Shown piece by piece: positions 1-64,000 of a stretch of 64,000 nt of DNA. The stretch lies in NCBI RefSeq assembly GCF_002117445.1, contig NZ_CP019937.1, positions 140,001-204,000 on the forward strand. The letters are read 5' to 3'. The stretch comes from Ketogulonicigenium robustum. GTDB lineage: Bacteria; Pseudomonadota; Alphaproteobacteria; Rhodobacterales; Rhodobacteraceae. The notes under the pieces were generated by a model that saw only the letters and a program-made list of their open reading frames with translations, was not told the DNA's origin and made no database searches. Both the position numbers and the translations under genes were made by a program. Numbering within the stretch: position 1 is the stretch's first letter; every line of letters begins with the position of its first letter.

Positions 1-2512
<2,512 letters not shown>

Positions 2513-2580
2513 CCAGAAATAGCTCAACCAAATCAAAAATCATACATAACAGTATACTTGAACAAAAATGCTTCTTTCCC

Positions 2581-2698
2581 GGTCTGGTGGATATAGCTCT
2601 TGCAAAACACCCGATCCCTTCCCGAACTCGGAAGTTAAGTGCAAAAACGCTGATGGTACTGCGACTTAAGTCGTGGGAGAGTAAGTCACCGCCAGACC
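2581..2698 (+). rRNA. rrf: 5S ribosomal RNA
   Basis: About 118 nt long. The ends GGTCTGGTGG and CCGCCAGACC pair to form helix I, and the internal CCGAACTCGGAAG loop is diagnostic of 5S rRNA. It lies about 70 nt after the 23S 3' end, with an AT-rich spacer between. Confidence 0.95.
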
Positions 2699-2742
2699 TG
2701 ATAAGAAGCATATCTCTCTCTATATACAAAAAATCCAAACAA

Positions 2743-2819
<77 letters not shown>

Positions 2820-2840
2820 ACAAATCCTACACTTTCCGCA

Positions 2841-2866
2841 ACCTCCCCTAAAACGGAGGTCTTTTG
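2841..2866 (+). terminator. terminator of the rRNA operon
   Basis: ACCTCC and GGAGGT form a 6-bp stem over an A-rich loop, followed by CTTTT, 21 nt after tRNA-fMet. The remaining stretch up to 3111 holds no convincing gene. Confidence 0.65.
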
Positions 2867-3111
2867 ATGCACAGACATCAGGTCCGCATTCAGGCTCAAA
2901 GCCAGAATAATGCCGGACAAGACAGCGAACAATCATCGAGCTGAGGCTTGAGCACCCATTGGTGCAGGTCGAGAAATCGAACGACGCGCGGATGGGTTTG
3001 ACGCGCGAAGAGTATAGAGCCCTGCGCACCCCTAGCGCCAGAAAATACTATTCTTGCTGTATCATGGTATTATACTGGACCTATATTTGGCTTTGATCTT
3101 GCAGGGGCATA

Positions 3112-3882
3112 GTGGAAGACCAGATCGCGACCCAACCGCGCCTTCTTGCTGATCGCATTGCTGCTGCCCTCGCGCAGGACGCGGGCGAGGACCCGCTTTA
3201 TCGCCGTTTGGCGCGGGCCATGCGCCTCCTCATCGCGGCGAGCGAGATGAAAAACAACGACAACCTGCCCTCCGAGCGACGCCTCGCCGAAGTCACAGGG
3301 CTGTCGCGGGTGACAGTACGAAAGGCGCTGACAGCTTTGGCCGAGGAAGGCATCATCGGTCGGCGCGCCGGGGCGCGTGCGCATGTCGTGAAAGATATCG
3401 ACCAATCGCTCTCGGTGCTTATCGGGTTTACGGCTGATATGCGACGGCGCGGGGCTGATGGCCGCTCGATCCTGCTGTCGCAAGATGTCGGGCTCCCGAC
3501 CCCTGACGAGGTTATTTTGTTAGGGATATCACCGACCGACAAGGTCATGCGGTTGTCGCGGGTGCGGCTGGCCGAGGATGAGCCGCTGGCGATCGAACAC
3601 GCGGTGGTGCCCGCTAATGCCGTGGGTGATGGGGTCATTGGGGCCTCGCTGTATGACAGGTTGCGGCAAAATGGTTTTCGTCCGTTTCGTGCTTTGCAGC
3701 GACTGCGGGTCGGGCTGGCCGATGCGGAGGAGGCGAGGCAGTTAGGCGTGGCGCCGGGCAGTCCTATTATGCGAATCGAGCGTCACGCCTTTTTGGAAAA
3801 CGGCCGTCCGATCGAAGTTACCAGATCCAGCTATCGTGGGGATCGCTACGACTTTGTCGCGGAAATGCAGATAGATGAATAG
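3112..3882 (+). CDS. GntR/HutC-family transcriptional regulator with UTRA domain
   Basis: A 256-aa regulator. The N-terminal winged helix (about residues 25-95) shows the GntR pattern NLPSERRLAEVTGLSRVTVRKAL. The C-terminal UTRA-like ligand domain (about 110-250) contains PIMRIERHAFLENGRPIEV. The GTG start is chosen for the GCAGGGG ribosome-binding site just upstream. Regulators of this subfamily often sense sugar phosphates or amino sugars. The neighbours (GH3 hexosaminidase and ABC importer on the same strand) suggest it represses that uptake operon. A short palindrome GTATTATAC at 3067-3075 lies in its leader and could be part of an operator. The ligand is unknown. Confidence 0.9.
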   Translation: MEDQIATQPRLLADRIAAALAQDAGEDPLYRRLARAMRLLIAASEMKNNDNLPSERRLAEVTGLSRVTVRKALTALAEEGIIGRRAGARAHVVKDIDQSLSVLIGFTADMRRRGADGRSILLSQDVGLPTPDEVILLGISPTDKVMRLSRVRLAEDEPLAIEHAVVPANAVGDGVIGASLYDRLRQNGFRPFRALQRLRVGLADAEEARQLGVAPGSPIMRIERHAFLENGRPIEVTRSSYRGDRYDFVAEMQIDE

Positions 3883-3978
3883 GCAACAAGCGGTCGTAGG
3901 CAGGCTGGTATTAATCCGGTATTGTCTCGGCACGGCTTTGCCGCGTAAGGATGTGGAACTTCATCCGTCTGGGGGGAC

Positions 3979-4476
3979 ATGAAGATGGATATGCTGGTGA
4001 ATCTTTACGCGCGTCCGCTCGAGGGGTTGGCGGCGCGTGTGGCTGGCCTTGCTGCGCAGGGCATCACCATTCGCCGTGCTTTGCCGCCCGAAATGCACTT
4101 GCTGCAAGACTGGGTGGCCACGCATTTCAGCGCCTATTGGGTCAGCGAGCTGACCGTCGCGATGGCGCATCAGCCCCCCGGCTGCTGGATCGCGGTCGAG
4201 AATGGGGCCTTGGTGGGCTTTGCTTGCCACGATGCGACGGCGCGCGGCTTCTTCGGGCCGACGGGGGTTTCGGCTGACCATCGCGGCAAGGGTATCGGGC
4301 TTGGGCTGCTGTATCACACGTTGATGGCGATGCGCGCGCAGGGCCATGCCTATGCCATTATCGGTTCGGTGGGGCCTGCGGATTTCTACGCCCAAACTGT
4401 CGGGGCGATGCCCATTCCTGCGGACGATGCCGGCATTTATCAGGGCCTGCTGCGCCGCCCCGAAACCACTGCCTAA
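3979..4476 (+). CDS. GNAT-family N-acetyltransferase
   Basis: A 165-aa single-domain acetyltransferase. The acetyl-CoA pyrophosphate loop is VSADHRGKGIGLGLL (RxxGxG/A type), followed by the fold's terminal FYAQTVGAMP segment. The ATG has a strong G-rich ribosome-binding site (GGGGGGAC). It sits between the GntR regulator and the GH3 hexosaminidase on the same strand, so it may act on the amino sugar or peptide released from the imported substrate. That role is inferred from position only. The substrate cannot be read from the sequence. Confidence 0.85.
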   Translation: MKMDMLVNLYARPLEGLAARVAGLAAQGITIRRALPPEMHLLQDWVATHFSAYWVSELTVAMAHQPPGCWIAVENGALVGFACHDATARGFFGPTGVSADHRGKGIGLGLLYHTLMAMRAQGHAYAIIGSVGPADFYAQTVGAMPIPADDAGIYQGLLRRPETTA

Positions 4477-4491
4477 GAAAAGAGACCACAT

Positions 4492-5514
4492 ATGACCACC
4501 ACGCCGCTTGCGCTTTGTATCGGTATGCCGGGAACCACGCTGAGCGCGGATGAAGTCGCGTTTTTGCGCGATGCGAACCCTTTTGGGCTGTTCGTGTTCA
4601 AGCGTAATTTGGAGACGCCCGATCAGATCCGCCGCCTGACAGCGCAGTTCCGCGAGGCTGTTGGCCGTGATGACGCGCAGGTCTTCGTCGACCAAGAAGG
4701 CGGGCGCGTCACGCGTCTGGATAACGGCAATTGGCCGCTATTCCGCCCTTTGGCCGATTTTGGTGCTTTGGCCCACAAAGATATGGAACTGGCCCAGCAT
4801 GCCCTGCGCCTGTCGACGCTTGCGATGGGTACGATGCTGGCGGATTTGACGTTGAACAGTGGTGCGTCGCCAGTGGTGGATTTGCGCCGCGATTACACGC
4901 ACGGCGTGATGGGCCACCGCGTTTTGGATGGCGACCCTGCCATCGTCAGCGCGCTGGGGCGCGTTATCGTCGATGCGTTGCTGGAAACCGGCCAACTGCC
5001 GATGATCAAGCACATCCCGGGCTATGGCCATGTCGAGGTCGACCCCCATCTAGAGTTGCCTGTTGTGAATGCGTCGTTGGACGATATGCGGGCCAGCGAC
5101 TTCCTGCCGTTCTTGGCGCTGAAAGATTCGCCTTGGGCCATGGTCGCGCACACACTTTATACGCAGATCGACGCCGAAAATGTTGCAACCCAGTCGCCTG
5201 CCATTTTGTCGCTGATCCGGAACGAGCTAGACTACGACGGCGTGCTGATCAGCGATTGCATCACAATGGATGCCTTGTCGGGCACTTGGCCCGAGCGTGT
5301 GGCCCGCGTCTTGGGGGCAGGCTACGATATTGCCCTGCAGTGCCAAGGCGAATTGTCGGATTATGTCGCCTCGGCCAATGTCTCTCGGCCGCTGAGCGCG
5401 GAAACGATGGCCCGTATCACACGGGGCACAGCGCTGCTGGGCGATACGCATGTCGATGTCTGGCAAACGCATGCCGAAGTCGAAGATATGTTCAAATCTG
5501 CTGGTGCTCTTTAA
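4492..5514 (+). CDS. glycoside hydrolase family 3, NagZ-like beta-N-acetylhexosaminidase
   Basis: 340 aa, the normal length of single-domain NagZ enzymes. It has the NagZ loop KHIPGYGHVEVDPH (residues 173-186), whose Asp184/His186 pair corresponds to the Asp-His general acid/base of the family. The likely nucleophile is Asp255 in GVLISDCITMD. NagZ enzymes remove beta-linked GlcNAc from anhydro-muropeptides or chito-oligosaccharides in the cytoplasm. No signal peptide is visible, which fits action after import. The gene starts 15 bp after the acetyltransferase and is followed by a complete ABC importer. A dedicated chitobiose or muropeptide role instead of general recycling is inferred from that linkage. 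Confidence 0.88.
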   Translation: MTTTPLALCIGMPGTTLSADEVAFLRDANPFGLFVFKRNLETPDQIRRLTAQFREAVGRDDAQVFVDQEGGRVTRLDNGNWPLFRPLADFGALAHKDMELAQHALRLSTLAMGTMLADLTLNSGASPVVDLRRDYTHGVMGHRVLDGDPAIVSALGRVIVDALLETGQLPMIKHIPGYGHVEVDPHLELPVVNASLDDMRASDFLPFLALKDSPWAMVAHTLYTQIDAENVATQSPAILSLIRNELDYDGVLISDCITMDALSGTWPERVARVLGAGYDIALQCQGELSDYVASANVSRPLSAETMARITRGTALLGDTHVDVWQTHAEVEDMFKSAGAL

Positions 5515-5556
5515 CGCGCACCAAACCCATTAAAGAACCAACAGGAGAGTGACATC

Positions 5557-7224
5557 ATGAAGAAAAATCATTTGTTGTCCGCGCTTTCGGCGGCTGCTCT
5601 TGCGGCGGGGCTGACCACAGCAGCCCCCGTTTCGGCCGAGGCGATTTTGTCGCTGAACGCCGAAGCAGCAACCACATGGGTCCGGAACTTCAACCCCTTC
5701 GCGCAAACCACGTCGCGCTATACGACGATGGATTTCATTTACGAACCCTTGGTCGTCTTTAACCGCCTGCAGGGCGGCGCGGCCCACTACCGTCTGGCCG
5801 AAAGCTATGAACTGGCCGACGATCTGATGTCGATAACCTTCAAGCTGCGTGATGGGCTGAAGTGGTCGGACGGTGCGCCGTTCACCGCGGATGACGTCGT
5901 TTTCACCTTTGACTACATCAAAGAAAATCCGGCGCTCGACTTCATCTCGGTCTGGGGCGATCTGACCTCGGTTGAAAAGGTCGACGAGACATCGGTGCGG
6001 TTCAACCTGAACAAGCCCAACTCGCTGATTGCCAACACGATCGTCGAAATGCCGATCGTCCCGCAGCACATCTGGTCGGAAGTCGCCGATCCGGTCACGT
6101 TTGCGAACGAAAGCCCCGTGGGTTCGGGCCCGATGACCGAGATCACGCGCTTTACCCCCCAAGTCTACGAGCAGTGCCGCAATCCCCATTATTGGGATAA
6201 CGACAGCCTGTTCGTTGACTGCATCCGCATGCCGCAACTGGCTGACAACCAGCAACTGCTGGGCGCGCTGAATGCCGGCACGGTGGAATGGGCGACCAGC
6301 TTTGTGCCGGACATCGACAATTCCTTCGTCTCGACCGACCCCGAGAACCACAAATACTGGTTCACGCCGTCCTCGCTGGTGTCGTTCCAGCTCAGCTTTA
6401 CCGCACCCGACGAAAACAACCGCAAGGCGTTTAACGACATCAACTTCCGCCGCGCCCTGAGCATGTTGATCGACCGCCAGACGATCATAGACATCGCGGG
6501 TTATGGCTATCCCGTTGTGAACGAAGACCCCTCGATGCTGGGCGAGCTGTACAAAGCCTTTGCAAACCCCGAGGTCGAGGCCCAATTCGGTCAATATGGC
6601 CGCTTCGATTTTGACGCCGCCATCGCGCTGCTGGACGAGGCAGGCTATGTCGACGCCAACGGTGACGGCTTGCGCGACAACCCCGATGGCACGCCGATTA
6701 ATATCGACATCAACGTGCCCAGCGGTTGGACCGACTGGATCGACGCCGTGCAGATCGCGATGGAAACGCTGACCGAAGCGGGCCTGAAAGTGTCAATGAG
6801 CACGCCCGATTCCGCCGTTTGGGGTGCCGATCTGATTGCGGGGAATTATTCGATGACGCTGAACGCGCTGGCGTCGGCTTCGAACCCGTATTTCCCCTAT
6901 CGCCAGACCTTTAACCCCGAAGACTTCGGCAAAAGCCGCTTTGCCGCGCCGCATTGGTCGGACGAGCGTCTGATGGATCTGCTGAACACCTATACCACCA
7001 TCAAGGATGCCGATCAGCAAAAGGCGATCATGGACGAGATTCAGCTAATCGTGGCCGAAGCACTGCCGATTATCCCCGTCTACAACAGCCCCGCGTTCTT
7101 TGAATATAATACTAAGAACTTCACGGGTTGGTTCGACGCGGATAATCCGGTTGCATCGCCCGTCGTATCGCGCGTGAACCGTACGCGTCTGCTGCAGCTG
7201 CTGGCCCTGCGTCCGGTGGAATAA
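5557..7224 (+). CDS. ABC transporter substrate-binding protein, family 5 (peptide/oligosaccharide type)
   Basis: 555 aa with a Sec signal peptide (MKKN, hydrophobic stretch, cleavage after about residue 28 at VSA-EA). The rest follows the SBP_bac_5 layout: FIYEPLVVFN near residue 70, then LKWSDGAPFTADDVVFTF, the family signature. Family 5 proteins bind peptides, nickel, cello- or chito-oligosaccharides. The NagZ-like gene upstream favours an amino-sugar-containing ligand. AGGAGAG precedes the ATG. A hairpin after the stop separates it from the permeases and may raise its relative expression. It is periplasmic. Confidence 0.92.
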   Translation: MKKNHLLSALSAAALAAGLTTAAPVSAEAILSLNAEAATTWVRNFNPFAQTTSRYTTMDFIYEPLVVFNRLQGGAAHYRLAESYELADDLMSITFKLRDGLKWSDGAPFTADDVVFTFDYIKENPALDFISVWGDLTSVEKVDETSVRFNLNKPNSLIANTIVEMPIVPQHIWSEVADPVTFANESPVGSGPMTEITRFTPQVYEQCRNPHYWDNDSLFVDCIRMPQLADNQQLLGALNAGTVEWATSFVPDIDNSFVSTDPENHKYWFTPSSLVSFQLSFTAPDENNRKAFNDINFRRALSMLIDRQTIIDIAGYGYPVVNEDPSMLGELYKAFANPEVEAQFGQYGRFDFDAAIALLDEAGYVDANGDGLRDNPDGTPINIDINVPSGWTDWIDAVQIAMETLTEAGLKVSMSTPDSAVWGADLIAGNYSMTLNALASASNPYFPYRQTFNPEDFGKSRFAAPHWSDERLMDLLNTYTTIKDADQQKAIMDEIQLIVAEALPIIPVYNSPAFFEYNTKNFTGWFDADNPVASPVVSRVNRTRLLQLLALRPVE

Positions 7225-7244
7225 CCCACCTGCGGGTGGTAATT

Positions 7245-7274
7245 GGGGCGTGCCGTTGGGCGCGCCCCCTTTTT
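7245..7274 (+). terminator. intra-operon hairpin with T-run
   Basis: GGGGCG pairs with CGCCCC across a 12-nt loop and is followed by CTTTTT. It lies between the binding-protein gene and the first permease, so it probably acts as a partial terminator or 3'-end stabiliser, a common arrangement in ABC importers. Confidence 0.6.
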
Positions 7275-7295
7275 CTCGATTGAAATGGGGTTCTC

Positions 7296-8273
7296 ATGGC
7301 CTTTTTGTTGCGACGGCTGATGTTTTACCTCGCGGCTTTTCTAGTTGCGGCGACCATCAACTTCTTTCTGCCGCGGATGATGCCGGGGGACCCGATTGAC
7401 ATCATGTTCTCTAGCGCGGGATCCAGTCTGACGCTGGAAAATCTGAATGCGCTGAAGCTGACGTTCGGCTTTATCGATGCGCCGCTGGGGCAGCAGTATC
7501 TGGCCTACTTGCGTAGTGTGTTCACGGGCGATCTGGGCATGTCGATCAAGTACTTCCCGATGCCGGTGTCTGAACTGCTGGGCCGTTCGCTGATATGGAC
7601 GGTTTCACTGGTGGGGATCGCCACGGTGATCAGCTTTATCCTTGGCACACTGCTGGGCGTGATGGCTGCGTGGAAGCGCGGGTCTCGGTTTGATTCCGCC
7701 GTCTCGCTTTTGGCCATCTTTGCTACGTCGATCCCTGCGGTGGTTGTGGCGCTGCTGGTGCTGTTCGTCTTTGGCTACGAGTTGCGCTGGTTCCCCAACG
7801 GTTATGCCGCCGATCCGCTGATCGACCCTGCCTTTAGCTGGCAGTATATCCAGTCCGTTCTGTACCACGGGACGCTGCCGCTGGTGACGCTGGTCTTTGT
7901 GCTGACGGGCGGCTTTTTGGTCACTATGCGCAACAATATGATCAACCTGCTGGGCGAGGATTACATCGTCATGGGCCGCGCCAAGGGCTTGGCCGAACGT
8001 GATGTGATGCTGTGGTATGCCGCGCGCAACGCGCTGCTGCCAACCGTATCCAACCTTGCCATTGCGCTGGGAACAGTCCTCAGCGGATCGTTGGTGGTCG
8101 AGGTGGTGTTCAACTACCCTGGCCTTGGCAACACGCTGTATCAAGCCATTTTGGCCCGCGACTATCCGGTGATCCAAGGGCAGCTGCTGATTATGACGGG
8201 TGCCATGCTGGTCGCGAATTTCGTGGTCGACCTCAGCTACGTGCTGCTTGACCCGCGTCTGAAGAAGGCCTGA
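7296..8273 (+). CDS. ABC transporter permease, DppB type
   Basis: 325 aa, an inner-membrane permease with an N-terminal transmembrane helix (residues 7-27) and five more predicted helices. The BPD_transp_1 cytoplasmic EAA-like loop GRAKGLAERDVMLWYAARNALLP near residues 227-249 docks to the ATPases. The usual DppB N-terminal motif (FFLPRMMPGDPID) is present. It is followed 4 nt later by the DppC-type permease, so the two are translationally coupled and should form the heterodimeric channel. Confidence 0.93.
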   Translation: MAFLLRRLMFYLAAFLVAATINFFLPRMMPGDPIDIMFSSAGSSLTLENLNALKLTFGFIDAPLGQQYLAYLRSVFTGDLGMSIKYFPMPVSELLGRSLIWTVSLVGIATVISFILGTLLGVMAAWKRGSRFDSAVSLLAIFATSIPAVVVALLVLFVFGYELRWFPNGYAADPLIDPAFSWQYIQSVLYHGTLPLVTLVFVLTGGFLVTMRNNMINLLGEDYIVMGRAKGLAERDVMLWYAARNALLPTVSNLAIALGTVLSGSLVVEVVFNYPGLGNTLYQAILARDYPVIQGQLLIMTGAMLVANFVVDLSYVLLDPRLKKA

Positions 8274-8277
8274 TCTG

Positions 8278-9165
8278 ATGGATGTTTTGAAAAAACTCTG
8301 GCAGAACAAAAAGGTTCTGATCGGTTTGGCGATTGTCGGGACGCTGGTCTTGATGGCCATTTTCGCGCCCTTGCTGACCGAATACAGCCCGACCCGCCGT
8401 GTCGGGCGTCCGCACCAGCCGCCATCATGGGATCACATCATGGGAACCACCCGTCTGGGCCATGATGTGTTTACGCGATTCCTTTACGGCGCGCGGACAT
8501 CGCTGATGGTGGGTCTTGGTGCCGGCATTCTGATTACCGTCATCGGGACCTTTTTGGGGATTCTGGCAGGCTATAAGGGCGGCTGGATTGACGAAGTCAT
8601 CAACTTCTTCACCAATATGGTGCTGGTCGTGCCAAACCTGCCGCTGCTGTTGGTGCTGGCTGCGTTTATCGGGCAAGTGAACCCGTGGGTTATCGCACTG
8701 ATCTTGGGCTTTACGTCATGGGCGTGGGGGGTGCGGGTTACCCGTGCCCAGACCCTGTCGATCCGCGAGCGTGACTTTGTGAAGTCTGCCGAGATGTTGG
8801 GCGAACCCGCTTGGCGCATCATGTTGTTCGAGATTTTCCCGAACCTGATTTCCATCGTCGGCATCAACTTCATCGGCAGCGTGATTTTCGCCGTCATCAC
8901 CGAAGCCACGCTGGAGTTTTTGGGCCTTGGCGACCCTAATACCGTGTCGTGGGGCATCATGCTTTATAACGCGCAAAACGCCTCGGCGCTGGTTGTCGGC
9001 GCGTGGTGGGATCTGCTGGCACCCTGCTTTGGCTTGGCGGTGCTGGGCCTTGGGTTGGCGCTGATCAACTTTGCCATCGACGAGATGGCTAACCCGCGGC
9101 TGCGGACCGGCACCATTCTGGGCCGCTGGTTCGGCCTTGTCCGCGCAGGCGAGGGCAAGCTATGA
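8278..9165 (+). CDS. ABC transporter permease, DppC type
   Basis: 295 aa. The N-terminal OppC-type region (MDVLKKLWQNKKVLIG, then a transmembrane helix) is followed by DPT-like HIMGTTRLGHDVFTRFLYGARTSL, diagnostic of DppC/OppC permeases. The EAA loop is KSAEMLGEPAWRIMLFEIFPN. It partners the preceding DppB-type protein. Its stop overlaps the next ATPase start by 4 nt (ATGA). Confidence 0.93.
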   Translation: MDVLKKLWQNKKVLIGLAIVGTLVLMAIFAPLLTEYSPTRRVGRPHQPPSWDHIMGTTRLGHDVFTRFLYGARTSLMVGLGAGILITVIGTFLGILAGYKGGWIDEVINFFTNMVLVVPNLPLLLVLAAFIGQVNPWVIALILGFTSWAWGVRVTRAQTLSIRERDFVKSAEMLGEPAWRIMLFEIFPNLISIVGINFIGSVIFAVITEATLEFLGLGDPNTVSWGIMLYNAQNASALVVGAWWDLLAPCFGLAVLGLGLALINFAIDEMANPRLRTGTILGRWFGLVRAGEGKL

Positions 9166-9980
9166 CCGATCCCGTATTGTCGATCCGCAATCTGACGATT
9201 GATTACATCGGGCAGACCAGCGACTTCCACGCCGTGAAAAACGTCAGCTTCGATGTTGGTCGGGGCGAGTTTTTTGGGCTGGCGGGGGAATCGGGCTGCG
9301 GCAAAAGCACGATCGCTTTCGCCGTCAGCCGGCTGCACCGCCCGCCAGCGCTGATCCGCAAGGGCAGCCAGATCCTGCTAGAGGGCCGCGATGTCCTGCA
9401 GTTGGATAACAAAGGCTTGCGCGATTTCCGCTGGCGCGAGGTTGCGATGGTATTCCAAAGCGCCATGAACTCGCTGAACCCTGTTCTGACCATCGGGGAT
9501 CAGTTCCATGATGTGCTGCATGCCCACGCTGGGATGACGCGTGCCCAATCGCGCGCCCGCGCGGCAGAATTGTTGGCGCTGGTCGATATTCCCGCCCATC
9601 GGCTGGATGCCTATCCGCATCAATGTTCGGGCGGCATGCGGCAGCGCATCGTGATTGCGATCTGCCTGGCGTTGAACCCCAAATTGCTGATCATGGATGA
9701 ACCCACGACTGCGTTGGACGTTGTGGTGCAGCACGAGATTTTGCAACGCATCAATGTCTTGCGCAAAGAGTTGGGCTTTTCGGTTCTATTCATCACCCAC
9801 GATCTGGGCTTGATGGTGCAGGTCAGCGACCGCATTGGCATCATGCTAGAGGGCGAGCTGGTCGAGGTGGGCGAGGCTCAGACCATCTACAACGCCCCGC
9901 AGCACCCCTATACCCGCCGTCTATGGGCGGCGATGCCGCGCTTGCACGGTGCCCGACTGCGTCAGGAGGCTGAACAATGA
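9162..9980 (+). CDS. ABC transporter ATP-binding protein, DppD type
   Basis: 272 aa ATPase with Walker A GESGCGKS, signature CSGGMRQRI, Walker B LLIMDEPTTALD and H-loop ITHDLGL. It lacks the C-terminal oligopeptide extension with cysteines seen in some DppD proteins, ending soon after the YNAPQHPYTRRLW segment. It overlaps its neighbours on both sides by 4 nt, consistent with one transcript. It energises the importer from the cytoplasmic face. Confidence 0.93.
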   Translation: MTDPVLSIRNLTIDYIGQTSDFHAVKNVSFDVGRGEFFGLAGESGCGKSTIAFAVSRLHRPPALIRKGSQILLEGRDVLQLDNKGLRDFRWREVAMVFQSAMNSLNPVLTIGDQFHDVLHAHAGMTRAQSRARAAELLALVDIPAHRLDAYPHQCSGGMRQRIVIAICLALNPKLLIMDEPTTALDVVVQHEILQRINVLRKELGFSVLFITHDLGLMVQVSDRIGIMLEGELVEVGEAQTIYNAPQHPYTRRLWAAMPRLHGARLRQEAEQ

Positions 9981-10894
9981 CGACCCTTTCGGATCAGCCT
10001 GTTCTGGCCTTGCAGAATGTTTCAAAGACATTCGGCAGCAAGGAAAACCCGATCTACGCGGCCCGCGATATCAACTTCGGCCTCTATCCGGGCCGGACGT
10101 TGGCGCTGGTCGGAGAATCAGGTTCGGGCAAAACCACTGTCGCGCGCTTGCTGATGCGGGAATATATCCCTGACGCGGGTCAGTTGACGTTCCGTGGTGC
10201 CCCGGTGCAGGGGGCAAGCAAAGCCAGCCTGCGGGCCTATCGTAGCGCGGTGCAAATGGTGTTTCAGGACCCGTTTTCGTCCCTGAATCCCACGCGCACG
10301 ATCCATCACCACCTATCGCGCCCGCTGCACCTGCATCGCCCCGATCTGGATCGTAAGGGGCGCGAGGCCGCGATTATCGACCTGCTCGCCCGTGTGCAGC
10401 TGGACCCCGCGCGCGTGTTGCACAAGTTCCCGCACGAGCTATCGGGTGGTATGCGTCAGCGTATCAGCATTGCACGGGCCTTGGCCGTGAACCCGCAGGT
10501 GATTGTGGCAGACGAGCCGACCTCGATGCTTGATGTATCGGTGCGGCTTGGCATTTTGAACCTGCTCAATGACATGAAGTCCGAGCTGGGGCTCGCGCTG
10601 CTCTATATCACCCATGATATCGCAACAGCGCGATTTGTGGCCGAGGATATCATGGTCATGTATGCGGGGCAGGTTGTTGAATGGGGCGATATGGACAGTG
10701 TTCTGACCAATCCGCAGCACCCCTACACGCGTTTGCTGTTGGCGGCGGTGCCCGACCCTGACCGCCGGATAGATGCCGCTGCCCCCCAGAACGAACTGGC
10801 GCGTGTCGAGGATATCCGCGCGGCATCCGCACGTGTACAAACCGAGGTGCAGCAGATTGCGCCCAACCATTTTATCCGTAAAATCAATCTATAA
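9977..10894 (+). CDS. ABC transporter ATP-binding protein, DppF type
   Basis: 305 aa, the second ATPase of the importer. It has Walker A GESGSGKTT, Q-loop VFQDPFSSLNPTRT (typical of the DppF/OppF subfamily), signature LSGGMRQRIS, Walker B VIVADEPTSMLD and H-loop ITHDIATARF. The start overlaps the previous stop as ATGA. It completes a five-component importer from 5557 to 10894. Confidence 0.93.
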   Translation: MTTLSDQPVLALQNVSKTFGSKENPIYAARDINFGLYPGRTLALVGESGSGKTTVARLLMREYIPDAGQLTFRGAPVQGASKASLRAYRSAVQMVFQDPFSSLNPTRTIHHHLSRPLHLHRPDLDRKGREAAIIDLLARVQLDPARVLHKFPHELSGGMRQRISIARALAVNPQVIVADEPTSMLDVSVRLGILNLLNDMKSELGLALLYITHDIATARFVAEDIMVMYAGQVVEWGDMDSVLTNPQHPYTRLLLAAVPDPDRRIDAAAPQNELARVEDIRAASARVQTEVQQIAPNHFIRKINL

Positions 10895-10936
10895 GACTCG
10901 GGGTTTCACCCATGCATCCGACAGTGGAGTGTTTTT

Positions 10937-11818
10937 ATGGATCGAATGATAAAGACCGGCGTCGCAGCTTTTGCGGCGCTGGCCATGACGGCTGCAGTCG
11001 CGCAGGCTGAGATGCGCGAAACGGTGGTGAACATCCCTTCGCAGGGGGTGAATATGGTGGGCACACTGGCACTGCCCGATGTAGAAAACCCGCCGGTGGT
11101 GCTGATGTTCCACGGCTTTGGCGGTGTGCGGGACGAATTGGAAATCCCCAGCGAGGGCAAAGGCATCTTCGCCTATACCGCCGCCGCGCTGGCCGATGCG
11201 GGCTTTGCCTCGCTGCGAATAGATTTTGTCAAATCGGGCGATAGCGATGGGGACTTTGCCGATACCACGCTGGAGGGGCAGGTCGGCGACGCCCTGACCG
11301 CCTATGCGTGGTTGAAGGATAATGATACAGTCAGCGATGCCATCTACCTGATCGGTTGGAGCCAAGGCGGTTTCGTCGCGGCGACAACCGCCGGCCGTTT
11401 GGCCGCGCAGGGCGACGCGCCGCAGGCTGTGGCCCTGTGGGCCGCTGTCGCGGAACCCGAACCGACCTTCCGCGCTTTGCTTGGCCCAGATTTGTTCGAC
11501 GCTGGTCTGGCCGCAGGGGATGAGCCTGTTGTAGCGACCATGCCTTGGGGTAATCAAATCGCGCTGAAGCGCCCGTTCTTTGAAAGTGTGGTTGCTGCCA
11601 AACCGCTGCAGGAAATCCTGCCCTACACCGGCCCGCTGCTGGTCGCACACGGCACGACAGATGTGATTGTCCCTTACGATGCGCAACAAAAATACATCGA
11701 CGCGCATCAAGGCGATGAAATCGCCTTTACCCGCGAGATGGACCACGGGTTCGATATCTATAATGATACCAGTGATTTGGACGATATGATCGCCGCGACG
11801 ATCGACTGGTTCAAGTAA
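10937..11818 (+). CDS. secreted alpha/beta hydrolase
   Basis: 293 aa with a signal peptide (cleavage likely after AVAQA, about residue 22). The hydrolase fold has an oxyanion HGFGG near residue 54, nucleophile Ser142 in GWSQGG, acid Asp242 in HGTTDVIVP and catalytic His270 in MDHGFDIY. It belongs to the broad family that includes acyl-peptidase-like and ester hydrolases; the substrate is not predictable. It lies 42 nt after the last ABC gene on the same strand and before a strong terminator, so it probably belongs to the uptake operon and may process substrate in the periplasm. Confidence 0.85.
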   Translation: MDRMIKTGVAAFAALAMTAAVAQAEMRETVVNIPSQGVNMVGTLALPDVENPPVVLMFHGFGGVRDELEIPSEGKGIFAYTAAALADAGFASLRIDFVKSGDSDGDFADTTLEGQVGDALTAYAWLKDNDTVSDAIYLIGWSQGGFVAATTAGRLAAQGDAPQAVALWAAVAEPEPTFRALLGPDLFDAGLAAGDEPVVATMPWGNQIALKRPFFESVVAAKPLQEILPYTGPLLVAHGTTDVIVPYDAQQKYIDAHQGDEIAFTREMDHGFDIYNDTSDLDDMIAATIDWFK

Positions 11819-11822
11819 ATGC

Positions 11823-11853
11823 AAATGGCGCCCCGCAGGGCGCCATTTTTTAG
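11823..11853. terminator. bidirectional terminator
   Basis: ATGGCGCCC and GGGCGCCAT form a 9-bp stem followed by TTTTT on the plus strand. It separates the ABC/hydrolase operon from the convergent formaldehyde operon and overlaps the last codons of the glyoxalase-like gene. Confidence 0.85.
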
Positions 11854-12242
11854 TAATCACCGCCCGATTGGATGACCTCGATCTGATAGCCATCGGGGTC
11901 GGCGATAAAGAAGAACTGGGCAATCACCTCGCCGCCGGGGGCGAAATCGACCAGCTTACGCGGGGCATAACCGAACGCGGTCAATCGCGCATGTTCGGCC
12001 GGCAAGTCATCAACCACCACAGCCAAATGGCCATAGCCGTCCCCCAGCGCGTAGGGTTCGGTGCGACCCTTGTTGATCGTCAGTTCCAGCTGAAAGCCCG
12101 TTTCAGCGTTTTCCAGATAGACCAGCGTGAAATCTGCAAAATCCAGACGGCGGGCGACTTTCAGGCCAAAGGCCGCATCATAGAACGCGACGGATTTCGC
12201 CTCGTCCAACACGCGGATCATTGAATGAACCATTTTGGCCAT
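11850..12242 (-). CDS. gloA: lactoylglutathione lyase (glyoxalase I) family protein
   Basis: 130 aa, one VOC-fold domain of typical glyoxalase I length. The metal ligands expected for the family are visible: His near position 6 (MVHSMIRVLD), Glu in FQLELTIN, His in GYGHLAVVV and Glu in YQIEVIQ. Glyoxalase I converts the methylglyoxal-glutathione hemithioacetal to S-lactoylglutathione. It is the last gene of the frmR-adhI-fghA transcript, one base after fghA, so glutathione-dependent removal of formaldehyde and of methylglyoxal may be co-expressed. A related VOC enzyme with another glutathione adduct as substrate is possible. Confidence 0.85.
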   Translation of the reverse strand: MAKMVHSMIRVLDEAKSVAFYDAAFGLKVARRLDFADFTLVYLENAETGFQLELTINKGRTEPYALGDGYGHLAVVVDDLPAEHARLTAFGYAPRKLVDFAPGGEVIAQFFFIADPDGYQIEVIQSGGDY

Positions 12243-12243
12243 T

Positions 12244-13076
12244 TCAGGCTCCTTTCAGGGCGGCAGCGTGATGGGCGATGTGATCGCCGATGAAGCTGCT
12301 GATGAAATAGTAGCTATGGTCATAGCCCGGCTGCATCCGAAGCGTGACGGGGTGGCTGTGGCGCTCGGCCTCGGCCACGAAAACATCGGGCTTCAACTGG
12401 CTTTCAAGGAAGTCGTCCGCGCTGCCTTGGTCGATCAGCACGGGCAAACGCTCGGTGGCATCGGCCAGCAGGGCGGTCGCGTCATAGGCGGCCCAAGCGC
12501 TGCGATCGGGGCCGAGGTAGCCGGTGAAGGCCTTTTCGCCCCACGGCACCTGACTGGGCGCGACGATGGGCGAAAACGCCGACACTGCTTTGTAGCGGCC
12601 GGGGTTGCGCAGCGCGATGACCAGCGCGCCATGCCCACCCATCGAATGACCCATGATGCTGCGGGCATTCGATACAGGGAAATGCGCCTCGATCAGGGCG
12701 GGCAGTTCGTTGGTGATATAGTCATACATCTGGAAATGCGTGGCCCACGGGGCTTGGGTGGCGTTCAGGTAAAACCCGGCGCCTTGTCCCATGTCATAGG
12801 CGGGGTCGTCGGCCACATTCGTGCCACGCGGGCTGGTGTCGGGGGCGACAATAGCGACGCCGTGCTGGGCGGCAAAGGCCTGCGCGCCCGCTTTGGTGAT
12901 GAAGTTCTGTTCGGTGCAGGTCAGCCCCGACAGAAAGTAGATCACCGGCACCGGCCCGTCTTCGGCCTGCGGGGGCAGGTAGACTGCGACGTTCATGTCG
13001 CAGTTCAAGCTGGTGGCATGGTGGCGCCAAACCTCTTGGCGACCACCTGCTGCGATATGCTGTTCGATGCGTTCCA

Positions 13077-13077
<1 letters not shown>
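12244..13077 (-). CDS. fghA: S-formylglutathione hydrolase
   Basis: 277 aa, the usual length for FghA/FrmB/esterase D. It has FLSGLTCTEQNF near residue 48, nucleophile Ser145 in GHSMGGHGA, Asp in DQGSADDFL and His in GYDHSYYFI. It hydrolyses S-formylglutathione to formate and glutathione, the second step of formaldehyde oxidation. The start codon shares its first base with the last base of the dehydrogenase stop, so the two are translationally coupled. Confidence 0.95.
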
Positions 13078-14457
<1,380 letters not shown>

Positions 14458-14471
14458 GGCGCATCCTTGGT

Positions 14472-14491
14472 CTATACTGGGGTATAGTATA
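14472..14491. promoter_or_regulatory. FrmR-type operator
   Basis: CTATACTGGGGTATAG lies 15 bp upstream of the frmR start: a G/C tract flanked by TATA-rich inverted arms. This is the layout of known CsoR/RcnR/FrmR operators, and it resembles the Escherichia coli frmRAB operator as I remember it. It would place FrmR over the promoter of its own operon. Confidence 0.75.
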
Positions 14492-14546
14492 TCCGGCGTA
14501 TTTTTGGCCGCAACCCCCGCTGATTTGGCGCACGGGCTTGAATATA

Positions 14547-14561
14547 TAGACGACCGGTCTA
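14547..14561. promoter_or_regulatory. NemR-like palindromic operator
   Basis: TAGACGACCGGTCTA is a palindrome (TAGAC/GTCTA arms) 10 bp upstream of the TetR-family start. It resembles the TAGACC-GGTCTA box described for Escherichia coli NemR and suggests autoregulation. Confidence 0.75.
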
Positions 14562-14571
14562 TTTTTGATGA

Positions 14572-15207
14572 ATGGAACAACAACACCTGACCCCCAAAGC
14601 CACCGCAACGCGGTTGAATATCGTCAAAACCGGCGAGGCGCTGGTGCAGCACAAAGGCTTCGCCGCCTTGGGCCTGCAAGAGATTTTGAAAGCCGCAGGC
14701 GTGCCGAAGGGGTCGTTCTACCACTACTTCCCCTCGAAAGAGGCGTTCGGGGCCGCGCTATTGGCTGACTACAACGCCAGCTACGCCGCGCGATTCGACC
14801 GCCTGCTGTCCGACCCCGCCGAGGCTGGCCGCAGCCAGTTGCTGCGCTATCTAGATGCCTGGATCACCGATCCTGACGACCCGCAAAAGTCCGGCTGGGC
14901 CGAAGGCTGCCTTGTCGTCAAACTCTCGGCCGAGGTCGCCGACCTGTCCGAGGATATGCGCCTTGTCCTGAGTGACGGGGTAGGGCGGTTGATTGCCCGC
15001 ATGGCCGCGATGATTCGCGTTGGGCGACAAGATGGGTCGTTGCAAGACGGTCCCGATGCCGATGCCTTGGCGCAGGTTCTTTACCAAATGTGGCTGGGTG
15101 CGGCGCTGCTGTCGAAAGTCACCCGATCGGCTGCACCGATGCAGGGCGCACGGGCCGCCACGTTACAACTTCTTGCCTGCCCCGCAGGCCCTAAAACCGA
15201 AAGGTAA
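14572..15207 (+). CDS. nemR: NemR-like TetR-family electrophile/oxidant-sensing repressor
   Basis: 211 aa. The N-terminal helix-turn-helix has [17 protein letters not shown] (residues 44-60), nearly identical to Escherichia coli NemR. The ligand domain has [19 protein letters not shown], again NemR-like. The redox Cys106 and Lys175 of NemR correspond to Cys113 and Lys182, with the same 69-residue spacing. NemR releases DNA on exposure to reactive electrophiles, quinones or hypochlorite. This gene is divergent from the FrmR operon and 4 nt ahead of an MDR oxidoreductase, its likely target. The symbol is given by similarity; orthology is not proven. Confidence 0.85.
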
Positions 15208-15211
15208 TCCC

Positions 15212-16189
15212 ATGAAATGCGCGATTCACGCCACATTCGGCGCCCCTGTCGATGTTATGACACTGGGTGACAGCCCGCTGCCCGAACCCGCTGCAGGGCA
15301 GGTGCGGATCAAGACGATCCTCAGCCCCATTCACAACCACGATTTGTGGACGGTGCGCGGCAACTATGGCTACAAGCCGACCCTGCCCGCCATCGGCGGC
15401 ACCGAGGCGGTCGGCCTTGTCGATGCGCTGGGCGAGGGTGTCAGCGGCGTGAGTGTCGGTCAGCGCGTGGCGGTGGCCTCGGTTCACGGCACATGGGCGG
15501 AATACTTTATTGCACCTGCCGCTGGACTGATCCCCGTGCCCGAGGCGATTCCCGACGAAGTTGCGGCCCAGCTGATCGCCATGCCCTTCAGCGCGATCAG
15601 CTTGCTTGAGCAGCTGAATGTCAACGCTGGCGACTGGATCATCCAGAACACAGCGAACGGCGCAGTCGGCAAGGCGCTGGCCATGCTGGCCACCGCGCGC
15701 GGGGTGAATGTTATCAACTTGGTCCGCCGCGCTGACGCTATTGACGAGTTGGCCGCGCTAGGCATCGGCAATGCGATCTCGACCGATGCAGAAGGCTGGA
15801 AAGACGCCGTGCGGGCGCTGGTGGGTGATGCATCGCTGCGCGCAGCCGTTGATTCGGTCGGCGGCACTGCCAGTGGCGATTTGATGAACCTGCTGGGCGT
15901 CGGCGGCACGCTGTTTGTCTTTGGCACCATGACCAACGGCCCGATGCAAATCTCGACCGGCGACGTGATTTTCAAACAAGCCACCGTTCGCGGCTTCTGG
16001 GGTGCGGTTGTCAGCGCCGAAATGGCCCCCGAAAAACGCCGAGAATTGTTCACAGAGCTGCTGCGCGCGGTTGCAACCGGCGGTGTCGTTCTGCCTGTTG
16101 GCGGCATCTTTGGGTTGGAAGGCATGACCGACGCCATGCGCGCCGCCGAGGCTGCCGGTAAAACCGGTAAAATCCTGCTACGCCCCTAA
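15212..16189 (+). CDS. MDR-superfamily zinc-independent oxidoreductase (quinone/enoyl reductase type)
   Basis: 325 aa. It has a GroES-like N-terminal fold with HDLWTVRGNYGYKP and GGTEAVG, and a nucleotide-binding region with NTANGAVGKALAMLA near residue 148. The structural zinc cysteines of alcohol dehydrogenases are absent, which places it with quinone oxidoreductase/MECR-like reductases. The start at 15212 is the first ATG after the regulator stop and gives a canonical N-terminus; a longer frame running back into nemR is rejected. Co-transcription with a NemR-like sensor suggests NAD(P)H-dependent reduction of a reactive carbonyl, quinone or enal. The substrate is inferred only. Confidence 0.88.
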   Translation: MKCAIHATFGAPVDVMTLGDSPLPEPAAGQVRIKTILSPIHNHDLWTVRGNYGYKPTLPAIGGTEAVGLVDALGEGVSGVSVGQRVAVASVHGTWAEYFIAPAAGLIPVPEAIPDEVAAQLIAMPFSAISLLEQLNVNAGDWIIQNTANGAVGKALAMLATARGVNVINLVRRADAIDELAALGIGNAISTDAEGWKDAVRALVGDASLRAAVDSVGGTASGDLMNLLGVGGTLFVFGTMTNGPMQISTGDVIFKQATVRGFWGAVVSAEMAPEKRRELFTELLRAVATGGVVLPVGGIFGLEGMTDAMRAAEAAGKTGKILLRP

Positions 16190-16195
16190 TGCAAG

Positions 16196-16218
16196 CGGCC
16201 CCGTCTTGGGCGGGGCCG
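16196..16218 (+). terminator. hairpin after the MDR gene
   Basis: CGGCCCCG and CGGGGCCG form a perfect 8-bp stem starting 7 nt after the stop. No T-run follows, so termination may be weak. Confidence 0.45.
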
Positions 16219-16243
16219 AACGCTTCCTTGCTGGGATTTGACA

Positions 16244-16294
16244 AAAGAATAAGGGCCTAGTCATTTCTGACTAAGCCCTTGAATTCTTTGGTGA
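16244..16294. repeat. left attachment-site repeat (att)
   Basis: A 51-bp direct repeat identical to 27839-27889. It contains the terminator hairpin of tRNA-Lys and the last bases of the tRNA. Beyond it, 16295-16333 is a decayed or mimicked copy of the tRNA T-arm and anticodon arm with several differences from the intact gene. This is expected where an element-derived partial tRNA remains after integration. Confidence 0.88.
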
Positions 16295-16350
16295 TCCGGC
16301 GGGACGAACCTAGGACCTAGTGATTAAAAGTCTCATGGTCCGTAGTTTTC

Positions 16351-16444
16351 CACTAGTTGCACTGAATTGCGCCAATCTTATTTTTCCAATGAAATTAAGG
16401 TGTTTATGCGGTTCTTTACTTTCACCTAGATGCACTGAATTGCG
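16351..16444 (+). repeat. pair of near-identical direct repeats next to the left att
   Basis: A repeat of about 21-22 bp ending in TGCACTGAATTGCG occurs at 16351-16371 and again at 16423-16444, between the att repeat and the integrase. The last 14 bases are identical. The copies may be binding sites for the integrase or excision factor. Confidence 0.6.
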
Positions 16445-16450
16445 TTTTCG

Positions 16451-16491
16451 GTGGTAGCCCCGTGGTAGCCCGTGGTAGCCCCGTGGTAGCC
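16451..16491 (+). repeat. four tandem GTGGTAGCC repeats (putative integrase arm sites)
   Basis: GTGGTAGCC occurs at 16451, 16462, 16472 and 16483, spaced 10-11 bp, about one helical turn. The same unit recurs twice beside the right att. Placement just inside both att sites and upstream of int fits arm-type binding sites of a P4-like integrase. Confidence 0.75.
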
Positions 16492-16512
16492 AGCGCGAAA
16501 AAGGGGTAGGAT

Positions 16513-17787
16513 ATGGCGGACGCAATCAAGATCACTAAGCGGGCTGTTGATGCACTGAAGGCGAAAGGCGCGCGCTATACGGTTTGGGATACCGAACTAG
16601 CAGGGTTCGGCCTGCGCGTCGGTGCGAGTGGTAGCAAGTCCTATGTGCTCAAATATCGCGTTGGTGGTGGGCGTGCTGCGCGCGTGCGCTGGGGGGTGAT
16701 TGGCCAGCACGGCGCACTGACCCCCGATCAAGCCCGAGAGATCGCCCAGCGCTGGGCGTCTGATGTGGCCGCTGGCGGCGATCCTGCTGGGGATCGTTTG
16801 GAAAAGCGTAAAAGCCCGACCGTTGCTGAATTGCTGGCCGAGTATCAGGCCAGCCATGTGGAGGCTAAGAACAAGGGCAGCACTGCAAGGAATGTGGCGC
16901 TTCTGATTAACGGGCTGATCCTTCCTGCGCTGGGCCGTCTCAAAGTGGCCGATGTTACAACGGCTGATGTGGCGCGCTTTCATTCGGCTAATGCGAAAAC
17001 CCCATATCAGGCGAACCGCGCCCGCTCTGTCTTGGCAAAGGCATTTGGGCTGGCTGAAACGTGGGGATACCGCGAACGAAACAGCAATCCCTGTGCCGAT
17101 GTGGAAAAGTATCCAGAAAAGGCCCGTGATCGGTTCCTTTCCCCCGCCGAGTTCGCTGCGCTTGGTGATGTGCTGGCGCGTGCCGAGGCAGGTGAACGGT
17201 TGCCCTTTGAAAAGGCGGGTAAGGTTCGGATGGTTGCCATTAGCCAGTCAGCGATTGCTGCTGTTCGCCTCATGATTTTCACGGGTGCCCGCGCCTACAG
17301 TGAGATTTTAAGCCTGCGCTGGGAATGGATCGACTGGCACGCAGGCCGTGCAAACCTGCCTGACAGCAAGACAGGGAAAAAACCTCTCATGCTTCCACCG
17401 GCTGCCCTTGAAGTGCTGCGTGGCTTGGACATGCCGCAAGACGGGCGTGGCTTCGTCATACGGGGTGGAAATTACACCGATCCAGAGACGCCACTAGTTA
17501 ATTTGAAAGACCCTTGGAACGCGATCCGCATGGCTGCTGGCCTGCCGGATGTGCGCCCCCATGACCTGCGCCATTCGTTTGCCTCTGTGATGGTAGCCGG
17601 TGGCGCTTCGCTGCCCCTTATTGGGGCCTTGCTTGGACATAGTGATGTGCGGACCACGGCCCGCTATGCGCACCTTGCCACCGACCCGCTGAAGGCTGCC
17701 GCCGATCACGTTGGCGGGGTTCTCGCCTCGCACCTGAAAGGCCCTGATGGCGGCGCTGAAATTGTGCCGCTGCACCGCAAGGGATAG
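16513..17787 (+). CDS. int: tyrosine-type site-specific integrase (P4 type)
   Basis: 424 aa. The N-terminal arm-binding/DUF4102-like domain (KITKRAVDALKA, then YTVWDTELAGFGLRVGASGSK) is followed by a SAM-like core-binding domain (about 105-200) and a catalytic domain. The catalytic set is Arg260 in FTGARAYSE, the HDLRH box His350-Arg353, His in LGHSDVRTTARYAH and nucleophile Tyr385. It has full length for P4-family integrases. The ATG has GGGGTAGG upstream. It should recombine the tRNA-Lys att sites that flank the element. It reads away from the left att into the island. Confidence 0.96.
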   Translation: MADAIKITKRAVDALKAKGARYTVWDTELAGFGLRVGASGSKSYVLKYRVGGGRAARVRWGVIGQHGALTPDQAREIAQRWASDVAAGGDPAGDRLEKRKSPTVAELLAEYQASHVEAKNKGSTARNVALLINGLILPALGRLKVADVTTADVARFHSANAKTPYQANRARSVLAKAFGLAETWGYRERNSNPCADVEKYPEKARDRFLSPAEFAALGDVLARAEAGERLPFEKAGKVRMVAISQSAIAAVRLMIFTGARAYSEILSLRWEWIDWHAGRANLPDSKTGKKPLMLPPAALEVLRGLDMPQDGRGFVIRGGNYTDPETPLVNLKDPWNAIRMAAGLPDVRPHDLRHSFASVMVAGGASLPLIGALLGHSDVRTTARYAHLATDPLKAAADHVGGVLASHLKGPDGGAEIVPLHRKG

Positions 17788-17860
17788 CTGCCCAGCGCTG
17801 GGCATGTTTCCTATATTTTGTGTGTCTGTTTTCCTGTTTCTCTTTCTGACTGTATCCAAA

Positions 17861-17990
17861 AACTCTGTTACCTTGTTACCTCGGGCAAAAATGTCAGATA
17901 ACATACTGATATTTATAAAATAAATAGGTAACGAAATTTCTGTTACCTCGGTAACAAAAAGTCTGTTTTTGTTACCTGTTACCGTCCAAC
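17861..17990. repeat. GTTACC/GGTAAC iteron cluster A (putative origin half)
   Basis: Seven copies of the hexamer are present: GTTACC at 17867, 17875, 17942, 17971 and 17978, and GGTAAC at 17927 and 17950. Two GTTACC copies, a 46-bp spacer with an AT-rich right half (17881-17926) and an inverted GGTAAC form the core. The 17788-18292 gap has no convincing gene otherwise. The arrangement resembles replication iterons with an unwinding element; a regulator operator is the alternative. Confidence 0.7.
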
Positions 17991-18292
17991 GCGCGCCTAA
18001 GTGCAAGTAAATGCAAGGGTGCGCAATGCGGCACCTTGGTGGGTTTGTGTCAAAAACACCTTCAAAACAGGTCAAGTTCGCCAGTTTTTCGTCAAACTTC
18101 AAACACAACATATAGTGGCCCTGCCTTTATATGCGCTCTTGTGTATTGCTGCCGTAGTGGGCTAGTTTGCCGTTTGTTCTATTCACGGATAACGTCATAT
18201 TTACGCGGCTAGGGAGACCCCCGAAAACAGGTATTCGCACCTTGCTGCCGCACTTCTTGCTTGTGCGAATTCCCATGCGAAAGGGGGCCGGA

Positions 18293-18874
18293 ATGGCGAA
18301 AGACGAATGTGAGAATAACGAAGGAATAGGCGGCGTGATGGAACGCGCACGTCTTAGATGGAACAAGAACGAAGGGGTGGCGGGCGTGTTCCAACGCATG
18401 CAACTTGCGCGCAGTCCTTTCGATTTGAACCCTGAAATTTTCGCTGGATTTCGAAAGATTATGGCGGACGCTCTTGAGGCAGTAAGGGCAATGATGCAGC
18501 GTCTGACGCAGCAATTGAAAGGTTGCGTTCCCAACTGGCTGCAAAAAGCAAAGCCCCGCCGTGGCCGTCCTGTCGGAACCAGCTATGACGATGCCCGCGC
18601 GCCGTTCTTGGCCGAGGCGATTGCGCTGATAAAAAACAAGGTGGCGAAGGGGGCTTATGCTGCCGCGCGTATGATTGTCGAAGCTGTGGGCTGGGCGCTA
18701 ACCTTGACCGATGCGATTGCGCTTGGAAAAGTGCCTGGTGCTTCTTGCAAGGCAGCGGAAGATGCACTTGCGCGATACATCGTGGCCCATATCAAGAAAA
18801 TAAATGCCGATCAGGAACGCGCGAATGCCCAGCGCGTCCGGTGTTCTGCCGCTAAAGCGCTGATAGCCACTTGA
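18293..18874 (+). CDS. island protein of unknown function with AT-hook-like motif
   Basis: 193 aa from the ATG at 18293, chosen because AAGGGGG lies 6 nt upstream; the frame is open back to 18167, but that extension looks non-coding. The family is not recognised. Visible features are a basic KPRRGRPVGT motif at residues 87-96 (the GRP core of an AT-hook), an alpha-helical C-terminal half rich in Ala and Lys, and few hydrophobic stretches. It lies directly after the GTTACC repeat cluster, so a DNA-binding role at that site is possible but unproven. A hairpin follows the stop. Confidence 0.7.
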   Translation: MAKDECENNEGIGGVMERARLRWNKNEGVAGVFQRMQLARSPFDLNPEIFAGFRKIMADALEAVRAMMQRLTQQLKGCVPNWLQKAKPRRGRPVGTSYDDARAPFLAEAIALIKNKVAKGAYAAARMIVEAVGWALTLTDAIALGKVPGASCKAAEDALARYIVAHIKKINADQERANAQRVRCSAAKALIAT

Positions 18875-18956
18875 TGCAACGGCTGCGCCTCACATGGCGT
18901 GGGTGGCGTGGTATCAGGTTGCATAAGCGATTTTGTTAGCTGAGCGTCAGTCATGT

Positions 18957-18983
18957 GGCACCGGCCCAGATTGAGCCGGTGCC
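18957..18983. terminator. perfect hairpin between convergent genes
   Basis: GGCACCGGC and GCCGGTGCC form a 9-bp perfect stem between the unknown protein and the convergent PepSY gene. It probably serves both directions. Confidence 0.65.
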
Positions 18984-18991
18984 TTCCTTGG

Positions 18992-20380
18992 CTATATGCG
19001 TGCGGGTTTCGCCCTAACCGCCTGCCAGATCATATCCAGCACGATCATCCCCAACAGGGTTATGCCCGTTAGGGGGAACAGCACTCCGCCGATCCCCAGA
19101 ATGACGAATAGCCCGATAAAGACCTTGCGGTCTGATGGTAAGGGCGGGACGCCGAGGCTGCCCGAGGGGCGGCGCTTCCACCACATCACGGCGGCAGACA
19201 CCGCCAGCAGCACGATGCCGACACAGACGGCTAACAGCAGCAACTGGTTCAATAGGCCAAAGGTCTGGCCCATATGCGTGTTGATCCCGAACTCTAGCCA
19301 TTTGCCCAAGGGGCCATAGTCGGCATAGCTCATATCCAGCAGCGCATCGCCCGTGTATTGGTCGAGGTGCACGACGCGTTGCTGGCTAAGGTCATCGGGA
19401 TAGACAGACCCCGAATAGACGCCAGATGACCCATTGGGTAGGGCCACGGCATAGCCGCGATGCAGCGCCATTTCGTCGAAAATCTGCGTCGCAATGTCGA
19501 TGCCGATAGTGGGCATTTCCATCATGGGCGGCACCGACTCGGGGATCTGCGCTTGTTCCAGTGACCAAGAGGTCTTGGCGATATGGTCAAGGTGATCTTC
19601 GGACATAGGCACGTTGATGCGCAGGCCGTTGGGATAGCCGTAATTGCTGCCATTGGCCCATTCGTTCACCTTGGCCCCCCAGACGGATGACCACGGCATC
19701 CCTGTCAGCGCAAGGAACACGATAAAGAACCCGATGATGATGCCCGTTACCGCATGGGTGTCGCGCCAGAATACACGGCGCTTGGGTTCGCCGCGCACGG
19801 TGATGACGCCCCCTTTCTGCCCGCGCATCGCCCCACGCGGCCACCATAGATAGACGCCCGTCAACACCATGAGGATCGCAAACCCGCCCACGATTTCGAT
19901 GATCTTGCGCGGGTTCGGGCCGAAATAGCGGAACGAATGCAGATAGCGCACTGTCCACGCAAAGGTGCTGCGATCCGGTCGAACCTCTAGCACCTCGCCG
20001 GTGTATTGGTTGACATAGACGGCCATGTTGCTGCCGGTTTCGGGCTTGATTGTCACCTCGGTCGATTGAGTGTCGCTGATGGGGTCAGTGAATTTGACCG
20101 CTGTGCCCGCCTGCGCGCCCAGCGCGGCGTCGATGATCTGGGACGGGGAAAGGCGCTGTCCCTCAATCGGAGTGACCTGCATGAAGTTCGCGTGGACGAT
20201 ATTGTCCACATCTTCGCGGAACAGGTAGATCGCACCGGTTACGGCCAGCGTGATCATAAAGGGCAGGATGATCAGCCCCGCATAAAAGTGCCAGCGCCAT
20301 ACAGCGCGGTAGAGATTGGCGGCCTTTGCGCGGCGCGCAGCAGCCTGCGGGGACGTGTCCCCGTTGGTTACGGTTGTCAT
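18992..20380 (-). CDS. PepSY-domain inner-membrane protein (PiuB-like)
   Basis: 462 aa. An N-terminal transmembrane helix with WRWHFYAGLIILPFMITLAVTGAIYLF is followed by a periplasmic PepSY domain, a second helix near FAILMVLTGVYLWWP, a third after FWRDTHAVTGIIIGFFIVFLALTG and further C-terminal helices. Conserved His residues in WHFYAG, HSFRYFG and DTHAV fit the PepSY-associated helix family, some members of which act as ferric or cupric reductases linked to TonB receptors. It probably forms an operon with the DUF2946-like gene upstream. It looks like cargo of the island, perhaps for metal acquisition. Confidence 0.88.
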   Translation of the reverse strand: MTTVTNGDTSPQAAARRAKAANLYRAVWRWHFYAGLIILPFMITLAVTGAIYLFREDVDNIVHANFMQVTPIEGQRLSPSQIIDAALGAQAGTAVKFTDPISDTQSTEVTIKPETGSNMAVYVNQYTGEVLEVRPDRSTFAWTVRYLHSFRYFGPNPRKIIEIVGGFAILMVLTGVYLWWPRGAMRGQKGGVITVRGEPKRRVFWRDTHAVTGIIIGFFIVFLALTGMPWSSVWGAKVNEWANGSNYGYPNGLRINVPMSEDHLDHIAKTSWSLEQAQIPESVPPMMEMPTIGIDIATQIFDEMALHRGYAVALPNGSSGVYSGSVYPDDLSQQRVVHLDQYTGDALLDMSYADYGPLGKWLEFGINTHMGQTFGLLNQLLLLAVCVGIVLLAVSAAVMWWKRRPSGSLGVPPLPSDRKVFIGLFVILGIGGVLFPLTGITLLGMIVLDMIWQAVRAKPARI

Positions 20381-20415
20381 AATGGTATCCGTCTAAAGGT
20401 TTCAGATGAAAGGCT

Positions 20416-20820
20416 TTAGGCGGTTGCAGGTGGCCCCGTGGACGGCGGCAGGCCGGTCGATGCGGCCGCGCTGAGGGTGGTTGAGGCGATGAAATGCGCC
20501 TGCGTGGGCGCAGGTTTGCGGGGCAGACTGATCTGCACAGTTTCAGGCGCGTCGAATGGCGCTTGGGCCGCCGCCCAATAGCAGTGCGCCTGATCGGATG
20601 ACGTGCCATCGTCGGCGCTATCGTCAATCGGCTGCATGGTAACGGGGTCAAAGGCCATTTCGACCATCCCGCCCCCGCCGGTGCAGATCACTAGAATGAT
20701 CGCGCCATTCGCCGCGCGCGCGGGCATCACCCCAGAGGCCACCAGAGACACCGCCGCAAAGGGCAGCAGCATGGCCCAAAGCGCAATCAAGCGCAGGTAA
20801 TGCAGCGGCGTTCGTCTCAT
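20416..20820 (-). CDS. DUF2946-like small exported/membrane protein
   Basis: 134 aa from the ATG at 20820; the frame is open to 20856, so the start is uncertain. An N-terminal hydrophobic helix ends at VMPARAA, a plausible signal-peptide cleavage. It is followed by AIILVICTGGGG, which resembles the ICTG segment of DUF2946 proteins, and a later HCYW. DUF2946 proteins are often encoded near TonB receptors, PepSY proteins and copper genes. It lies 35 bp upstream of the PepSY gene on the same strand, suggesting one metal-related transcript. Its function is unknown. Confidence 0.65.
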   Translation of the reverse strand: MRRTPLHYLRLIALWAMLLPFAAVSLVASGVMPARAANGAIILVICTGGGGMVEMAFDPVTMQPIDDSADDGTSSDQAHCYWAAAQAPFDAPETVQISLPRKPAPTQAHFIASTTLSAAASTGLPPSTGPPATA

Positions 20821-20955
20821 GCGCTGGGCACTAGACCAATGCGGTCTGATCGGCAACTATGTTTGTGGGGTGGTGAAGTTGTGAGGGTCCGCTATGCGGG
20901 CGAAGCGGTCATTGCCAGTTCTTGCCGTGCGCAATGCAAATGATAGGGTAAAACG

Positions 20956-21504
20956 ATGAATGATCCTTACCGCCTGCCTGAACATTTCGAGACAGCCCGC
21001 TTCCGCCTTCGCCGTGTAAATGTCGATGACGCGCAGAGTATCTTCGATAGCTACGCCACTGATGCGGATGTTACCCGTTATCTGAGCTGGACGCCGCACC
21101 ATAGCGTGACGGACACGGTCACCTTTTTGGAATTTGCGGCGTTGGAATGGGATCAAGGAAAAGGTTTCCCCTTGGTTGCATTCGATCTCCAGAAACCTGC
21201 AGAAATATTGGGGATGTTTTATCCTCAGCTAAGCGGTCATCGGGTGAGTTACGGTTACGTCTTGCGATCTTCCGCTTGGGGCAAAGGTTGCGCATCCGAG
21301 GTAATGCATTGGCTCGTGGACCATGCTCTATCACATCCCAGCATTTACAGGGCAGAAGCATTCTGTGACGTGGAGAATCCAGCCTCTGCCCGCGTCATGG
21401 AGAAAGCAGGCATGGAGCGTGAGGGCATCCTTAGGCGCTATTTCACGCACCCTAACATTTCCGAATCTCCTCGCGATTGCATCATCTACTCCAAGGTCCG
21501 CTAA
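20956..21504 (+). CDS. GNAT-family acetyltransferase, RimJ/RimL type
   Basis: 182 aa. ETARFRLRRVNVDDAQSIFDSYATDADVTRYLSW is the typical RimJ/RimL start. The acetyl-CoA motif is YVLRSSAWGKGCASEVM, followed by AFCDVENPASARVMEKAGM, where the NPASARVMEKAG box is diagnostic of the ribosomal-protein acetyltransferase-like group. The substrate could be a protein N-terminus or a small molecule. It sits alone between the metal cargo and the immunity region of the island. Confidence 0.88.
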   Translation: MNDPYRLPEHFETARFRLRRVNVDDAQSIFDSYATDADVTRYLSWTPHHSVTDTVTFLEFAALEWDQGKGFPLVAFDLQKPAEILGMFYPQLSGHRVSYGYVLRSSAWGKGCASEVMHWLVDHALSHPSIYRAEAFCDVENPASARVMEKAGMEREGILRRYFTHPNISESPRDCIIYSKVR

Positions 21505-21533
21505 GGGCTCTTTTCGTCTGGGGTCGTAAGCCG

Positions 21534-21782
21534 CTAGTCAGCCTCGCCCCCTCGCAGGGCCACCCCTGCGCCTGATGCGGCTTCGCCGCTTTCGAGGAAA
21601 TCCACACCTGCGGTTTCGAGCGCTGCTTTAATTGCGCCGAGATTGTTGGCGTTAGGTGCGCGCTGCCCTTTCTCGAAAGATACAATCGTATTTCGCGACA
21701 CATTTGCGGCTCTCGCAAGGCTGGCCTGATCCATTTCTACAAGCGCCCGTGCTGCGCGGCATTGTGCGGGTGTAATTGGCAT
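21534..21782 (-). CDS. XRE-family repressor of the island
   Basis: 82 aa from the ATG at 21782, which has AAGGTTGG upstream; an ATG three codons earlier is less likely. The helix-turn-helix has QCRAARALVEMDQASLARAANVS and NTIVSFEKGQRAPNANN, a Cro/CI-type fold covering almost the whole protein. It diverges from the small-protein genes at 21872 across a region full of palindromes. By position and size it is the likely immunity or copy-number regulator. No peptidase or dimerisation domain is visible. Confidence 0.85.
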   Translation of the reverse strand: MPITPAQCRAARALVEMDQASLARAANVSRNTIVSFEKGQRAPNANNLGAIKAALETAGVDFLESGEAASGAGVALRGGEAD

Positions 21783-21793
21783 GAAGACCAACC

Positions 21794-21841
21794 TTGTGCT
21801 TTATGTTTGACATAATGCCCTGAATTGGGCATTTTGCACAA
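21794..21841. promoter_or_regulatory. nested palindromic operators of the XRE repressor
   Basis: Three dyads occupy the 89-bp divergent gap. TTATGT-TTG-ACATAA (21801-21815) is perfect. AATGCCC-TGAATT-GGGCATT (21814-21833) follows. An outer TTGTGC...GCACAA pair (21794-21799 and 21836-21841) encloses both. They lie between the repressor and the operon starting at 21872. Confidence 0.7.
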
Positions 21842-21871
21842 CATAACACTAAGCGCCTGATTGGAGCAACA

Positions 21872-22312
21872 ATGCCGAACCCCCATATTCCGGCAGCCGC
21901 TACCGGCTTGCCTATCGAAACCCTGTCCCGTCGCGCGCTGGTCGCGGGGCTGCCTGCTTTGGTGATGGCCGCACTGCCTGCGGCGCTGGATGCCGCGCCT
22001 GCGCCCGATCCTATGGTTGCGCTAGTCGCCCGCTGGGGTCGCGCACGGGCGCACTGGCGCGCCGCTGCGGCAGCAGATTTAGACGGCAACTTTGAAACCC
22101 GTGCCTGCAAATTCTGGGAACGGCAGGAATACGCAATCCAAGCGCTGATCGAGGCCACCCCCATTCGGACGGTCGAGGGCCTTGGGGCGCTCTGTCACTT
22201 CCTTTTCGCGGGCAACAACAATTTCGAGAATGACCCGTGGCCGGACGTGCCGCGCTGGGCGCTGGTCAAGGTGCGCGCGTGGGCTGCCAGCCAGATCGGG
22301 GGCGCAGCATGA
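21872..22312 (+). CDS. small island protein with Tat-like N-terminus
   Basis: 146 aa, family not recognised. The N-terminus has a twin-arginine-like SRRALVAGLPALVMAALPA segment (residues 19-37) ending in Ala-rich sequence, so export or membrane anchoring is possible. The remainder is Ala/Trp/Arg-rich and helical, with ETRACKFWERQEYAIQALIEA. GGAGC precedes the ATG. Its stop overlaps the next start as ATGA. The next protein has a similar N-terminal plan, so the two may be paralogous partners. Confidence 0.72.
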   Translation: MPNPHIPAAATGLPIETLSRRALVAGLPALVMAALPAALDAAPAPDPMVALVARWGRARAHWRAAAAADLDGNFETRACKFWERQEYAIQALIEATPIRTVEGLGALCHFLFAGNNNFENDPWPDVPRWALVKVRAWAASQIGGAA

Positions 22313-22713
22313 ACCGGCGCGAATTGATGCTTTCAGTCCCCGCTGTAGCGCTGGGGGCGATCCTACCCGCGCAAGGGGACGCGGCGGGCGCTGCACCGCA
22401 TGAGGCGTGTCAGGTGCTGCAATCGGAAACGCCGGTTGGACGTGCATTCTTGGGCTGGTCGAACCTGCGCGATCAGATCAACAGCCCCGCGTTCAGCGGC
22501 GTATCAGAGGCGGGCTTTAACCTGATCGTGTCACGGTTAGATGCGGACGCCACCGAACTGCTGGCAATCCCTTGCCAGACCCCGCGCGATTTTATCCTGA
22601 AGGTGATTGCCGTCACCGATTGGGGCGGGGTGGCGCTGCCTGATGAAACCCGCGCACCGGAACTGTGGGCCGAAGCGCGGGCTTTGGTGAACTGGGCGTA
22701 TAGAATTATATAG
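22309..22713 (+). CDS. second small island protein with Tat-like N-terminus
   Basis: 134 aa from the ATG that overlaps the preceding stop by 4 nt; a longer in-frame reading from 22237 runs inside the upstream gene and is rejected. It begins MNRRELMLSVPAVALGAILP, a twin-arginine-like signal, followed by GDAAGAAP as a possible cleavage region. The rest is unrecognised, with two cysteines (EACQVL and IPCQTPRDF). Like its neighbour it ends with a Trp-containing helix. Its function is unknown. Confidence 0.72.
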   Translation: MNRRELMLSVPAVALGAILPAQGDAAGAAPHEACQVLQSETPVGRAFLGWSNLRDQINSPAFSGVSEAGFNLIVSRLDADATELLAIPCQTPRDFILKVIAVTDWGGVALPDETRAPELWAEARALVNWAYRII

Positions 22714-22860
22714 ATTTTTCAACTGGATATGCGGTGCGTAATTATTCCCGATTGTGCGCCATTTATTCCCGAAAGACATGTGGCCCCCCGAAACTCATTT
22801 TTGGACTGATGCAACTGCCTGAATGCTTTGGGCAGCCATTTGATAAAATGAGGTGACTAA

Positions 22861-23088
22861 ATGCCTATCCCCTATACGACCGACAAACTTCCCTCCGAAC
22901 TGATGCTGAACCGCGATGAGGTCCACGCACATTTCGGCCTCTCGCGCCGCTTCCTCGAAATCGCCGCCGTGCGCGGTGATGGCCCCGCGATGGTCAAGAT
23001 TGGCCGTTCGGTGCGCTACCGCGTGGCCGATGTGCGAGAGTGGATCGAGGCCCGCCGCGTCCTGTCTACCTCGCAAAAGGTGGCCTAA
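22861..23088 (+). CDS. AlpA-like helix-turn-helix regulator / excisionase
   Basis: 75 aa, one MerR/HTH_17-type domain: LMLNRDEVHAHFGLSRRFLEIAAV, then a wing with GPAMVKIGRSVRYRVADVREWIEARR. This is the pattern of AlpA and excisionase proteins of P4-like elements, which bind near att sites or activate int and replication genes. It starts a compact run that leads to the primase and helicase genes, with 1 nt between its stop and the next start. Confidence 0.85.
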   Translation: MPIPYTTDKLPSELMLNRDEVHAHFGLSRRFLEIAAVRGDGPAMVKIGRSVRYRVADVREWIEARRVLSTSQKVA

Positions 23089-23089
23089 C

Positions 23090-23488
23090 ATGATCACGGA
23101 TAAGAAACTGACGTGCCGCCTGCTGATGGCCTTTGCACAAGAGGCCGAAGAACTGGGACTGTTTGCCTCCGAGGCGCTGGACGCGGCCTTGCTGCGCGGC
23201 GGTGGGGCGCTGGGCGAGGATGACGCGCCGACCTACGCGCGGGATATAGGGCTGGCTATCGGTGGCGCTGCCAGTGGCCTCGCAGCGCGTATGCGTTTTG
23301 AACTGTTGGCCCCCGCTGATGATGTGACCCCGCACAAAGGCGTGCTGACCCGCGAAATCGCAAGCCTTGTGGCAGAGGCCGAGCGCCTCGGGCAATTCGC
23401 GGTTGCCTCCCTCTACGATGATCTGCTGCGCGCCAATGAGGCCGAGGGCTACGCAGAAACGGCTTCCTACGCCCAAGCGATCGGCTGA
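23090..23488 (+). CDS. island protein with internal duplication
   Basis: 132 aa, family not recognised. Two related segments of about 45 residues follow each other: the first contains EAEELGLFASEALDAALLR and ends TYARDIG, the second contains EAERLGQFAVASLYDDLLR and ends SYAQAIG. The protein is acidic and predicted all-helical. The start is the ATG one base after the AlpA-like stop. A longer upstream frame overlapping that gene is rejected. A scaffold or protein-protein adaptor role is a guess. Confidence 0.75.
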   Translation: MITDKKLTCRLLMAFAQEAEELGLFASEALDAALLRGGGALGEDDAPTYARDIGLAIGGAASGLAARMRFELLAPADDVTPHKGVLTREIASLVAEAERLGQFAVASLYDDLLRANEAEGYAETASYAQAIG

Positions 23489-23547
23489 GCGGCGCAAGGC
23501 ATGTTGAAGCACCTTGCGGCCCGCCTGCGCTTGCTGGGTGCGCTGTA

Positions 23548-23766
23548 GTGGAAGGCTGGGATGGCAAGAGCGTGAAAGCCCACGTTGAACTGGTGCGTTC
23601 CGAAGCGTGGCAAGCCAGTTCAGATATTTTCGACCTGCAATGCACACAAGACGAACACCGCGCCGAGATCGACGCGCTTGAAACCGAAGTGGACGCGCTG
23701 AAGCGCGAACTGTGGGCGCTGCAACAGATTGTTGCGGCCCTCACTGCAAAAGGAAATCAAACATGA
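23548..23766 (+). CDS. small coiled-coil island protein
   Basis: 72 aa, with GTG as the likely start (a second in-frame GTG lies 24 nt downstream). The C-terminal half, EHRAEIDALETEVDALKRELWALQQIVAAL, shows heptad spacing of Leu/Ile/Val and is a clear coiled coil, about four heptads. It overlaps the start of the Toprim protein by 4 nt, so co-translation is likely. It may dimerise or tether a replication protein. The family is not recognised. Confidence 0.65.
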   Translation: MEGWDGKSVKAHVELVRSEAWQASSDIFDLQCTQDEHRAEIDALETEVDALKRELWALQQIVAALTAKGNQT

Positions 23767-24662
23767 CTGAAGCCGAACGTGTCACGCGGGCACTGAATGG
23801 CGAATGGCGGGGCAACAACGGCCTTGCGCCGTGCCCGATTTGCCAACCTGAAGGGCGGCGCGATCAGCGGGCCTTGTCTCTGTCGGATAGCGCGGGGCGC
23901 TTGCTGTGCCACTGCCACAAGAGCGGCTGCGCCGTCCTGTCGGAATTGCAGGTGCGCGGCCTGATTGATGGCAAAGGCGCGCCGAGCGCCCCGCCTGATC
24001 CCGCTGCCGAGGCCCGCCGCCGTGCAGAGGAAAAGCGCCGCGATGCCCGCCGCCGTGAAAGCGCCCGCACTCTGTTCGCTGAGGGCGTGTCTTGCTTTCT
24101 GACGCCCGCGCAAACCTATCTGGAAAGCCGTGGGCTGACCGGCATGCACTTCAATCGGCTGCGGTCCACGCTGCGCTATCACCCCAGCGTCTTGCATAGC
24201 CCCAGCGGCCTCCACCTGCCTGCCATGCTGGCGCAAATCCGTGGCCCGAAGGGCGAGGCGCTAGGCATCCACCGCACGTTCTTGAAGCCGGACGGCAGCG
24301 GCAAGGCTGATGTGGAACCGGCCAAGATGATGCTGGGGCCGTCCTCGGGCGGCGCGGTGCGTTTTGGCCCCGATAACCGCGTGATCGCGCTGGCCGAAGG
24401 GATTGAAACCGCCCTGTCTGTCTCTCGTTCTTCGCGGATGACCGTTTGGGCCACCTTGTCCACTTCGGGCCTCAAAGGCTTGATCCTGCCGCCCGCGCCT
24501 GTCGCTGAGGTGGTTATCATCGCTGCCGATCACGATGATGCCGGATTGAGCGCCGCTGAGATCGTGGCGGGCCGTCTGGAAGCCGAAGGGCGCGCGGTGT
24601 CGATCATCCACCCCCAGAAACAAGGCACGGACTTTAACGACCTGCTGCGCGGTGACGCATGA
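23763..24662 (+). CDS. zinc-ribbon/Toprim primase-like protein
   Basis: 299 aa. An N-terminal CHC2-like zinc ribbon has CPIC at residues 24-27 and CHCHKSGC at 49-56. An Arg/Glu-rich helical linker follows (about 80-115). A C-terminal Toprim domain has the acidic motifs ALAEGIETAL and IIAADHDDAG. This is the layout of satellite and plasmid primases. AAGGA precedes the ATG at 23763; the open frame begins earlier inside the coiled-coil gene and is not used. It overlaps the DUF927 gene by 4 nt, so together they supply primase and helicase functions that P4 alpha carries in one protein. Confidence 0.9.
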   Translation: MTEAERVTRALNGEWRGNNGLAPCPICQPEGRRDQRALSLSDSAGRLLCHCHKSGCAVLSELQVRGLIDGKGAPSAPPDPAAEARRRAEEKRRDARRRESARTLFAEGVSCFLTPAQTYLESRGLTGMHFNRLRSTLRYHPSVLHSPSGLHLPAMLAQIRGPKGEALGIHRTFLKPDGSGKADVEPAKMMLGPSSGGAVRFGPDNRVIALAEGIETALSVSRSSRMTVWATLSTSGLKGLILPPAPVAEVVIIAADHDDAGLSAAEIVAGRLEAEGRAVSIIHPQKQGTDFNDLLRGDA

Positions 24663-26530
24663 GCGGTGAGGATGTAATCAAGGCCCAAGTGGCTAAGGCT
24701 ACGGCAGAGGCCGAAGCCAAAAAGACCGGCGCTGCGCAGGACGGGAAGGCCCAGCGCGCCAAGCGGAAACCCCACTTCCCGTTCAAGGTAGAAGCTGGTC
24801 AGACGTGGAAAGAGGTGGAAACGGAAGCACCGGACGGCACCCTTAAAAAGGGCTGGCAGGCGTTCGGGTCTGAACTGAATGTCTTGGCGCTGTCCCGTAG
24901 CGCCGATGGCGAGGATTGGGGCCTTCAGGTTGAAGTGATCGACCGTGACGGCGCGGCCCATATCTGGGCGATGCCGCAATCGCTGCATGCAGGGTCGGGC
25001 GATGCGATCATTGGCGAACTGCTGCGCTTGGGCTGGAAGCCCTTCACCACGATTGGCCGCAAGTGGCGCGACTACCTGCGCGAATACCTGATGGGGGCCG
25101 AACCGGAAAAGCGGGTGCGCTGTGTCCCCAAGATCGGCTGGCATGGTGAAGTGTTCGTGTTCCCTGATGAGGCGATCAGCGGTGCCGATGAGGGCGAGGC
25201 GGTGATCTTGCAGGCGGGCGAGCGGATTGAACATGCCCTGAATGTCTCGGGCGATCTGGCCGCGTGGCAGGCCGAGGTTGCTGCGAATGTCGTGGGCAAT
25301 TCGCGTTTGCTTCTGGCAACCTCTGCCGCTTTCGCTGCCTCCCTCTTGGCGCTGACGGGCGAGGATGGCGGCGGCTTCCACTTTCGCGGTGCGTCGTCCT
25401 CGGGCAAATCGACCGCGCTGGCCGTGGCTGGTTCGGTCTGGGGCGGTGGCGGCACGCGCGGCTATATCCAGTCTTGGCGCGCCACGGATAACGGTCTGGA
25501 AGCCCTGTCCGCCATGCACAATGATAGTTGCCTCTGTCTGGATGAGTTGAGCCAGATCGACAGCAAGGCGGCGGGTGCTGCGGCCTATATGCTGGGCAAC
25601 GGTGTTGGCAAGGCCCGCGCTGGGCGCGAGGGACAGGCGCGCAAGGCACATGAATGGCGGCTGATCTTTCTCTCTAACGGTGAAGTGGGCCTCTCGGATA
25701 AGATCAAGGAAAGCGGGGGCCGGATTGCGGCGGGTATGGAAGTGCGGGTGATCGACCTGCGCGCCGATGCAGGCGCGGGCATGGGCTTGTTTGAGGACAC
25801 CCACGGCGCTGCCGATCCCGCGCAATTCTCGCAACGCCTGAAGGGCGCGGCCAGCCGTCACTACGGCATCGCTGCACGGACGTTCATTCGCCGCGTGGCG
25901 GCTGATCTGCCTGCCGTGCGGGATACGGTGGCCGGTGCGCGCAAGGGGTTTCTGGCGGGCGCGCTGCCTGCGGGGGCCGATGGTCAGGTGCGGCGCGTGG
26001 CAGATCGTTTTGCTCTGGTGGCCGCTGCTGGCGAACTGGCGACTGTCATGGGCGTAACCGGTTGGCCCGTTGGGGCCGCTGCCGATGCGGCCATGCGGTG
26101 CTTCAAGGATTGGCTGATCGAGCGCGGCGGCATTGGGGCCAGCGAAGTGACCGACGCCAAGGCGCGCATCCGGCGGGAAATCGAAATCAACGGCCATTCC
26201 CGCTTTCTGCCGTGGTATCCCGACCCGCGCACGGTGATCCGCACCAACGCGCTGGGCTATGTCCGGCGCAGTGATAATGACCAACCCGACGCCGCGCCGA
26301 TTTACTATCTGCACAAGTCCGGCGTGGATGAGGTGTTGGCCGGTCTGGATCGCAAGTCGGTGCTGGAAGGGCTGGCCGATGAGGGGGTTATCATTCGGCA
26401 TGAGGTCACGGAAAAGGGTGCAAAGGTGCTGGCCCCGTCCAAGCCCTTCAAGGTGCCCAGCGAAAAGACGGTGGTGCGCCTCTACCAGATCGACCTAGAG
26501 GCGCTGATGAGCGGGGCGGCACATGGCTGA
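24659..26530 (+). CDS. DUF927-domain replicative helicase-like ATPase
   Basis: 623 aa. The N-terminal 60 residues are charged, then a DUF927 region includes TIGRKWRDYLREYLMG and KIGWHGEVFVFPDEAI. Walker A is GASSSGKST (Lys250) and Walker B-like is CLCLDELSQID. A C-terminal part has a small winged-helix-like segment (SGVDEVLAGLDRKSVLEGL). DUF927 proteins are superfamily-3/AAA-type helicases paired with primases in mobile elements. Together with the Toprim gene it should initiate replication of the excised island. An equally long open frame on the opposite strand is a codon-bias shadow. Confidence 0.9.
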   Translation: MSGEDVIKAQVAKATAEAEAKKTGAAQDGKAQRAKRKPHFPFKVEAGQTWKEVETEAPDGTLKKGWQAFGSELNVLALSRSADGEDWGLQVEVIDRDGAAHIWAMPQSLHAGSGDAIIGELLRLGWKPFTTIGRKWRDYLREYLMGAEPEKRVRCVPKIGWHGEVFVFPDEAISGADEGEAVILQAGERIEHALNVSGDLAAWQAEVAANVVGNSRLLLATSAAFAASLLALTGEDGGGFHFRGASSSGKSTALAVAGSVWGGGGTRGYIQSWRATDNGLEALSAMHNDSCLCLDELSQIDSKAAGAAAYMLGNGVGKARAGREGQARKAHEWRLIFLSNGEVGLSDKIKESGGRIAAGMEVRVIDLRADAGAGMGLFEDTHGAADPAQFSQRLKGAASRHYGIAARTFIRRVAADLPAVRDTVAGARKGFLAGALPAGADGQVRRVADRFALVAAAGELATVMGVTGWPVGAAADAAMRCFKDWLIERGGIGASEVTDAKARIRREIEINGHSRFLPWYPDPRTVIRTNALGYVRRSDNDQPDAAPIYYLHKSGVDEVLAGLDRKSVLEGLADEGVIIRHEVTEKGAKVLAPSKPFKVPSEKTVVRLYQIDLEALMSGAAHG

Positions 26531-26741
26531 TGGGAAACCTGATTGGGCGGGTCGCATGTGGCAGGGCTTCGGCCCAGCCCCCAGCGCCGGAGATGAGGAC
26601 AAGGCAACGCAAGCCGATCTGAAGGGATATGATCTTGCCGCCGATCTAGAGGCCGAACGGGCTGCAATCATGGAATATGATGGGGGCTTGTCCCGTAGAC
26701 TGGCAGAGAGGAAAGCGCGGCAGGATATAAGGGGGCCTTAG
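26523..26741 (+). CDS. small island protein after the helicase
   Basis: 72 aa, overlapping the helicase stop by 8 nt, so probably translationally coupled. It is acidic at the N-terminus (MADGKPDWAGRMWQGFG) and charged and helical at the C-terminus (LEAERAAIMEYDGGLSRRLAERKARQDI). The family is not recognised. Genes in this position often encode helicase loaders or copy-control proteins, but nothing here proves that. Confidence 0.65.
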   Translation: MADGKPDWAGRMWQGFGPAPSAGDEDKATQADLKGYDLAADLEAERAAIMEYDGGLSRRLAERKARQDIRGP

Positions 26742-27144
26742 CCTGTTCCCCCGCGCCCCAGCATGGGCGCATATCCGTCGCGTTTTTGGGGGCCTATCCG
26801 GCGGGCGATCCGGCAGCGCAGCTTGCGGCCACGAACAAGATTGATGAGGGGCGGCGCTTGGGTGCCGCCCTTCCGCTTTGGGCAGATGATGCAGCGCCCC
26901 GCGCGGCGGCGTGGGCTTGTGTGACGGGTTAAGATGCAGGTGGCGGCCTGTTGGGTTAGCGCTGGCGCAGATCGAGGCAGACGGGGGGGCGCTTTAGAAA
27001 TTATGCGCAGCCCTGCGGGACCGGCGGGGGGAGCTTCCTTTTTGCACGGACTGAATTTAGAAAAAAAGACCACTTATCAGATAGTTATGCCTGTAAAAAT
27101 CAGCGTGGGTCCTTCCTAGGGTTCGCCTGCATGCGGGTAATTCG

Positions 27145-27164
27145 CGCCCCGCTCGGGGCGTTTT
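27145..27164 (+). terminator. terminator of the island replication operon
   Basis: CGCCCC-GCTC-GGGGCG followed by TTTTC, about 400 nt after the last gene of the primase/helicase run. Confidence 0.6.
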
Positions 27165-27458
27165 CTGCTGAATTTTTCCATGAAAAGAAGGGGTTGGTGT
27201 TGTTGTTCTATCCCCCAAGGGGGGGTACCTCAAAGTCTGCAACCTCGGCCAGCGCAGGCCCGCGTCCCCCTCATGTGGGGATTTTTTTCTCAAGGCGTTG
27301 GAATTTCGGGCGGGACGATCCGAAACGGGGCGCTTTTTGCGCGTATAGCCCCCCGAAAGCGGCCCAATTTGCGCGCCCAAAAGGGCCGGATTTGGGAGAT
27401 TTTTGAGCCGCGACGGCCGCGAAAATCAAGAATGTCTATATTTATCAATGGCTTGACA

Positions 27459-27567
27459 GGTAACAGGCATTTCCATTTTTGTTACCTGTTTTGTTACCTG
27501 CTGGAAGGCATAAAATACATATAAAACAATATGTTATATATATAGGTAACAAGGTAACGGAGGTAAC
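27459..27567. repeat. GTTACC/GGTAAC iteron cluster B (putative second origin half)
   Basis: Six copies of the hexamer are present: GGTAAC at 27459, 27545, 27553 and 27562, and GTTACC at 27481 and 27493. As in cluster A, two GTTACC copies are followed by exactly 46 bp of spacer (27499-27544, strongly AT-rich) and then GGTAAC in inverted orientation. The AT-rich core includes ATGTTATATATATA. Confidence 0.7.
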
Positions 27568-27575
27568 AGCGTTTT

Positions 27576-27611
27576 AGTAGAGACCGGCCAAAAATCTGAA
27601 CGGCCTCTACT
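27576..27611. repeat. imperfect inverted repeat next to iteron cluster B
   Basis: AGTAGAG...CGGCC on the left pairs with CGGCC/TCTACT on the right, with a loop AAAAATCTGAA and a small bulge. It lies 9 bp after the last GGTAAC. It could be a structured RNA end, a primosome-type site or a terminator without T-run. Confidence 0.5.
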
Positions 27612-27815
27612 GTTGGCCGCGCCGCCACCTCTCGGCATTCCGCATGGCCGGTAGCCTTTGACTGGTTCGCCCAAGCTGCCCCAACTATTCACGGCAGAGA
27701 CAGACCCCCAAAAAAATTCGACAAGAACCCCTTCCGCACCTCCACGGTGCGCGGTGTTGTTATTCTTCCCCGCGCGCCACCTCACACCGCCCAGCGCTGC
27801 GCGAAATTTGTTTTG

Positions 27816-27835
27816 GTGGTAGCCCCGTGGTAGCC
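27816..27835 (+). repeat. two GTGGTAGCC repeats by the right att
   Basis: Copies at 27816 and 27827, spaced 11 bp, matching the first pair of the four-copy array upstream of int, including the flanking bases. They are three bases from the 51-bp att repeat. Likely integrase arm sites on the opposite end. Confidence 0.72.
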
Positions 27836-27838
27836 AGT

Positions 27839-27889
27839 AAAGAATAAGGGCCTAGTCATTTCTGACTAAGCCCTTGAATTCTTTGGTGA
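27839..27889. repeat. right attachment-site repeat (att)
   Basis: 51 bp identical to 16244-16294. It overlaps the last six bases of the intact tRNA-Lys gene and includes the tRNA's own hairpin terminator (AAGGGC...GCCCTT type, 27845-27877). Confidence 0.88.
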
Positions 27890-27959
27890 GCCGGCTGGGG
27901 GTCGAACCCAGGACCTACTGATTAAAAGTCAGTTGCTCTACCAACTGAGCTACCGGCTC
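27884..27959 (-). tRNA. tRNA-Lys (TTT), integration target
   Basis: A 76-nt minus-strand cloverleaf with acceptor GAGCCGG/CCGGCTC, encoded CCA (27884-27886) and anticodon TTT at 27924-27926. The gene stays intact because the element supplies the 3'-terminal bases. Confidence 0.95.
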
Positions 27960-28057
27960 TCCGTGAAGGGGCTAATAGGGGGAGTGCGCGGGGGGGTCAA
28001 CCCATGAAATGCGAAAGAATGCCGCCAGCACTGGATTCGCAACGTAAACTGGCATAG

Positions 28058-28915
28058 ATGGGCGCCATGCAAAGCAGTTCAGACCCCCGCCGATCAGATT
28101 CCGGCCTGCCGTTCATGAAAATGCACGGGTTGGGCAACGATTTCGTCGTCATCGACGCACGCGACACTGGCGCGCGCGTAACGGCGCCGCTTGTTGCAGC
28201 CTTGGCTGATCGCCATCGCGGTGTCGGATTCGACCAGATGGCCGTGGTCGAATGTGGCGGCAACGCCGATTTGCATCTGACATTCTATAATGCCGATGGC
28301 AGCCTGTCCGCGGCCTGCGGCAACGCCACCCGCTGCATCGCCCGCTACGAGATGGACCGGACGGGTAAAACACAGCTGACTATTACCACGGATCGCGGTG
28401 TCTTGCAGGCTGTCGATGCCGGAAACGGGCTGACATCGGTTAATATGGGCCACCCGATGACCGAATGGGACGAGATCCCGCTGGCTGAAGAAATGGACAC
28501 CCTTGCCCTGCCGCTGCCTGGGTCGCCCACGGCCACCAGCATGGGCAACCCGCATTGCACCTTTTTTGTTGATGATGTGATGGCGGTTGATCTAGCGGCC
28601 ATCGGCCCGACCATTGAACACCACCCGTTGTTTCCGCAGCGCACCAATGTGCAATTCGCGCAGGTGATTGGCGAAGATCGCATCCGTATGCGGGTGTGGG
28701 AACGCGGCACGGGGATCACGCTGGCCTCGGGCTCGTCGTCGTGCGCGACGGCTGTGGCGGCTTACCGTCGCGGCCTGACGCGCAGCAAAGTTGAAATCGT
28801 GCTGGACGGCGGCAGCCTGATGGTAGAATGGCGCGATGACGGCGTCTGGATGACGGGCGCCACGATGCACGCCTTTGATGGCGTCTTGACGCAGCAGTTT
28901 CTGGATAATCTCTGA
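28058..28915 (+). CDS. dapF: diaminopimelate epimerase
   Basis: 285 aa. The family start FMKMHGLGNDFVVIDAR appears at about residue 19, so the first 15-18 residues may be an over-extended start. The two catalytic cysteines are Cys87 in AACGNATRC and Cys229 in SGSSSCATAVAAY. It converts LL- to meso-diaminopimelate for lysine and peptidoglycan synthesis in the cytoplasm. Its stop overlaps the mtaB start (TGATG), a conserved pairing in Rhodobacterales. Confidence 0.95.
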   Translation: MGAMQSSSDPRRSDSGLPFMKMHGLGNDFVVIDARDTGARVTAPLVAALADRHRGVGFDQMAVVECGGNADLHLTFYNADGSLSAACGNATRCIARYEMDRTGKTQLTITTDRGVLQAVDAGNGLTSVNMGHPMTEWDEIPLAEEMDTLALPLPGSPTATSMGNPHCTFFVDDVMAVDLAAIGPTIEHHPLFPQRTNVQFAQVIGEDRIRMRVWERGTGITLASGSSSCATAVAAYRRGLTRSKVEIVLDGGSLMVEWRDDGVWMTGATMHAFDGVLTQQFLDNL

Positions 28916-30183
28916 TGGATCAGAACGCCCCGATTTTCGCGACACTCGGCTGTCGCCTGAACGCCTATGAAACCGAGGCGATGAAAGAACTGGCGGCCAG
29001 CGCGGGCGTATCGGATGCTGTCGTGGTGAACACCTGCGCCGTGACCGCCGAGGCCGTGCGCAAAGCCCGGCAAGAGATTCGCAAGCTGCGGCGCGAGCAT
29101 CCGACGAAAAAGATCATCGTCACCGGATGCGCTGCCCAGACCGAGCCCGAGACCTTCACCAAGATGGATGAGGTCGATTTCGTCATCGGCAACACCGAAA
29201 AGATGCAGCCCGAGACGTGGCGCTCGATGGCACCCGACCTGATCGGCCTGACCGAGCCTGTGCAGGTTGACGACATTATGTCGGTCAAGGAAACCGCCGG
29301 TCACTTGATTGACGGCTTCGGTACGCGCGCCCGCGCCTATGTGCAGGTGCAAAACGGTTGCGACCACCGCTGCACGTTCTGCATTATTCCCTATGGTCGT
29401 GGCAATTCGCGTTCGGTGCCTGCGGGTGTCGTGGTCGATCAGATCAAACGTCTGGTCGATCGCGGCTATAACGAGGTGGTACTGACGGGCGTTGACCTGA
29501 CATCGTGGGGGGCTGATCTGCCTGCGACGCCGCGCCTTGGCGATCTGGTCATGCGGATTTTGAAGCTGGTGCCCGATTTGCAGCGCCTGCGCATATCATC
29601 CATCGATTCGATCGAGGCGGATGACATGCTGATGCAGGCCATCGCGACCGAACCGCGCCTGATGCCGCATCTGCACCTGTCGCTGCAGGCGGGTGACAAT
29701 ATGATCCTGAAACGGATGAAGCGTCGCCACCTGCGCGATGACGCGATCAAATTCTGCGAGGAGGCGCGCCGTCTGCGCCCTGACATGACCTTTGGGGCCG
29801 ATATTATCGCCGGTTTCCCGACCGAGACCGAGGAGATGTTCCTCAACTCGTTGAAACTGGTGCAAGAATGCGATCTGACATGGCTGCACGTTTTCCCCTA
29901 TAGCCCGCGCAAGGGCACCCCTGCGGCGCGGATGCCTGCGGTTGATGGCAATGCGATTCGCGACCGTGCGGCGCGGCTGCGCGCAGCGGGTGATGCGCAA
30001 GTCGCGCGCCATTTGGCCGCCCAGCAGGGGCTGCAGCATCGTGTTTTGATGGAAAACGCCCGTATGGGCCGGACCGCGCAATTCACCGAGGTGCTTTTTG
30101 ACGTCGATCAGCCCGAAGGTTTGATCGTCGATGCGCTTGTCACGGGGATTGCGGGCCATCAGTTGACGGCCCGCCCCCTGTAA
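28915..30183 (+). CDS. mtaB: tRNA t6A37 methylthiotransferase MtaB
   Basis: 422 aa radical-SAM enzyme. The N-terminal UPF0004 domain has TLGCRLNAYE, VVNTCAVTAEA and VTGCAAQTEPE, giving the three cysteines of the auxiliary cluster. The radical-SAM motif CDHRCTFCIIPYGRGNSR follows near residue 145. A C-terminal region carries FTEVLFD. It inserts a methylthio group into t6A at position 37 of tRNAs decoding ANN codons. The RLNxYE start distinguishes MtaB from MiaB and RimO. Confidence 0.93.
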   Translation: MDQNAPIFATLGCRLNAYETEAMKELAASAGVSDAVVVNTCAVTAEAVRKARQEIRKLRREHPTKKIIVTGCAAQTEPETFTKMDEVDFVIGNTEKMQPETWRSMAPDLIGLTEPVQVDDIMSVKETAGHLIDGFGTRARAYVQVQNGCDHRCTFCIIPYGRGNSRSVPAGVVVDQIKRLVDRGYNEVVLTGVDLTSWGADLPATPRLGDLVMRILKLVPDLQRLRISSIDSIEADDMLMQAIATEPRLMPHLHLSLQAGDNMILKRMKRRHLRDDAIKFCEEARRLRPDMTFGADIIAGFPTETEEMFLNSLKLVQECDLTWLHVFPYSPRKGTPAARMPAVDGNAIRDRAARLRAAGDAQVARHLAAQQGLQHRVLMENARMGRTAQFTEVLFDVDQPEGLIVDALVTGIAGHQLTARPL

Positions 30184-31368
30184 TCAGGCCTGATCGCGTT
30201 TCAGGTCCCAGATCATAATCGCGTAGAGCGCCATGCCGACGGCATAGAGCATCGCGGCGACATAGCCGGTGGACGGCAGGCCCCAGCCTGCCGACAGCGC
30301 CATGGCGGCAAAGAACGGCCCCAACGCGTTCGCCATGTTGAACGAGGCATGGTTCATCGCAGCGGCAAAGGTCTGTGCATCGCCCGCGACGTTCATCAGC
30401 CACGTTTGCATGACCGTCCCGAAGGATGAAAACGCGTTGATCAGGATGAGTACTGGAATGACCATCCAGATATGCGCGGTCGCGCTGGGGTAGATCAGCT
30501 GCAGCGCAAAGGACACGATCAGGATAACCCATCCCGTGGCAATCAGGCCGCGGTCGGCCAACCGCCCGATGATCAGCGTGCCGACCGTCATCCCCACACC
30601 CATCGCCATGAAAACAAAGGGGATGTAGTGCTCGGGCACTTTGGTGACTTCGACCAGGGTCGATGCGGCGTAGGTGTAGGTGGCGAAATACCCGCCAAAG
30701 CCGACCGCGCCGTTCAGCAGTGCCAGCAAAACCTTGCGGTTTTTCAGTGCCGACAATTCGCGCAGCGGGTTCGCGGCGGGGTTGCCCGCATCGCGGGGGG
30801 CCAGCAGCAGTATCAGGGTTGCGGTGGCGGTTGCCAAAATGGCGACCAGCGCAATACCCCAGCGCCATCCGATGGTTTGGCCCAGAAAACTCGCAAACGG
30901 TACGCCCAACAGCGTGGCAACCGTCAGGCCTGTCATCACCAGCGATACCGCGAATGTGCGCTTTTCATGCGGCACCAGTGATGCGGCCAGCAGCATCGCC
31001 ACGCCGAAATACGCCCCATGCGGGAAGCCTGCAAAGAACCGCGCGATGATCATCAGCGGGTAGCTAGGCGCCAGCGCGGCCATCAGGTTGGCCAGAGCAT
31101 AAAACGCCATTAACCCCACCAACAGCCACCGGCGCGACATCCGCGCCCCGAAAACAGCCAGCAGCGGGGCGCCGACGACAACCCCCAGCGCATAGGCGCT
31201 GATGGCGTGTGACGCATCGGCCTCGGTCACGCCGAAGGTGGCCGAGTAATAGGGCAGCAGGCTCATGGCGGCGAATTCTGCGGTGCCGATTGAAAATCCG
31301 CCCATCGCCAGGGCAAAGATGATGATACCGACCGGAACTTTGCGTCCGGCCACAATTGTAGCGCTCAA
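30184..31368 (-). CDS. MFS transporter, DHA1/AraJ-like exporter
   Basis: 394 aa with about 12 hydrophobic segments in two halves. The first half has GTAEFAAMSLLPYYSATFGVTEADASHAISAYALGVVVGAP, the DHA1 pattern of sugar-efflux/AraJ-like proteins, and the inter-helix motif ARMSRRWLLVGLM. No substrate can be assigned. It is convergent with mtaB with no spacer, so the two stop codons abut. Confidence 0.88.
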   Translation of the reverse strand: MSATIVAGRKVPVGIIIFALAMGGFSIGTAEFAAMSLLPYYSATFGVTEADASHAISAYALGVVVGAPLLAVFGARMSRRWLLVGLMAFYALANLMAALAPSYPLMIIARFFAGFPHGAYFGVAMLLAASLVPHEKRTFAVSLVMTGLTVATLLGVPFASFLGQTIGWRWGIALVAILATATATLILLLAPRDAGNPAANPLRELSALKNRKVLLALLNGAVGFGGYFATYTYAASTLVEVTKVPEHYIPFVFMAMGVGMTVGTLIIGRLADRGLIATGWVILIVSFALQLIYPSATAHIWMVIPVLILINAFSSFGTVMQTWLMNVAGDAQTFAAAMNHASFNMANALGPFFAAMALSAGWGLPSTGYVAAMLYAVGMALYAIMIWDLKRDQA

Positions 31369-31486
31369 GGCGATCCTCTTGGGCAGTAGGGAGGGATAGG
31401 GCAGGTGCTATGACCTGACTTAGGCGGTTGATCCAGCAATCGCCCCCCCGCTGCAAGTGAAAATCGCCCGAGCGATCAATATTCGA

Positions 31487-33418
31487 TCAGGCGCGGCGTT
31501 CCAGCAGCGCGACACCCAGTGCAGACAGTGCCATATCGGCTATATCTGCGGCATTCAGATGCGCGGTGTCGTACATGTCGCGGGGGCTGGACTGGTCGAT
31601 GAACGTATCAGGCAAGACCATCGAGCGGAACCGCAGGCCGTTGTCGAAGACGCCCTCCATCGCCAATAGCTGCGCGACGTGGCTGCCAAAGCCGCCAATC
31701 GCGCCTTCTTCGATGGTGATTAGCGCCTCGTGCGTGGCGGCCAGTTGCAAGATCATGTCACGGTCAAGCGGTTTAGCAAAGCGGGCATCGGCGACAGTCG
31801 GGGCAATGCCGCGCGCCTCTAGCAGGTCTGCGGCGACCAGCGCTTCGGACAGGCGGGTGCCAAAGGACAGGATCGCGACCTTCGCGCCTGTTCGGACGAT
31901 GCGGCCCTTGCCGATTTCCAGCGGCTGCGCATCGGCGGGAATATCGACCCCGACCCCTTCGCCGCGTGGAAAGCGGAATGCAATCGGGCCCTCGTCGTGA
32001 TGGGCGGCGGTGGCGACCATGCGCACCAGCTCGGCCTCGTCAGCGGCGGCCATGACGACCATGCCCGGCAGGTTGGCCATAAAACCGATGTCGAACGCGC
32101 CTGCGTGGGTCGCGCCATCGGCACCCACCAGCCCGGCGCGGTCAATCGCAAATCGCACCGGCAGGCGCTGAATGGCCACATCATGCACGACCTGATCGTA
32201 GCCGCGCTGCAAGAATGTGGAATAAAGCGCACAAAACGGTTTCATGCCGCCCGCAGCAAGGCCTGCTGCAAACGTGACGGCGTGCTGTTCGGCAATGCCG
32301 ACATCAAAGCAGCGGTCGGCGAAGCGCGACATGAATTTGTCCAGCCCCGTGCCATCGGGCATGGCGGCGGTGATCGCGACGATGCGGCTGTCTTTTTCGG
32401 CCTGCTGGATCAGCGCGTTGGCAAAGACAGATGTATAGCTGGGCGCGTTCGATTTGACCTTGGCCTGTTCCCCCGTCAGCACATCGAACTTGCCCACCCC
32501 GTGGCCTTTGTCGCGGGCGGCCTCGGCGGGGGCGTAGCCTTTGCCTTTTTGGGTGATCGCGTGGATCAGCACGGGGCCGGTTGCGCGGTCGTGCACGGTG
32601 CGCAGCACGGCCAGCAGCTGGTCCATGTCGTGACCATCGATGGGGCCGACATAGGAAAACCCCAGCTCTTCAAACAGCGTGCCGCCGACGGTCATGTGCT
32701 TGAGCATTTCCTTGGCGCGCTTGGCGCCTTCGCGCAGCGGTTCGGGCAGCAGGTTCACCGCGCCCTTGGCCGCCGCCTTCAATTCCTGAAACGGTGCCCC
32801 TGCATAAAGGCGCGAGAGGTAGCTGGAGAGCGCGCCGACCGGCGGGGCAATCGACATCTCGTTATCGTTCAGCACCACGAACAGGCGCTTTTTCAGCGCG
32901 CCGGCGTTGTTCATCGCCTCGAACGCCATGCCCGCGCTCATCGAGCCATCGCCGATGATGGCGACGGTGTCGCCAATCGCACCTTCGGGCGTGGCGCCGC
33001 CCAGATCGCGCGCGACGGCAAAGCCGAGTGCTGCGGAAATAGATGTCGAGCTATGGGCCGCGCCGAACGGATCGTAGGGCGATTCGCTGCGTTTGGTGAA
33101 CCCTGACAGCCCATCTTTCTGGCGCAGCGTGCGGATACGGTCACGCCGCCCCGTCAAAATCTTGTGCGGATAGGATTGGTGGCTGACGTCCCAGATAATC
33201 TTGTCGCGCGGGGCGTCGAACACTGCGTGCAGGGCAACCGTCAGTTCGACCACGCCAAGGCCAGCCCCCAGATGCCCGCCCGTTTCGCTGACGGCCGAGA
33301 TCGTCTCGGCCCGCAGTTCTGCCGCGACCTGCCGCAGTTGCGCATCCGACAGCGGTTTCAGGTCAACCGGGCTGTGGATTTGATCAAGAAGCGGGGTAGC
33401 GGGGCGTGTGTGCGTCAT
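31487..33418 (-). CDS. dxs: 1-deoxy-D-xylulose-5-phosphate synthase
   Basis: 643 aa from the ATG at 33418 ([17 protein letters not shown]). The frame is open for another 119 codons upstream, but that part overlaps ispA and is not coding. It has thiamine-diphosphate binding [34 protein letters not shown] with the catalytic His, the pyrimidine domain [16 protein letters not shown] with the catalytic Glu, and a transketolase C-terminal domain. It makes the first MEP-pathway intermediate from pyruvate and glyceraldehyde 3-phosphate. The ispA-dxs order fits isoprenoid supply. Confidence 0.96.
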
Positions 33419-33456
33419 GGCCTGACCTGTAGCTGTGCCTGTCCGTGGCGTCTGGT

Positions 33457-34335
33457 TCAGTTTTGTCGCGTAATGACAAACTGCGCGGTCTCGCGCAATG
33501 TGATAGCGGTATCGCCATAAGGGGCGAGGGCGGCTTCGGCGGTATGCAGCAGATCTTGCGCGCGGGCCTTCGCCCCGTCCAAGCCCAGCAGCGAGACAAA
33601 GGTGGCCTTGCCCGCGACGGCATCTTTGCGCAGGGCTTTGCCCACCAGCGCCGCATCGCCGGTCACATCCAGAATGTCGTCGACGATCTGGAAGGCGAGG
33701 CCGAGCGCATCGCCATAGGCGATCAGTGCGGCGGGGTCGACCTCGGCCATCAACGCGCCTGCGCTGGCCGACCATGTCAGCAGCGCGCCGGTTTTTCCGC
33801 GTTGCAGCGCGGTGATTTGCGCCAGATCCAGCGGGGACTGCGCGGTTTCGGCGGCGATGTCCATTTCTTGGCCGCCAACCATCCCCGCGATGCCGGCGCC
33901 TTTGGCCAGCGCCGCCAGCAGGGCGATGCGCGCGGCGGCGGTCAGGGGGGCGGTCGCGATTAATTCAAAGGCCAGCGACTGCAGCGCGTCGCCTGTCAGC
34001 AGCGCGGTCGCCTCGGACCACTTGCGGTGGACGGTGGGGCGGCCCCGGCGCAGGTCGTCGTTGTCCATCGCGGGCATGTCGTCATGCACCAGCGAATAGG
34101 CGTGCAGCGCCTCGATCGCGGCGGCGACGGGCAGGGCGTCGGCGCGGGCGATGCCGTGCAGGCGGGCCGATTCCAGCACCAGAAAGCCGCGCAGACCCTT
34201 GCCGCCGGTGCAGGCATACACCATCGCAGCGGCCACATCACCAGTGTGGGGGGCGACGTGCTGGGCGATATGGGCCTGAATGTCGGCAGTCGCCTGCGCC
34301 ATGCGCGCGGCCAGCGGCGGGCCTTGCATGTGCAT
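33457..34335 (-). CDS. ispA: polyprenyl synthetase (farnesyl/geranyl diphosphate synthase)
   Basis: 292 aa. The first aspartate-rich motif is DDMPAMD and the second DDILD, with [11 protein letters not shown] for substrate binding. The two residues between the Asp groups of the first motif (PA) are typical of bacterial IspA, which makes farnesyl diphosphate. It overlaps xseB by one base and is followed by dxs, a conserved xseB-ispA-dxs operon. Confidence 0.93.
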
Positions 34336-34574
34336 CAGGCCTCGAACGGCTGCAGGCCTGCGGCTTGGCCATTTTCGCCCAGCGTGATGCGGGCGATTTT
34401 TTCTTGGGCCTCTTCCAGCTTTTTGGCGCAGCGGGCACGCAAATCGGCCCCGCGCTGATAGCGGGCAATCGATTCCTCTAGCGGGACATCGCCGCGTTCC
34501 AGCTGCGCGACGATCTGCTCCAGCTCGGCCAGCGCTTCCTCGAAGGTCATGTCTTCGACGGGCTTTTGCGTCAT
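34335..34574 (-). CDS. xseB: exodeoxyribonuclease VII small subunit
   Basis: 79 aa with the signature MTFEEALAELEQIVAQLERGDVPLEESIARYQRG that defines XseB, and a helical C-terminus. It forms the multi-subunit nuclease with XseA, which is not in this window. It is the first gene of the xseB-ispA-dxs transcript. Confidence 0.94.
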   Translation of the reverse strand: MTQKPVEDMTFEEALAELEQIVAQLERGDVPLEESIARYQRGADLRARCAKKLEEAQEKIARITLGENGQAAGLQPFEA

Positions 34575-34639
34575 GGCGGGTCCTTTCGGTTGGCGGTGGT
34601 TTTCGCAGCGATCGCGATTGTTGCGGTTATACTGGTGGC

Positions 34640-34852
34640 CTAGTCCAGTTTGCGGGCTTCGTCCACCAGCATCACGGGGATGCCGTCGCGAATGGGGAAG
34701 GCCAGCCCCGCCGCGCGCGAGATCAGCTCGCCGCGGTCTTTGTCATAGCTGAGCGGGCCTTGCGTTTGCGGACAGACCAGCGCCTCGAGCATGCGGGGGT
34801 CGAACAGGCGCGGGGTGGGTTGTGTGGGTTTAGGCGTGGTGTCTTGGGTCAT
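34640..34852 (-). CDS. Trm112-family protein
   Basis: 70 aa. [41 protein letters not shown] is the Trm112/YcaR signature. Only one cysteine of the zinc site remains (VCPQT). The role is unknown in bacteria; members partner methyltransferases or act in cell-envelope loci. It overlaps the LON-domain gene by 4 nt. Confidence 0.88.
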
Positions 34853-35523
34853 TGCATTACCTCGGAATCATCAGGGTCGCCGTCGGCGGGGCGCTGCAGG
34901 GCAAATTCCAGCAGCGCGCACAGGGTTTCACGGCGCAGGCTCAGATCCGGCGCCTCTAGCAGGGCTTGGCGGTCGGCGGGGGATAGGGGGGCGACGATGG
35001 ACAGCATGTTTATCAGCGCCTCGTCGGGCAGGGGGCGCAGGCTTTGCCAGTCGTGCTGCTGCCCCCGCGCCTGCGAGAAGCGGGCAAGCAGCGCGAAAAG
35101 CGCCGCACGGTCCAGGTGCGGGTCAGTTTCGGGGGCGCGGTTGCGGTCGGTTGCAAAATCGTCCCAGCCGACCTCGCCCTGCCGCCACGGGGTGGCGGTC
35201 AGCGGTTCGGACAGCAGCCGAAAGCGCGAAATGCCTGCCAGCGTCACGTCCAGCCGTCCGTCGGGCCGTTCGCCAAAGCCGACGATGCGGCCCGCGCAGC
35301 CAATGCGGTGCAGACGTGCGCCGTCATGGGCGTGCAGCGGTTGAACCATGCCGATGAGACGCGATTCGGTCATCAGCGCCTCCTCGAACATCGCCAGATA
35401 GCGGGGTTCGAAGATGTGCAGGGGCAGATGGGCGCGCGGCAACAGCAACGCGCCCGCCAGCGGGAACAGGGGGATGCGCCCCGGTAGCTGCGCGGGCAGC
35501 CTGTCTGGGGACGCGGTCGCCAT
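34849..35523 (-). CDS. LON peptidase substrate-binding (N-terminal) domain protein
   Basis: 224 aa. [34 protein letters not shown] is the Lon N-domain signature, with [15 protein letters not shown] after it. The ATPase and protease domains are absent, as usual for this stand-alone family. It is sandwiched between the thioredoxin-TPR gene (shared base at 35523) and the Trm112-like gene. A role in protein quality control is inferred from the domain and neighbours. Confidence 0.92.
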
Positions 35524-36407
35524 CAGGCGAAGATCAGCGACGACAGGCGACGCCGCCCAGCCAGTGCAATGGGGTCTTTCGCGGGCAGGGCCTCGAAAAT
35601 GGTGAAAAGCTGCGTTTTGGCGGCTTCGTCATTCCAGTTGCGGTCCTTGCGGAACAGGTCCAGCAGGGCATCGACGGCCCCTTGCACGTCACCTGCGGCA
35701 TGCAGGGCGGTGGCCAGATCGAACAAGGCCTGCAGGTTCGCAGGGTCGGCAGCCACGGCGGTGCGCAGCTCGTCCACAGGGCCGGCGCTGGCGGCTTGGC
35801 GGGCCAGATCAATGCGGGCGCGCAGGGCCTCGATCTCGGGGGCGGTCGCGATCGCGGCGGGGGCGCCGTTCAGCGCGGCCTCGGCGGCATCCAAATCGTC
35901 GGCGGCCAGATGGGTTTTGATCAGGCCGGCATAGGCGCGGGCGTTTTCGGGTTCCTCTTGCAGGACGGCGGCATAAATTTCGGCGGCGTCTGCGGCCGCG
36001 CCTTGGTCCAGCATTTCGTCGGCAGCGTCCAGCGCGGCGCTGAGGCCGTCATCGCCCACCAGCGCGGCCAGCTTGTCGACGAATTCCTGCACCTGCGAGG
36101 GGGGCACCGCGCCTTGGAAGCCGTCAACCGGCTGCCCCTGCCAGAAGGCATAAACCGTCGGGATGGATTGCACGCGCAACTGCGCTGCGAACTGCGGCTG
36201 CTTGTCGACGTCGATCTTGACCAGACGCACCTTGCCGTTCGCTTTGGTCACCGCAGCTTCCAGCGCCGGGCCCAGCGTTTTGCACGGGCCGCACCACGTC
36301 GCCCAGAAATCCACGATCACCGGCACCTGCTGCGAGGTCGCGATCACGTCCTCCATGAAGCCGGCGTCGGTTCCGTTGATAATGTAGTCGTTCGTCGTCA
36401 ATTCCAT
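35523..36407 (-). CDS. thioredoxin-TPR protein, CnoX/YbbN-like
   Basis: 294 aa. An N-terminal thioredoxin domain with an intact WCGPC site (Cys39 and Cys42) is followed by a TPR-like helical domain (about 125-290) with LLDLFRKDRNWNDEAAKTQL, the YbbN/CnoX C-terminal pattern. CnoX proteins act as redox chaperones delivering clients to GroEL. The active-site cysteines are retained here. It is the first gene of the block that continues with the LON-domain and Trm112-like genes. Confidence 0.92.
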   Translation of the reverse strand: MELTTNDYIINGTDAGFMEDVIATSQQVPVIVDFWATWCGPCKTLGPALEAAVTKANGKVRLVKIDVDKQPQFAAQLRVQSIPTVYAFWQGQPVDGFQGAVPPSQVQEFVDKLAALVGDDGLSAALDAADEMLDQGAAADAAEIYAAVLQEEPENARAYAGLIKTHLAADDLDAAEAALNGAPAAIATAPEIEALRARIDLARQAASAGPVDELRTAVAADPANLQALFDLATALHAAGDVQGAVDALLDLFRKDRNWNDEAAKTQLFTIFEALPAKDPIALAGRRRLSSLIFA

Positions 36408-36594
36408 CGTATGTCCCTGCTTCGTCCAATGCGGCGGCCCTGCTGATCATATGGTGCTGGGCGGCCAAAGGCCAAGGGGGCAGGGATGCGCTATGGCGGT
36501 AATCGTGCAGCCGCACCCTGTGCCGCCACGTCGCAGCGTGGGGTTACGGTTTTCGATTGACGTTGTAGGCGCCACTTTTTAATAGACCCTTAGT

Positions 36595-36670
36595 GGGCCG
36601 TTAGCTCAGCTGGTAGAGCAAGTGACTCTTAATCACTAGGTCGTTGGTTCGAAACCAACACGGCTCACCA
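36595..36670 (+). tRNA. tRNA-Lys (CTT)
   Basis: A 76-nt cloverleaf with encoded CCA, acceptor GGGCCGT/ACGGCTC (one G-T pair) and anticodon CTT at 36628-36630. It is the second lysine tRNA of the window. Confidence 0.95.
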
Positions 36671-36930
36671 CTAAAACGCAGATTGGATCAGCGTTTCTAT
36701 CAGCAAAACCTTATCATTCTTATGCATAAAGCAGTATCGCGCCGGTGCAAAACTGCGCGATTGCGTTGCATTGACCTTGATTGTGCAGCGCTGGCGCTAA
36801 CATAATCGCGCCGGCGCGGTCAAAACGTTTACAATTATCCAGAAGAATGTGGCCGCGTTAACGACCGGTTCAGCCCATCGTCTGTTATTATGGGGTGTTA
36901 GATGTTCAACGCAGGCCCGGGGTGGGTTCG

Positions 36931-38718
36931 ATGCCGATAAGTGTGAAGCACGATCAAAACGCCGCGCCCGTCGCCGACGTGCGCGACATACGAGCCCAGC
37001 GATCGGGGCTAGCGCCTTTCCCGTCCGAGATGGAGTTTATCCGTTACGCGCTGGATAGCGCCGCCATCGTGGCTATGACAGATGTGCGTGGCACGATCAC
37101 CTTCGTGAACAGCAAGTTTTGTGAGATCAGCGGATATTCACGCGACGAATTGATCGGTGCGAACCACCGCATCCTCAATTCAGGCACGCACGACACCAAC
37201 TTTTTCCGCAGCATGTACCGCCGCATCGCCGGGGGCGAGGTCTGGCATGGCGAGATCTGCAATCGCCGTAAGGATGGGAGGCATTACTGGGTCGACACCA
37301 CCATTGTGCCGCATGTGAACGCGGTGGGAAAAGTCGACAGTTACACGGCGATCCGATTTGATATTTCGTCGCGCCATGCTGCCGAGGAGTTACTGCGGCG
37401 CATTGTCAGCGTCGATGCGCTGACGGGCATCCCGAACCGGCGCAGCTTTCAGGAGTATCTGGAAAGCGTTCTGCCGCCGCATCGCGGCGCCGATGGCCAA
37501 GCCATAGGTCCGGTGCATCTGGCGTTGCTGGACATCGACACCTTCAAGGAAATCAACGACACGTTCGGCCATGACATGGGCGATACCCTGCTGAAATTGT
37601 TCAGCGAACGCTTGGGGGCGCTGGTTGGGCCCGACGTGTTCGTGGCGCGGCTGGGTGGCGACGAATTCGGCATCGTCATGACGAATATGGGGCAGAATTG
37701 CGTTTTGGAATTCGTCGGTCGCGCCCTTGCCAGCTTGCGCGAACCTGTGCCGTTGGGGGCTTCTATCCGCCGGTGCACCGCAAGTATAGGGGTGGCCAGC
37801 TTCCCCGAACAGGCGGGCTCGCTGGATGAATTGTTCAAGGCGGCGGATATGGCGCTGTATCATTCCAAGGCGTTGGGCCGTGATCAGGCGCAGTTCTTCA
37901 TCCCGCGCCTGCGCGAGATTGCCGAGCGTAAAAGCGAGTTGCTGCACGCGGTCGAGGTGGGCTTGGATCGCGGGCAATTCAGGCTGTTTTATCAGCCCAT
38001 CGTGCCCCTCGCGACTCCGGGGACATTCTCGCTTGAGGGATTGCTGCGCTGGAATCATCCCGAACAAAAGCTGATTACGCCCGCAGCCTTTCTGACCGAT
38101 CTGGATGACCCAGGATTGCAGGCCGCCATCGGGATGTTCGTGGTCGATCAGGCGTTTTACGATATGCGCATGATGCTGGATATGAATATTCCCGTCCGGC
38201 GTCTTGCCATAAACATCACCAACGCCGACTTCCGATCGGATGCGTTTGTCGACCGGTTCTTCGCGCTTTCGCGCGAGACGGGCATTCCGCCGTCGAAATT
38301 CTGCGTCGAGGTGACCGAGGGCGTCTTTCTGGGGCGCGACTTCCAGCATCTTGCTGTGCGGCTGTCGCAGTTGCACGCGGCGGGGGTGGAAATCGCGCTG
38401 GATGATTTCGGCACCGGATTTGCGTCGCTGACGCACCTGCGCCGCATGCCTATCGACCGCATCAAGATCGACCGCAGCTTTATTTCCAACCTAACCAATA
38501 GCGTCGAGGATCTAGCCATCGTGCGCGGGGTCATCGACATTGCCCATTCGATGGGCAAGGTCGTGACCGCCGAGGGGGTTGAAACGCGCGAGCAGGTTGA
38601 TTTGCTGCGTGCGCTGCGCTGCGACTATCTCCAAGGGTGGTATTTTGCCAAGGCCACCCCGCTGGAGGCATTGCCTGCGGCCATCGCCACGATGCCGCGT
38701 CTGCCGCCAAAAGGGTAG
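36931..38718 (+). CDS. PAS-GGDEF-EAL cyclic-di-GMP enzyme
   Basis: 595 aa from the ATG at 36931 (GGGGTGGG upstream); a GTG at 36895 would add 12 residues. A PAS/PAC sensor comes first (TFVNSKFCEISGYSRDELIG and VWHGEICNRRKDGRHYWVDTTI). The GGDEF domain has an intact LGGDEFGIV site, but the upstream I-site reads VGPD instead of RxxD, so product inhibition is probably lost. The EAL domain has EGLLRW, DDFGTGFASL, IKIDRSFI and QGWYF, so most catalytic residues are retained. No transmembrane segments are visible, so it is cytoplasmic. The net activity (synthesis or breakdown) cannot be told from sequence. Confidence 0.93.
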   Translation: MPISVKHDQNAAPVADVRDIRAQRSGLAPFPSEMEFIRYALDSAAIVAMTDVRGTITFVNSKFCEISGYSRDELIGANHRILNSGTHDTNFFRSMYRRIAGGEVWHGEICNRRKDGRHYWVDTTIVPHVNAVGKVDSYTAIRFDISSRHAAEELLRRIVSVDALTGIPNRRSFQEYLESVLPPHRGADGQAIGPVHLALLDIDTFKEINDTFGHDMGDTLLKLFSERLGALVGPDVFVARLGGDEFGIVMTNMGQNCVLEFVGRALASLREPVPLGASIRRCTASIGVASFPEQAGSLDELFKAADMALYHSKALGRDQAQFFIPRLREIAERKSELLHAVEVGLDRGQFRLFYQPIVPLATPGTFSLEGLLRWNHPEQKLITPAAFLTDLDDPGLQAAIGMFVVDQAFYDMRMMLDMNIPVRRLAINITNADFRSDAFVDRFFALSRETGIPPSKFCVEVTEGVFLGRDFQHLAVRLSQLHAAGVEIALDDFGTGFASLTHLRRMPIDRIKIDRSFISNLTNSVEDLAIVRGVIDIAHSMGKVVTAEGVETREQVDLLRALRCDYLQGWYFAKATPLEALPAAIATMPRLPPKG

Positions 38719-38738
38719 GGGGCCAGCGTTGGCCCCCT
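38717..38738. terminator. bidirectional terminator hairpin
   Basis: AGGGGGCCA and TGGCCCCCT form a 9-bp perfect stem with loop GCGT between the convergent GGDEF-EAL and Sco genes. Confidence 0.7.
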
Positions 38739-38745
38739 GACCGAG

Positions 38746-39378
38746 TTACAGGAAGTCGCGCAACTTTTGGGTCACGCGGTCGATGTCTTCTTGATAGCTG
38801 AAGATCTGGTTGAACTGGCCGTTTTCGTCGAACAACATGACGTATGCGGCGTGGTTCATAGTGTAATCGCCATTTTCCAGCGGTACTTTGCTGGCGTAGA
38901 TGCGGAAGGCCGATACGGCTTTCGCCACCTCGTCCGGTGTGCCGGTGACGCCGACGGAATCTGGCACCCAGCTGACGTAGTCGTGCAGCAGTTCGGGGGT
39001 GTCGCGTTCGGGGTCGACGGTGATGAAGACGACCTTCAGGTCCTTCGCCGCGTTGCCCAATTCGTCCTTCCACAAGGTGATGTCGCCCAGCGTCGTGGGG
39101 CAAACGTCAGGGCAGTGGGTGAAGCCGAAGAACACCAGCGAAGGTTGCCCCCGCAGCGATGCGGCGGTGAAGGGCTCGCCCGTGGTGGTGACCAGATTGT
39201 AATCGCCCTGCCCGATGTCGGAATAAGCGGTCTGCATCGATTGCGTCTGCTGCTGCTGGGTCACCATCCACACGGCACCTGCGCCTGCAACCAAAGCCAG
39301 CGCCCAGATGGCGATGCGGACATTGCGCAGGGTTTTGTTGCTACCAGAAGGCGCAGGGTTCTTTTGCTTTTTTGTCAT
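38746..39378 (-). CDS. SCO1/SenC copper chaperone
   Basis: 210 aa. An N-terminal membrane anchor (IAIWALALVAGAGAVWMV) precedes a periplasmic thioredoxin-like domain with the copper motif CPDVC in FTHCPDVCPTTLGD and the distal His in MNHAAYVMLFD. Sco proteins metallate or reduce the CuA site of cytochrome c oxidase. It is the last gene of a copper operon and overlaps the PCuAC gene by 4 nt. Confidence 0.93.
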   Translation of the reverse strand: MTKKQKNPAPSGSNKTLRNVRIAIWALALVAGAGAVWMVTQQQQTQSMQTAYSDIGQGDYNLVTTTGEPFTAASLRGQPSLVFFGFTHCPDVCPTTLGDITLWKDELGNAAKDLKVVFITVDPERDTPELLHDYVSWVPDSVGVTGTPDEVAKAVSAFRIYASKVPLENGDYTMNHAAYVMLFDENGQFNQIFSYQEDIDRVTQKLRDFL

Positions 39379-39875
39379 TTTGTCTGCTCAGCCTCGGGAT
39401 AAGAACGCGCGTTTAGCGCCAGAATGTCGAAGGTCAAGGGGACGTCGCCTGCATGTTCGAATGTGGCAACCATGTCCAAGGTTTCGCCCTGTTCCAGCGG
39501 CGCGGCGAGGGGCGAGATCATCATGTGCAGCCCGCTGGGGGCCAGCACGATCGTCTCTCCTGCAGGAATGACGATTCCGTCGTGCAGCATCTGCATGCTC
39601 ATCGCGCCGTTCGACATCGACATCTCGTGCAGGTCAACGACGCCTGCGGCGGTTGTCACGCCGAGCAAACGATCATCGTTGGGCCCGGTGTTCGTGATGG
39701 TCATATAGGCTCCGCCGACGGGCGCGTTGGGCAGCGACGCGCGGGCAAAGCGGCCCGAGATCTCGATCGAGCCGGCGGTCACGACTGTGCCGCCCGCAGG
39801 TGTTTGTGCCATCGCGACGCCGGTCGATAGTGCGATGCCGAGTGCCAGTGAGATGGTGGCAAGGGTGCGTTTCAT
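39375..39875 (-). CDS. PCu(A)C copper chaperone
   Basis: 166 aa with a signal peptide (cleavage after SGVAMA or nearby). It has the family motif H(M)X10MX21HXM: HEMSMSNGAMSMQM followed by LHMMISPL. It is a periplasmic Cu(I) carrier that cooperates with Sco in oxidase assembly. It overlaps both neighbours by 4 nt. Confidence 0.93.
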   Translation of the reverse strand: MKRTLATISLALGIALSTGVAMAQTPAGGTVVTAGSIEISGRFARASLPNAPVGGAYMTITNTGPNDDRLLGVTTAAGVVDLHEMSMSNGAMSMQMLHDGIVIPAGETIVLAPSGLHMMISPLAAPLEQGETLDMVATFEHAGDVPLTFDILALNARSYPEAEQTK

Positions 39876-40744
39876 TTGGTTTCCTCGGATGTGATGGCGA
39901 CAGGGCGTGTGCCGGGAAAGGCGTTGAATCGGGCGACGGTTTCGGGGGCGATCATCGCCTCGTAGGTGGCAACATCGGAAATCAATTGCTGGGCATCGGT
40001 GTCGGACAGGCCGGCCGAAACCAGTGTGGCGGGCTGCAGCAGGCTATCGTCTGCAAACATCTGCACCCCCCACTGGCCACCTTCGCGGCGCAGCAAGGCG
40101 CGAGCAGCGCCGTTTTCGCTGACGTCATCGGTCGTCCAGCCCGCGATGGCAAAGTCGCCGTTCATCACAATTGGCATGACGGTGGCGTTTTGCGGGGCCA
40201 ATGCGGTGCGCAGCGCGGCGCCAATTTGCAAAACATCACCCGCCTGATGGCTGGGGCTGGCGACCGCGCCGTCTGCGCCGTCCAGCGGGGCGACGGGGTC
40301 GACCTGCAGGTGCATCTCGGTCGTGCCGCGTGTTTCGAAGGTCATTTTCACGGGGATTTCCTGCCCCTGTGTCAGCGGCGGTACGCCGTCGATCACCCCG
40401 TGGACCGTGCCCGAGGCCAGGATCACGATGGTTTCGGCCGGAATGTCGATCCACTCCATATCCTCGAACCTCAGGCTACCATCGTCTTGCGGAACGGGTC
40501 GGCGAAAGCGCACGGGGCCATAGGGGGTCTCGACCGACAGCAGGCGGTCGGCGTGATGGTCGTTGTTCGCCAGCGCCATGTAAAGGGGCGCGGCGGTGGC
40601 ATTGGGCGGCGTTGCTGGCACCGAGGGGTGGATGATTTGGATAGACCCCAGTTCGAATTCATGCGCGGCGGCGGGCAACGTTGCAGCCATGGCCAGCCCC
40701 AGGCCAAGCGCCATGCGGCGGGCGGATAAGATTAGTTGACGCAT
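39872..40744 (-). CDS. PCuAC-like protein fused to copper-uptake-associated domain
   Basis: 290 aa from the ATG at 40744 (AAGGATG upstream); a start 12 codons earlier is less likely. A signal peptide ends AAAHEFELG. Residues about 25-140 follow the PCuAC fold (IIHPSVPATPPNATAAPLYMAL and IPAETIVILASGTVHG), but the copper motif is degenerate: HEM is replaced by RFRRP and HxM by HGV. The C-terminal domain (about 150-290), with QWGVQMFADDSLLQ and DTDAQQLISDVATYEAM, resembles the copper-uptake-system-associated domain found beside PCuAC genes. It is periplasmic. Confidence 0.82.
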   Translation of the reverse strand: MRQLILSARRMALGLGLAMAATLPAAAHEFELGSIQIIHPSVPATPPNATAAPLYMALANNDHHADRLLSVETPYGPVRFRRPVPQDDGSLRFEDMEWIDIPAETIVILASGTVHGVIDGVPPLTQGQEIPVKMTFETRGTTEMHLQVDPVAPLDGADGAVASPSHQAGDVLQIGAALRTALAPQNATVMPIVMNGDFAIAGWTTDDVSENGAARALLRREGGQWGVQMFADDSLLQPATLVSAGLSDTDAQQLISDVATYEAMIAPETVARFNAFPGTRPVAITSEETK

Positions 40745-40800
40745 ATTTGCATCATCCTTGTAGGAAACGATGTGCCCCAAAAGGGCGGATTCTGTGAGAC

Positions 40801-40866
40801 GGTCTGCGGTGCCATGCCATCCCCGCAGCGCGCATGCGCAGGCAGGGGCGATGGCAGATTCAGACC
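40801..40866. repeat. long inverted repeat in the copper operon
   Basis: TGCCATCCCC and GGGGCGATGGCA form a stem with a 2-nt bulge, and outer arms GGTCTG/CAGACC extend it. It lies between the first and second genes of the copper transcript and reaches the stop of the first. It could stabilise or process the mRNA. Confidence 0.55.
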
Positions 40867-41294
40867 AGACCCGGCGGTGCCCTTGGCTGGACTGGGTGGG
40901 GCTGGATACGCGCCCACAGCCGCGCCTCGTAAAGGCGGGTCGTCAGAATTGTGAAAGTGGTGGTGTAAAGGTGCAGGCCTGCAAAGACGGGCAGCAGCAG
41001 CGCCGTGTGCCCCTTGCCCATGCCGTGCATCGGGCAGGCCATCATCACGGGGTCGTGCGACGAACTGCCATGTTCCTGCGGCACTTCGCAAATCGTCCAG
41101 ACCGTGCTGATCCCCGCTTCGTGGGCGAAAGCCGACACTTGGTGCAGCGGCGACACAATCGCCAACAGCCACAGCGTTAGGACAGCCAAGGCTGTTCCAA
41201 ACTCGGTAACCAAGCTGCGGCGCGATAAGGACAAGACGACCCCCGTTATGCGCCAGCAGGTATGCGCAAGCGTATCAGAAATGACAACAGGCAA
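40860..41294 (-). CDS. His/Met-rich small membrane protein of the copper operon
   Basis: 144 aa; the start is uncertain because the first 25 residues are not hydrophobic. One clear hydrophobic helix (ALAVLTLWLLAIVSPL) is followed by HEAGISTVWTICEV, then MACPMHGMGKGH, a cluster of Cys, His and Met suited to copper, and another hydrophobic stretch. The family is not identified; the ICxV segment is loosely like DUF2946. The gene comes first in the operon with the PCuAC-like fusion, PCuAC and Sco genes, so a copper-uptake or sensing role is inferred. Confidence 0.68.
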   Translation of the reverse strand: MPVVISDTLAHTCWRITGVVLSLSRRSLVTEFGTALAVLTLWLLAIVSPLHQVSAFAHEAGISTVWTICEVPQEHGSSSHDPVMMACPMHGMGKGHTALLLPVFAGLHLYTTTFTILTTRLYEARLWARIQPHPVQPRAPPGLV

Positions 41295-41296
41295 AT

Positions 41297-41342
41297 ATGT
41301 GAACGGATGCGCCGCCCCCAGATTCTGCTGGGGTGTTCACAT
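41297..41342. promoter_or_regulatory. hairpin/dyad in the leader of the copper operon
   Basis: ATGTGAAC pairs with GTTCACAT, enclosing CCCCA/TGGGG. It ends 2 bp before the first start codon of the copper operon on the minus strand. It could be an operator or a leader RNA structure. The rest of the gap to 41576 shows no gene. Confidence 0.5.
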
Positions 41343-41576
41343 TCGTCGTGAAACTGGTTAAGCGGGAAGGGAACTCTTCAACTGTTTCGCAATTTTGAAG
41401 CGGTATGCAGACCAAGACGCCGCAACGGAGCTACGCGTGGTCGTGACTGAAGTGGAGATCGTGCATCGTGCAGGGCCGCGGACTTCGGGCGCGGATGCGA
41501 GGTTCGCTGTCTTACGGGGTCGGAATGTTCATGCCTATTTCATCGCAGTAAATCGATTTTCCCAAGGAGTTGCAGG

Positions 41577-42977
41577 ATGAACCGCCTTGCACTGCCCGCT
41601 GTCGCGGCAATTGCGCTGGCCCCGTGGGGGGCGATGGCGCAGGACTTTGACCCTGCCTTGGTCGAACGTGGCCGTTATGTTGCTATCGCCGCCGACTGCG
41701 CAGCGTGCCACACCAACCACGAAGAAGGTGTGGAATGGGCCGGCGGGTACATCCTTGAATCGCCGATGGGCGCGATGGTGTCGACGAACATCACACCGTC
41801 GAAGGAATTCGGTATCGGTGACTGGACGCTGGAGCAGTTCAGCCGCGCCGTGCGCAAGGGCGTCGCGCCGGGGATGCATTTCCTGTATCCGGGCATGCCC
41901 TATTCGGATTACGCGCAGATCACCGATGATGATATCAGCGCGCTGTACGCCTTTATCATGACCGAGATCGAGCCTGTAGATGCCGCCCCCGAGGCGACGA
42001 CGCAACTCTCGTTCCCGTTCAATATTCGCTATGTGATGATGGGCTGGAACCTGCTGTTTGCACGCAGCGCCCCGTTCGAGGCCGCCGATGTGGCCCCCGG
42101 CGCGGCAGATCGCGGCGAATATCTGGTCAAGGCGCTGGCGCACTGCAACACCTGCCACACCCCGCGCAACGTGCTGTTGGCCGAAGACACCAGCCAGTTC
42201 CTACAGGGCGGCAATGTCGGCGGTTGGGAGGCCCCTAACCTGACATCCGACCCGATCAGCGGTCTGGGCGGCTGGAGCGATGACGAGATCAAGCAATATC
42301 TGAGCGTCGGCCATGCCCACGGCAAGGCGCAGGCGGCAGGCCCGATGGCCGAAGCCGTCAGCTATTCGCTGCAATACCTGAACGACGACGACCTGCAGGC
42401 GATTGTCGACTTTCTGCGCACGGTGCCGCCGACCCGCACCCCCGGCCAGATCCGACCCAGCTTCGCGCTGCGCGACCCCGATACGCGGGCCCTGCTGAAC
42501 GAAGACGGCAGCGCCGGTGCGATCCCCACGGTCACCCCCTCGCAGGGCGAGGAGCTGTTCATGGCCAGCTGCGCCAACTGCCACGGCGCAGATGGGCGCG
42601 GCACGGATGATTTCTACTACCCCTCGTTGATCAACAACGCGGCAACCAGCGGCATGACCGCGTCGAATCTGGTCATGGTGATCTCGACCGGCCTGCAGCG
42701 CGAGACCGAGGACGACTATTTCTTCATGCCCGCTTATGCGGGCTCGTGGGATAGCCAGCAGATTGCCGATGTCGCGAACTATGTGCTGGAAAGCTTTGGC
42801 AACCCTGCGCTGCACGTGACGGCCGATTATGTCGAACTGCTGCAGGCGGGCGGTGAAAAGCCGCTGCTGTTGCGCGCGATGCCCTATCTGCTGGCGCTGG
42901 GCGGGATTGTCGCCGTGGCCGTGCTGCTGTTGTTGATCGGCCTGATCCGCGCCCGTCGCCGCGCGCGGATGATCTGA
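41577..42977 (+). CDS. membrane-anchored triheme cytochrome c (dehydrogenase electron acceptor type)
   Basis: 466 aa with a signal peptide (ending GAMAQD) and three heme c sites: CAACH near residue 41, CNTCH near 191 and CANCH near 332. A C-terminal helix, YLLALGGIVAVAVLLLLIGLI, with an Arg-rich end anchors it. This is the architecture of the cytochrome subunit of membrane-bound alcohol, gluconate or sorbose dehydrogenases, which passes electrons to ubiquinone or an oxidase. No dehydrogenase subunit is adjacent, so its partner is unknown. Confidence 0.92.
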   Translation: MNRLALPAVAAIALAPWGAMAQDFDPALVERGRYVAIAADCAACHTNHEEGVEWAGGYILESPMGAMVSTNITPSKEFGIGDWTLEQFSRAVRKGVAPGMHFLYPGMPYSDYAQITDDDISALYAFIMTEIEPVDAAPEATTQLSFPFNIRYVMMGWNLLFARSAPFEAADVAPGAADRGEYLVKALAHCNTCHTPRNVLLAEDTSQFLQGGNVGGWEAPNLTSDPISGLGGWSDDEIKQYLSVGHAHGKAQAAGPMAEAVSYSLQYLNDDDLQAIVDFLRTVPPTRTPGQIRPSFALRDPDTRALLNEDGSAGAIPTVTPSQGEELFMASCANCHGADGRGTDDFYYPSLINNAATSGMTASNLVMVISTGLQRETEDDYFFMPAYAGSWDSQQIADVANYVLESFGNPALHVTADYVELLQAGGEKPLLLRAMPYLLALGGIVAVAVLLLLIGLIRARRRARMI

Positions 42978-42982
42978 TATCT

Positions 42983-43013
42983 TTCACTGGCGCGCCTATT
43001 TGGGGCGCGCCAG
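42983..43013. terminator. bidirectional terminator
   Basis: CACTGGCGCGCC and GGCGCGCCAGTG form a perfect 12-bp stem between the convergent cytochrome and flavin-reductase genes, overlapping the 3' end of the latter. Confidence 0.75.
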
Positions 43014-43598
43014 TGTAAACGTCTCGCGGATGACTGCGTAGTCTTGATAGCCAAGGCGTGTGACCTGACCGAACAAGGCAGGGTCGAACAGGCCGTCGCG
43101 CAGGCAAGCGTCGTCGATATGCACTCCCGTCACACGACCAAGCACCAGAAAATTGCTGTTTCCTTCCAACGGGATGACCTGCGTCATGCGGCATTCTAGA
43201 CTGGCGGCCGCCTGCGCGACGCGCGCGCAATCGATGGTTTCGCAGCTGGCTTTGGTCAGCCCCGCCCGGTCAAACTCATCCACCTCGCGCGGTAGGGGGG
43301 CGGCTGACATGTTCATCGCGTCGATCAGCGCATAGGGGACGATATTCACGCAAAAGACATGTGTCTCGCGGATATTGCCCAAGGTGTCCTTGGTGTCGCC
43401 ACGGTCGGGCTTTTGCGCCGTCGATGCGAACATGACCTGCGCGGGGTTCGCGGCCACAAGGTTGAAATACGAATAGGGCGCCAGATTATCCTGCCCGTTT
43501 CGCCCCCGCGTTGCGATCCAGCCGATGGGGCGGGGGGCGACCAGTGCGGTCATCGGGTTGTGGGGCAGGCCGTGGCCTGCCTCAGGTGTGTAGAACAT
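42996..43598 (-). CDS. flavin reductase family (FMN-binding split-barrel) protein
   Basis: 200 aa from the ATG at 43598; 14 extra upstream codons are not credible. It has MTALVAPRPIGWIATRGRNGQDNLAPYSYFNLV, the DIM6/NTAB signature for FMN binding, and LVLGRVTGVHIDD at the C-terminal half. The family includes flavin reductases and ring-reducing or protective flavoproteins; a specific reaction cannot be named. It stands alone, convergent with the cytochrome gene. Confidence 0.9.
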   Translation of the reverse strand: MFYTPEAGHGLPHNPMTALVAPRPIGWIATRGRNGQDNLAPYSYFNLVAANPAQVMFASTAQKPDRGDTKDTLGNIRETHVFCVNIVPYALIDAMNMSAAPLPREVDEFDRAGLTKASCETIDCARVAQAAASLECRMTQVIPLEGNSNFLVLGRVTGVHIDDACLRDGLFDPALFGQVTRLGYQDYAVIRETFTLARPK

Positions 43599-43718
43599 GT
43601 ATGTTTTCCCAATTTTGTATTTGCCCCGACGGCTGTGCATGATAGGGGCGGGCGCGCATCAAGCCAACGGATTTACATCTGTTTTCGGCATTTGGGATAA
43701 GGGGACAATCAGCGGCCA

Positions 43719-44249
43719 ATGTTCACGATTTCACAGGAAACCCCCGATGACTGGTGGGAGGTCGAATCCCTTTATGACCTTTGTTTCGCGCCCGGCCGCG
43801 ATGCGCTTTCCTCGTATCGATTGCGTGACGATGTCCGACCTGTGAAAGGCCTGTGTCTGGTCGCGCGCGATGATCAGGGCGTTATTGCAGGGGCGATTCG
43901 CCACTGGCCCGTGCGCATCTGCCCCGAGGGCGATGATAGCCACTGTTTTCGCGCATTGCTGCTGGGGCCGGTTGCCGTGCACCCGACGCACCAAGGCGAA
44001 GGCTTGGGCGGGCTGCTGATCTATCAAACCCTTGGCGGTGCGCGCGCGTTGGGCTGGGAACGGGTGATGCTGGTGGGCGATGCGCCCTATTACAGCCGCT
44101 TCGGCTTTTCAAAGCTGGCCGATGTCGTCATGCCGCCCCCGACCAACCCCGACCGCGTGCTGGGGCTGGCCCTTTACCCCGGGGCGTGGGGCGGTGTTGC
44201 GGGGCAGGTCAGCAAATGGTCGCCCGACATGGCCCTGCCGCAAGCCTAA
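43719..44249 (+). CDS. GNAT-family N-acetyltransferase (YhbS-like)
   Basis: 176 aa. The acetyl-CoA loop is GPVAVHPTHQGEGLGGLLI, followed by RVMLVGDAPYYSRFGFSKL, the YhbS-type ending. N-terminal residues DDWWEVESLYDLCFAPGRDALSSYRLRDD are typical of this subgroup. The substrate is unknown. It overlaps the ptsP 3' end by 4 nt in convergent orientation. Confidence 0.9.
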   Translation: MFTISQETPDDWWEVESLYDLCFAPGRDALSSYRLRDDVRPVKGLCLVARDDQGVIAGAIRHWPVRICPEGDDSHCFRALLLGPVAVHPTHQGEGLGGLLIYQTLGGARALGWERVMLVGDAPYYSRFGFSKLADVVMPPPTNPDRVLGLALYPGAWGGVAGQVSKWSPDMALPQA

Positions 44250-46486
44250 AGCGCGCCTTGCACCATTAACCAGCTTTTCAGCGCCGCCCGTGGGTTTTCG
44301 CCTTTGTGGCGGTGGCTGTCGATCAGCTCGCGTGCGGCGGCCAGATCGATTCGGCGCAGCATGTTCTTGACCGGCCCGATCGATGCTGGCCGCATCGACA
44401 GCGACCGGAACCCCATCGCCGCCAGTGCCAGCGCCTCTAGCGGGCGGCCCGCGTCTTCGCCGCAGAAGGTGATCGGCGTGTGGCCCGCGGCGCATTTGGC
44501 CAGAATCATCTCAATCAGCCCCAAGTAGGCAGGGTCCATCAGGTCATAGCGGCGGCGGACGCGTTCGTTCTCGCGGTCGGCGGCGAAAAAGAACTGCTTC
44601 AAATCGTTTCCGCCCACCGACAGGAAGTCGATCTTTTTGAAAAACGCCGCAGGCGCAAAGGCTAGCGACGGCGTCTCTAGCATGACGCCGACATCCAGTG
44701 ATTCAGGTAGGCAATGGCCCAGAATTTTCTCGCGTGCGATCACTTTGTCCAGCGCGGCGCGGGCGGCGTCATATTCGGACGGGTGGGCGACGAAAGGGAA
44801 CATAATGCTGAGCGGGCGGCCATTGGCCGCGCGCAGGAGGGCCTGTAACTGCATGCGCAAAATGCCCGGCTTATCCAGCCCCACGCGAATCGCGCGCCAC
44901 CCCATGGCGGGGTTCGGTTCGTCCTGCGGTTTCAAGTAGGGCAGGACTTTGTCCGACCCGATATCCAACGTACGAAACACGACGCGCTTGCCGGCGGCGG
45001 CATCCATGATGCGCGCATAGAGCGCGGAAAGCTCGCTGCGCTGGGGCATTTTGTTGCGGATGATGAACTGCAATTCCGTGCGGAACAGCCCCACACCGGC
45101 GGCACCCGAGCTTTCCAGCGACGGCAAATCGGCCATCAGCCCCGCGTTCATATTCAGCGTGATGGTTTGCCCATCGGCCGTGGTCGCGGGCAGGTCGCGC
45201 AGCGATGAATAGCGTTCCTGCGCCAAAGCCTGCATGGCGATTTTCTCGCCGAAGGCGCGCTCGACAACCTCGTCGGGGCGCAGGTGGACAATGCCCTGAT
45301 CGCCGTCGACCACAATCGGGTCGCCGTTCAGGGCCGCCGCCATCACGCCCTTGGCGTGAATGATCAGCGGGATCGACCACGCGCGCGCGACAATGGCCGC
45401 GTGGCTGCCGACCGAGCCTTCCTCGAGGACGATGCCGCGGATCGCCTTGCCGTATTCCAGCAATTCGCCCGGGCCGATGTTTTTGGCGACCAGAACCGGG
45501 TCGATGGGCATTTTAGCACCGGTATCCTTGCCTTGGCCGGTCAGAATCCGCAGCAGCCGGTTCGACAGGTCGTCCAGATCGTGCAGGCGGTCGCGCAAGT
45601 AAGCATCCTCGACCTGCGCCATGCGGTTGCGGGTTGCGGTCTGTTCGCGCTCGACGACGGCCTCGGCGGAATGGCCCGAGGTGATGTCGTCCTCCATCCG
45701 CCGCAGCCAGCTGCGCGATGCGGCCAGCATGCGATAGGTTTCCAGAACCTGCGCCTGTTCGCCGTTTAGCCCGCGGGCCTTGTTCAGCATCTCGTCAATC
45801 TGAAAGCGCAGGGTGTCGACCGCATCGCGTAGGCGCGACAGTTCGGCCACGGGGTCGTCAGTCGTGGCTTTGGTCACGACGACGCGGGGCTCGTGCAGAA
45901 ATACATGGCCCGCGACGGTGCCTTCTTGCCCGCTGACGGCGCGGATCATGACGGCTTGGCGGTGGCTGGGCGTCACATCGGCGGCGGCAAAGGCCCCGAG
46001 TTCGGTCATTTCAGCCAGAACCATCGCCACAACTTCCAGCGCATAAACCTCGTCCGAGGTCAGCTCGCGTTGGGACTTGCTTTGCACCACCAGCACGCCC
46101 AGCGTTTCGCCCAACCGTTGGATGGGCACGCCGCAGAACGAAGAATAGCGCTCCTCGCCCGTCTCGGGCATGTAGCGGAAACCGGGTTCGGCGGGGGCGT
46201 TTGCGGTGTTCGTGATGGTGCCCGCTTGGGCGACACGCCCGACCAGCCCTTCGCCCAGTCGCATACGAGTGCGGTGAACGGCGCCCTGCATCAACCCTTC
46301 GGTCGCGCATAATTCCAGCGTGTCGGCATCGCGGAACAGGTAGATCGAGCAGACCTCGGCCTGCATCGAGCCTGCGATCAGCCGGACGATGCGGTCAAGC
46401 CGCGCTTGGCCGGCCGAGGATTCGGCCAGTGCTGCCCGCAGGCGCCCCAATAATTTGCGGCTTTCGCTTTCGTCGCGCTCGGCCAT
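44246..46486 (-). CDS. ptsP: phosphoenolpyruvate-protein phosphotransferase PtsP (EI-Ntr)
   Basis: 746 aa. An N-terminal GAF domain (about 20-165, with VCSIYLFRDADTLELCATEGL) is followed by the enzyme I phosphoryl-histidine domain with active-site His362 in GSVGSHAAIVARA, and a PEP-binding barrel with GVGLFRTELQF and FLSVGGNDLKQF. It starts the nitrogen phosphotransferase relay to NPr and EIIA-Ntr. It follows lysC on the minus strand after a 75-bp gap with two hairpins, a conserved alphaproteobacterial pairing. Confidence 0.95.
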   Translation of the reverse strand: MAERDESESRKLLGRLRAALAESSAGQARLDRIVRLIAGSMQAEVCSIYLFRDADTLELCATEGLMQGAVHRTRMRLGEGLVGRVAQAGTITNTANAPAEPGFRYMPETGEERYSSFCGVPIQRLGETLGVLVVQSKSQRELTSDEVYALEVVAMVLAEMTELGAFAAADVTPSHRQAVMIRAVSGQEGTVAGHVFLHEPRVVVTKATTDDPVAELSRLRDAVDTLRFQIDEMLNKARGLNGEQAQVLETYRMLAASRSWLRRMEDDITSGHSAEAVVEREQTATRNRMAQVEDAYLRDRLHDLDDLSNRLLRILTGQGKDTGAKMPIDPVLVAKNIGPGELLEYGKAIRGIVLEEGSVGSHAAIVARAWSIPLIIHAKGVMAAALNGDPIVVDGDQGIVHLRPDEVVERAFGEKIAMQALAQERYSSLRDLPATTADGQTITLNMNAGLMADLPSLESSGAAGVGLFRTELQFIIRNKMPQRSELSALYARIMDAAAGKRVVFRTLDIGSDKVLPYLKPQDEPNPAMGWRAIRVGLDKPGILRMQLQALLRAANGRPLSIMFPFVAHPSEYDAARAALDKVIAREKILGHCLPESLDVGVMLETPSLAFAPAAFFKKIDFLSVGGNDLKQFFFAADRENERVRRRYDLMDPAYLGLIEMILAKCAAGHTPITFCGEDAGRPLEALALAAMGFRSLSMRPASIGPVKNMLRRIDLAAARELIDSHRHKGENPRAALKSWLMVQGAL

Positions 46487-46520
46487 GATTCTTCCTGTTC
46501 AGGCACCATTGTTATAGCGA

Positions 46521-46568
46521 CGCGGGGATATGCCCCGCGCCCCTTTGGCCTGACCGAAAGATCAGGCC
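46521..46568. repeat. two hairpins between lysC and ptsP
   Basis: CGCGGGG/CCCCGCG (46521-46539) and GGCCTGA/TCAGGCC (46547-46568, overlapping the lysC stop) lie in the 75-bp gap. Neither has a T-run in the direction of these genes, so attenuation or mRNA protection is more likely than full termination. Confidence 0.5.
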
Positions 46569-47800
46569 TTTTTGTCTAGCCCAAAGGCATCATGCAGGGC
46601 CTGAACGGCCAATTCCATGTATTTACGGTCAATCAGCACCGAAATCTTGATTTCGGAGGTGGTGATGACCTTGATATTGACGCTTTCCGAGGCAAGCGCC
46701 CGGAACATGGTCGCCGCGACGCCCGCATGGCTGCGCATGCCGATGCCAACGACCGAAATCTTGGCAACGTTGCTGTCGCAGATCAGCTCGTCAAAGGTAT
46801 AGTCGCCACGCAAGCGCGCGTCGTTGATGGCTTTTTCGGCGCGCAGCACCTGATCGACGGGGCACGAGAAGGTCATGTCGGTGTGACCTTCGTCGCTGAT
46901 GTTCTGCACGATCATGTCGACGTTGACGCCCGAATCCGCCAGAGGCCCGAAGATCGCGGCAGCGATGCCGGGTTTGTCGGCGACGCCCTGCAGGGTCATC
47001 TTGGCTTCTTCACGGCTAAAGGCGATGCCCGAAACGACGTTGCTTTCCATGATTTCCTCCTCGTCGCAGACCAGCGTGCCTGACGTGTCCGACGGTTCCT
47101 CGAATGACGATAGCACCCGCAGGCGCACTTTGTAGCGCATGGCCAACTCGACCGAGCGGGTCTGCAGCACTTTGGCCCCCTGCGAAGCCAGTTCCAGCAT
47201 TTCTTCGAACGTGATGCGGTCGAGCTTGCGGGCGTCGCTGCAAATGCGGGGGTCGGTCGTGTAGACGCCATCCACATCGGTATAGATATCGCAGCGTTCC
47301 GCATCGAATGCAGCCGCGAAAGCAACGGCAGTCGTGTCCGAGCCGCCGCGACCCAGCGTGGTTATGCGGCCTTCGGGGCTAATGCCCTGAAACCCTGCGA
47401 CCACGGCCACTTTCATGCCCTCGGCGAACTTGCGCATGATGTTCTCGGTCGGGATCGTCATAATCCGGGCCGCGCCGTGGGCGGAATTGGTTTGCAGCGG
47501 CACCTGCCAGCCTTGCCAGCTGCGGGCGGGTACGTCCATTTCCTGCAGGCGCAGCGCCAATAGGCCTGCGGTCACGTTTTCACCGGACGAGACAATGGCG
47601 TCATATTCGCGCGCATCGTACAGGGGCGCGGTGTCGTTGACATAGCCGACCAGCTTGTTCGTCTCGCCGGACATGGCCGATACGACGACGATGACATCAT
47701 AACCCTTTGCAACTTCGGCCGAGACTCGGCGCGCCGCGCGCTGGATGCGGTCAATATTTGCGACCGATGTGCCGCCAAATTTCATCACCAAGATGGGCAT
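46562..47800 (-). CDS. lysC: aspartate kinase
   Basis: 412 aa from the ATG at 47800 (GAGGGG upstream); the 19-codon extension above it is rejected. The kinase domain begins VMKFGGTSVANIDRIQ and has TTLGRGGSDTTAVAFAAA. Two C-terminal ACT domains (about 265-405), with GVADKPGIAAAIFGPL and GIGMRSHAGVAATMF, give feedback control by lysine and threonine in this class. It makes aspartyl phosphate, the entry to lysine, threonine and methionine synthesis. Confidence 0.96.
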   Translation of the reverse strand: MPILVMKFGGTSVANIDRIQRAARRVSAEVAKGYDVIVVVSAMSGETNKLVGYVNDTAPLYDAREYDAIVSSGENVTAGLLALRLQEMDVPARSWQGWQVPLQTNSAHGAARIMTIPTENIMRKFAEGMKVAVVAGFQGISPEGRITTLGRGGSDTTAVAFAAAFDAERCDIYTDVDGVYTTDPRICSDARKLDRITFEEMLELASQGAKVLQTRSVELAMRYKVRLRVLSSFEEPSDTSGTLVCDEEEIMESNVVSGIAFSREEAKMTLQGVADKPGIAAAIFGPLADSGVNVDMIVQNISDEGHTDMTFSCPVDQVLRAEKAINDARLRGDYTFDELICDSNVAKISVVGIGMRSHAGVAATMFRALASESVNIKVITTSEIKISVLIDRKYMELAVQALHDAFGLDKKA

Positions 47801-47884
47801 GATGTTCCCCTCAGGAAAGTTCGCAGGGTTCTTAAAACGGCTGAATGGTAACCGCAATGAGCAATTTTCGTGCGAATCCGCGCA

Positions 47885-48295
47885 TCAATTTGTTTTGCGG
47901 GCGGGGATGAAGGGCAGCGGAAGGACGGGAATGCCATCCTCCAGCAGGGCGCGAGCGTCTTCCAGCTTGGCTTCGCCGTGGATGGGGCGGGTGGGGGCGT
48001 CGCCGTCATGCATGCGGCGGGCCTCGGCGGCGAAGGACATTCCGACGTAATCCGACTGTTCCTCGACCGCGCGTCGCAGGGCCTGAAGGGCAGGGTCGAC
48101 GTTGCTGTCGGCATCTGGGGCGGGCGCGGCGCTGCGGCTGATTTGCGGGGCCATCAGCGCTTTGGTTACGGCGGAACTGCCGCAGACCGCGCAGTTGATG
48201 TGCCCTGCGCCCTGCAGCGAATCGAATGCGGCGGCCGATTGGAACCAGCTGTCGAACTGGTGGTCGGCATCGCATCGCAGCGTGTAGCGGATCAT
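47885..48295 (-). CDS. DUF1178 family protein
   Basis: 136 aa from the second of two adjacent ATG codons, which is better spaced from GAAAGG. MIRYTLRCDADHQFDSWFQSAAAFDSL is the DUF1178 signature, with CAVCGSSAV as a zinc-knuckle-like pair together with the earlier Cys. The function is unknown. It lies 84 bp upstream of lysC on the same strand. Confidence 0.9.
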   Translation of the reverse strand: MIRYTLRCDADHQFDSWFQSAAAFDSLQGAGHINCAVCGSSAVTKALMAPQISRSAAPAPDADSNVDPALQALRRAVEEQSDYVGMSFAAEARRMHDGDAPTRPIHGEAKLEDARALLEDGIPVLPLPFIPARKTN

Positions 48296-48574
48296 CATAA
48301 GCCTTTCGGGGCAATCTTTGCGGGTCTTGTGCTGGATTTAGGCTTTTCGGGGCCCGATGCAACGGCCCGATGCAACCCCAGCGCAAAAGCCCCCGCGATG
48401 ATTGCGGTGGTTTTCGTTGTCGCAGCACGAGGGATGTGTAATTAATTTGGCAAGCCCCCAAGGCGCGGCCGATTTGTTTTGATGGCTGCGCTGCGGGATG
48501 AAACGAAGCAGGCGGATCGTTCAGCCAATCACCAACGGCCATCGCGGCAGCGCGGGGCCGCCCCAGAGAAAGCC

Positions 48575-49267
48575 ATGCCGGTCATGATGTCGTCGTCTCT
48601 TGCGCCCCACGCTGCCCAAAACGACCTTGCGCAACTGCGTATTACAATGGTCGATCGCCAAGTCAGGCCGTCCGATGTGACCGCCTATCCTGTGATTGCC
48701 GCAATGCTAGACTTGCCGCGCGAGGAATTCGTGCCCGCTGCGCTGCGCGAGGTCGCCTATAGCGGGGCCGATCTGGCCATTGCCCCGGGGCGCGCCATGC
48801 CCGAGCCGCGCACCTTGGCCAAGATGGTCGATGCGTTGGCCGTATCGCAAGATGATCGGGTGCTGGTGGTGGGCGCGGGCTTGGGCTATGGCGCGGCCTT
48901 GATTGCACGGCTTGCCCAATCTGTGGTCGCGTTGGAAGAACTGCCGCATTTGGCCGCCGCTGCTCAGCAGGCGCTGGCCGATCACGCCCCGAATGCCCGC
49001 GTTTTGCAGGGTAAACTGGCCGAAGGTGCGCCGGAAAACGCGCCGTTCGACGTTATTTTGGTGGAAGGCGGCGTCAACGCTGTGCCCGTCGCGCTTTCGG
49101 CACAGCTGGCCGAAGGAGGCCGGATTTGTGCGGTCTTTGTGCAAGGTGGTCTGGGGCAGGTGCGTGTCGGAACGCAACAGGGCGGGCAGATTTACTGGCG
49201 TCTTGCCTTTACTGCTATGCTGCCGGTGCTGCCGGGCTTTGCAACTTCAAGTGAATTCGCCCTGTAA
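48575..49267 (+). CDS. protein-L-isoaspartate O-methyltransferase-like protein
   Basis: 230 aa from the ATG at 48575 (other ATGs lie 3 and 4 codons later; an earlier one at 48479 looks too long). It has MVDRQVRPSDVTAYPVIAAML, PREEFVP and the SAM-binding segment DRVLVVGAGLGYGAALIARL. The family's usual post-I motif and C-terminus are shortened. It belongs to the PCMT-like group that in Rhodobacterales precedes tolC. True repair activity on isoaspartate is uncertain, because the canonical substrate loop is not obvious. Confidence 0.82.
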   Translation: MPVMMSSSLAPHAAQNDLAQLRITMVDRQVRPSDVTAYPVIAAMLDLPREEFVPAALREVAYSGADLAIAPGRAMPEPRTLAKMVDALAVSQDDRVLVVGAGLGYGAALIARLAQSVVALEELPHLAAAAQQALADHAPNARVLQGKLAEGAPENAPFDVILVEGGVNAVPVALSAQLAEGGRICAVFVQGGLGQVRVGTQQGGQIYWRLAFTAMLPVLPGFATSSEFAL

Positions 49268-49299
49268 TTTTCAGGGTATCGAGGAAACGGTAGGATAAT

Positions 49300-50709
49300 A
49301 TGATCAATAAGCTGCGCAGCATTGTCGTGGGGGTCGTCGTCTCGATGGGGGTTGCCGCCCCCGCAGCACATGCCGAGACATTGGCCGATGCGATGGCTTG
49401 GGCCTATGAATCCAGTGGCTTGTTGACGCAAAATCGCGCCCTGCTGCGCGCGGCGGACGAAGGGGTGGCCCAATCGATCGCGGCTCTGCGCCCGATTTTG
49501 AATTGGAGCGCGAACATTTCCTCGACGTTCCCGAACGCGACGTTGACGGACAGCCCGTTCACGACAGCCACCTTGGGAATCACGGCCAGCCTGACCTTGT
49601 ACGATGGCGGTCGCGGCCGGATGGGCGTGGATGCGGCCAAGGAAAGCGTGCTAGGCACCCGCGCGAACTTGCTGGCGATCGAACAACAAGTGCTGCTGCG
49701 CGTCGTGAACGCCTATATGAACGTGAAGCTGTATCAGGAATTCGTCAGCCTGCGCGAAAACAACGTGCGCGTGATTTCGGAAGAACTTCGCGCTGCGCAA
49801 GACCAATACGAGGTGGGGCAGATCACGCGCACCAGCGTGGCCCAAGCCGAGGCTGCCCTGGCGACTGCGCGCGCGACATTGGTCTCGGAACAAGGCAACC
49901 TGACCCGCGCCCGCGAGGAATACCGCGTAGCTACCGGCCGCTTGCCGGGCGCGCTGGCGGCCGCGACGCCCGCCCGCATCACCCAATCGTTGGAGGAAGC
50001 GCGCGCCATCGCGCTGCAGCGCCACCCCGCGATTGTGCAGGCCCGCCACACAGCCGCTGCCGCCGACATTAATGTCGAACGCGCACGTACCGCCACCATC
50101 CCGACTGTGTCGGGTACGGCTAATCTGGGCCGCACACATTACATCACCGATAGTCAGACTGGTATAGCGCAGGCAGGATCGAACAGCGACTCGCTGACAG
50201 TCGGCATCGGCATCAGCGGCCCGATTTATCAAGGCGGCGCGCTGGCCAGCCAGATGCGTCAGGTGATGGCCAATCGCGATGCGTCGCGGGCGGCCCTGCT
50301 GACGGCATCGGATTCGGTCAGCCAGTCGGTCGCGAACGCCTATTCGCTGCGCGAAGTTGCGCGCGTCTCGCGCGAATCATACGCCAGCATGGTCACCGCC
50401 GCGCAGCTTGCCTTTGACGGCACGCGCGAGGAAGCGAGCCTTGGTGCCGCGACGACCGTTGACGTACTGGATGCCGAACAGACCTTGCTGGACGCCCGCG
50501 CCAGCCAGATTTCCGCGCAGTATAACGAGATTACGGCAGGCTACTCGGTCCTCTCCTCGATGGGGCTGTTGACGGCCGAGAATCTGGGGTTGAATGTGCA
50601 GATCTATGATCCGACCGCCTACTACAACCTGGTGGACGACGCACCGGGGCTGGTCTCGGCGCAGGGCCGCGCGCTGGACCGTGTGCTGCAAGCGATCGGA
50701 CGTGAATGA
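49300..50709 (+). CDS. tolC: TolC-family outer-membrane efflux protein
   Basis: 469 aa with a signal peptide ending AAPAAHAET. Two structural repeats of the TolC fold are visible: ETLADAMAWAYESSGLLTQNRALLRAADEGV and, in the second half, SLEEARAIALQRHPAIVQARHTAAAADINVERA. Long heptad-like helices and TLYDGGRGRM and GPIYQGGALASQMRQ mark the barrel strands. It is the outer-membrane exit duct for type I secretion and RND pumps, and could serve the pump at 54957-59270. It follows the PCMT-like gene by 32 bp. Confidence 0.93.
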   Translation: MINKLRSIVVGVVVSMGVAAPAAHAETLADAMAWAYESSGLLTQNRALLRAADEGVAQSIAALRPILNWSANISSTFPNATLTDSPFTTATLGITASLTLYDGGRGRMGVDAAKESVLGTRANLLAIEQQVLLRVVNAYMNVKLYQEFVSLRENNVRVISEELRAAQDQYEVGQITRTSVAQAEAALATARATLVSEQGNLTRAREEYRVATGRLPGALAAATPARITQSLEEARAIALQRHPAIVQARHTAAAADINVERARTATIPTVSGTANLGRTHYITDSQTGIAQAGSNSDSLTVGIGISGPIYQGGALASQMRQVMANRDASRAALLTASDSVSQSVANAYSLREVARVSRESYASMVTAAQLAFDGTREEASLGAATTVDVLDAEQTLLDARASQISAQYNEITAGYSVLSSMGLLTAENLGLNVQIYDPTAYYNLVDDAPGLVSAQGRALDRVLQAIGRE

Positions 50710-50753
50710 CTTAGGGCGCTTTTGCCGTGCCCGCATAACCAGACAGGACGCTC

Positions 50754-51161
50754 ATGCCCGAAATCCGCCCGAATCAAAGTAACGATATTCTGGCCGCGAT
50801 TCGTAAGCTGGTCGACGGCGCGTTGGATGATGCAGCGGCGGATGCAGGGGCAGGGGTGACAGCGCCGTTGCTGCTGACCCCGTCGCTGCGGGTCGACGCG
50901 CCGGTGGATGCGCCGGTGAACGTGCCGTTTCACGGCCGCGCCCCGCAATTTGGCGCCGGCGAGGATGCCGCCGCCGACCGCCCCGCGCATCAGGCCCCCG
51001 TGGCGCCCACGCTGCCGGATGATGCTGCTTTGCGCCAGTTGGTCGCCGAGGTTCTGCGCGCCGAGCTGCAGGGCGAGTTGGGCGAGCGGATCACCCGCAA
51101 CGTTCGCAAACTGGTCCACCGCGAGGTTTTGCGTGCAAACGGCGGACGTGATCTGGATTGA
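50754..51161 (+). CDS. small protein with PopZ/DUF2497-like C-terminus
   Basis: 135 aa. The N-terminus (NDILAAIRKLVDGALDD) is followed by a low-complexity Ala/Pro/Val/Asp-rich linker and a helical tail, LRQLVAEVLRAELQGELGERITRNVRKLVHREV. That tail matches the oligomerisation region of PopZ/DUF2497 proteins, polar scaffolds in alphaproteobacteria. It is shorter than Caulobacter PopZ. The assignment rests on the tail pattern, so treat it as tentative. Confidence 0.65.
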   Translation: MPEIRPNQSNDILAAIRKLVDGALDDAAADAGAGVTAPLLLTPSLRVDAPVDAPVNVPFHGRAPQFGAGEDAAADRPAHQAPVAPTLPDDAALRQLVAEVLRAELQGELGERITRNVRKLVHREVLRANGGRDLD

Positions 51162-51238
51162 CCCGCCCGGCTTCCGCTTGGTCACAGGAATTCGCTGTTG
51201 ACGGGCGTTGCGCCTTGCCCTAAATCCGCCTCACGTTT

Positions 51239-51315
51239 GGCGGAGTAGCTCAGTCGGTTAGAGCAGCGGAATCATAATCCGCGTGTCGGGGGTTCGAGTC
51301 CCTCCTCCGCTACCA
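51239..51315 (+). tRNA. elongator tRNA-Met (CAT)
   Basis: A 77-nt cloverleaf with encoded CCA and anticodon CAT at 51273-51275. The acceptor ends in a G-T pair at 1-72 and it lacks the initiator C1-A72 mismatch. The body matches alphaproteobacterial elongator Met and not the lysidine-modified Ile2. Confidence 0.92.
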
Positions 51316-51369
51316 CATCCCCCCTGATTGATGTTCGGATCTTAGGAAAGCTGAAATAAGCTGGGCCTT

Positions 51370-53037
51370 ATGCTGCGCGCCATAGTGTTTATGGCGGGGG
51401 CTAATCTGGACGCGCAAGATTTTGTTCTGCAGCATTTTTCTGTGGCAGCGCGTATATATGGCGACGGGCAACCGGTAGATTTCTCCGACACATGGGGGGA
51501 TCTGGTCAATACGCTGAAATGGTCGACGCTGACGACGGCGGGGTCCCTTCGTTTTCAACTGATCGGGCGGGGGCGATACAGTCTGCACCTTACCGCGCTG
51601 CGGGCCGGTGGCGCGGTGGCGCTGCCTGTGATCCACGGGATAGCAGGGCAGGCGCTGACCCTGCCCATCGGCGACGTGCTGCAAATTGCGGTGCGCGCGC
51701 AGGGTGATTTGCGCGTGATGGGTTGCACCTTGCTGGGCGCGCAGCCTGCGCAGGTTGCCGATCTGGCCATCTGTATTCCGGCCTACGGGGCGGGGCGCGG
51801 CCTTGCGACCAAGCTGGAAGTGATCGTCGACTATATGTGCCGGTTCCCTTTGGGGCGGTTTTGTCGCGTCATTGTTGTGGATCAGGGACTAAGCGAGGGG
51901 ATCTGTCCGTTCGAGGGGCTTCAGGTCATCCGCCAGCCGAACCTTGGTGGGGCAGGGGGCTTTGCCCGCGCGCTTTCCGCGTCGCAGGGCGCCAGCCACT
52001 GCCTTTTCACCGATGATGACGCCGGCATTTCGGCTGAGGCATTGCACCGAACTCATGCTTTTCTGTCGCTGGCGACAGGGGCCGACATCGCGGTCGCGGG
52101 CGCGATGACAACGCGCCAGCGGCCAGACCGGATTTGGGAAAACGGCGCGGTGTTCGACCGCTTTTGCAACGGGCTATTCCGCGATGTCGCGCGCGATGAT
52201 GTGGATGCCTTGGCCGAGCTGGAGCGGCAGACCGCGCAGTCCGCGTGGCAGCGACAATCCGCCCTTTATGGCGGGTGGTGGTTCTTTGCTTTCGCGCGGG
52301 CGCACGTGCGCGTCTGGCCGTTTCCCTACTTTCTGCGCGGTGATGATATTGGCTTTTCGCTGGCCAACCGCTTTCGCATTGCCACCCTGAACGGCGTGCA
52401 CGCCGCCCAAGATGATTTCGCCCTGAAAGAGGGGCCGCAGTCGCTGTTTTATGACCTACGCGGGCATCTCGTGCATCACATGGTTTTTGCGCAGCTGGCG
52501 CTGGGCCGATTCGCCGTCGGGTGGATTGGTGCGCTGTTCGTGCTGCGCAGCCTTGCGCGGTTCCGCTATGACGAGGCCGAGGCGCTGCTGATTGCGTGGC
52601 GGGATGTGATCGCAGGCCCGCGCCGCTTTGCGCTCGCCCCCGATGCGCAGCCGCAGCGCGCGCGCATTGCCGCGTTGCCGCGCGGGGCCGCTCACGACTT
52701 GCCTGCTGGCGGACGGTCGCAAAGGATGCCTCTGTGGTACTGGATGGCGACGATCAACGGGCAGCTTTTGCCCGGGGGGCGGGGGATCGCGCACCTGCCA
52801 GCGCTGCGCCGCCGCGATATGGCCGCCATCTGGGGCGCGCGCGCTATTGCCATTGAAGGTGAGCCAGTGGCCGCCCGCGACAGACGCCGATTTTTCCCAT
52901 TGTTTCTGCAGTTTGTCGCCGTATGGCTGCTATTCATCCTGCGCTTTAAGCATTTGGTCAGGGCCTATCGGGCAGCCTATCCGCAGCTAACAACGCAGCA
53001 GGCATGGGAAGGCTATGCTTCGACGGTCAAACCCTGA
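51370..53037 (+). CDS. GlfT2-like galactofuranosyltransferase (GT2-type)
   Basis: 555 aa. An N-terminal beta-sandwich (about 10-130) is followed by a GT-A domain: LAICIPAYGAGRGLATKLEVI, QPNLGGAGGFARAL, the DDD metal site Asp215-217 in LFTDDDAGIS and the catalytic RGDDIGFSLANRF (Asp325-326). This is the arrangement of mycobacterial GlfT2. The C-terminal region contains a hydrophobic helix (FLQFVAVWLLFILRF). It would transfer UDP-galactofuranose or a related sugar at the cytoplasmic face of the membrane. No UDP-galactopyranose mutase is in the window. Confidence 0.85.
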   Translation: MLRAIVFMAGANLDAQDFVLQHFSVAARIYGDGQPVDFSDTWGDLVNTLKWSTLTTAGSLRFQLIGRGRYSLHLTALRAGGAVALPVIHGIAGQALTLPIGDVLQIAVRAQGDLRVMGCTLLGAQPAQVADLAICIPAYGAGRGLATKLEVIVDYMCRFPLGRFCRVIVVDQGLSEGICPFEGLQVIRQPNLGGAGGFARALSASQGASHCLFTDDDAGISAEALHRTHAFLSLATGADIAVAGAMTTRQRPDRIWENGAVFDRFCNGLFRDVARDDVDALAELERQTAQSAWQRQSALYGGWWFFAFARAHVRVWPFPYFLRGDDIGFSLANRFRIATLNGVHAAQDDFALKEGPQSLFYDLRGHLVHHMVFAQLALGRFAVGWIGALFVLRSLARFRYDEAEALLIAWRDVIAGPRRFALAPDAQPQRARIAALPRGAAHDLPAGGRSQRMPLWYWMATINGQLLPGGRGIAHLPALRRRDMAAIWGARAIAIEGEPVAARDRRRFFPLFLQFVAVWLLFILRFKHLVRAYRAAYPQLTTQQAWEGYASTVKP

Positions 53038-53785
53038 CGCATCTTTGGTGGTTTTTGGCAGCTCCAGCACCGAGGCGTTCGACTATCTGTTCGGCAGCCA
53101 CGACCGCTACCACCCCTTCTGGGCCTCGGGATGGAGCGCGCGGAGCCTCGGGCGACCACAGGTGCAGGATTACGTCTTCCAGTTGCTGGCGGGGGTGCGC
53201 GCGCCCGCGCAGATTGTCTTGGCATTCGGGATGCAAGATCTGATGTTCGGGTTGCCGGCAGCGTTGCGCGCGGCGGGGTACAGCGGCGTGGTTCACTGCG
53301 ATGACCCCGAAGCTGCGCGGCTGGCCGAGGTTTCCGTGGCCAGCGCAATTCTGGGGCAGGTCGCGCTGATGCGCGCGCTGCGCGCGGCAGGCTACGGCGA
53401 GGCTACCGCGTTCTTCTGGGCACCCCCACCGGATTTGCCCGCCGATTATTGGGTGTCACGCGGCCTGCCCGCGCTACCGCCCGCGTTCATCGGGCAGCTT
53501 TATCGCAGCATGGGGCCGCGTATGCGACGTCATAAAGTGCAGGTGTTGGATGTAACCGACCAGTTCGGCGGCGCGCTTTTGCAGCCCACATTCGCGCGGT
53601 CGGGTGCGGCTGATCATCACCCTGACTACATTCGATGCCAGCGCGCTTTGTGGGCGGCGCTGCAGCCCCTGCAGCCCGTTCTACCGAAGCGGCGCTATTG
53701 GCGAAGGCGCGCGTGGGGGCACGAACGGGTTATGATCGGGGATCTGCTGGCGACGGGGTTGGCTCGCCCGCGCACCTGCCGTTAG
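53015..53785 (+). CDS. SGNH-hydrolase-like protein
   Basis: 256 aa, overlapping the glycosyltransferase by 23 nt. LVVFGSSSTEAF near residue 11 could be block I with the nucleophile Ser, VLAFGMQDL a GxxD-like block, and ADHHPDYI a DxxH-type C-terminal block. The fit to the SGNH family is partial, so a glycan O-acyl hydrolase or transferase role is a hypothesis. No signal peptide is seen. Its 3' 105 nt overlap the convergent AGE-family gene. Confidence 0.6.
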   Translation: MLRRSNPDASLVVFGSSSTEAFDYLFGSHDRYHPFWASGWSARSLGRPQVQDYVFQLLAGVRAPAQIVLAFGMQDLMFGLPAALRAAGYSGVVHCDDPEAARLAEVSVASAILGQVALMRALRAAGYGEATAFFWAPPPDLPADYWVSRGLPALPPAFIGQLYRSMGPRMRRHKVQVLDVTDQFGGALLQPTFARSGAADHHPDYIRCQRALWAALQPLQPVLPKRRYWRRRAWGHERVMIGDLLATGLARPRTCR

Positions 53786-54841
53786 GCCCGCCCGCGGCTG
53801 CACATCATGCCACGCCCGCCACGCGTTGAAGATATGATAAAAGCTTGAGCTAGGCATATGCGCGGCGGTGATCCGGCCCGCGTGGTCGCGCGCGTCGATC
53901 CACCCGCCTTGGGGGGTAAGATAGCTGTGCGCGATGCGCTGAATGATGGCTTCTGGTGTCAGGTGGGGCGGCAGCACACGCCCACGCGCGCGCTGGGCTA
54001 GCGCCGCCCGCAGCAATTCCGTTTGCGGCCACAGCCGTCGCCCCGCAAGCGGATCGTCGGCTTGATCTGGCAGAAAGCCCGCGTGGCCCAACGCGCGGGT
54101 TGCGGCTGAAAAGATGGTGTCCAAATCGGCTGCGGCAGCTATTTGCGGGTCTTGATGGCCCAGATAGACCCATTCTGCGCCGTGGCCCGGTTCGACCCGC
54201 TGCCCTTGCTTGACGGGGCGCCAGTGAGCATCGAACAGCTCTAGCACCGTGCCGTCGGGTTGCAGGAAGACGGTCAGAAACAGCGCGCGGCACTCGTCGG
54301 CCACTTCGGCCCAGTCGGGGTCGCCTGTGGCGCGATGGGCAGCGGATGCGGCCTCGAACAGGTGCATATGCGCGTTTTGCGTGCGCGGGGCGCACCGCAG
54401 GCGGTCGTCCCACCAACCCAGCGGGGCACGCAGCTTGGCCAAGGCCTGTTTCAGCCAATCCCACGGTATGACGGGGGCGGGACATTCGGCGTTGGCGAGG
54501 ATGTAAAAGGCCAGATCATACAACCGGTGCGCATCACCCACCGGCCTGCCGTGATTGTCGCTGGCGATGGGAATAAAGCCCGACGCCGCCGTGCGATGGG
54601 CGAATGCCAGCAGATGCTGCGCCAAGGGTAAGTCATCGGTGCCCATGTCGCGCGCGGCTGCGGCAAATACGAACGCCTGTCGCGCGTGAACACGGCTGCG
54701 GCGCAGGGGGTAGAGCGCCGCACTGCCATCTGCGCGGATGTGTTCAACAGCGCCAAATCCGTTCGGGCAGAGCCCGCGCGCGCGCCAGAACGGCAGCGCG
54801 CGGTGGCGAATCCACGCGCTAAAGTCAAACGCGGCGGGCAT
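53681..54841 (-). CDS. AGE-family sugar epimerase/isomerase
   Basis: 386 aa alpha6/alpha6-barrel protein of the N-acylglucosamine 2-epimerase group. RQAFVFAAAARDMG, NAHMHLFEAASAAHRATGD, VEPGHGAEWVYL, RLWPQTELLRA and MPSSSFYHI hold the expected His and Glu catalytic positions (HAEW-type and MPxxxxYHI). Members interconvert mannose with fructose or GlcNAc with ManNAc. The last 40 residues are Pro/Arg-rich, extend past the usual end and coincide with the overlap with the opposite gene. It probably supplies a sugar for the adjacent glycosyltransferase. Confidence 0.85.
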   Translation of the reverse strand: MPAAFDFSAWIRHRALPFWRARGLCPNGFGAVEHIRADGSAALYPLRRSRVHARQAFVFAAAARDMGTDDLPLAQHLLAFAHRTAASGFIPIASDNHGRPVGDAHRLYDLAFYILANAECPAPVIPWDWLKQALAKLRAPLGWWDDRLRCAPRTQNAHMHLFEAASAAHRATGDPDWAEVADECRALFLTVFLQPDGTVLELFDAHWRPVKQGQRVEPGHGAEWVYLGHQDPQIAAAADLDTIFSAATRALGHAGFLPDQADDPLAGRRLWPQTELLRAALAQRARGRVLPPHLTPEAIIQRIAHSYLTPQGGWIDARDHAGRITAAHMPSSSFYHIFNAWRAWHDVQPRAGLTAGARASQPRRQQIPDHNPFVPPRAPSPIAPLR

Positions 54842-54956
54842 AGCCAGACGGGCGCTTTCGCAACCGCCCCGTACCTGTCGCCCCGAACGCCTGATCTTTC
54901 ATGGTGCCCCCCGCATGCTATATCTACATTTGGGGGGCATGATGCTTAAAAAGGTG

Positions 54957-57900
54957 TTAACTCTCGGATTTCAGGGTGTTGCGCTTGCTGCCAAATAGGC
55001 GCGTGACGACAACGTAGAAGGCGGGCACCAGAAAGATACCGATCACGGTCGATGCGACCATCCCGCCCAGCACGCCGATCCCGATCGCGTGTTGCGCCGC
55101 GGCCCCCGCGCCATCGGCGATAGCCAGCGGCAGCACGCCCAACATGAACGCGATCGAGGTCATCAAGATGGGGCGCAGGCGCAGGCGCGCGGCCTCGATC
55201 GCGGCTTCTTTCAGGTCCATGCCCCTGTCGAAGCGTTCTTTGGCGAATTCCACGATCAAAATCGCATTGCGCGAGGCCAGCCCGATTGTCGCCAGCAACC
55301 CGACCTTGAAATAGACGTCGTTGCTTTGGTCAAACAGCAGCGCCGCGCCCAATGCCCCCAGCGCGCCGATAGGGGCGGCCAGCAGCACGGCGAGGGGCAC
55401 CGACCAGCTTTCGTAAAGCGCCGCCAAGCACAGGAAAACCACCAGCGCCGACAGCGCGAACAGCAGCGGGGCTTGGGTGCCTGATTGGCGTTCCTGATAT
55501 GACAGCCCCGTCCACGCGACCCCGTAGCCGCCGTCCAGATCGGCGGCCATTTCTTCCATCGCGGCCATGGCGGCGCCCGATGACACGTCGGTTGCGGGCG
55601 AGCCGGACATCGACACCGCGCGCGATCCGCCAAAGCGCGCTAGGCTTGTGGGGACGACTTCCCATTTCTGGGTCATGAAAGCTGAAAACGGCACCATCTC
55701 GCCGCTGGAGTTGCGGGCGTTCCACTGCATTACGTCGTCGGCCTGCATGCGGTAATCGGCTTGCCCCTGCACCATGACGGGGCGCAGCGTGCCGTTGAAG
55801 GCAAAGTCATTCACTTGGCGGCCGGTGAAGATCGTCGCCAGCATGGCGTTCACATCGGATACCGATATCCCCAGCGCCGCCGCCTTCAGTTGGTCGACAT
55901 CCAGATTCAGCGCCACAGTCGAGCGTGTGGTGCCGCCGCGAATGTTGTTGACCGCGCCCGATGCGGTCGCTGCGGCATTCAGGTCGGCGGCGGCGTTCAG
56001 AAGGGCTTCTTGCCCGTTCGCGCCCTGATCGACCAGATACATCGAGAACCCCGAGGAATTCCCCAATGCCGGCATGGCGGGCGGCTGCATGAAGAAGATA
56101 TTGCCCGCGCGGTGCCCCGAAAAGCGGGCCGTGGCGCGCTGCACCAAGCTGGCCGCCGTGTGGTCGTGGCGGTCGTCGAAGGGGCGCAGCTTTACAAACA
56201 GCATCGCGCTGCCTTGCCCCGACCCGCCGAAACTGAACCCGAGGTTCGCGAACACGGCGTCGACCGTCGCGCTTTCTTCGTTCAGCAGGTAGTCTTCGAC
56301 CTCAAGCAAAACTTTTTCGGTTTGCGCGGTGGTTGCGCCGTCGTTCAGCGAAATCATCGCCATCAACACGCCTTGGTCTTCTTGCGGGATGAACGATGAC
56401 GGCAGGTTGTCGTAAAAATACCAAAGGGCGCCGGTAATGGCCGCCAGTGCGACCATCGATTGCACGGGCAGCTTCAAAATCCAGCGGTTGGTCTGGGCGT
56501 AGCGATTGGTGAACGCCGCAAGGCCGCTGTTGAACCAGCGCGCAGGGGGAAAGCGGCGCGGGCCGTGTTGCGGTTTCAGCAGCGTGGCGCACAGCGCGGG
56601 CGTCAGGATCAGCGCGACGAACAGCGACAGCACCATGGCCGAGATGATCGTGACTGAAAACTGGCGGTAGATCACGCCGGTCGACCCCGCCATGAACGCC
56701 ATGGGCAGGAACACGGCTGACAGCACGGTCACGATGCCGACCAGCGCGGGCGTGATTTCATGCATCGATTTGCGCGTGGCGGCGCGGGCGTCCAGACCCT
56801 CTTCCTCCATCACGCGTTCGACGTTTTCGACGACGACGATGGCATCATCGACCAGCAGGCCGATGGCCAGCACCAGCGCGAACATCGTCAGCGTGTTGAT
56901 CGACATACCGAACAGCGACAACACCCCAAATGTGCCCAGCACCACGACTGGTACGGCAAGGGTGGGGATCAGCGTGGCGCGCCAGCTTTGCAGGAAGATC
57001 AGAATGACAAGGAAGACCAGAATGACCGCCTCGGCAAGGGTGTGGTACACCTTCTCGATCGATTCCTCGACAAAGGGCGAGGTGTCGTAGGCGTAGGCAA
57101 TCTCGACCCCTTCGGGCAGGGCGTTTTGCAGCCCTTCCAGCGTGTGGCGCACGTTTTCGGCGGTATCGACCGCGTTGGCCCCCGAGCTGAGATTGACGCC
57201 AAAGCCTGCAGCGGGCTTGCCGTTGAAACGCGAATCCTGTCCGTAGCTTTCCTGCCCGATTTCAACGCGAGCCACATCGCCTAGGTAGACATGGCTGCCG
57301 TCCGAGTTGGTGCGCAGCAAGATACGCTGGAATTCCTCGGGCGAGGTCAGTTGCGATTGCGCCGTCATCGACACACTGAACTGTTGGCCCGGCACTACCG
57401 GCTGGCTGCCAAGGCTGCCGACAGTCACAGTGGCGTTGCGCGACGAAATGGCCGATGTGATGTCCGACGGTGTCATCTGGTACTGCACCAGTTTGAACGG
57501 ATCCAGCCAGATACGCATTGCATAAGATGTGCCAAAGGCTTGCAGCCCGCCCACGCCGTCGACGCGGGTGACGCTGGGCTCGATCAATTCGTTCATCATG
57601 TCGCCCAGTTGCAGCGTTGTATAGCTGCCGTCGTTCGACACCAGCGCGGCGACCATCAAGATGGAATCGGTCGACCGCGATACCGTCACACCGTTGCTTT
57701 GCACGCTGTCGGGCAGTTGGTTGGTGATCGACTGCATCCGGTTTTGCACCTGGATCTGCGCCATGTCGGCATCGATGGAATCATCGAAGGTCAGGGTGAC
57801 CGTCGCGCGGCCTTGTGACGATTGCGACACCATATAAAGCAACCCCTCTAGTTCAGAGAGGCCGTTCTCGATCGGGGTGGTAACCGCGTTTTCGACTGCT

Positions 57901-58064
57901 TCCGCAGGCGCGCCCGAGTAGCTGGCGCTGATGCGGATCGTGGTTGGCGCAACCTCGGGGTATTGCGCGATTGGCAGTTGCTGGATGCCCCATGCGCCAA
58001 ACAGCATGGTGATAATCGCCAGCACCCATGCAAAGACGGGGCGGTTAATGAAAAACTGCGCCAT
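54957..58064 (-). CDS. RND efflux pump inner-membrane transporter (AcrB/MexB family)
   Basis: 1035 aa, the standard HAE1 length. It begins MAQFFINRPVFAWVLAIITMLFGAWGIQQLPIAQYPEVAPTTI, and the proton-relay pair is in IGLLVDDAIVVVENVER. The porter domain and C-terminal helices with ASRNAILIVEFAKE are complete. It expels hydrophobic drugs or solvents using the proton gradient. It follows its periplasmic adaptor by 3 bp on the minus strand. No tolC is adjacent; the tolC at 49300 is a candidate partner. Confidence 0.96.
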   Translation of the reverse strand: MAQFFINRPVFAWVLAIITMLFGAWGIQQLPIAQYPEVAPTTIRISASYSGAPAEAVENAVTTPIENGLSELEGLLYMVSQSSQGRATVTLTFDDSIDADMAQIQVQNRMQSITNQLPDSVQSNGVTVSRSTDSILMVAALVSNDGSYTTLQLGDMMNELIEPSVTRVDGVGGLQAFGTSYAMRIWLDPFKLVQYQMTPSDITSAISSRNATVTVGSLGSQPVVPGQQFSVSMTAQSQLTSPEEFQRILLRTNSDGSHVYLGDVARVEIGQESYGQDSRFNGKPAAGFGVNLSSGANAVDTAENVRHTLEGLQNALPEGVEIAYAYDTSPFVEESIEKVYHTLAEAVILVFLVILIFLQSWRATLIPTLAVPVVVLGTFGVLSLFGMSINTLTMFALVLAIGLLVDDAIVVVENVERVMEEEGLDARAATRKSMHEITPALVGIVTVLSAVFLPMAFMAGSTGVIYRQFSVTIISAMVLSLFVALILTPALCATLLKPQHGPRRFPPARWFNSGLAAFTNRYAQTNRWILKLPVQSMVALAAITGALWYFYDNLPSSFIPQEDQGVLMAMISLNDGATTAQTEKVLLEVEDYLLNEESATVDAVFANLGFSFGGSGQGSAMLFVKLRPFDDRHDHTAASLVQRATARFSGHRAGNIFFMQPPAMPALGNSSGFSMYLVDQGANGQEALLNAAADLNAAATASGAVNNIRGGTTRSTVALNLDVDQLKAAALGISVSDVNAMLATIFTGRQVNDFAFNGTLRPVMVQGQADYRMQADDVMQWNARNSSGEMVPFSAFMTQKWEVVPTSLARFGGSRAVSMSGSPATDVSSGAAMAAMEEMAADLDGGYGVAWTGLSYQERQSGTQAPLLFALSALVVFLCLAALYESWSVPLAVLLAAPIGALGALGAALLFDQSNDVYFKVGLLATIGLASRNAILIVEFAKERFDRGMDLKEAAIEAARLRLRPILMTSIAFMLGVLPLAIADGAGAAAQHAIGIGVLGGMVASTVIGIFLVPAFYVVVTRLFGSKRNTLKSES

Positions 58065-58067
58065 CGG

Positions 58068-59270
58068 TTAGTTCCCGCCTTGCGGGGTGGCGGGGACATC
58101 CTCGACAAGCCCTAGCGCGTTGATGGTGACAGGAACGGGCACCACATCGCGGCCGGCTTGCATGTTCGACAGCCCGTCGACGATGATCTGGTCGCCCGCA
58201 ATCAGACCCTCGGTTACGATCCAGCTGTTGCGCGTGACCCCCATTGACGTCAGCGTGCGCTGTTCGGATTTATTGCCAGCTCCCACGACCCACACGGTCA
58301 ACGATCCGTCATTCGCGCGCGATGTGGCGCGTTGGGGCACCAGCACGGCATCGGTCGAGCCGATGGTGATTTCGCCGCGCACGAACATGCCGGGCAATAT
58401 GCGCCGCTGCGGGTTGTCGAATTGGAACCGGATGGTTTGCGATGCGGTGGTTTGCGAGATTGCCACTTCGGGGGCGACAAGCGCGCCGGTGAAGCTGGTC
58501 GATCGCCCGTCATCCAGCGTCAGAGTCACATCGACGGTATCTTTGGGCGAGAGCTGGCCCTGTTCGATCTGGGTGCGCACCGACAGCAGGCGCGCTGCGG
58601 GTTCGGTCAAATCGACATAAATTGGGTCGATGCGGGTCACGTTGACCAGACCGGTGGTTTGATTTGCGGTGACGATGTCGCCCACGGTGATGGCAGGCAG
58701 CCCCGCGATGCCGTCAATCGGGCTGCTGACGGTGGTCCATTTTAATTCGCGCTGCGCATCATCCAGCGCGTTTTGCGCGTTGACCAGTGTAGCCTGCGCG
58801 GCGGCAAATGTCGCCCGCGCGCCATCCATATCGGTGCGGGTGGCGGCGTTGTTATTCGACAGTTGCTCCAGCCGCTGCAGGTTGGTTGCGGCATTGTCGC
58901 GCGCGGTGGTGGCCTGCGTCAGGGTTGCTTCGGCGCTCAGGACGGCAGCCTCGTAGGTGTCGCTTTCGATGCGAAATAGCGGCGTGCCTACCGTCACGTC
59001 CTGCCCCGAGACATAGAGAATTTCGGTGATCATCCCGCCCACGCGCGGGCGCACGGCGGATTCCTGAAAAGCCACCGCACGGCCGGGGATCACCTCGGTC
59101 AGGGCGACGGTTTCAACGGCGGCTGTGACCACACCAACCTGCGTCGGCCCAGCACTGCGCCCGCCGAAACCACCGCCCCCGCCCATGGGCTGGGCAATGG
59201 CCATTCCGGCCGACAGCAGCAGTATGGCAAGCGGGGTTAACAGGTGGCGGAGGGGCAAGGTTGGCTTCAT
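58068..59270 (-). CDS. RND efflux periplasmic adaptor (membrane fusion protein)
   Basis: 400 aa from the ATG at 59270, preferred because a lipoprotein/Sec-type signal (LLTPLAILLLSAGMAIAQ) follows at once. Starts at 59303 or 59294 would add 11 or 8 residues. AVRPRVGGMITEILYVSGQDVTVGTPLFRIES is the lipoyl-like motif, with a long alpha-hairpin (about 100-165) and the beta-barrel ALVAPEVAISQTTASQTIRFQF. It links the RND pump to the outer-membrane duct. Confidence 0.93.
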   Translation of the reverse strand: MKPTLPLRHLLTPLAILLLSAGMAIAQPMGGGGGFGGRSAGPTQVGVVTAAVETVALTEVIPGRAVAFQESAVRPRVGGMITEILYVSGQDVTVGTPLFRIESDTYEAAVLSAEATLTQATTARDNAATNLQRLEQLSNNNAATRTDMDGARATFAAAQATLVNAQNALDDAQRELKWTTVSSPIDGIAGLPAITVGDIVTANQTTGLVNVTRIDPIYVDLTEPAARLLSVRTQIEQGQLSPKDTVDVTLTLDDGRSTSFTGALVAPEVAISQTTASQTIRFQFDNPQRRILPGMFVRGEITIGSTDAVLVPQRATSRANDGSLTVWVVGAGNKSEQRTLTSMGVTRNSWIVTEGLIAGDQIIVDGLSNMQAGRDVVPVPVTINALGLVEDVPATPQGGN

Positions 59271-59303
59271 CTGGCTCTCGGGCTTGCGGGTCATAAGGCT
59301 CAT

Positions 59304-59634
59304 CCCCGTCGGGCGCGGATGGATAGGTCTGACGTTGGTCTAGCTTGAACGGATATGCCCTGCATTTCCGTCGCGGGGGTAGTGAAAAAAGCGTGTTAAA
59401 CAAATCTGCGCGGTGCGGGCTTATTATTCGTGCAACCCCAGCTGGTAAATTGATGCGGTGCGGGTCGCCAAACCGTCGCAAAGCGATGCTATCGTGGCTG
59501 TTCGTAACCCCCGCGTCTGCCGTCCTGCCATTGCGGGGAAAAGGTGCTGGTCTGGCCCGTGTCACCATGGTAGCAGGGCCGTCCCGTAGAAAATAAAGGT
59601 CGGGAATCCGTCCTGACCACCCGAAGGTGTGCCC
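59304..59634. other. divergent promoter region
   Basis: A 331-bp gap between the divergent RND operon and the ABC exporter. No credible gene is seen. GCGGTGCGGG occurs twice (near 59410 and 59455) and might mark a regulator site. No efflux repressor gene lies nearby. Confidence 0.5.
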
Positions 59635-61473
59635 ATGTTTCGTTGGTTTGAAACCCGCGTCGACCCCTATCCTACCGATACCCCGCAGATGCCGCCCCAA
59701 CGGTTCTGGGCGTTCATCTTGCACTATTCGCGCGGCCTGCTGCCGTGGATCGTGCTGCTGGGCGTCGTATCCGCCCTGACAGCGCTGATCGAGGTCGCGC
59801 TGGTCGGTTACCTTGGCGCGTTGATCGACCGTATGGCCGGCGCCGAGCCGAATGCCTTTTGGCAGAACGAGGGGCGCACCCTTGTGTTGGCCGGGCTGGT
59901 GTTGGTGCTGATCTCACCGCTGATCCAGGCGCTGGGCTCGCTTGTCATGCACCAGACCCTGTTGGGGAACTACCCGCAACGGATCCGTTGGCAGGCGCAC
60001 CGCTGGATGCTGGGGCAGTCGCTCAGCTATTTCCAAGACGAATTCGCCGGGCGTGTTTCGACCAAGGTGATGCAGACCGCACTGGCCGTGCGCGAGGTGG
60101 CGATGAAAATCGTCGACGTGCTGGTCTATGTGCTGGTCTATTTCAGCGGCGCGCTGATTTTGGCGGCCTCTAGCGATTGGCGGCTGGCGTTGCCGTTTTT
60201 GGCGTGGGGCATCGTGTATGGCCTGCTGTTGCGCTGGGTCGTGCCGAAAATCGGCCGCGTGTCCGAGGCGCAGGCCCATGCCCGCGCGGCCATGACGGGC
60301 CGCATCGTCGATGCCTATACCAACATCACCACGGTGAAGTTGTTCTCGCATTCCTCGCGCGAGGAAGCCTTTGCCCGCGAGAGTATGGACGAGTTTCTGG
60401 GCACGGTGCATGCGCAGATGCGCCTGTCGACCATTCAGAACGTTTCGCTGGCGGTGCTGAACGCGCTGCTGACCGCAACCGTGGCCAGCCTTGGCATTTT
60501 CCTGTGGATGCGCGGTGCGGTGCCGGTCGGGGCGTTGGCGATTGCCGTGCCGCTGGCGCTGCGCATGGGGAACATGTCGCACTGGATCATGTGGGAATTT
60601 GCGGCGCTGTTTGAAAACGTCGGCACGGTGCGCGATGGCATTTCGGCGCTGGCTGTGCCGCGTAAGGTCGTTGATGCCCCCGCCGCAAAGCCGCTGGTGG
60701 TTCATCAAGGCGAGGTCGCCTTTAATCACGTCGGCTTCGACTATGGCTCGACCTCGGGGGTGATCAACGACCTGAATCTGGTGATCAAACCCGGCGAGCG
60801 GATCGGCCTTGTCGGGCGGTCGGGCGCGGGTAAATCGACCTTGGTCAACCTGCTGCTGCGCTTTCACGATGTGAAGTCTGGGCAGATTCTGATTGATGGC
60901 CAAGATATCGCCACCGTCACGCAGGATTCGCTGCGCGCCGCGATTGGGGTGGTGACGCAAGACACGTCGCTGCTGCATCGCACGATCCGTGACAACATCG
61001 CCTACGGCCGCCCCGATGCCTCGATCGAGGAGATCATGGCCGCCGTCCGTCTGGCCGAGGCCGAGGATTTCATCACCCGCCTGACCGACAGCAAGGGGCG
61101 TGGCGGGCTGGATGCACAGGTCGGCGAACGCGGCGTGAAGCTGTCCGGCGGTCAACGCCAGCGCATTTCCATCGCGCGGGTCGCCCTGAAGAACGCCCCG
61201 ATTCTGGTGATGGACGAAGCGACATCCGCCCTCGATTCCGAGGTCGAGGCCGCGATTCAGGAACAGCTAACCGGCTTGATGGAAGGGAAAACGGTGATTG
61301 CCATTGCTCACCGCCTGTCGACCATCGCGGCGATGGATCGCCTGATCGTCATGGACAAGGGGCAGATCGTCGAGGAAGGCACCCACGCGCAATTGCTGGA
61401 GTTGGGCGGTATTTACGCCCGCCTGTGGGCGCGGCAATCGGGTGGCTTCCTGCCCAGTGACGACGAAAGCTGA
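59635..61473 (+). CDS. ABC transporter, fused permease and ATPase (exporter type)
   Basis: 612 aa from the ATG at 59635, with CGAAGG 7 nt upstream; a GTG two codons earlier is possible. Six transmembrane helices (about 25-330) precede a nucleotide-binding domain with Walker A GRSGAGKST, signature LSGGQRQRISIARV, Walker B ILVMDEATSALD and the H-loop AIAHRLST. It is a homodimeric half-exporter of the MsbA/LmrA type. The substrate is unknown. It is followed by a strong terminator. Confidence 0.94.
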   Translation: MFRWFETRVDPYPTDTPQMPPQRFWAFILHYSRGLLPWIVLLGVVSALTALIEVALVGYLGALIDRMAGAEPNAFWQNEGRTLVLAGLVLVLISPLIQALGSLVMHQTLLGNYPQRIRWQAHRWMLGQSLSYFQDEFAGRVSTKVMQTALAVREVAMKIVDVLVYVLVYFSGALILAASSDWRLALPFLAWGIVYGLLLRWVVPKIGRVSEAQAHARAAMTGRIVDAYTNITTVKLFSHSSREEAFARESMDEFLGTVHAQMRLSTIQNVSLAVLNALLTATVASLGIFLWMRGAVPVGALAIAVPLALRMGNMSHWIMWEFAALFENVGTVRDGISALAVPRKVVDAPAAKPLVVHQGEVAFNHVGFDYGSTSGVINDLNLVIKPGERIGLVGRSGAGKSTLVNLLLRFHDVKSGQILIDGQDIATVTQDSLRAAIGVVTQDTSLLHRTIRDNIAYGRPDASIEEIMAAVRLAEAEDFITRLTDSKGRGGLDAQVGERGVKLSGGQRQRISIARVALKNAPILVMDEATSALDSEVEAAIQEQLTGLMEGKTVIAIAHRLSTIAAMDRLIVMDKGQIVEEGTHAQLLELGGIYARLWARQSGGFLPSDDES

Positions 61474-61506
61474 CAGGTCGGGGTGTCAGTACATCGTTAA
61501 TAAATG

Positions 61507-61538
61507 CGCCGCCCTTCGGGGCGGCGTTCTTTTTTGCC
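61507..61538 (+). terminator. terminator of the ABC exporter
   Basis: CGCCGCCC-TTCG-GGGCGGCG followed by TTCTTTTTT, 33 nt after the stop. A UUCG tetraloop makes it very stable. Confidence 0.9.
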
Positions 61539-61907
61539 TCGTCGCGCGATTCGTCTTGCTCTCACCATGTCGAGGGTGAGGATGTGCGTATCTGCGATTG
61601 GGTGCTATTATTATTCAGACTCGCGTAGGTTGGTTCTGAATGCGTTAACCAATTTGGCGAATGGTTATGCGTCTTGCGCTGGTCGCGGGTGATGTCGACA
61701 CTATGCGAGGTGTCGTTATAATGCACTGATAAATATAATTTTATATGTGAAATTATAATCTCTATTCTGCCGTATATATCGGATAATCTACGATTAATTG
61801 TTAACCAATTTTGCATCAGCCAAATTGCCTTAAGGGCCTATCTGCCGCCGTGTGCTAAAGGGAATGTTTTGGTGTTCCGTGATTCAATGCGCGTGCGAGG
61901 GTAGCTT
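61539..61907 (+). promoter_or_regulatory. AT-rich upstream region of the Hint gene
   Basis: About 370 bp, much more AT-rich than its surroundings, with no convincing gene. The 12-mer GTTAACCAATTT occurs at 61644-61655 and 61800-61811. TTAACC is the half-site of the CtrA consensus, so regulation by a CtrA-like factor is conceivable. Confidence 0.5.
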
Positions 61908-63206
61908 ATGGCGATTAGTATTATCGATGGTGGAACTTATGTCATCAATGCACAAAACGTTAATGATCCAAACCTTTTGAACCTGAACCTGCTGGGCAGT
62001 GCGACCATCATCGTCGATGGCGTCGATTTCAAATCCAGCAATATTTTGTTGAACTTGAACGTCGCCTCGAACGTGACGTGGCAAACCCAAAACGGGGCAT
62101 CGCTGACGATCGAGTCTGGTTTGCTAGGCCTTAATCTGCTGTCGGGAATGGATTTTGTCGTTGGCGACACCAGTAAGATCGACTTCCATGCCGCTGGTGT
62201 GACGGCATTGGGCGTGCTGCTGACGCCTAGTTATGATGTGACGTTTACAGGCGCCGGGGCAGGCGTTTTCAACTACACGCCTGCGAATATCGCGGTGCTG
62301 GGGCACACTTTCTTTAACGTGTCGGGGATGGGCGCCAAGGACCAGTTCATCCTGAACGGCGGGCATCTAGCGGTGCGAAATTACAATGCCGCGTCCGAAG
62401 TTCTGACCCTAGGCCGCACAGCGGATAGTTTGTTGGTGAATCTGCTGGCGAAACTGGGGCTGGTATATGAAGACGTCAGCGTACGTATAGGCATGTCGCA
62501 AAAAGAATACGCCGAATTCACCGACAAGGCGGGGCAGGGTGGCATTGCCAACCAAGGTAGCGCCTGGCTGTTGTGGAACACCAGCGTCGGGACCTACACC
62601 GACCCCTGCTTTGCCGAAGGCACCTTGATCACCACGGGCCGCGGCGCTGTGCCCGTGCAAGACCTGCGGGCGGGCGATCTGGTGCTGACGAAAGACAAGG
62701 GGCTGCAGCCTATCAAGTGGGTAGGCAGGTCGCATCTGGACGCGGCCATGCTGGATATGCGCCCCAATATGCTGCCCGTGCGCATTGCCAAGGGGGCGCT
62801 GGGGGCCGGTATGCCGCACACGGATCTAACCGTATCGCCGCAGCACCGCATGGTTGTGTCCGGCGATGCCGTGCACGCTGCGACGGGCAACGACGAAGCG
62901 TTCATTGCGGCCAAGCACATGACCAACCTGCCTGGCGTCAGCGTCATGCAAGATGCGACCGAGGTGACATATTACCATATCTTGCTGGATGCGCATTCCG
63001 TGATTTTCGCAAATGGCGCCCCCAGCGAGAGCTTCTTCTTGGGCGACTACACCCGCCGCACGCTGAACCCGCGCCTGATGGCCGAGGTGCGGCAGGTCGT
63101 GCCCGGGGTCGATGATCCTGATTTTAGTCCCGTCATGGCCCGTCCGGCGTTGCGTGGGCGCGATGCGCGCGAGGTGTTGACTGCCAGCTGCTACGCCGCA
63201 GATTAA
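61908..63206 (+). CDS. Hint-domain (hedgehog/intein-type) surface or secreted protein
   Basis: 432 aa. Residues 1-225 are beta-rich and Asn/Leu-rich (NLLNLNLLGSATIIVDGV) with no classical signal peptide, resembling adhesin or RTX-like passenger regions. A Hint_2-type domain follows: PCFAEGTLITTGRGAVPVQDLRAGDLVLTKDKG with the catalytic Cys in DPCFAEG, and the block-B His in LTVSPQHRMVVSG. The protein ends 150 residues later with no intein-type Asn. Such proteins are abundant in Rhodobacterales and often leave by type I secretion. Self-processing is probable but not shown. Confidence 0.88.
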   Translation: MAISIIDGGTYVINAQNVNDPNLLNLNLLGSATIIVDGVDFKSSNILLNLNVASNVTWQTQNGASLTIESGLLGLNLLSGMDFVVGDTSKIDFHAAGVTALGVLLTPSYDVTFTGAGAGVFNYTPANIAVLGHTFFNVSGMGAKDQFILNGGHLAVRNYNAASEVLTLGRTADSLLVNLLAKLGLVYEDVSVRIGMSQKEYAEFTDKAGQGGIANQGSAWLLWNTSVGTYTDPCFAEGTLITTGRGAVPVQDLRAGDLVLTKDKGLQPIKWVGRSHLDAAMLDMRPNMLPVRIAKGALGAGMPHTDLTVSPQHRMVVSGDAVHAATGNDEAFIAAKHMTNLPGVSVMQDATEVTYYHILLDAHSVIFANGAPSESFFLGDYTRRTLNPRLMAEVRQVVPGVDDPDFSPVMARPALRGRDAREVLTASCYAAD

Positions 63207-63213
63207 GGCATGA

Positions 63214-63243
63214 AAAAGGCCCCCGCGATGGCGGGGGCCTTTG
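63214..63243. terminator. bidirectional terminator
   Basis: AAAGGCCCCCGC-GATG-GCGGGGGCCTTT forms a 12-bp stem with A/T ends, between the convergent Hint and cydX genes. Confidence 0.88.
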
Positions 63244-63248
63244 GCGTT

Positions 63249-63359
63249 CTAGTCTTGCTTTTTCTTCGATCCGTCATCGACCAGTTCAAACCACATGGCG
63301 TTCAGAACGGCGAAGGTGACGGCCAAAGGAAGGCCCAAAATCCAAGCAAAATACCACAT
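63249..63359 (-). CDS. cydX: cytochrome bd oxidase small subunit CydX
   Basis: 36 aa, beginning MWYFAWILGLPLAVTFAVLN with a single transmembrane helix, then MWFELVDD and a basic tail. This is the CydX pattern. It lies 14 nt after cydB on the same strand. It stabilises the heme groups of the bd oxidase in the inner membrane. The gene is easily overlooked because a longer, spurious frame covers it. Confidence 0.93.
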   Translation of the reverse strand: MWYFAWILGLPLAVTFAVLNAMWFELVDDGSKKKQD

Positions 63360-63373
63360 GTCATTTGTCCTTT

Positions 63374-64000
63374 CTAATAAGCATGGCCGCCGTCGGTGAT
63401 GTCTTTCTCGCGCACCTTGCCCCACAACAGTTTGTAGGCCCATGTGGTGTAGGCGCAGATCAGCGGCAGGAAGATGGCTGTGACCACCAGCATGATGAAC
63501 AACGTCATATGGCTGGAGGACGAATCCCACACGGTCAGGCTGGCCTCGGGTTGAATTGACGAGGGCAGGATGAACGGGAACATCGAAAGCCCGACGGACG
63601 CGATGATGCCCAAAATGGCCATTGCGCTACCCGCCATGGCCAAAATCTCGCGCCGCAATTGCAGCGCAAGCAGCACGACCAGCGGCCCCAGCAGCCCCAA
63701 AACGGGGGCGATGATTGTCCACGGGTGGGCGGCGTAATTTGCAAACCACGCGCCCCCTGCAACGGCCACCGTTTTCCCCAGCGGGTTCGACGGACCGTCA
63801 GGCGCGAATGTGCTGGTGACCTGATACCCCCCAACGAACGCCCAAAGGGCAAGCCCCCCCAGCGCATAAATCACCAGCGTGGCGATCGACGCCCAGCGGC
63901 CGAAGACGCGGCCGCGTGCGCGAATGTCGCCTTCGGTTTTCAGGATCATCCAGTTCGCGCCGTGCATGATCAGCATCGTGACCGACAGCAAGCCGCACAG
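63374..64000 (-). CDS. cydB: cytochrome bd ubiquinol oxidase subunit II, 5' end outside the window
   Basis: The 3'-terminal 208 codons are present. The reading continues to the window edge (LCGLLSVTMLIMHGANWMILKTEG), so the start is beyond 64000. HGANWMILKTEGDIRARG is a family signature, and the C-terminus has TLFIMLVVTAIFLPLICAYTTWAYKLLWGKV. CydB is the second large subunit of the high-affinity quinol oxidase; cydA should lie further upstream on the minus strand. Confidence 0.95.
   Translation of the reverse strand: MCGLLSVTMLIMHGANWMILKTEGDIRARGRVFGRWASIATLVIYALGGLALWAFVGGYQVTSTFAPDGPSNPLGKTVAVAGGAWFANYAAHPWTIIAPVLGLLGPLVVLLALQLRREILAMAGSAMAILGIIASVGLSMFPFILPSSIQPEASLTVWDSSSSHMTLFIMLVVTAIFLPLICAYTTWAYKLLWGKVREKDITDGGHAY

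Follow-up and report, generated by a model that had tools for sequence, protein, structure and literature searches.

Phage P4 is the model case of a satellite whose replication is controlled from two sites, and papers from 1998 (Tocchetti) and 2006 (Magnoni) are said to deal with the 'two replicons' of P4. Two iteron sites in cis are annotated in this phage as ori and crr; in both, inverted pairs of boxes lie 43 bp apart around an AT-rich core. The P4 alpha protein combines a Zn ribbon with Toprim, D5_N, DUF5906 and Pox_D5 domains. For PICIs (SaPIbov1 rep-ori and Gram-negative PICIs), two studies describe an integrase gene, an alpA-like gene, a primase and an initiator helicase and, downstream of the initiator gene, an AT-rich core with two iteron sets around it (PMC6092414, PMC7581432). 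PICI origins have one iteron set on either side of the AT-rich region (PMC6092414), and SaPI origins lie directly downstream of rep, where the C-terminal domain of Rep reads the iterons (PMC7581432).

We analysed a 64,000-nucleotide stretch of the Ketogulonicigenium robustum genome (the window), in which two clusters of the hexamer GGTAAC/GTTACC, here c1 and c2, lie near both ends of an 11.6-kb tRNA-Lys island (41% AT overall) with int, alpA, Toprim and DUF927 genes (Table 1). This gene content, with an initiator helicase of predicted DUF927/Rep-type fold, is that of the PICI replicon, and the order alpA-like gene, primase/helicase, iteron site, attP, int is that of P4. Unlike PICIs, the island has no convincing packaging gene among the proteins scanned, which do not include every ORF: the one packaging-type match, a weak PHROG hit to a terminase small subunit (E 0.003), belongs to the AlpA-like protein, whose best match is an excisionase. 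Nothing in these proteins shows the island to be a phage satellite, as the original prediction had it.

Table 1. Positions of the island's features in the window.
Feature	Position	Strand	Basis or remark
attL, copy of tRNA-Lys 3′ part and terminator	16244..16332	+	direct repeats D1 (60 nt, 97%) and D3 (32 nt, 91%); 92% over 92 nt
Candidate arm-type integrase repeats, left (GTGGTAGCC)	16446..16494	+	repeat D2; different from GGTAAC
Tyrosine integrase with arm-DNA-binding domain	16513..17787	+	Pfam PF00589, PF13356
Cluster c1: 7 GGTAAC/GTTACC boxes, candidate second origin-like site	17867..17983	.	box count; c1 in relatives
46-bp AT-rich core of c1 (76% AT)	17881..17926	.	genome pattern scan, AT content
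193-aa AT-hook-like ORF	18293..18874	+	pointed out in original prediction; not conserved
Xre-type HTH repressor candidate	21534..21791	-	Pfam HTH_3; match in 5/6 relatives
AlpA-like excisionase/regulator	22861..23088	+	HTH_17; match in 6/6 relatives
Toprim_3 primase	23712..24662	+	Pfam; start possibly 23757
DUF927 initiator-helicase candidate	24659..26530	+	Pfam PF06048 1.5e-77; predicted fold as in Cch and SaPIbov1 Rep
C-terminal winged-helix domain of DUF927, putative iteron reader	26141..26515	+	model pLDDT 90.7; Z 9.3 SaPIbov1 Rep, 8.9 Cch
Cluster c2: 6 GGTAAC/GTTACC boxes, candidate main origin	27459..27567	.	box count; c2 in 7/7 islands
46-bp AT-rich core of c2 (78% AT)	27499..27544	.	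genome pattern scan, AT content
Candidate arm-type integrase repeats, right	27811..27838	+	repeat search, island-end comparison
attR	27839..27930	+	overlaps tRNA-Lys 3′ part; repeat search, island-end comparison
tRNA-Lys (ttt), integration target	27884..27959	-	ARAGORN

GGTAAC occurs 23 times in the window against 11.15 expected (sd 3.38), a number reached in 0 of 100 shuffles; as had been predicted, 13 copies make up the two clusters. In each, two GTTACC copies are followed by 46 bp and an inverted GGTAAC (17867, 17875 and 17927 in c1; 27481, 27493 and 27545 in c2), again as first described. The proposed check for genome enrichment came out positively. GTTACC-N46-GGTAAC is found at two places in the 2,713,835-base genome, which are c1 and c2, and the backwards pattern at none; GTTACC-N1-4-GTTACC is found at four places, all within the clusters, against one forward and two reverse matches for its backwards control. 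Calling the clusters intergenic is fair, as they overlap only short mechanical ORFs (two over the window's c2), none of which is otherwise supported.

Six other islands, with DUF927 proteins 55–64% identical to the window's, served as relatives. Cluster c2 is present in all seven islands and c1 in 5/5 of those that have int and sequence covering the region, so that, besides the window, four relatives carry both; the expectation of two iteron-bearing sites on one integrative element with a Toprim and DUF927 pair was thus borne out. Since three of these islands (L046, L047 and L048) are close relatives, the five islands with c1 are not five independent tests. Conservation of the 46-bp spacing, also predicted, holds for c2, where box centres are 51–53 bp apart in 7/7 islands (46 ± 2 bp between hexamers), but not for c1, where the distance is 42–43 bp in four relatives, about 10 bp shorter, and 53 bp in the window because the inner box of the left triplet is missing. 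The exact spacing was accordingly dropped as an invariant common to both clusters. A previous reading of L024, with gaps of ~36 and ~33 bp, was corrected for c2 by the seven-island comparison, an extra box lying within the core.

Reverse-complemented, c1 shares with c2 a layout of ~105 bp: box offsets are 0, 19–21, 31–33, 83–86, 91–94 and 100–103 in c2 and 0, 19–20, 41–42, 84, 92 and 100 in c1 of the four relatives, the third box being moved by 10 bp in 4/4. The window's own c1 fits poorly (reverse-complemented offsets 0, 7, 27, 36, 50, 103, 111), and there are additional boxes in c1 of L046, L047 and L049 and in c2 of L048, L049 and L051. The middle base of the first box is the same in c1 and c2 in 5/5 islands; the middle base of the right-hand boxes also agrees, in 4/4 full triplets and in the window's two. 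Two inner boxes of L046 differ in state between the clusters. For the most part, box letters in c1 and c2 change together. The right-hand boxes of L049 are window-like (GTAAC), yet its DUF927 C-terminal domain is only 36% identical to the window's; the overall identity of this domain is thus no simple guide to box type.

Both c1 and c2 have the PICI-type arrangement of box sets around an AT-rich core. The PICI origin adjoins the helicase gene; c2 is downstream of this gene as well, at 929 bp in the window and 2.8–5.6 kb in four relatives. Unlike PICIs, the island has a second complete cluster beyond int. The likeness to P4 is one of layout: the island iteron GGTAACA compares with P4 GGTGAACA, the 42–43 bp of the relatives' c1 with the 43 bp of ori and crr, and the box order of crr, left-left-right-right-left, is that of c1. 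P4 crr consists of two 120-bp direct repeats, whereas the island clusters are single-copy and the repeat search found no such repeat; c1, moreover, stands after int. By its helicase type the island is not a P4-type element, as it has Toprim_3 and DUF927 in two genes in place of alpha. The P4 gene order would make c1 ori and c2 crr, which counts against c2 as ori.

The original prediction had named the Toprim and DUF927 pair or the 193-aa protein as initiator. The 193-aa protein drops out as box binder, since tblastn gave no match to it in the seven related loci searched, though clusters are present there; the Toprim protein drops out too, with no DNA-reading domain by Pfam. The DUF927 protein stood up, by predicted fold, as an iteron-binding initiator helicase. 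A structure search with its model returned Cch (E 4.6e-20) and SaPIbov1 Rep (E 6.3e-19); the closest solved structure is SCCmec Cch (5dgk; Z 30.8, 470 aligned, rmsd 9.3), followed by SaPIbov1 Rep (Z 26.2, 460 aligned, rmsd 11.0), with the next row at Z 13.7. SCCmec itself is a cassette with its own recombinase system, unlike the island. The match runs over the length of the model, including the winged-helix C-terminal domain. By sequence, DUF927 matches SaPIbov1 Rep at 1.5e-10 and the NCBIfam profile SCCmet_Cch1 far under its cut-off (55.4 of 700 bits). The model makes DUF927 a candidate for a self-loading initiator helicase like SaPIbov1 Rep and Cch.

The C-terminal domain alone, residues 495–619, aligned in VIA-align with SaPIbov1 Rep (Z 9.3, 102 aligned, rmsd 2.9) and Cch (Z 8.9, 89 aligned, rmsd 2.6), and Foldseek gave nothing below E 0.001 for it; a Z of ~9 is modest. 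Tied with these two is 5vfx, the oriT-binding accessory protein of pCW3 (Z 9.0), and the Toprim protein has an NCBIfam TraI match far under cut-off (56.7 of 929.85 bits). We nevertheless regard a conjugation-type oriT as extremely improbable: Pfam found no relaxase domain in the island proteins scanned, the TraI match is confined to profile positions 1658–1864 of 1960, and the remainder of the DUF927 protein is a helicase by fold.

Gene context bears on two further explanations. Inverted hexamers can serve as operators, and AlpA and Xre, both HTH proteins, are conserved among the relatives; the clusters might be sites at which one of them, as repressor or activator, governs island genes, and a repressor operon with shared operators had been the alternative offered originally. 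We find this very improbable. The genes int, xre, alpA and toprim all begin away from any cluster. Cluster c1 follows int, lying 80–96 bp after its stop or match end in 4/5 islands and 340 bp after it in L047, and precedes genes largely unrelated between islands (one weak match, L047 versus L048, 30% over 95 aa). Cluster c2 faces att. Sigma-70-like sites show no excess (2 versus 4.5 in shuffles), and an AT-rich core with at least six boxes spread across 105 bp would, in our judgement, be unusual for operators. Nor are the boxes at all likely to be arm-type integrase or excisionase sites used in excision. They do flank attP-int on the circle, and no GGTAGCC repeat that could substitute as arm site was found in the two tRNA-Arg islands (L049, L051); however, the window, L046, L047 and L048 have separate GGTAGCC repeats at both island ends, ~250 bp or less from att, the annotated arm repeats of P4 are likewise near the att core, and c1 is ~1.5 kb from attL.

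We favour, with a probability of about 0.75, the reading that an integrative island carries c1 and c2 as a homologous pair of replicator sites, inverted to each other and bound by DUF927. That both clusters are DUF927-bound replicator sites is probable, given the sites, their conservation and largely concerted change, and the predicted fold, from which we infer box binding, core melting, replication and a division of labour. The excised island would form a circle in the order c2, attP, int, c1, with ~1.9 kb between the clusters by coordinate arithmetic. The winged-helix domain of DUF927 would bind the GGTAAC boxes, and the protein would melt the AT-rich core, which the inverted box sets enclose, then load as helicase, the Toprim protein making primers. 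Cluster c2 would act as main origin, because its place downstream of the initiator gene is that of PICI origins and its core is more AT-rich than that of c1 in 3/4 relatives with both; c1 would help it as crr does in P4, or act as a second origin. On this reading, c2 is most likely a PICI-type origin and c1 a second origin-like site working in the manner of P4 ori/crr, and we lean slightly towards c2 as ori with c1 as helper. More tentatively, the island could be a two-origin replicon, in which co-evolving inverted copies flank attP-int and efficient replication requires a single DUF927 initiator to act on both of them, through looping or paired firing. Taken as a whole, the original prediction is partly supported.

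Among 21 other DUF927 loci, 12 have a hexamer cluster within 1 kb downstream of the gene, against 247 of 2538 background windows, by a criterion carried over from the scan in which such clusters were first noticed; in 10 of the 12 the cluster starts within 100 bp of the DUF927 stop. The 10 of these 12 that were compared show no distant second cluster of the locus's own hexamer, L033 and L044 being too weak; helicases of the DUF927 type thus do not in general require a second site. This single cluster region fits an explanation in which c2 is the sole working origin and c1 either an ancient inverted duplicate or a weak site that limits copy number as a decoy or by handcuffing; the lost box and disturbed layout of the window's c1, and the less AT-rich c1 cores in 3/4 relatives, point the same way. 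We consider it unlikely, since c1 is kept in 5/5 islands with int, its box states mostly following c2. This argues against a dead duplicate, because a dead copy should drift; a copy-control role of c1 is compatible with it.

Searching IMG/VR with the single DUF927 protein gave no relative, and with a two-row DUF927 alignment one (L052). GTTACC-N44-48-GGTAAC-NN-GGTAAC occurs in 64 IMG/VR contigs, none with a tblastn match to 12 island proteins. With gaps widened to 26–56 there were at least 120 matches, against 5 for one control word of the same composition. DUF5906 was found in 10 of 30 ORFs scanned near the boxes; of 59 candidates, de-duplication kept 38, and the 30 comprised 25 of these together with 5 it had removed, which means that near-duplicates are included among the 10. 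The 120 loci of the core-gap histogram, taken by their numbering to be matches of the widened scan, have 59 distinct cores among the matches listed, with centre distances of 32–40 (n=11), 41–45 (n=30), 46–50 (n=5), 51–56 (n=10) and 57–62 bp (n=3). For the listed cores, a period of 10.5 bp had no advantage in fit over its neighbours, which leaves helical phasing of the inverted boxes no more than suggestive.

Among the papers listed for DUF927, SaPI origins, P4 crr, P4-like satellites with iterons, GGTAAC/GTTACC origins and Rhodobacteraceae satellites in the open-access literature searched, we found no report of a two-cluster DUF927 replicon. Here a different helicase family goes with a P4-like two-site layout, kept in five islands with differing neighbour genes. 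With this layout conserved and box letters changing mostly together at the two sites, what the second site does becomes testable in a new small replicon. If the two-origin replicon is true, two-site logic would have emerged, or been retained, in two helicase families, those of P4 alpha and DUF927, under a common spacing rule by which inverted boxes stand ~42–43 or 51–53 bp apart, roughly four or five turns of the helix. The wider DUF927 loci are natural initiator-iteron pairs (GGTAAC, GTWAC variants, GGGAAC, GGGACA, GGACCA and others), which could help to decipher how the winged-helix domain recognises its boxes.

The GGTAAC hexamer (GTTACC in inverted copies) occurs 23 times in the 64-kb window, where 11.15 copies are expected, and 13 of these lie in two clusters, c1 and c2, near opposite ends of an 11.6-kb tRNA-Lys island. 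A recount reproduced the hexamer counts, coordinates and 46-bp gap of the original prediction, which had seen in the clusters a bipartite origin like P4 ori and crr. The proposed enrichment over the genome was also borne out: c1 and c2 are the sole GTTACC-N46-GGTAAC sites in 2.71 Mb, and all four genomic GTTACC-N1-4-GTTACC pairs are inside the clusters (backwards-pattern control: 1 and 2 matches). AT content is 41% across the island and reaches 76% and 78% in the two 46-bp cores.

Features of the island (window positions)
Feature	Positions	Remark
Island-bounding direct repeat	16244-16332 and 27839-27930	overlaps 3' part of tRNA-Lys(ttt)
Tyrosine integrase (int)	16513-17787	
Cluster c1	17867-17983	
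PepSY gene	18992-20856	
Xre	21534-21791	
AlpA-like	22861-23088	
Toprim_3	23712-24662	
DUF927	24659-26530	
Short ORF after DUF927	26523-26741	
Cluster c2	27459-27567	
tRNA-Lys(ttt)	27884-27959	

A two-row DUF927 alignment, run as a pattern-based scan over a genome collection of 84,980 species, gave six relatives (55–64% identity in the best segment) from Thalassovita and Aliiroseovarius, both Rhodobacterales, and four MAGs labelled Rhodobacteraceae or Paracoccaceae. Their islands, L046–L051, and the window island formed a comparison set of seven; L048, which is also contig L024 of genome G223, was entered only once. The own-family search of 295 genomes found DUF927 relatives in 16, the source genome included, with just one other above 50% identity. 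Cluster c2 was found in all seven islands and c1 in the window, L046, L047, L048 and L049. The L051 contig starts just before alpA, leaving the c1 region outside, and its DUF927 is split into three segments; in L050 the DUF927 match is truncated (residues 3–466), and an int match and c1 are both absent. The clusters are real, conserved and functionally interpretable. Four relatives end at tRNA-Lys(ttt), like the window island, and two at tRNA-Arg(tct). At L046:3604-6496, integrase matches and attL-like copies each occur twice, in a tandem arrangement.

GGTAGCC, distinct from GGTAAC, is a candidate integrase arm-type repeat. The window, L046, L047 and L048 islands carry it at each end, roughly 250 bp or less from att, and L050 carries it at the tRNA end; a repeat search at the island ends did not find it in the two tRNA-Arg islands. 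A same-genus genome (G295) has tRNA-Lys(ttt), with no int, alpA, toprim or DUF927 match and no box cluster in a 20-kb stretch (19 kb toward the tRNA 3' end and 0.9 kb in the opposite direction). The PepSY gene inside the window island is itself the only match in its own genome. Its same-genus homologue directly adjoins a match to the attL left flank (window 15745-16018), and the island-free tRNA-Lys lies about 17 kb away; the gene may be cargo, a rearrangement or an old island remnant.

With GTWAC as box core, c2 boxes have offsets 0, 19–21, 31–33, 83–86, 91–94 and 100–103 (an extra one at 71 in L048, L049 and L051). Reverse-complemented c1 of four relatives has boxes at 0, 19–20, 41–42, 84, 92 and 100, with extras at 26 and 67 in L046, 71 in L047 and 7 in L049. 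In these four, c1 repeats the c2 layout in inverted orientation, except that the third box is displaced by exactly 10 bp; window c1 fits this layout less well (0, 7, 27, 36, 50, 103, 111). Measured between box centres, the distance across the core is 51–53 bp in all seven c2 clusters and 42–43 bp in c1 of the relatives; window c1 gives 53 bp, since it lacks the inner left box. The equal c1 and c2 spacing originally noted therefore holds in the window genome and is not a rule of the family.

The middle base of the box varies among islands and mostly matches within one island. Box 0 has A in both clusters of the window, L046, L047 and L049, and T in both of L048; the right-hand triplets of c1 and c2 both read ATT in L046 and L047, TTT in L048 and AAA in L049 (window: AA in c1, AAA in c2). 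Inner boxes match in L047, L048 and L049, and two differ between the clusters of L046. Swapping c2 patterns among islands, with kinship ignored, left the right-hand boxes in agreement in 4 of 120 orders; L046–L048 are closely related (DUF927 81–91% identical). The simplest reading of this concerted change in sequence is one protein reading both clusters, though gene conversion may be its cause.

For a protein reading both clusters, DUF927 is the best candidate. Foldseek matched its model (pLDDT 83.3) to SCCmec Cch (5dgk, E 4.6e-20) and SaPIbov1 Rep (8tch, E 6.3e-19). Structural alignment gave Z 30.8 for Cch (470 aligned, rmsd 9.3, residues 42–614) and Z 26.2 for Rep (460 aligned, rmsd 11.0, residues 35–620), MCM helicases ranking next (Z 13.7); a sequence-only search at E 0.01 recovered the chains of these two proteins and no others. 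The C-terminal domain, modelled separately (pLDDT 90.7), had SaPIbov1 Rep (Z 9.3; 102 aligned, rmsd 2.9), an oriT-binding winged-helix protein (Z 9.0; 89, 2.5) and Cch (Z 8.9; 89, 2.6) tied as closest in VIA-align only, Foldseek giving no match below E 0.001 for the domain alone. It is the fastest-changing part: identity between the window and L046–L049 is 36–39% there, 66–72% in the AAA part and 51–54% in the N-terminal part. An ORF at L046:8263-8844 is a solo C-terminal domain (95% over 111 aa to the island's own DUF927), possibly a competitor for boxes or a duplication remnant. With tblastn, the short ORF that follows DUF927 was matched in L046–L049, L051 and the IMG/VR contig L052 (37–71% identity, short stretches).

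More distant DUF927 loci numbered 21, of which 15 came from the own-family search and six were plasmid or phage records. Of the 21, 12 have a hexamer cluster within 1 kb downstream, versus 247 of 2538 overlapping background windows, with under 1 kb of downstream sequence included for L035 and L042. Ten of the 12 clusters begin within 100 bp of the DUF927 stop, and three loci (L026, L041, L045) have two adjacent blocks. The hexamers vary (GGGACA, GGTAAC, GGGAAC, GGACCA, GTCGGA and others), and among the ten of these 12 loci listed, none has its hexamer clustered a second time farther away. In a 7-kb Salmonella enterica plasmid record, ten GGTAAC boxes (L042:6368-6548) directly follow a DUF927 gene whose product is 35% identical; the hexamer is that of the window. 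The 14.8-kb contig L052 (1-14776) carries int, a Toprim fused to DUF927 (by Pfam; 43% identical) and a single cluster of GGAACA boxes (1310-1411) after int. Portal, capsid, HNH, TerS and TerL genes, named from reading the ORFs, give it the look of a capsid-forming PICI whose cluster occupies the c1 position. Both positions thus occur singly elsewhere, and the window island family has both.

In the P4 record, crr adjoins attP downstream of alpha, and ori lies beyond an alpA-like gene; by this gene order, c1 would be the origin. The inverted iterons of P4 are spaced 43 bp in ori and both crr halves, as in the relatives' c1; crr has the box order of c1 (two left, two right, one left), and a single inserted base separates the P4 iteron GGTGAACA from GGTAACA. 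The island looks built to work like P4. Membership of P4 is ruled out by the initiator domains, D5_N, DUF5906 and Pox_D5 in alpha versus DUF927 here. PICI origins are described as an AT-rich region between two iteron sets 3' of rep (PMC6092414); c2 matches that description, but at a distance from the initiator gene. By this DUF927/PICI precedent, c2 is somewhat favoured as the origin (probability about 0.55).

Most likely, Int and AlpA would excise the island, and DUF927 would assemble on the c2 box sets, melt the core and load, with c1 assisting through a P4 crr-like interaction or firing as a second origin. The analysis shows the sites, layout, conservation, largely concerted change and predicted fold; all of the activities are putative. 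By coordinate arithmetic, c2 and c1 would flank attP-int on the excised circle, about 1.9 kb apart. In IMG/VR, the GGTAAC version of the inverted-set build occurs in at least 120 contigs, versus 5 for one same-composition control word. Some of these sets neighbour other primase-helicases: of 30 ORFs selected nearby, 10 carry DUF5906. Centre distances fall at 41–45 bp in roughly half of 59 distinct cores (L054–L209 loci). Inverted GGTAAC sets are possibly a common origin type on viral contigs. What would be new in the window island family is the doubling of a PICI-type origin to give a P4-like pair, with DUF927 as its predicted initiator.
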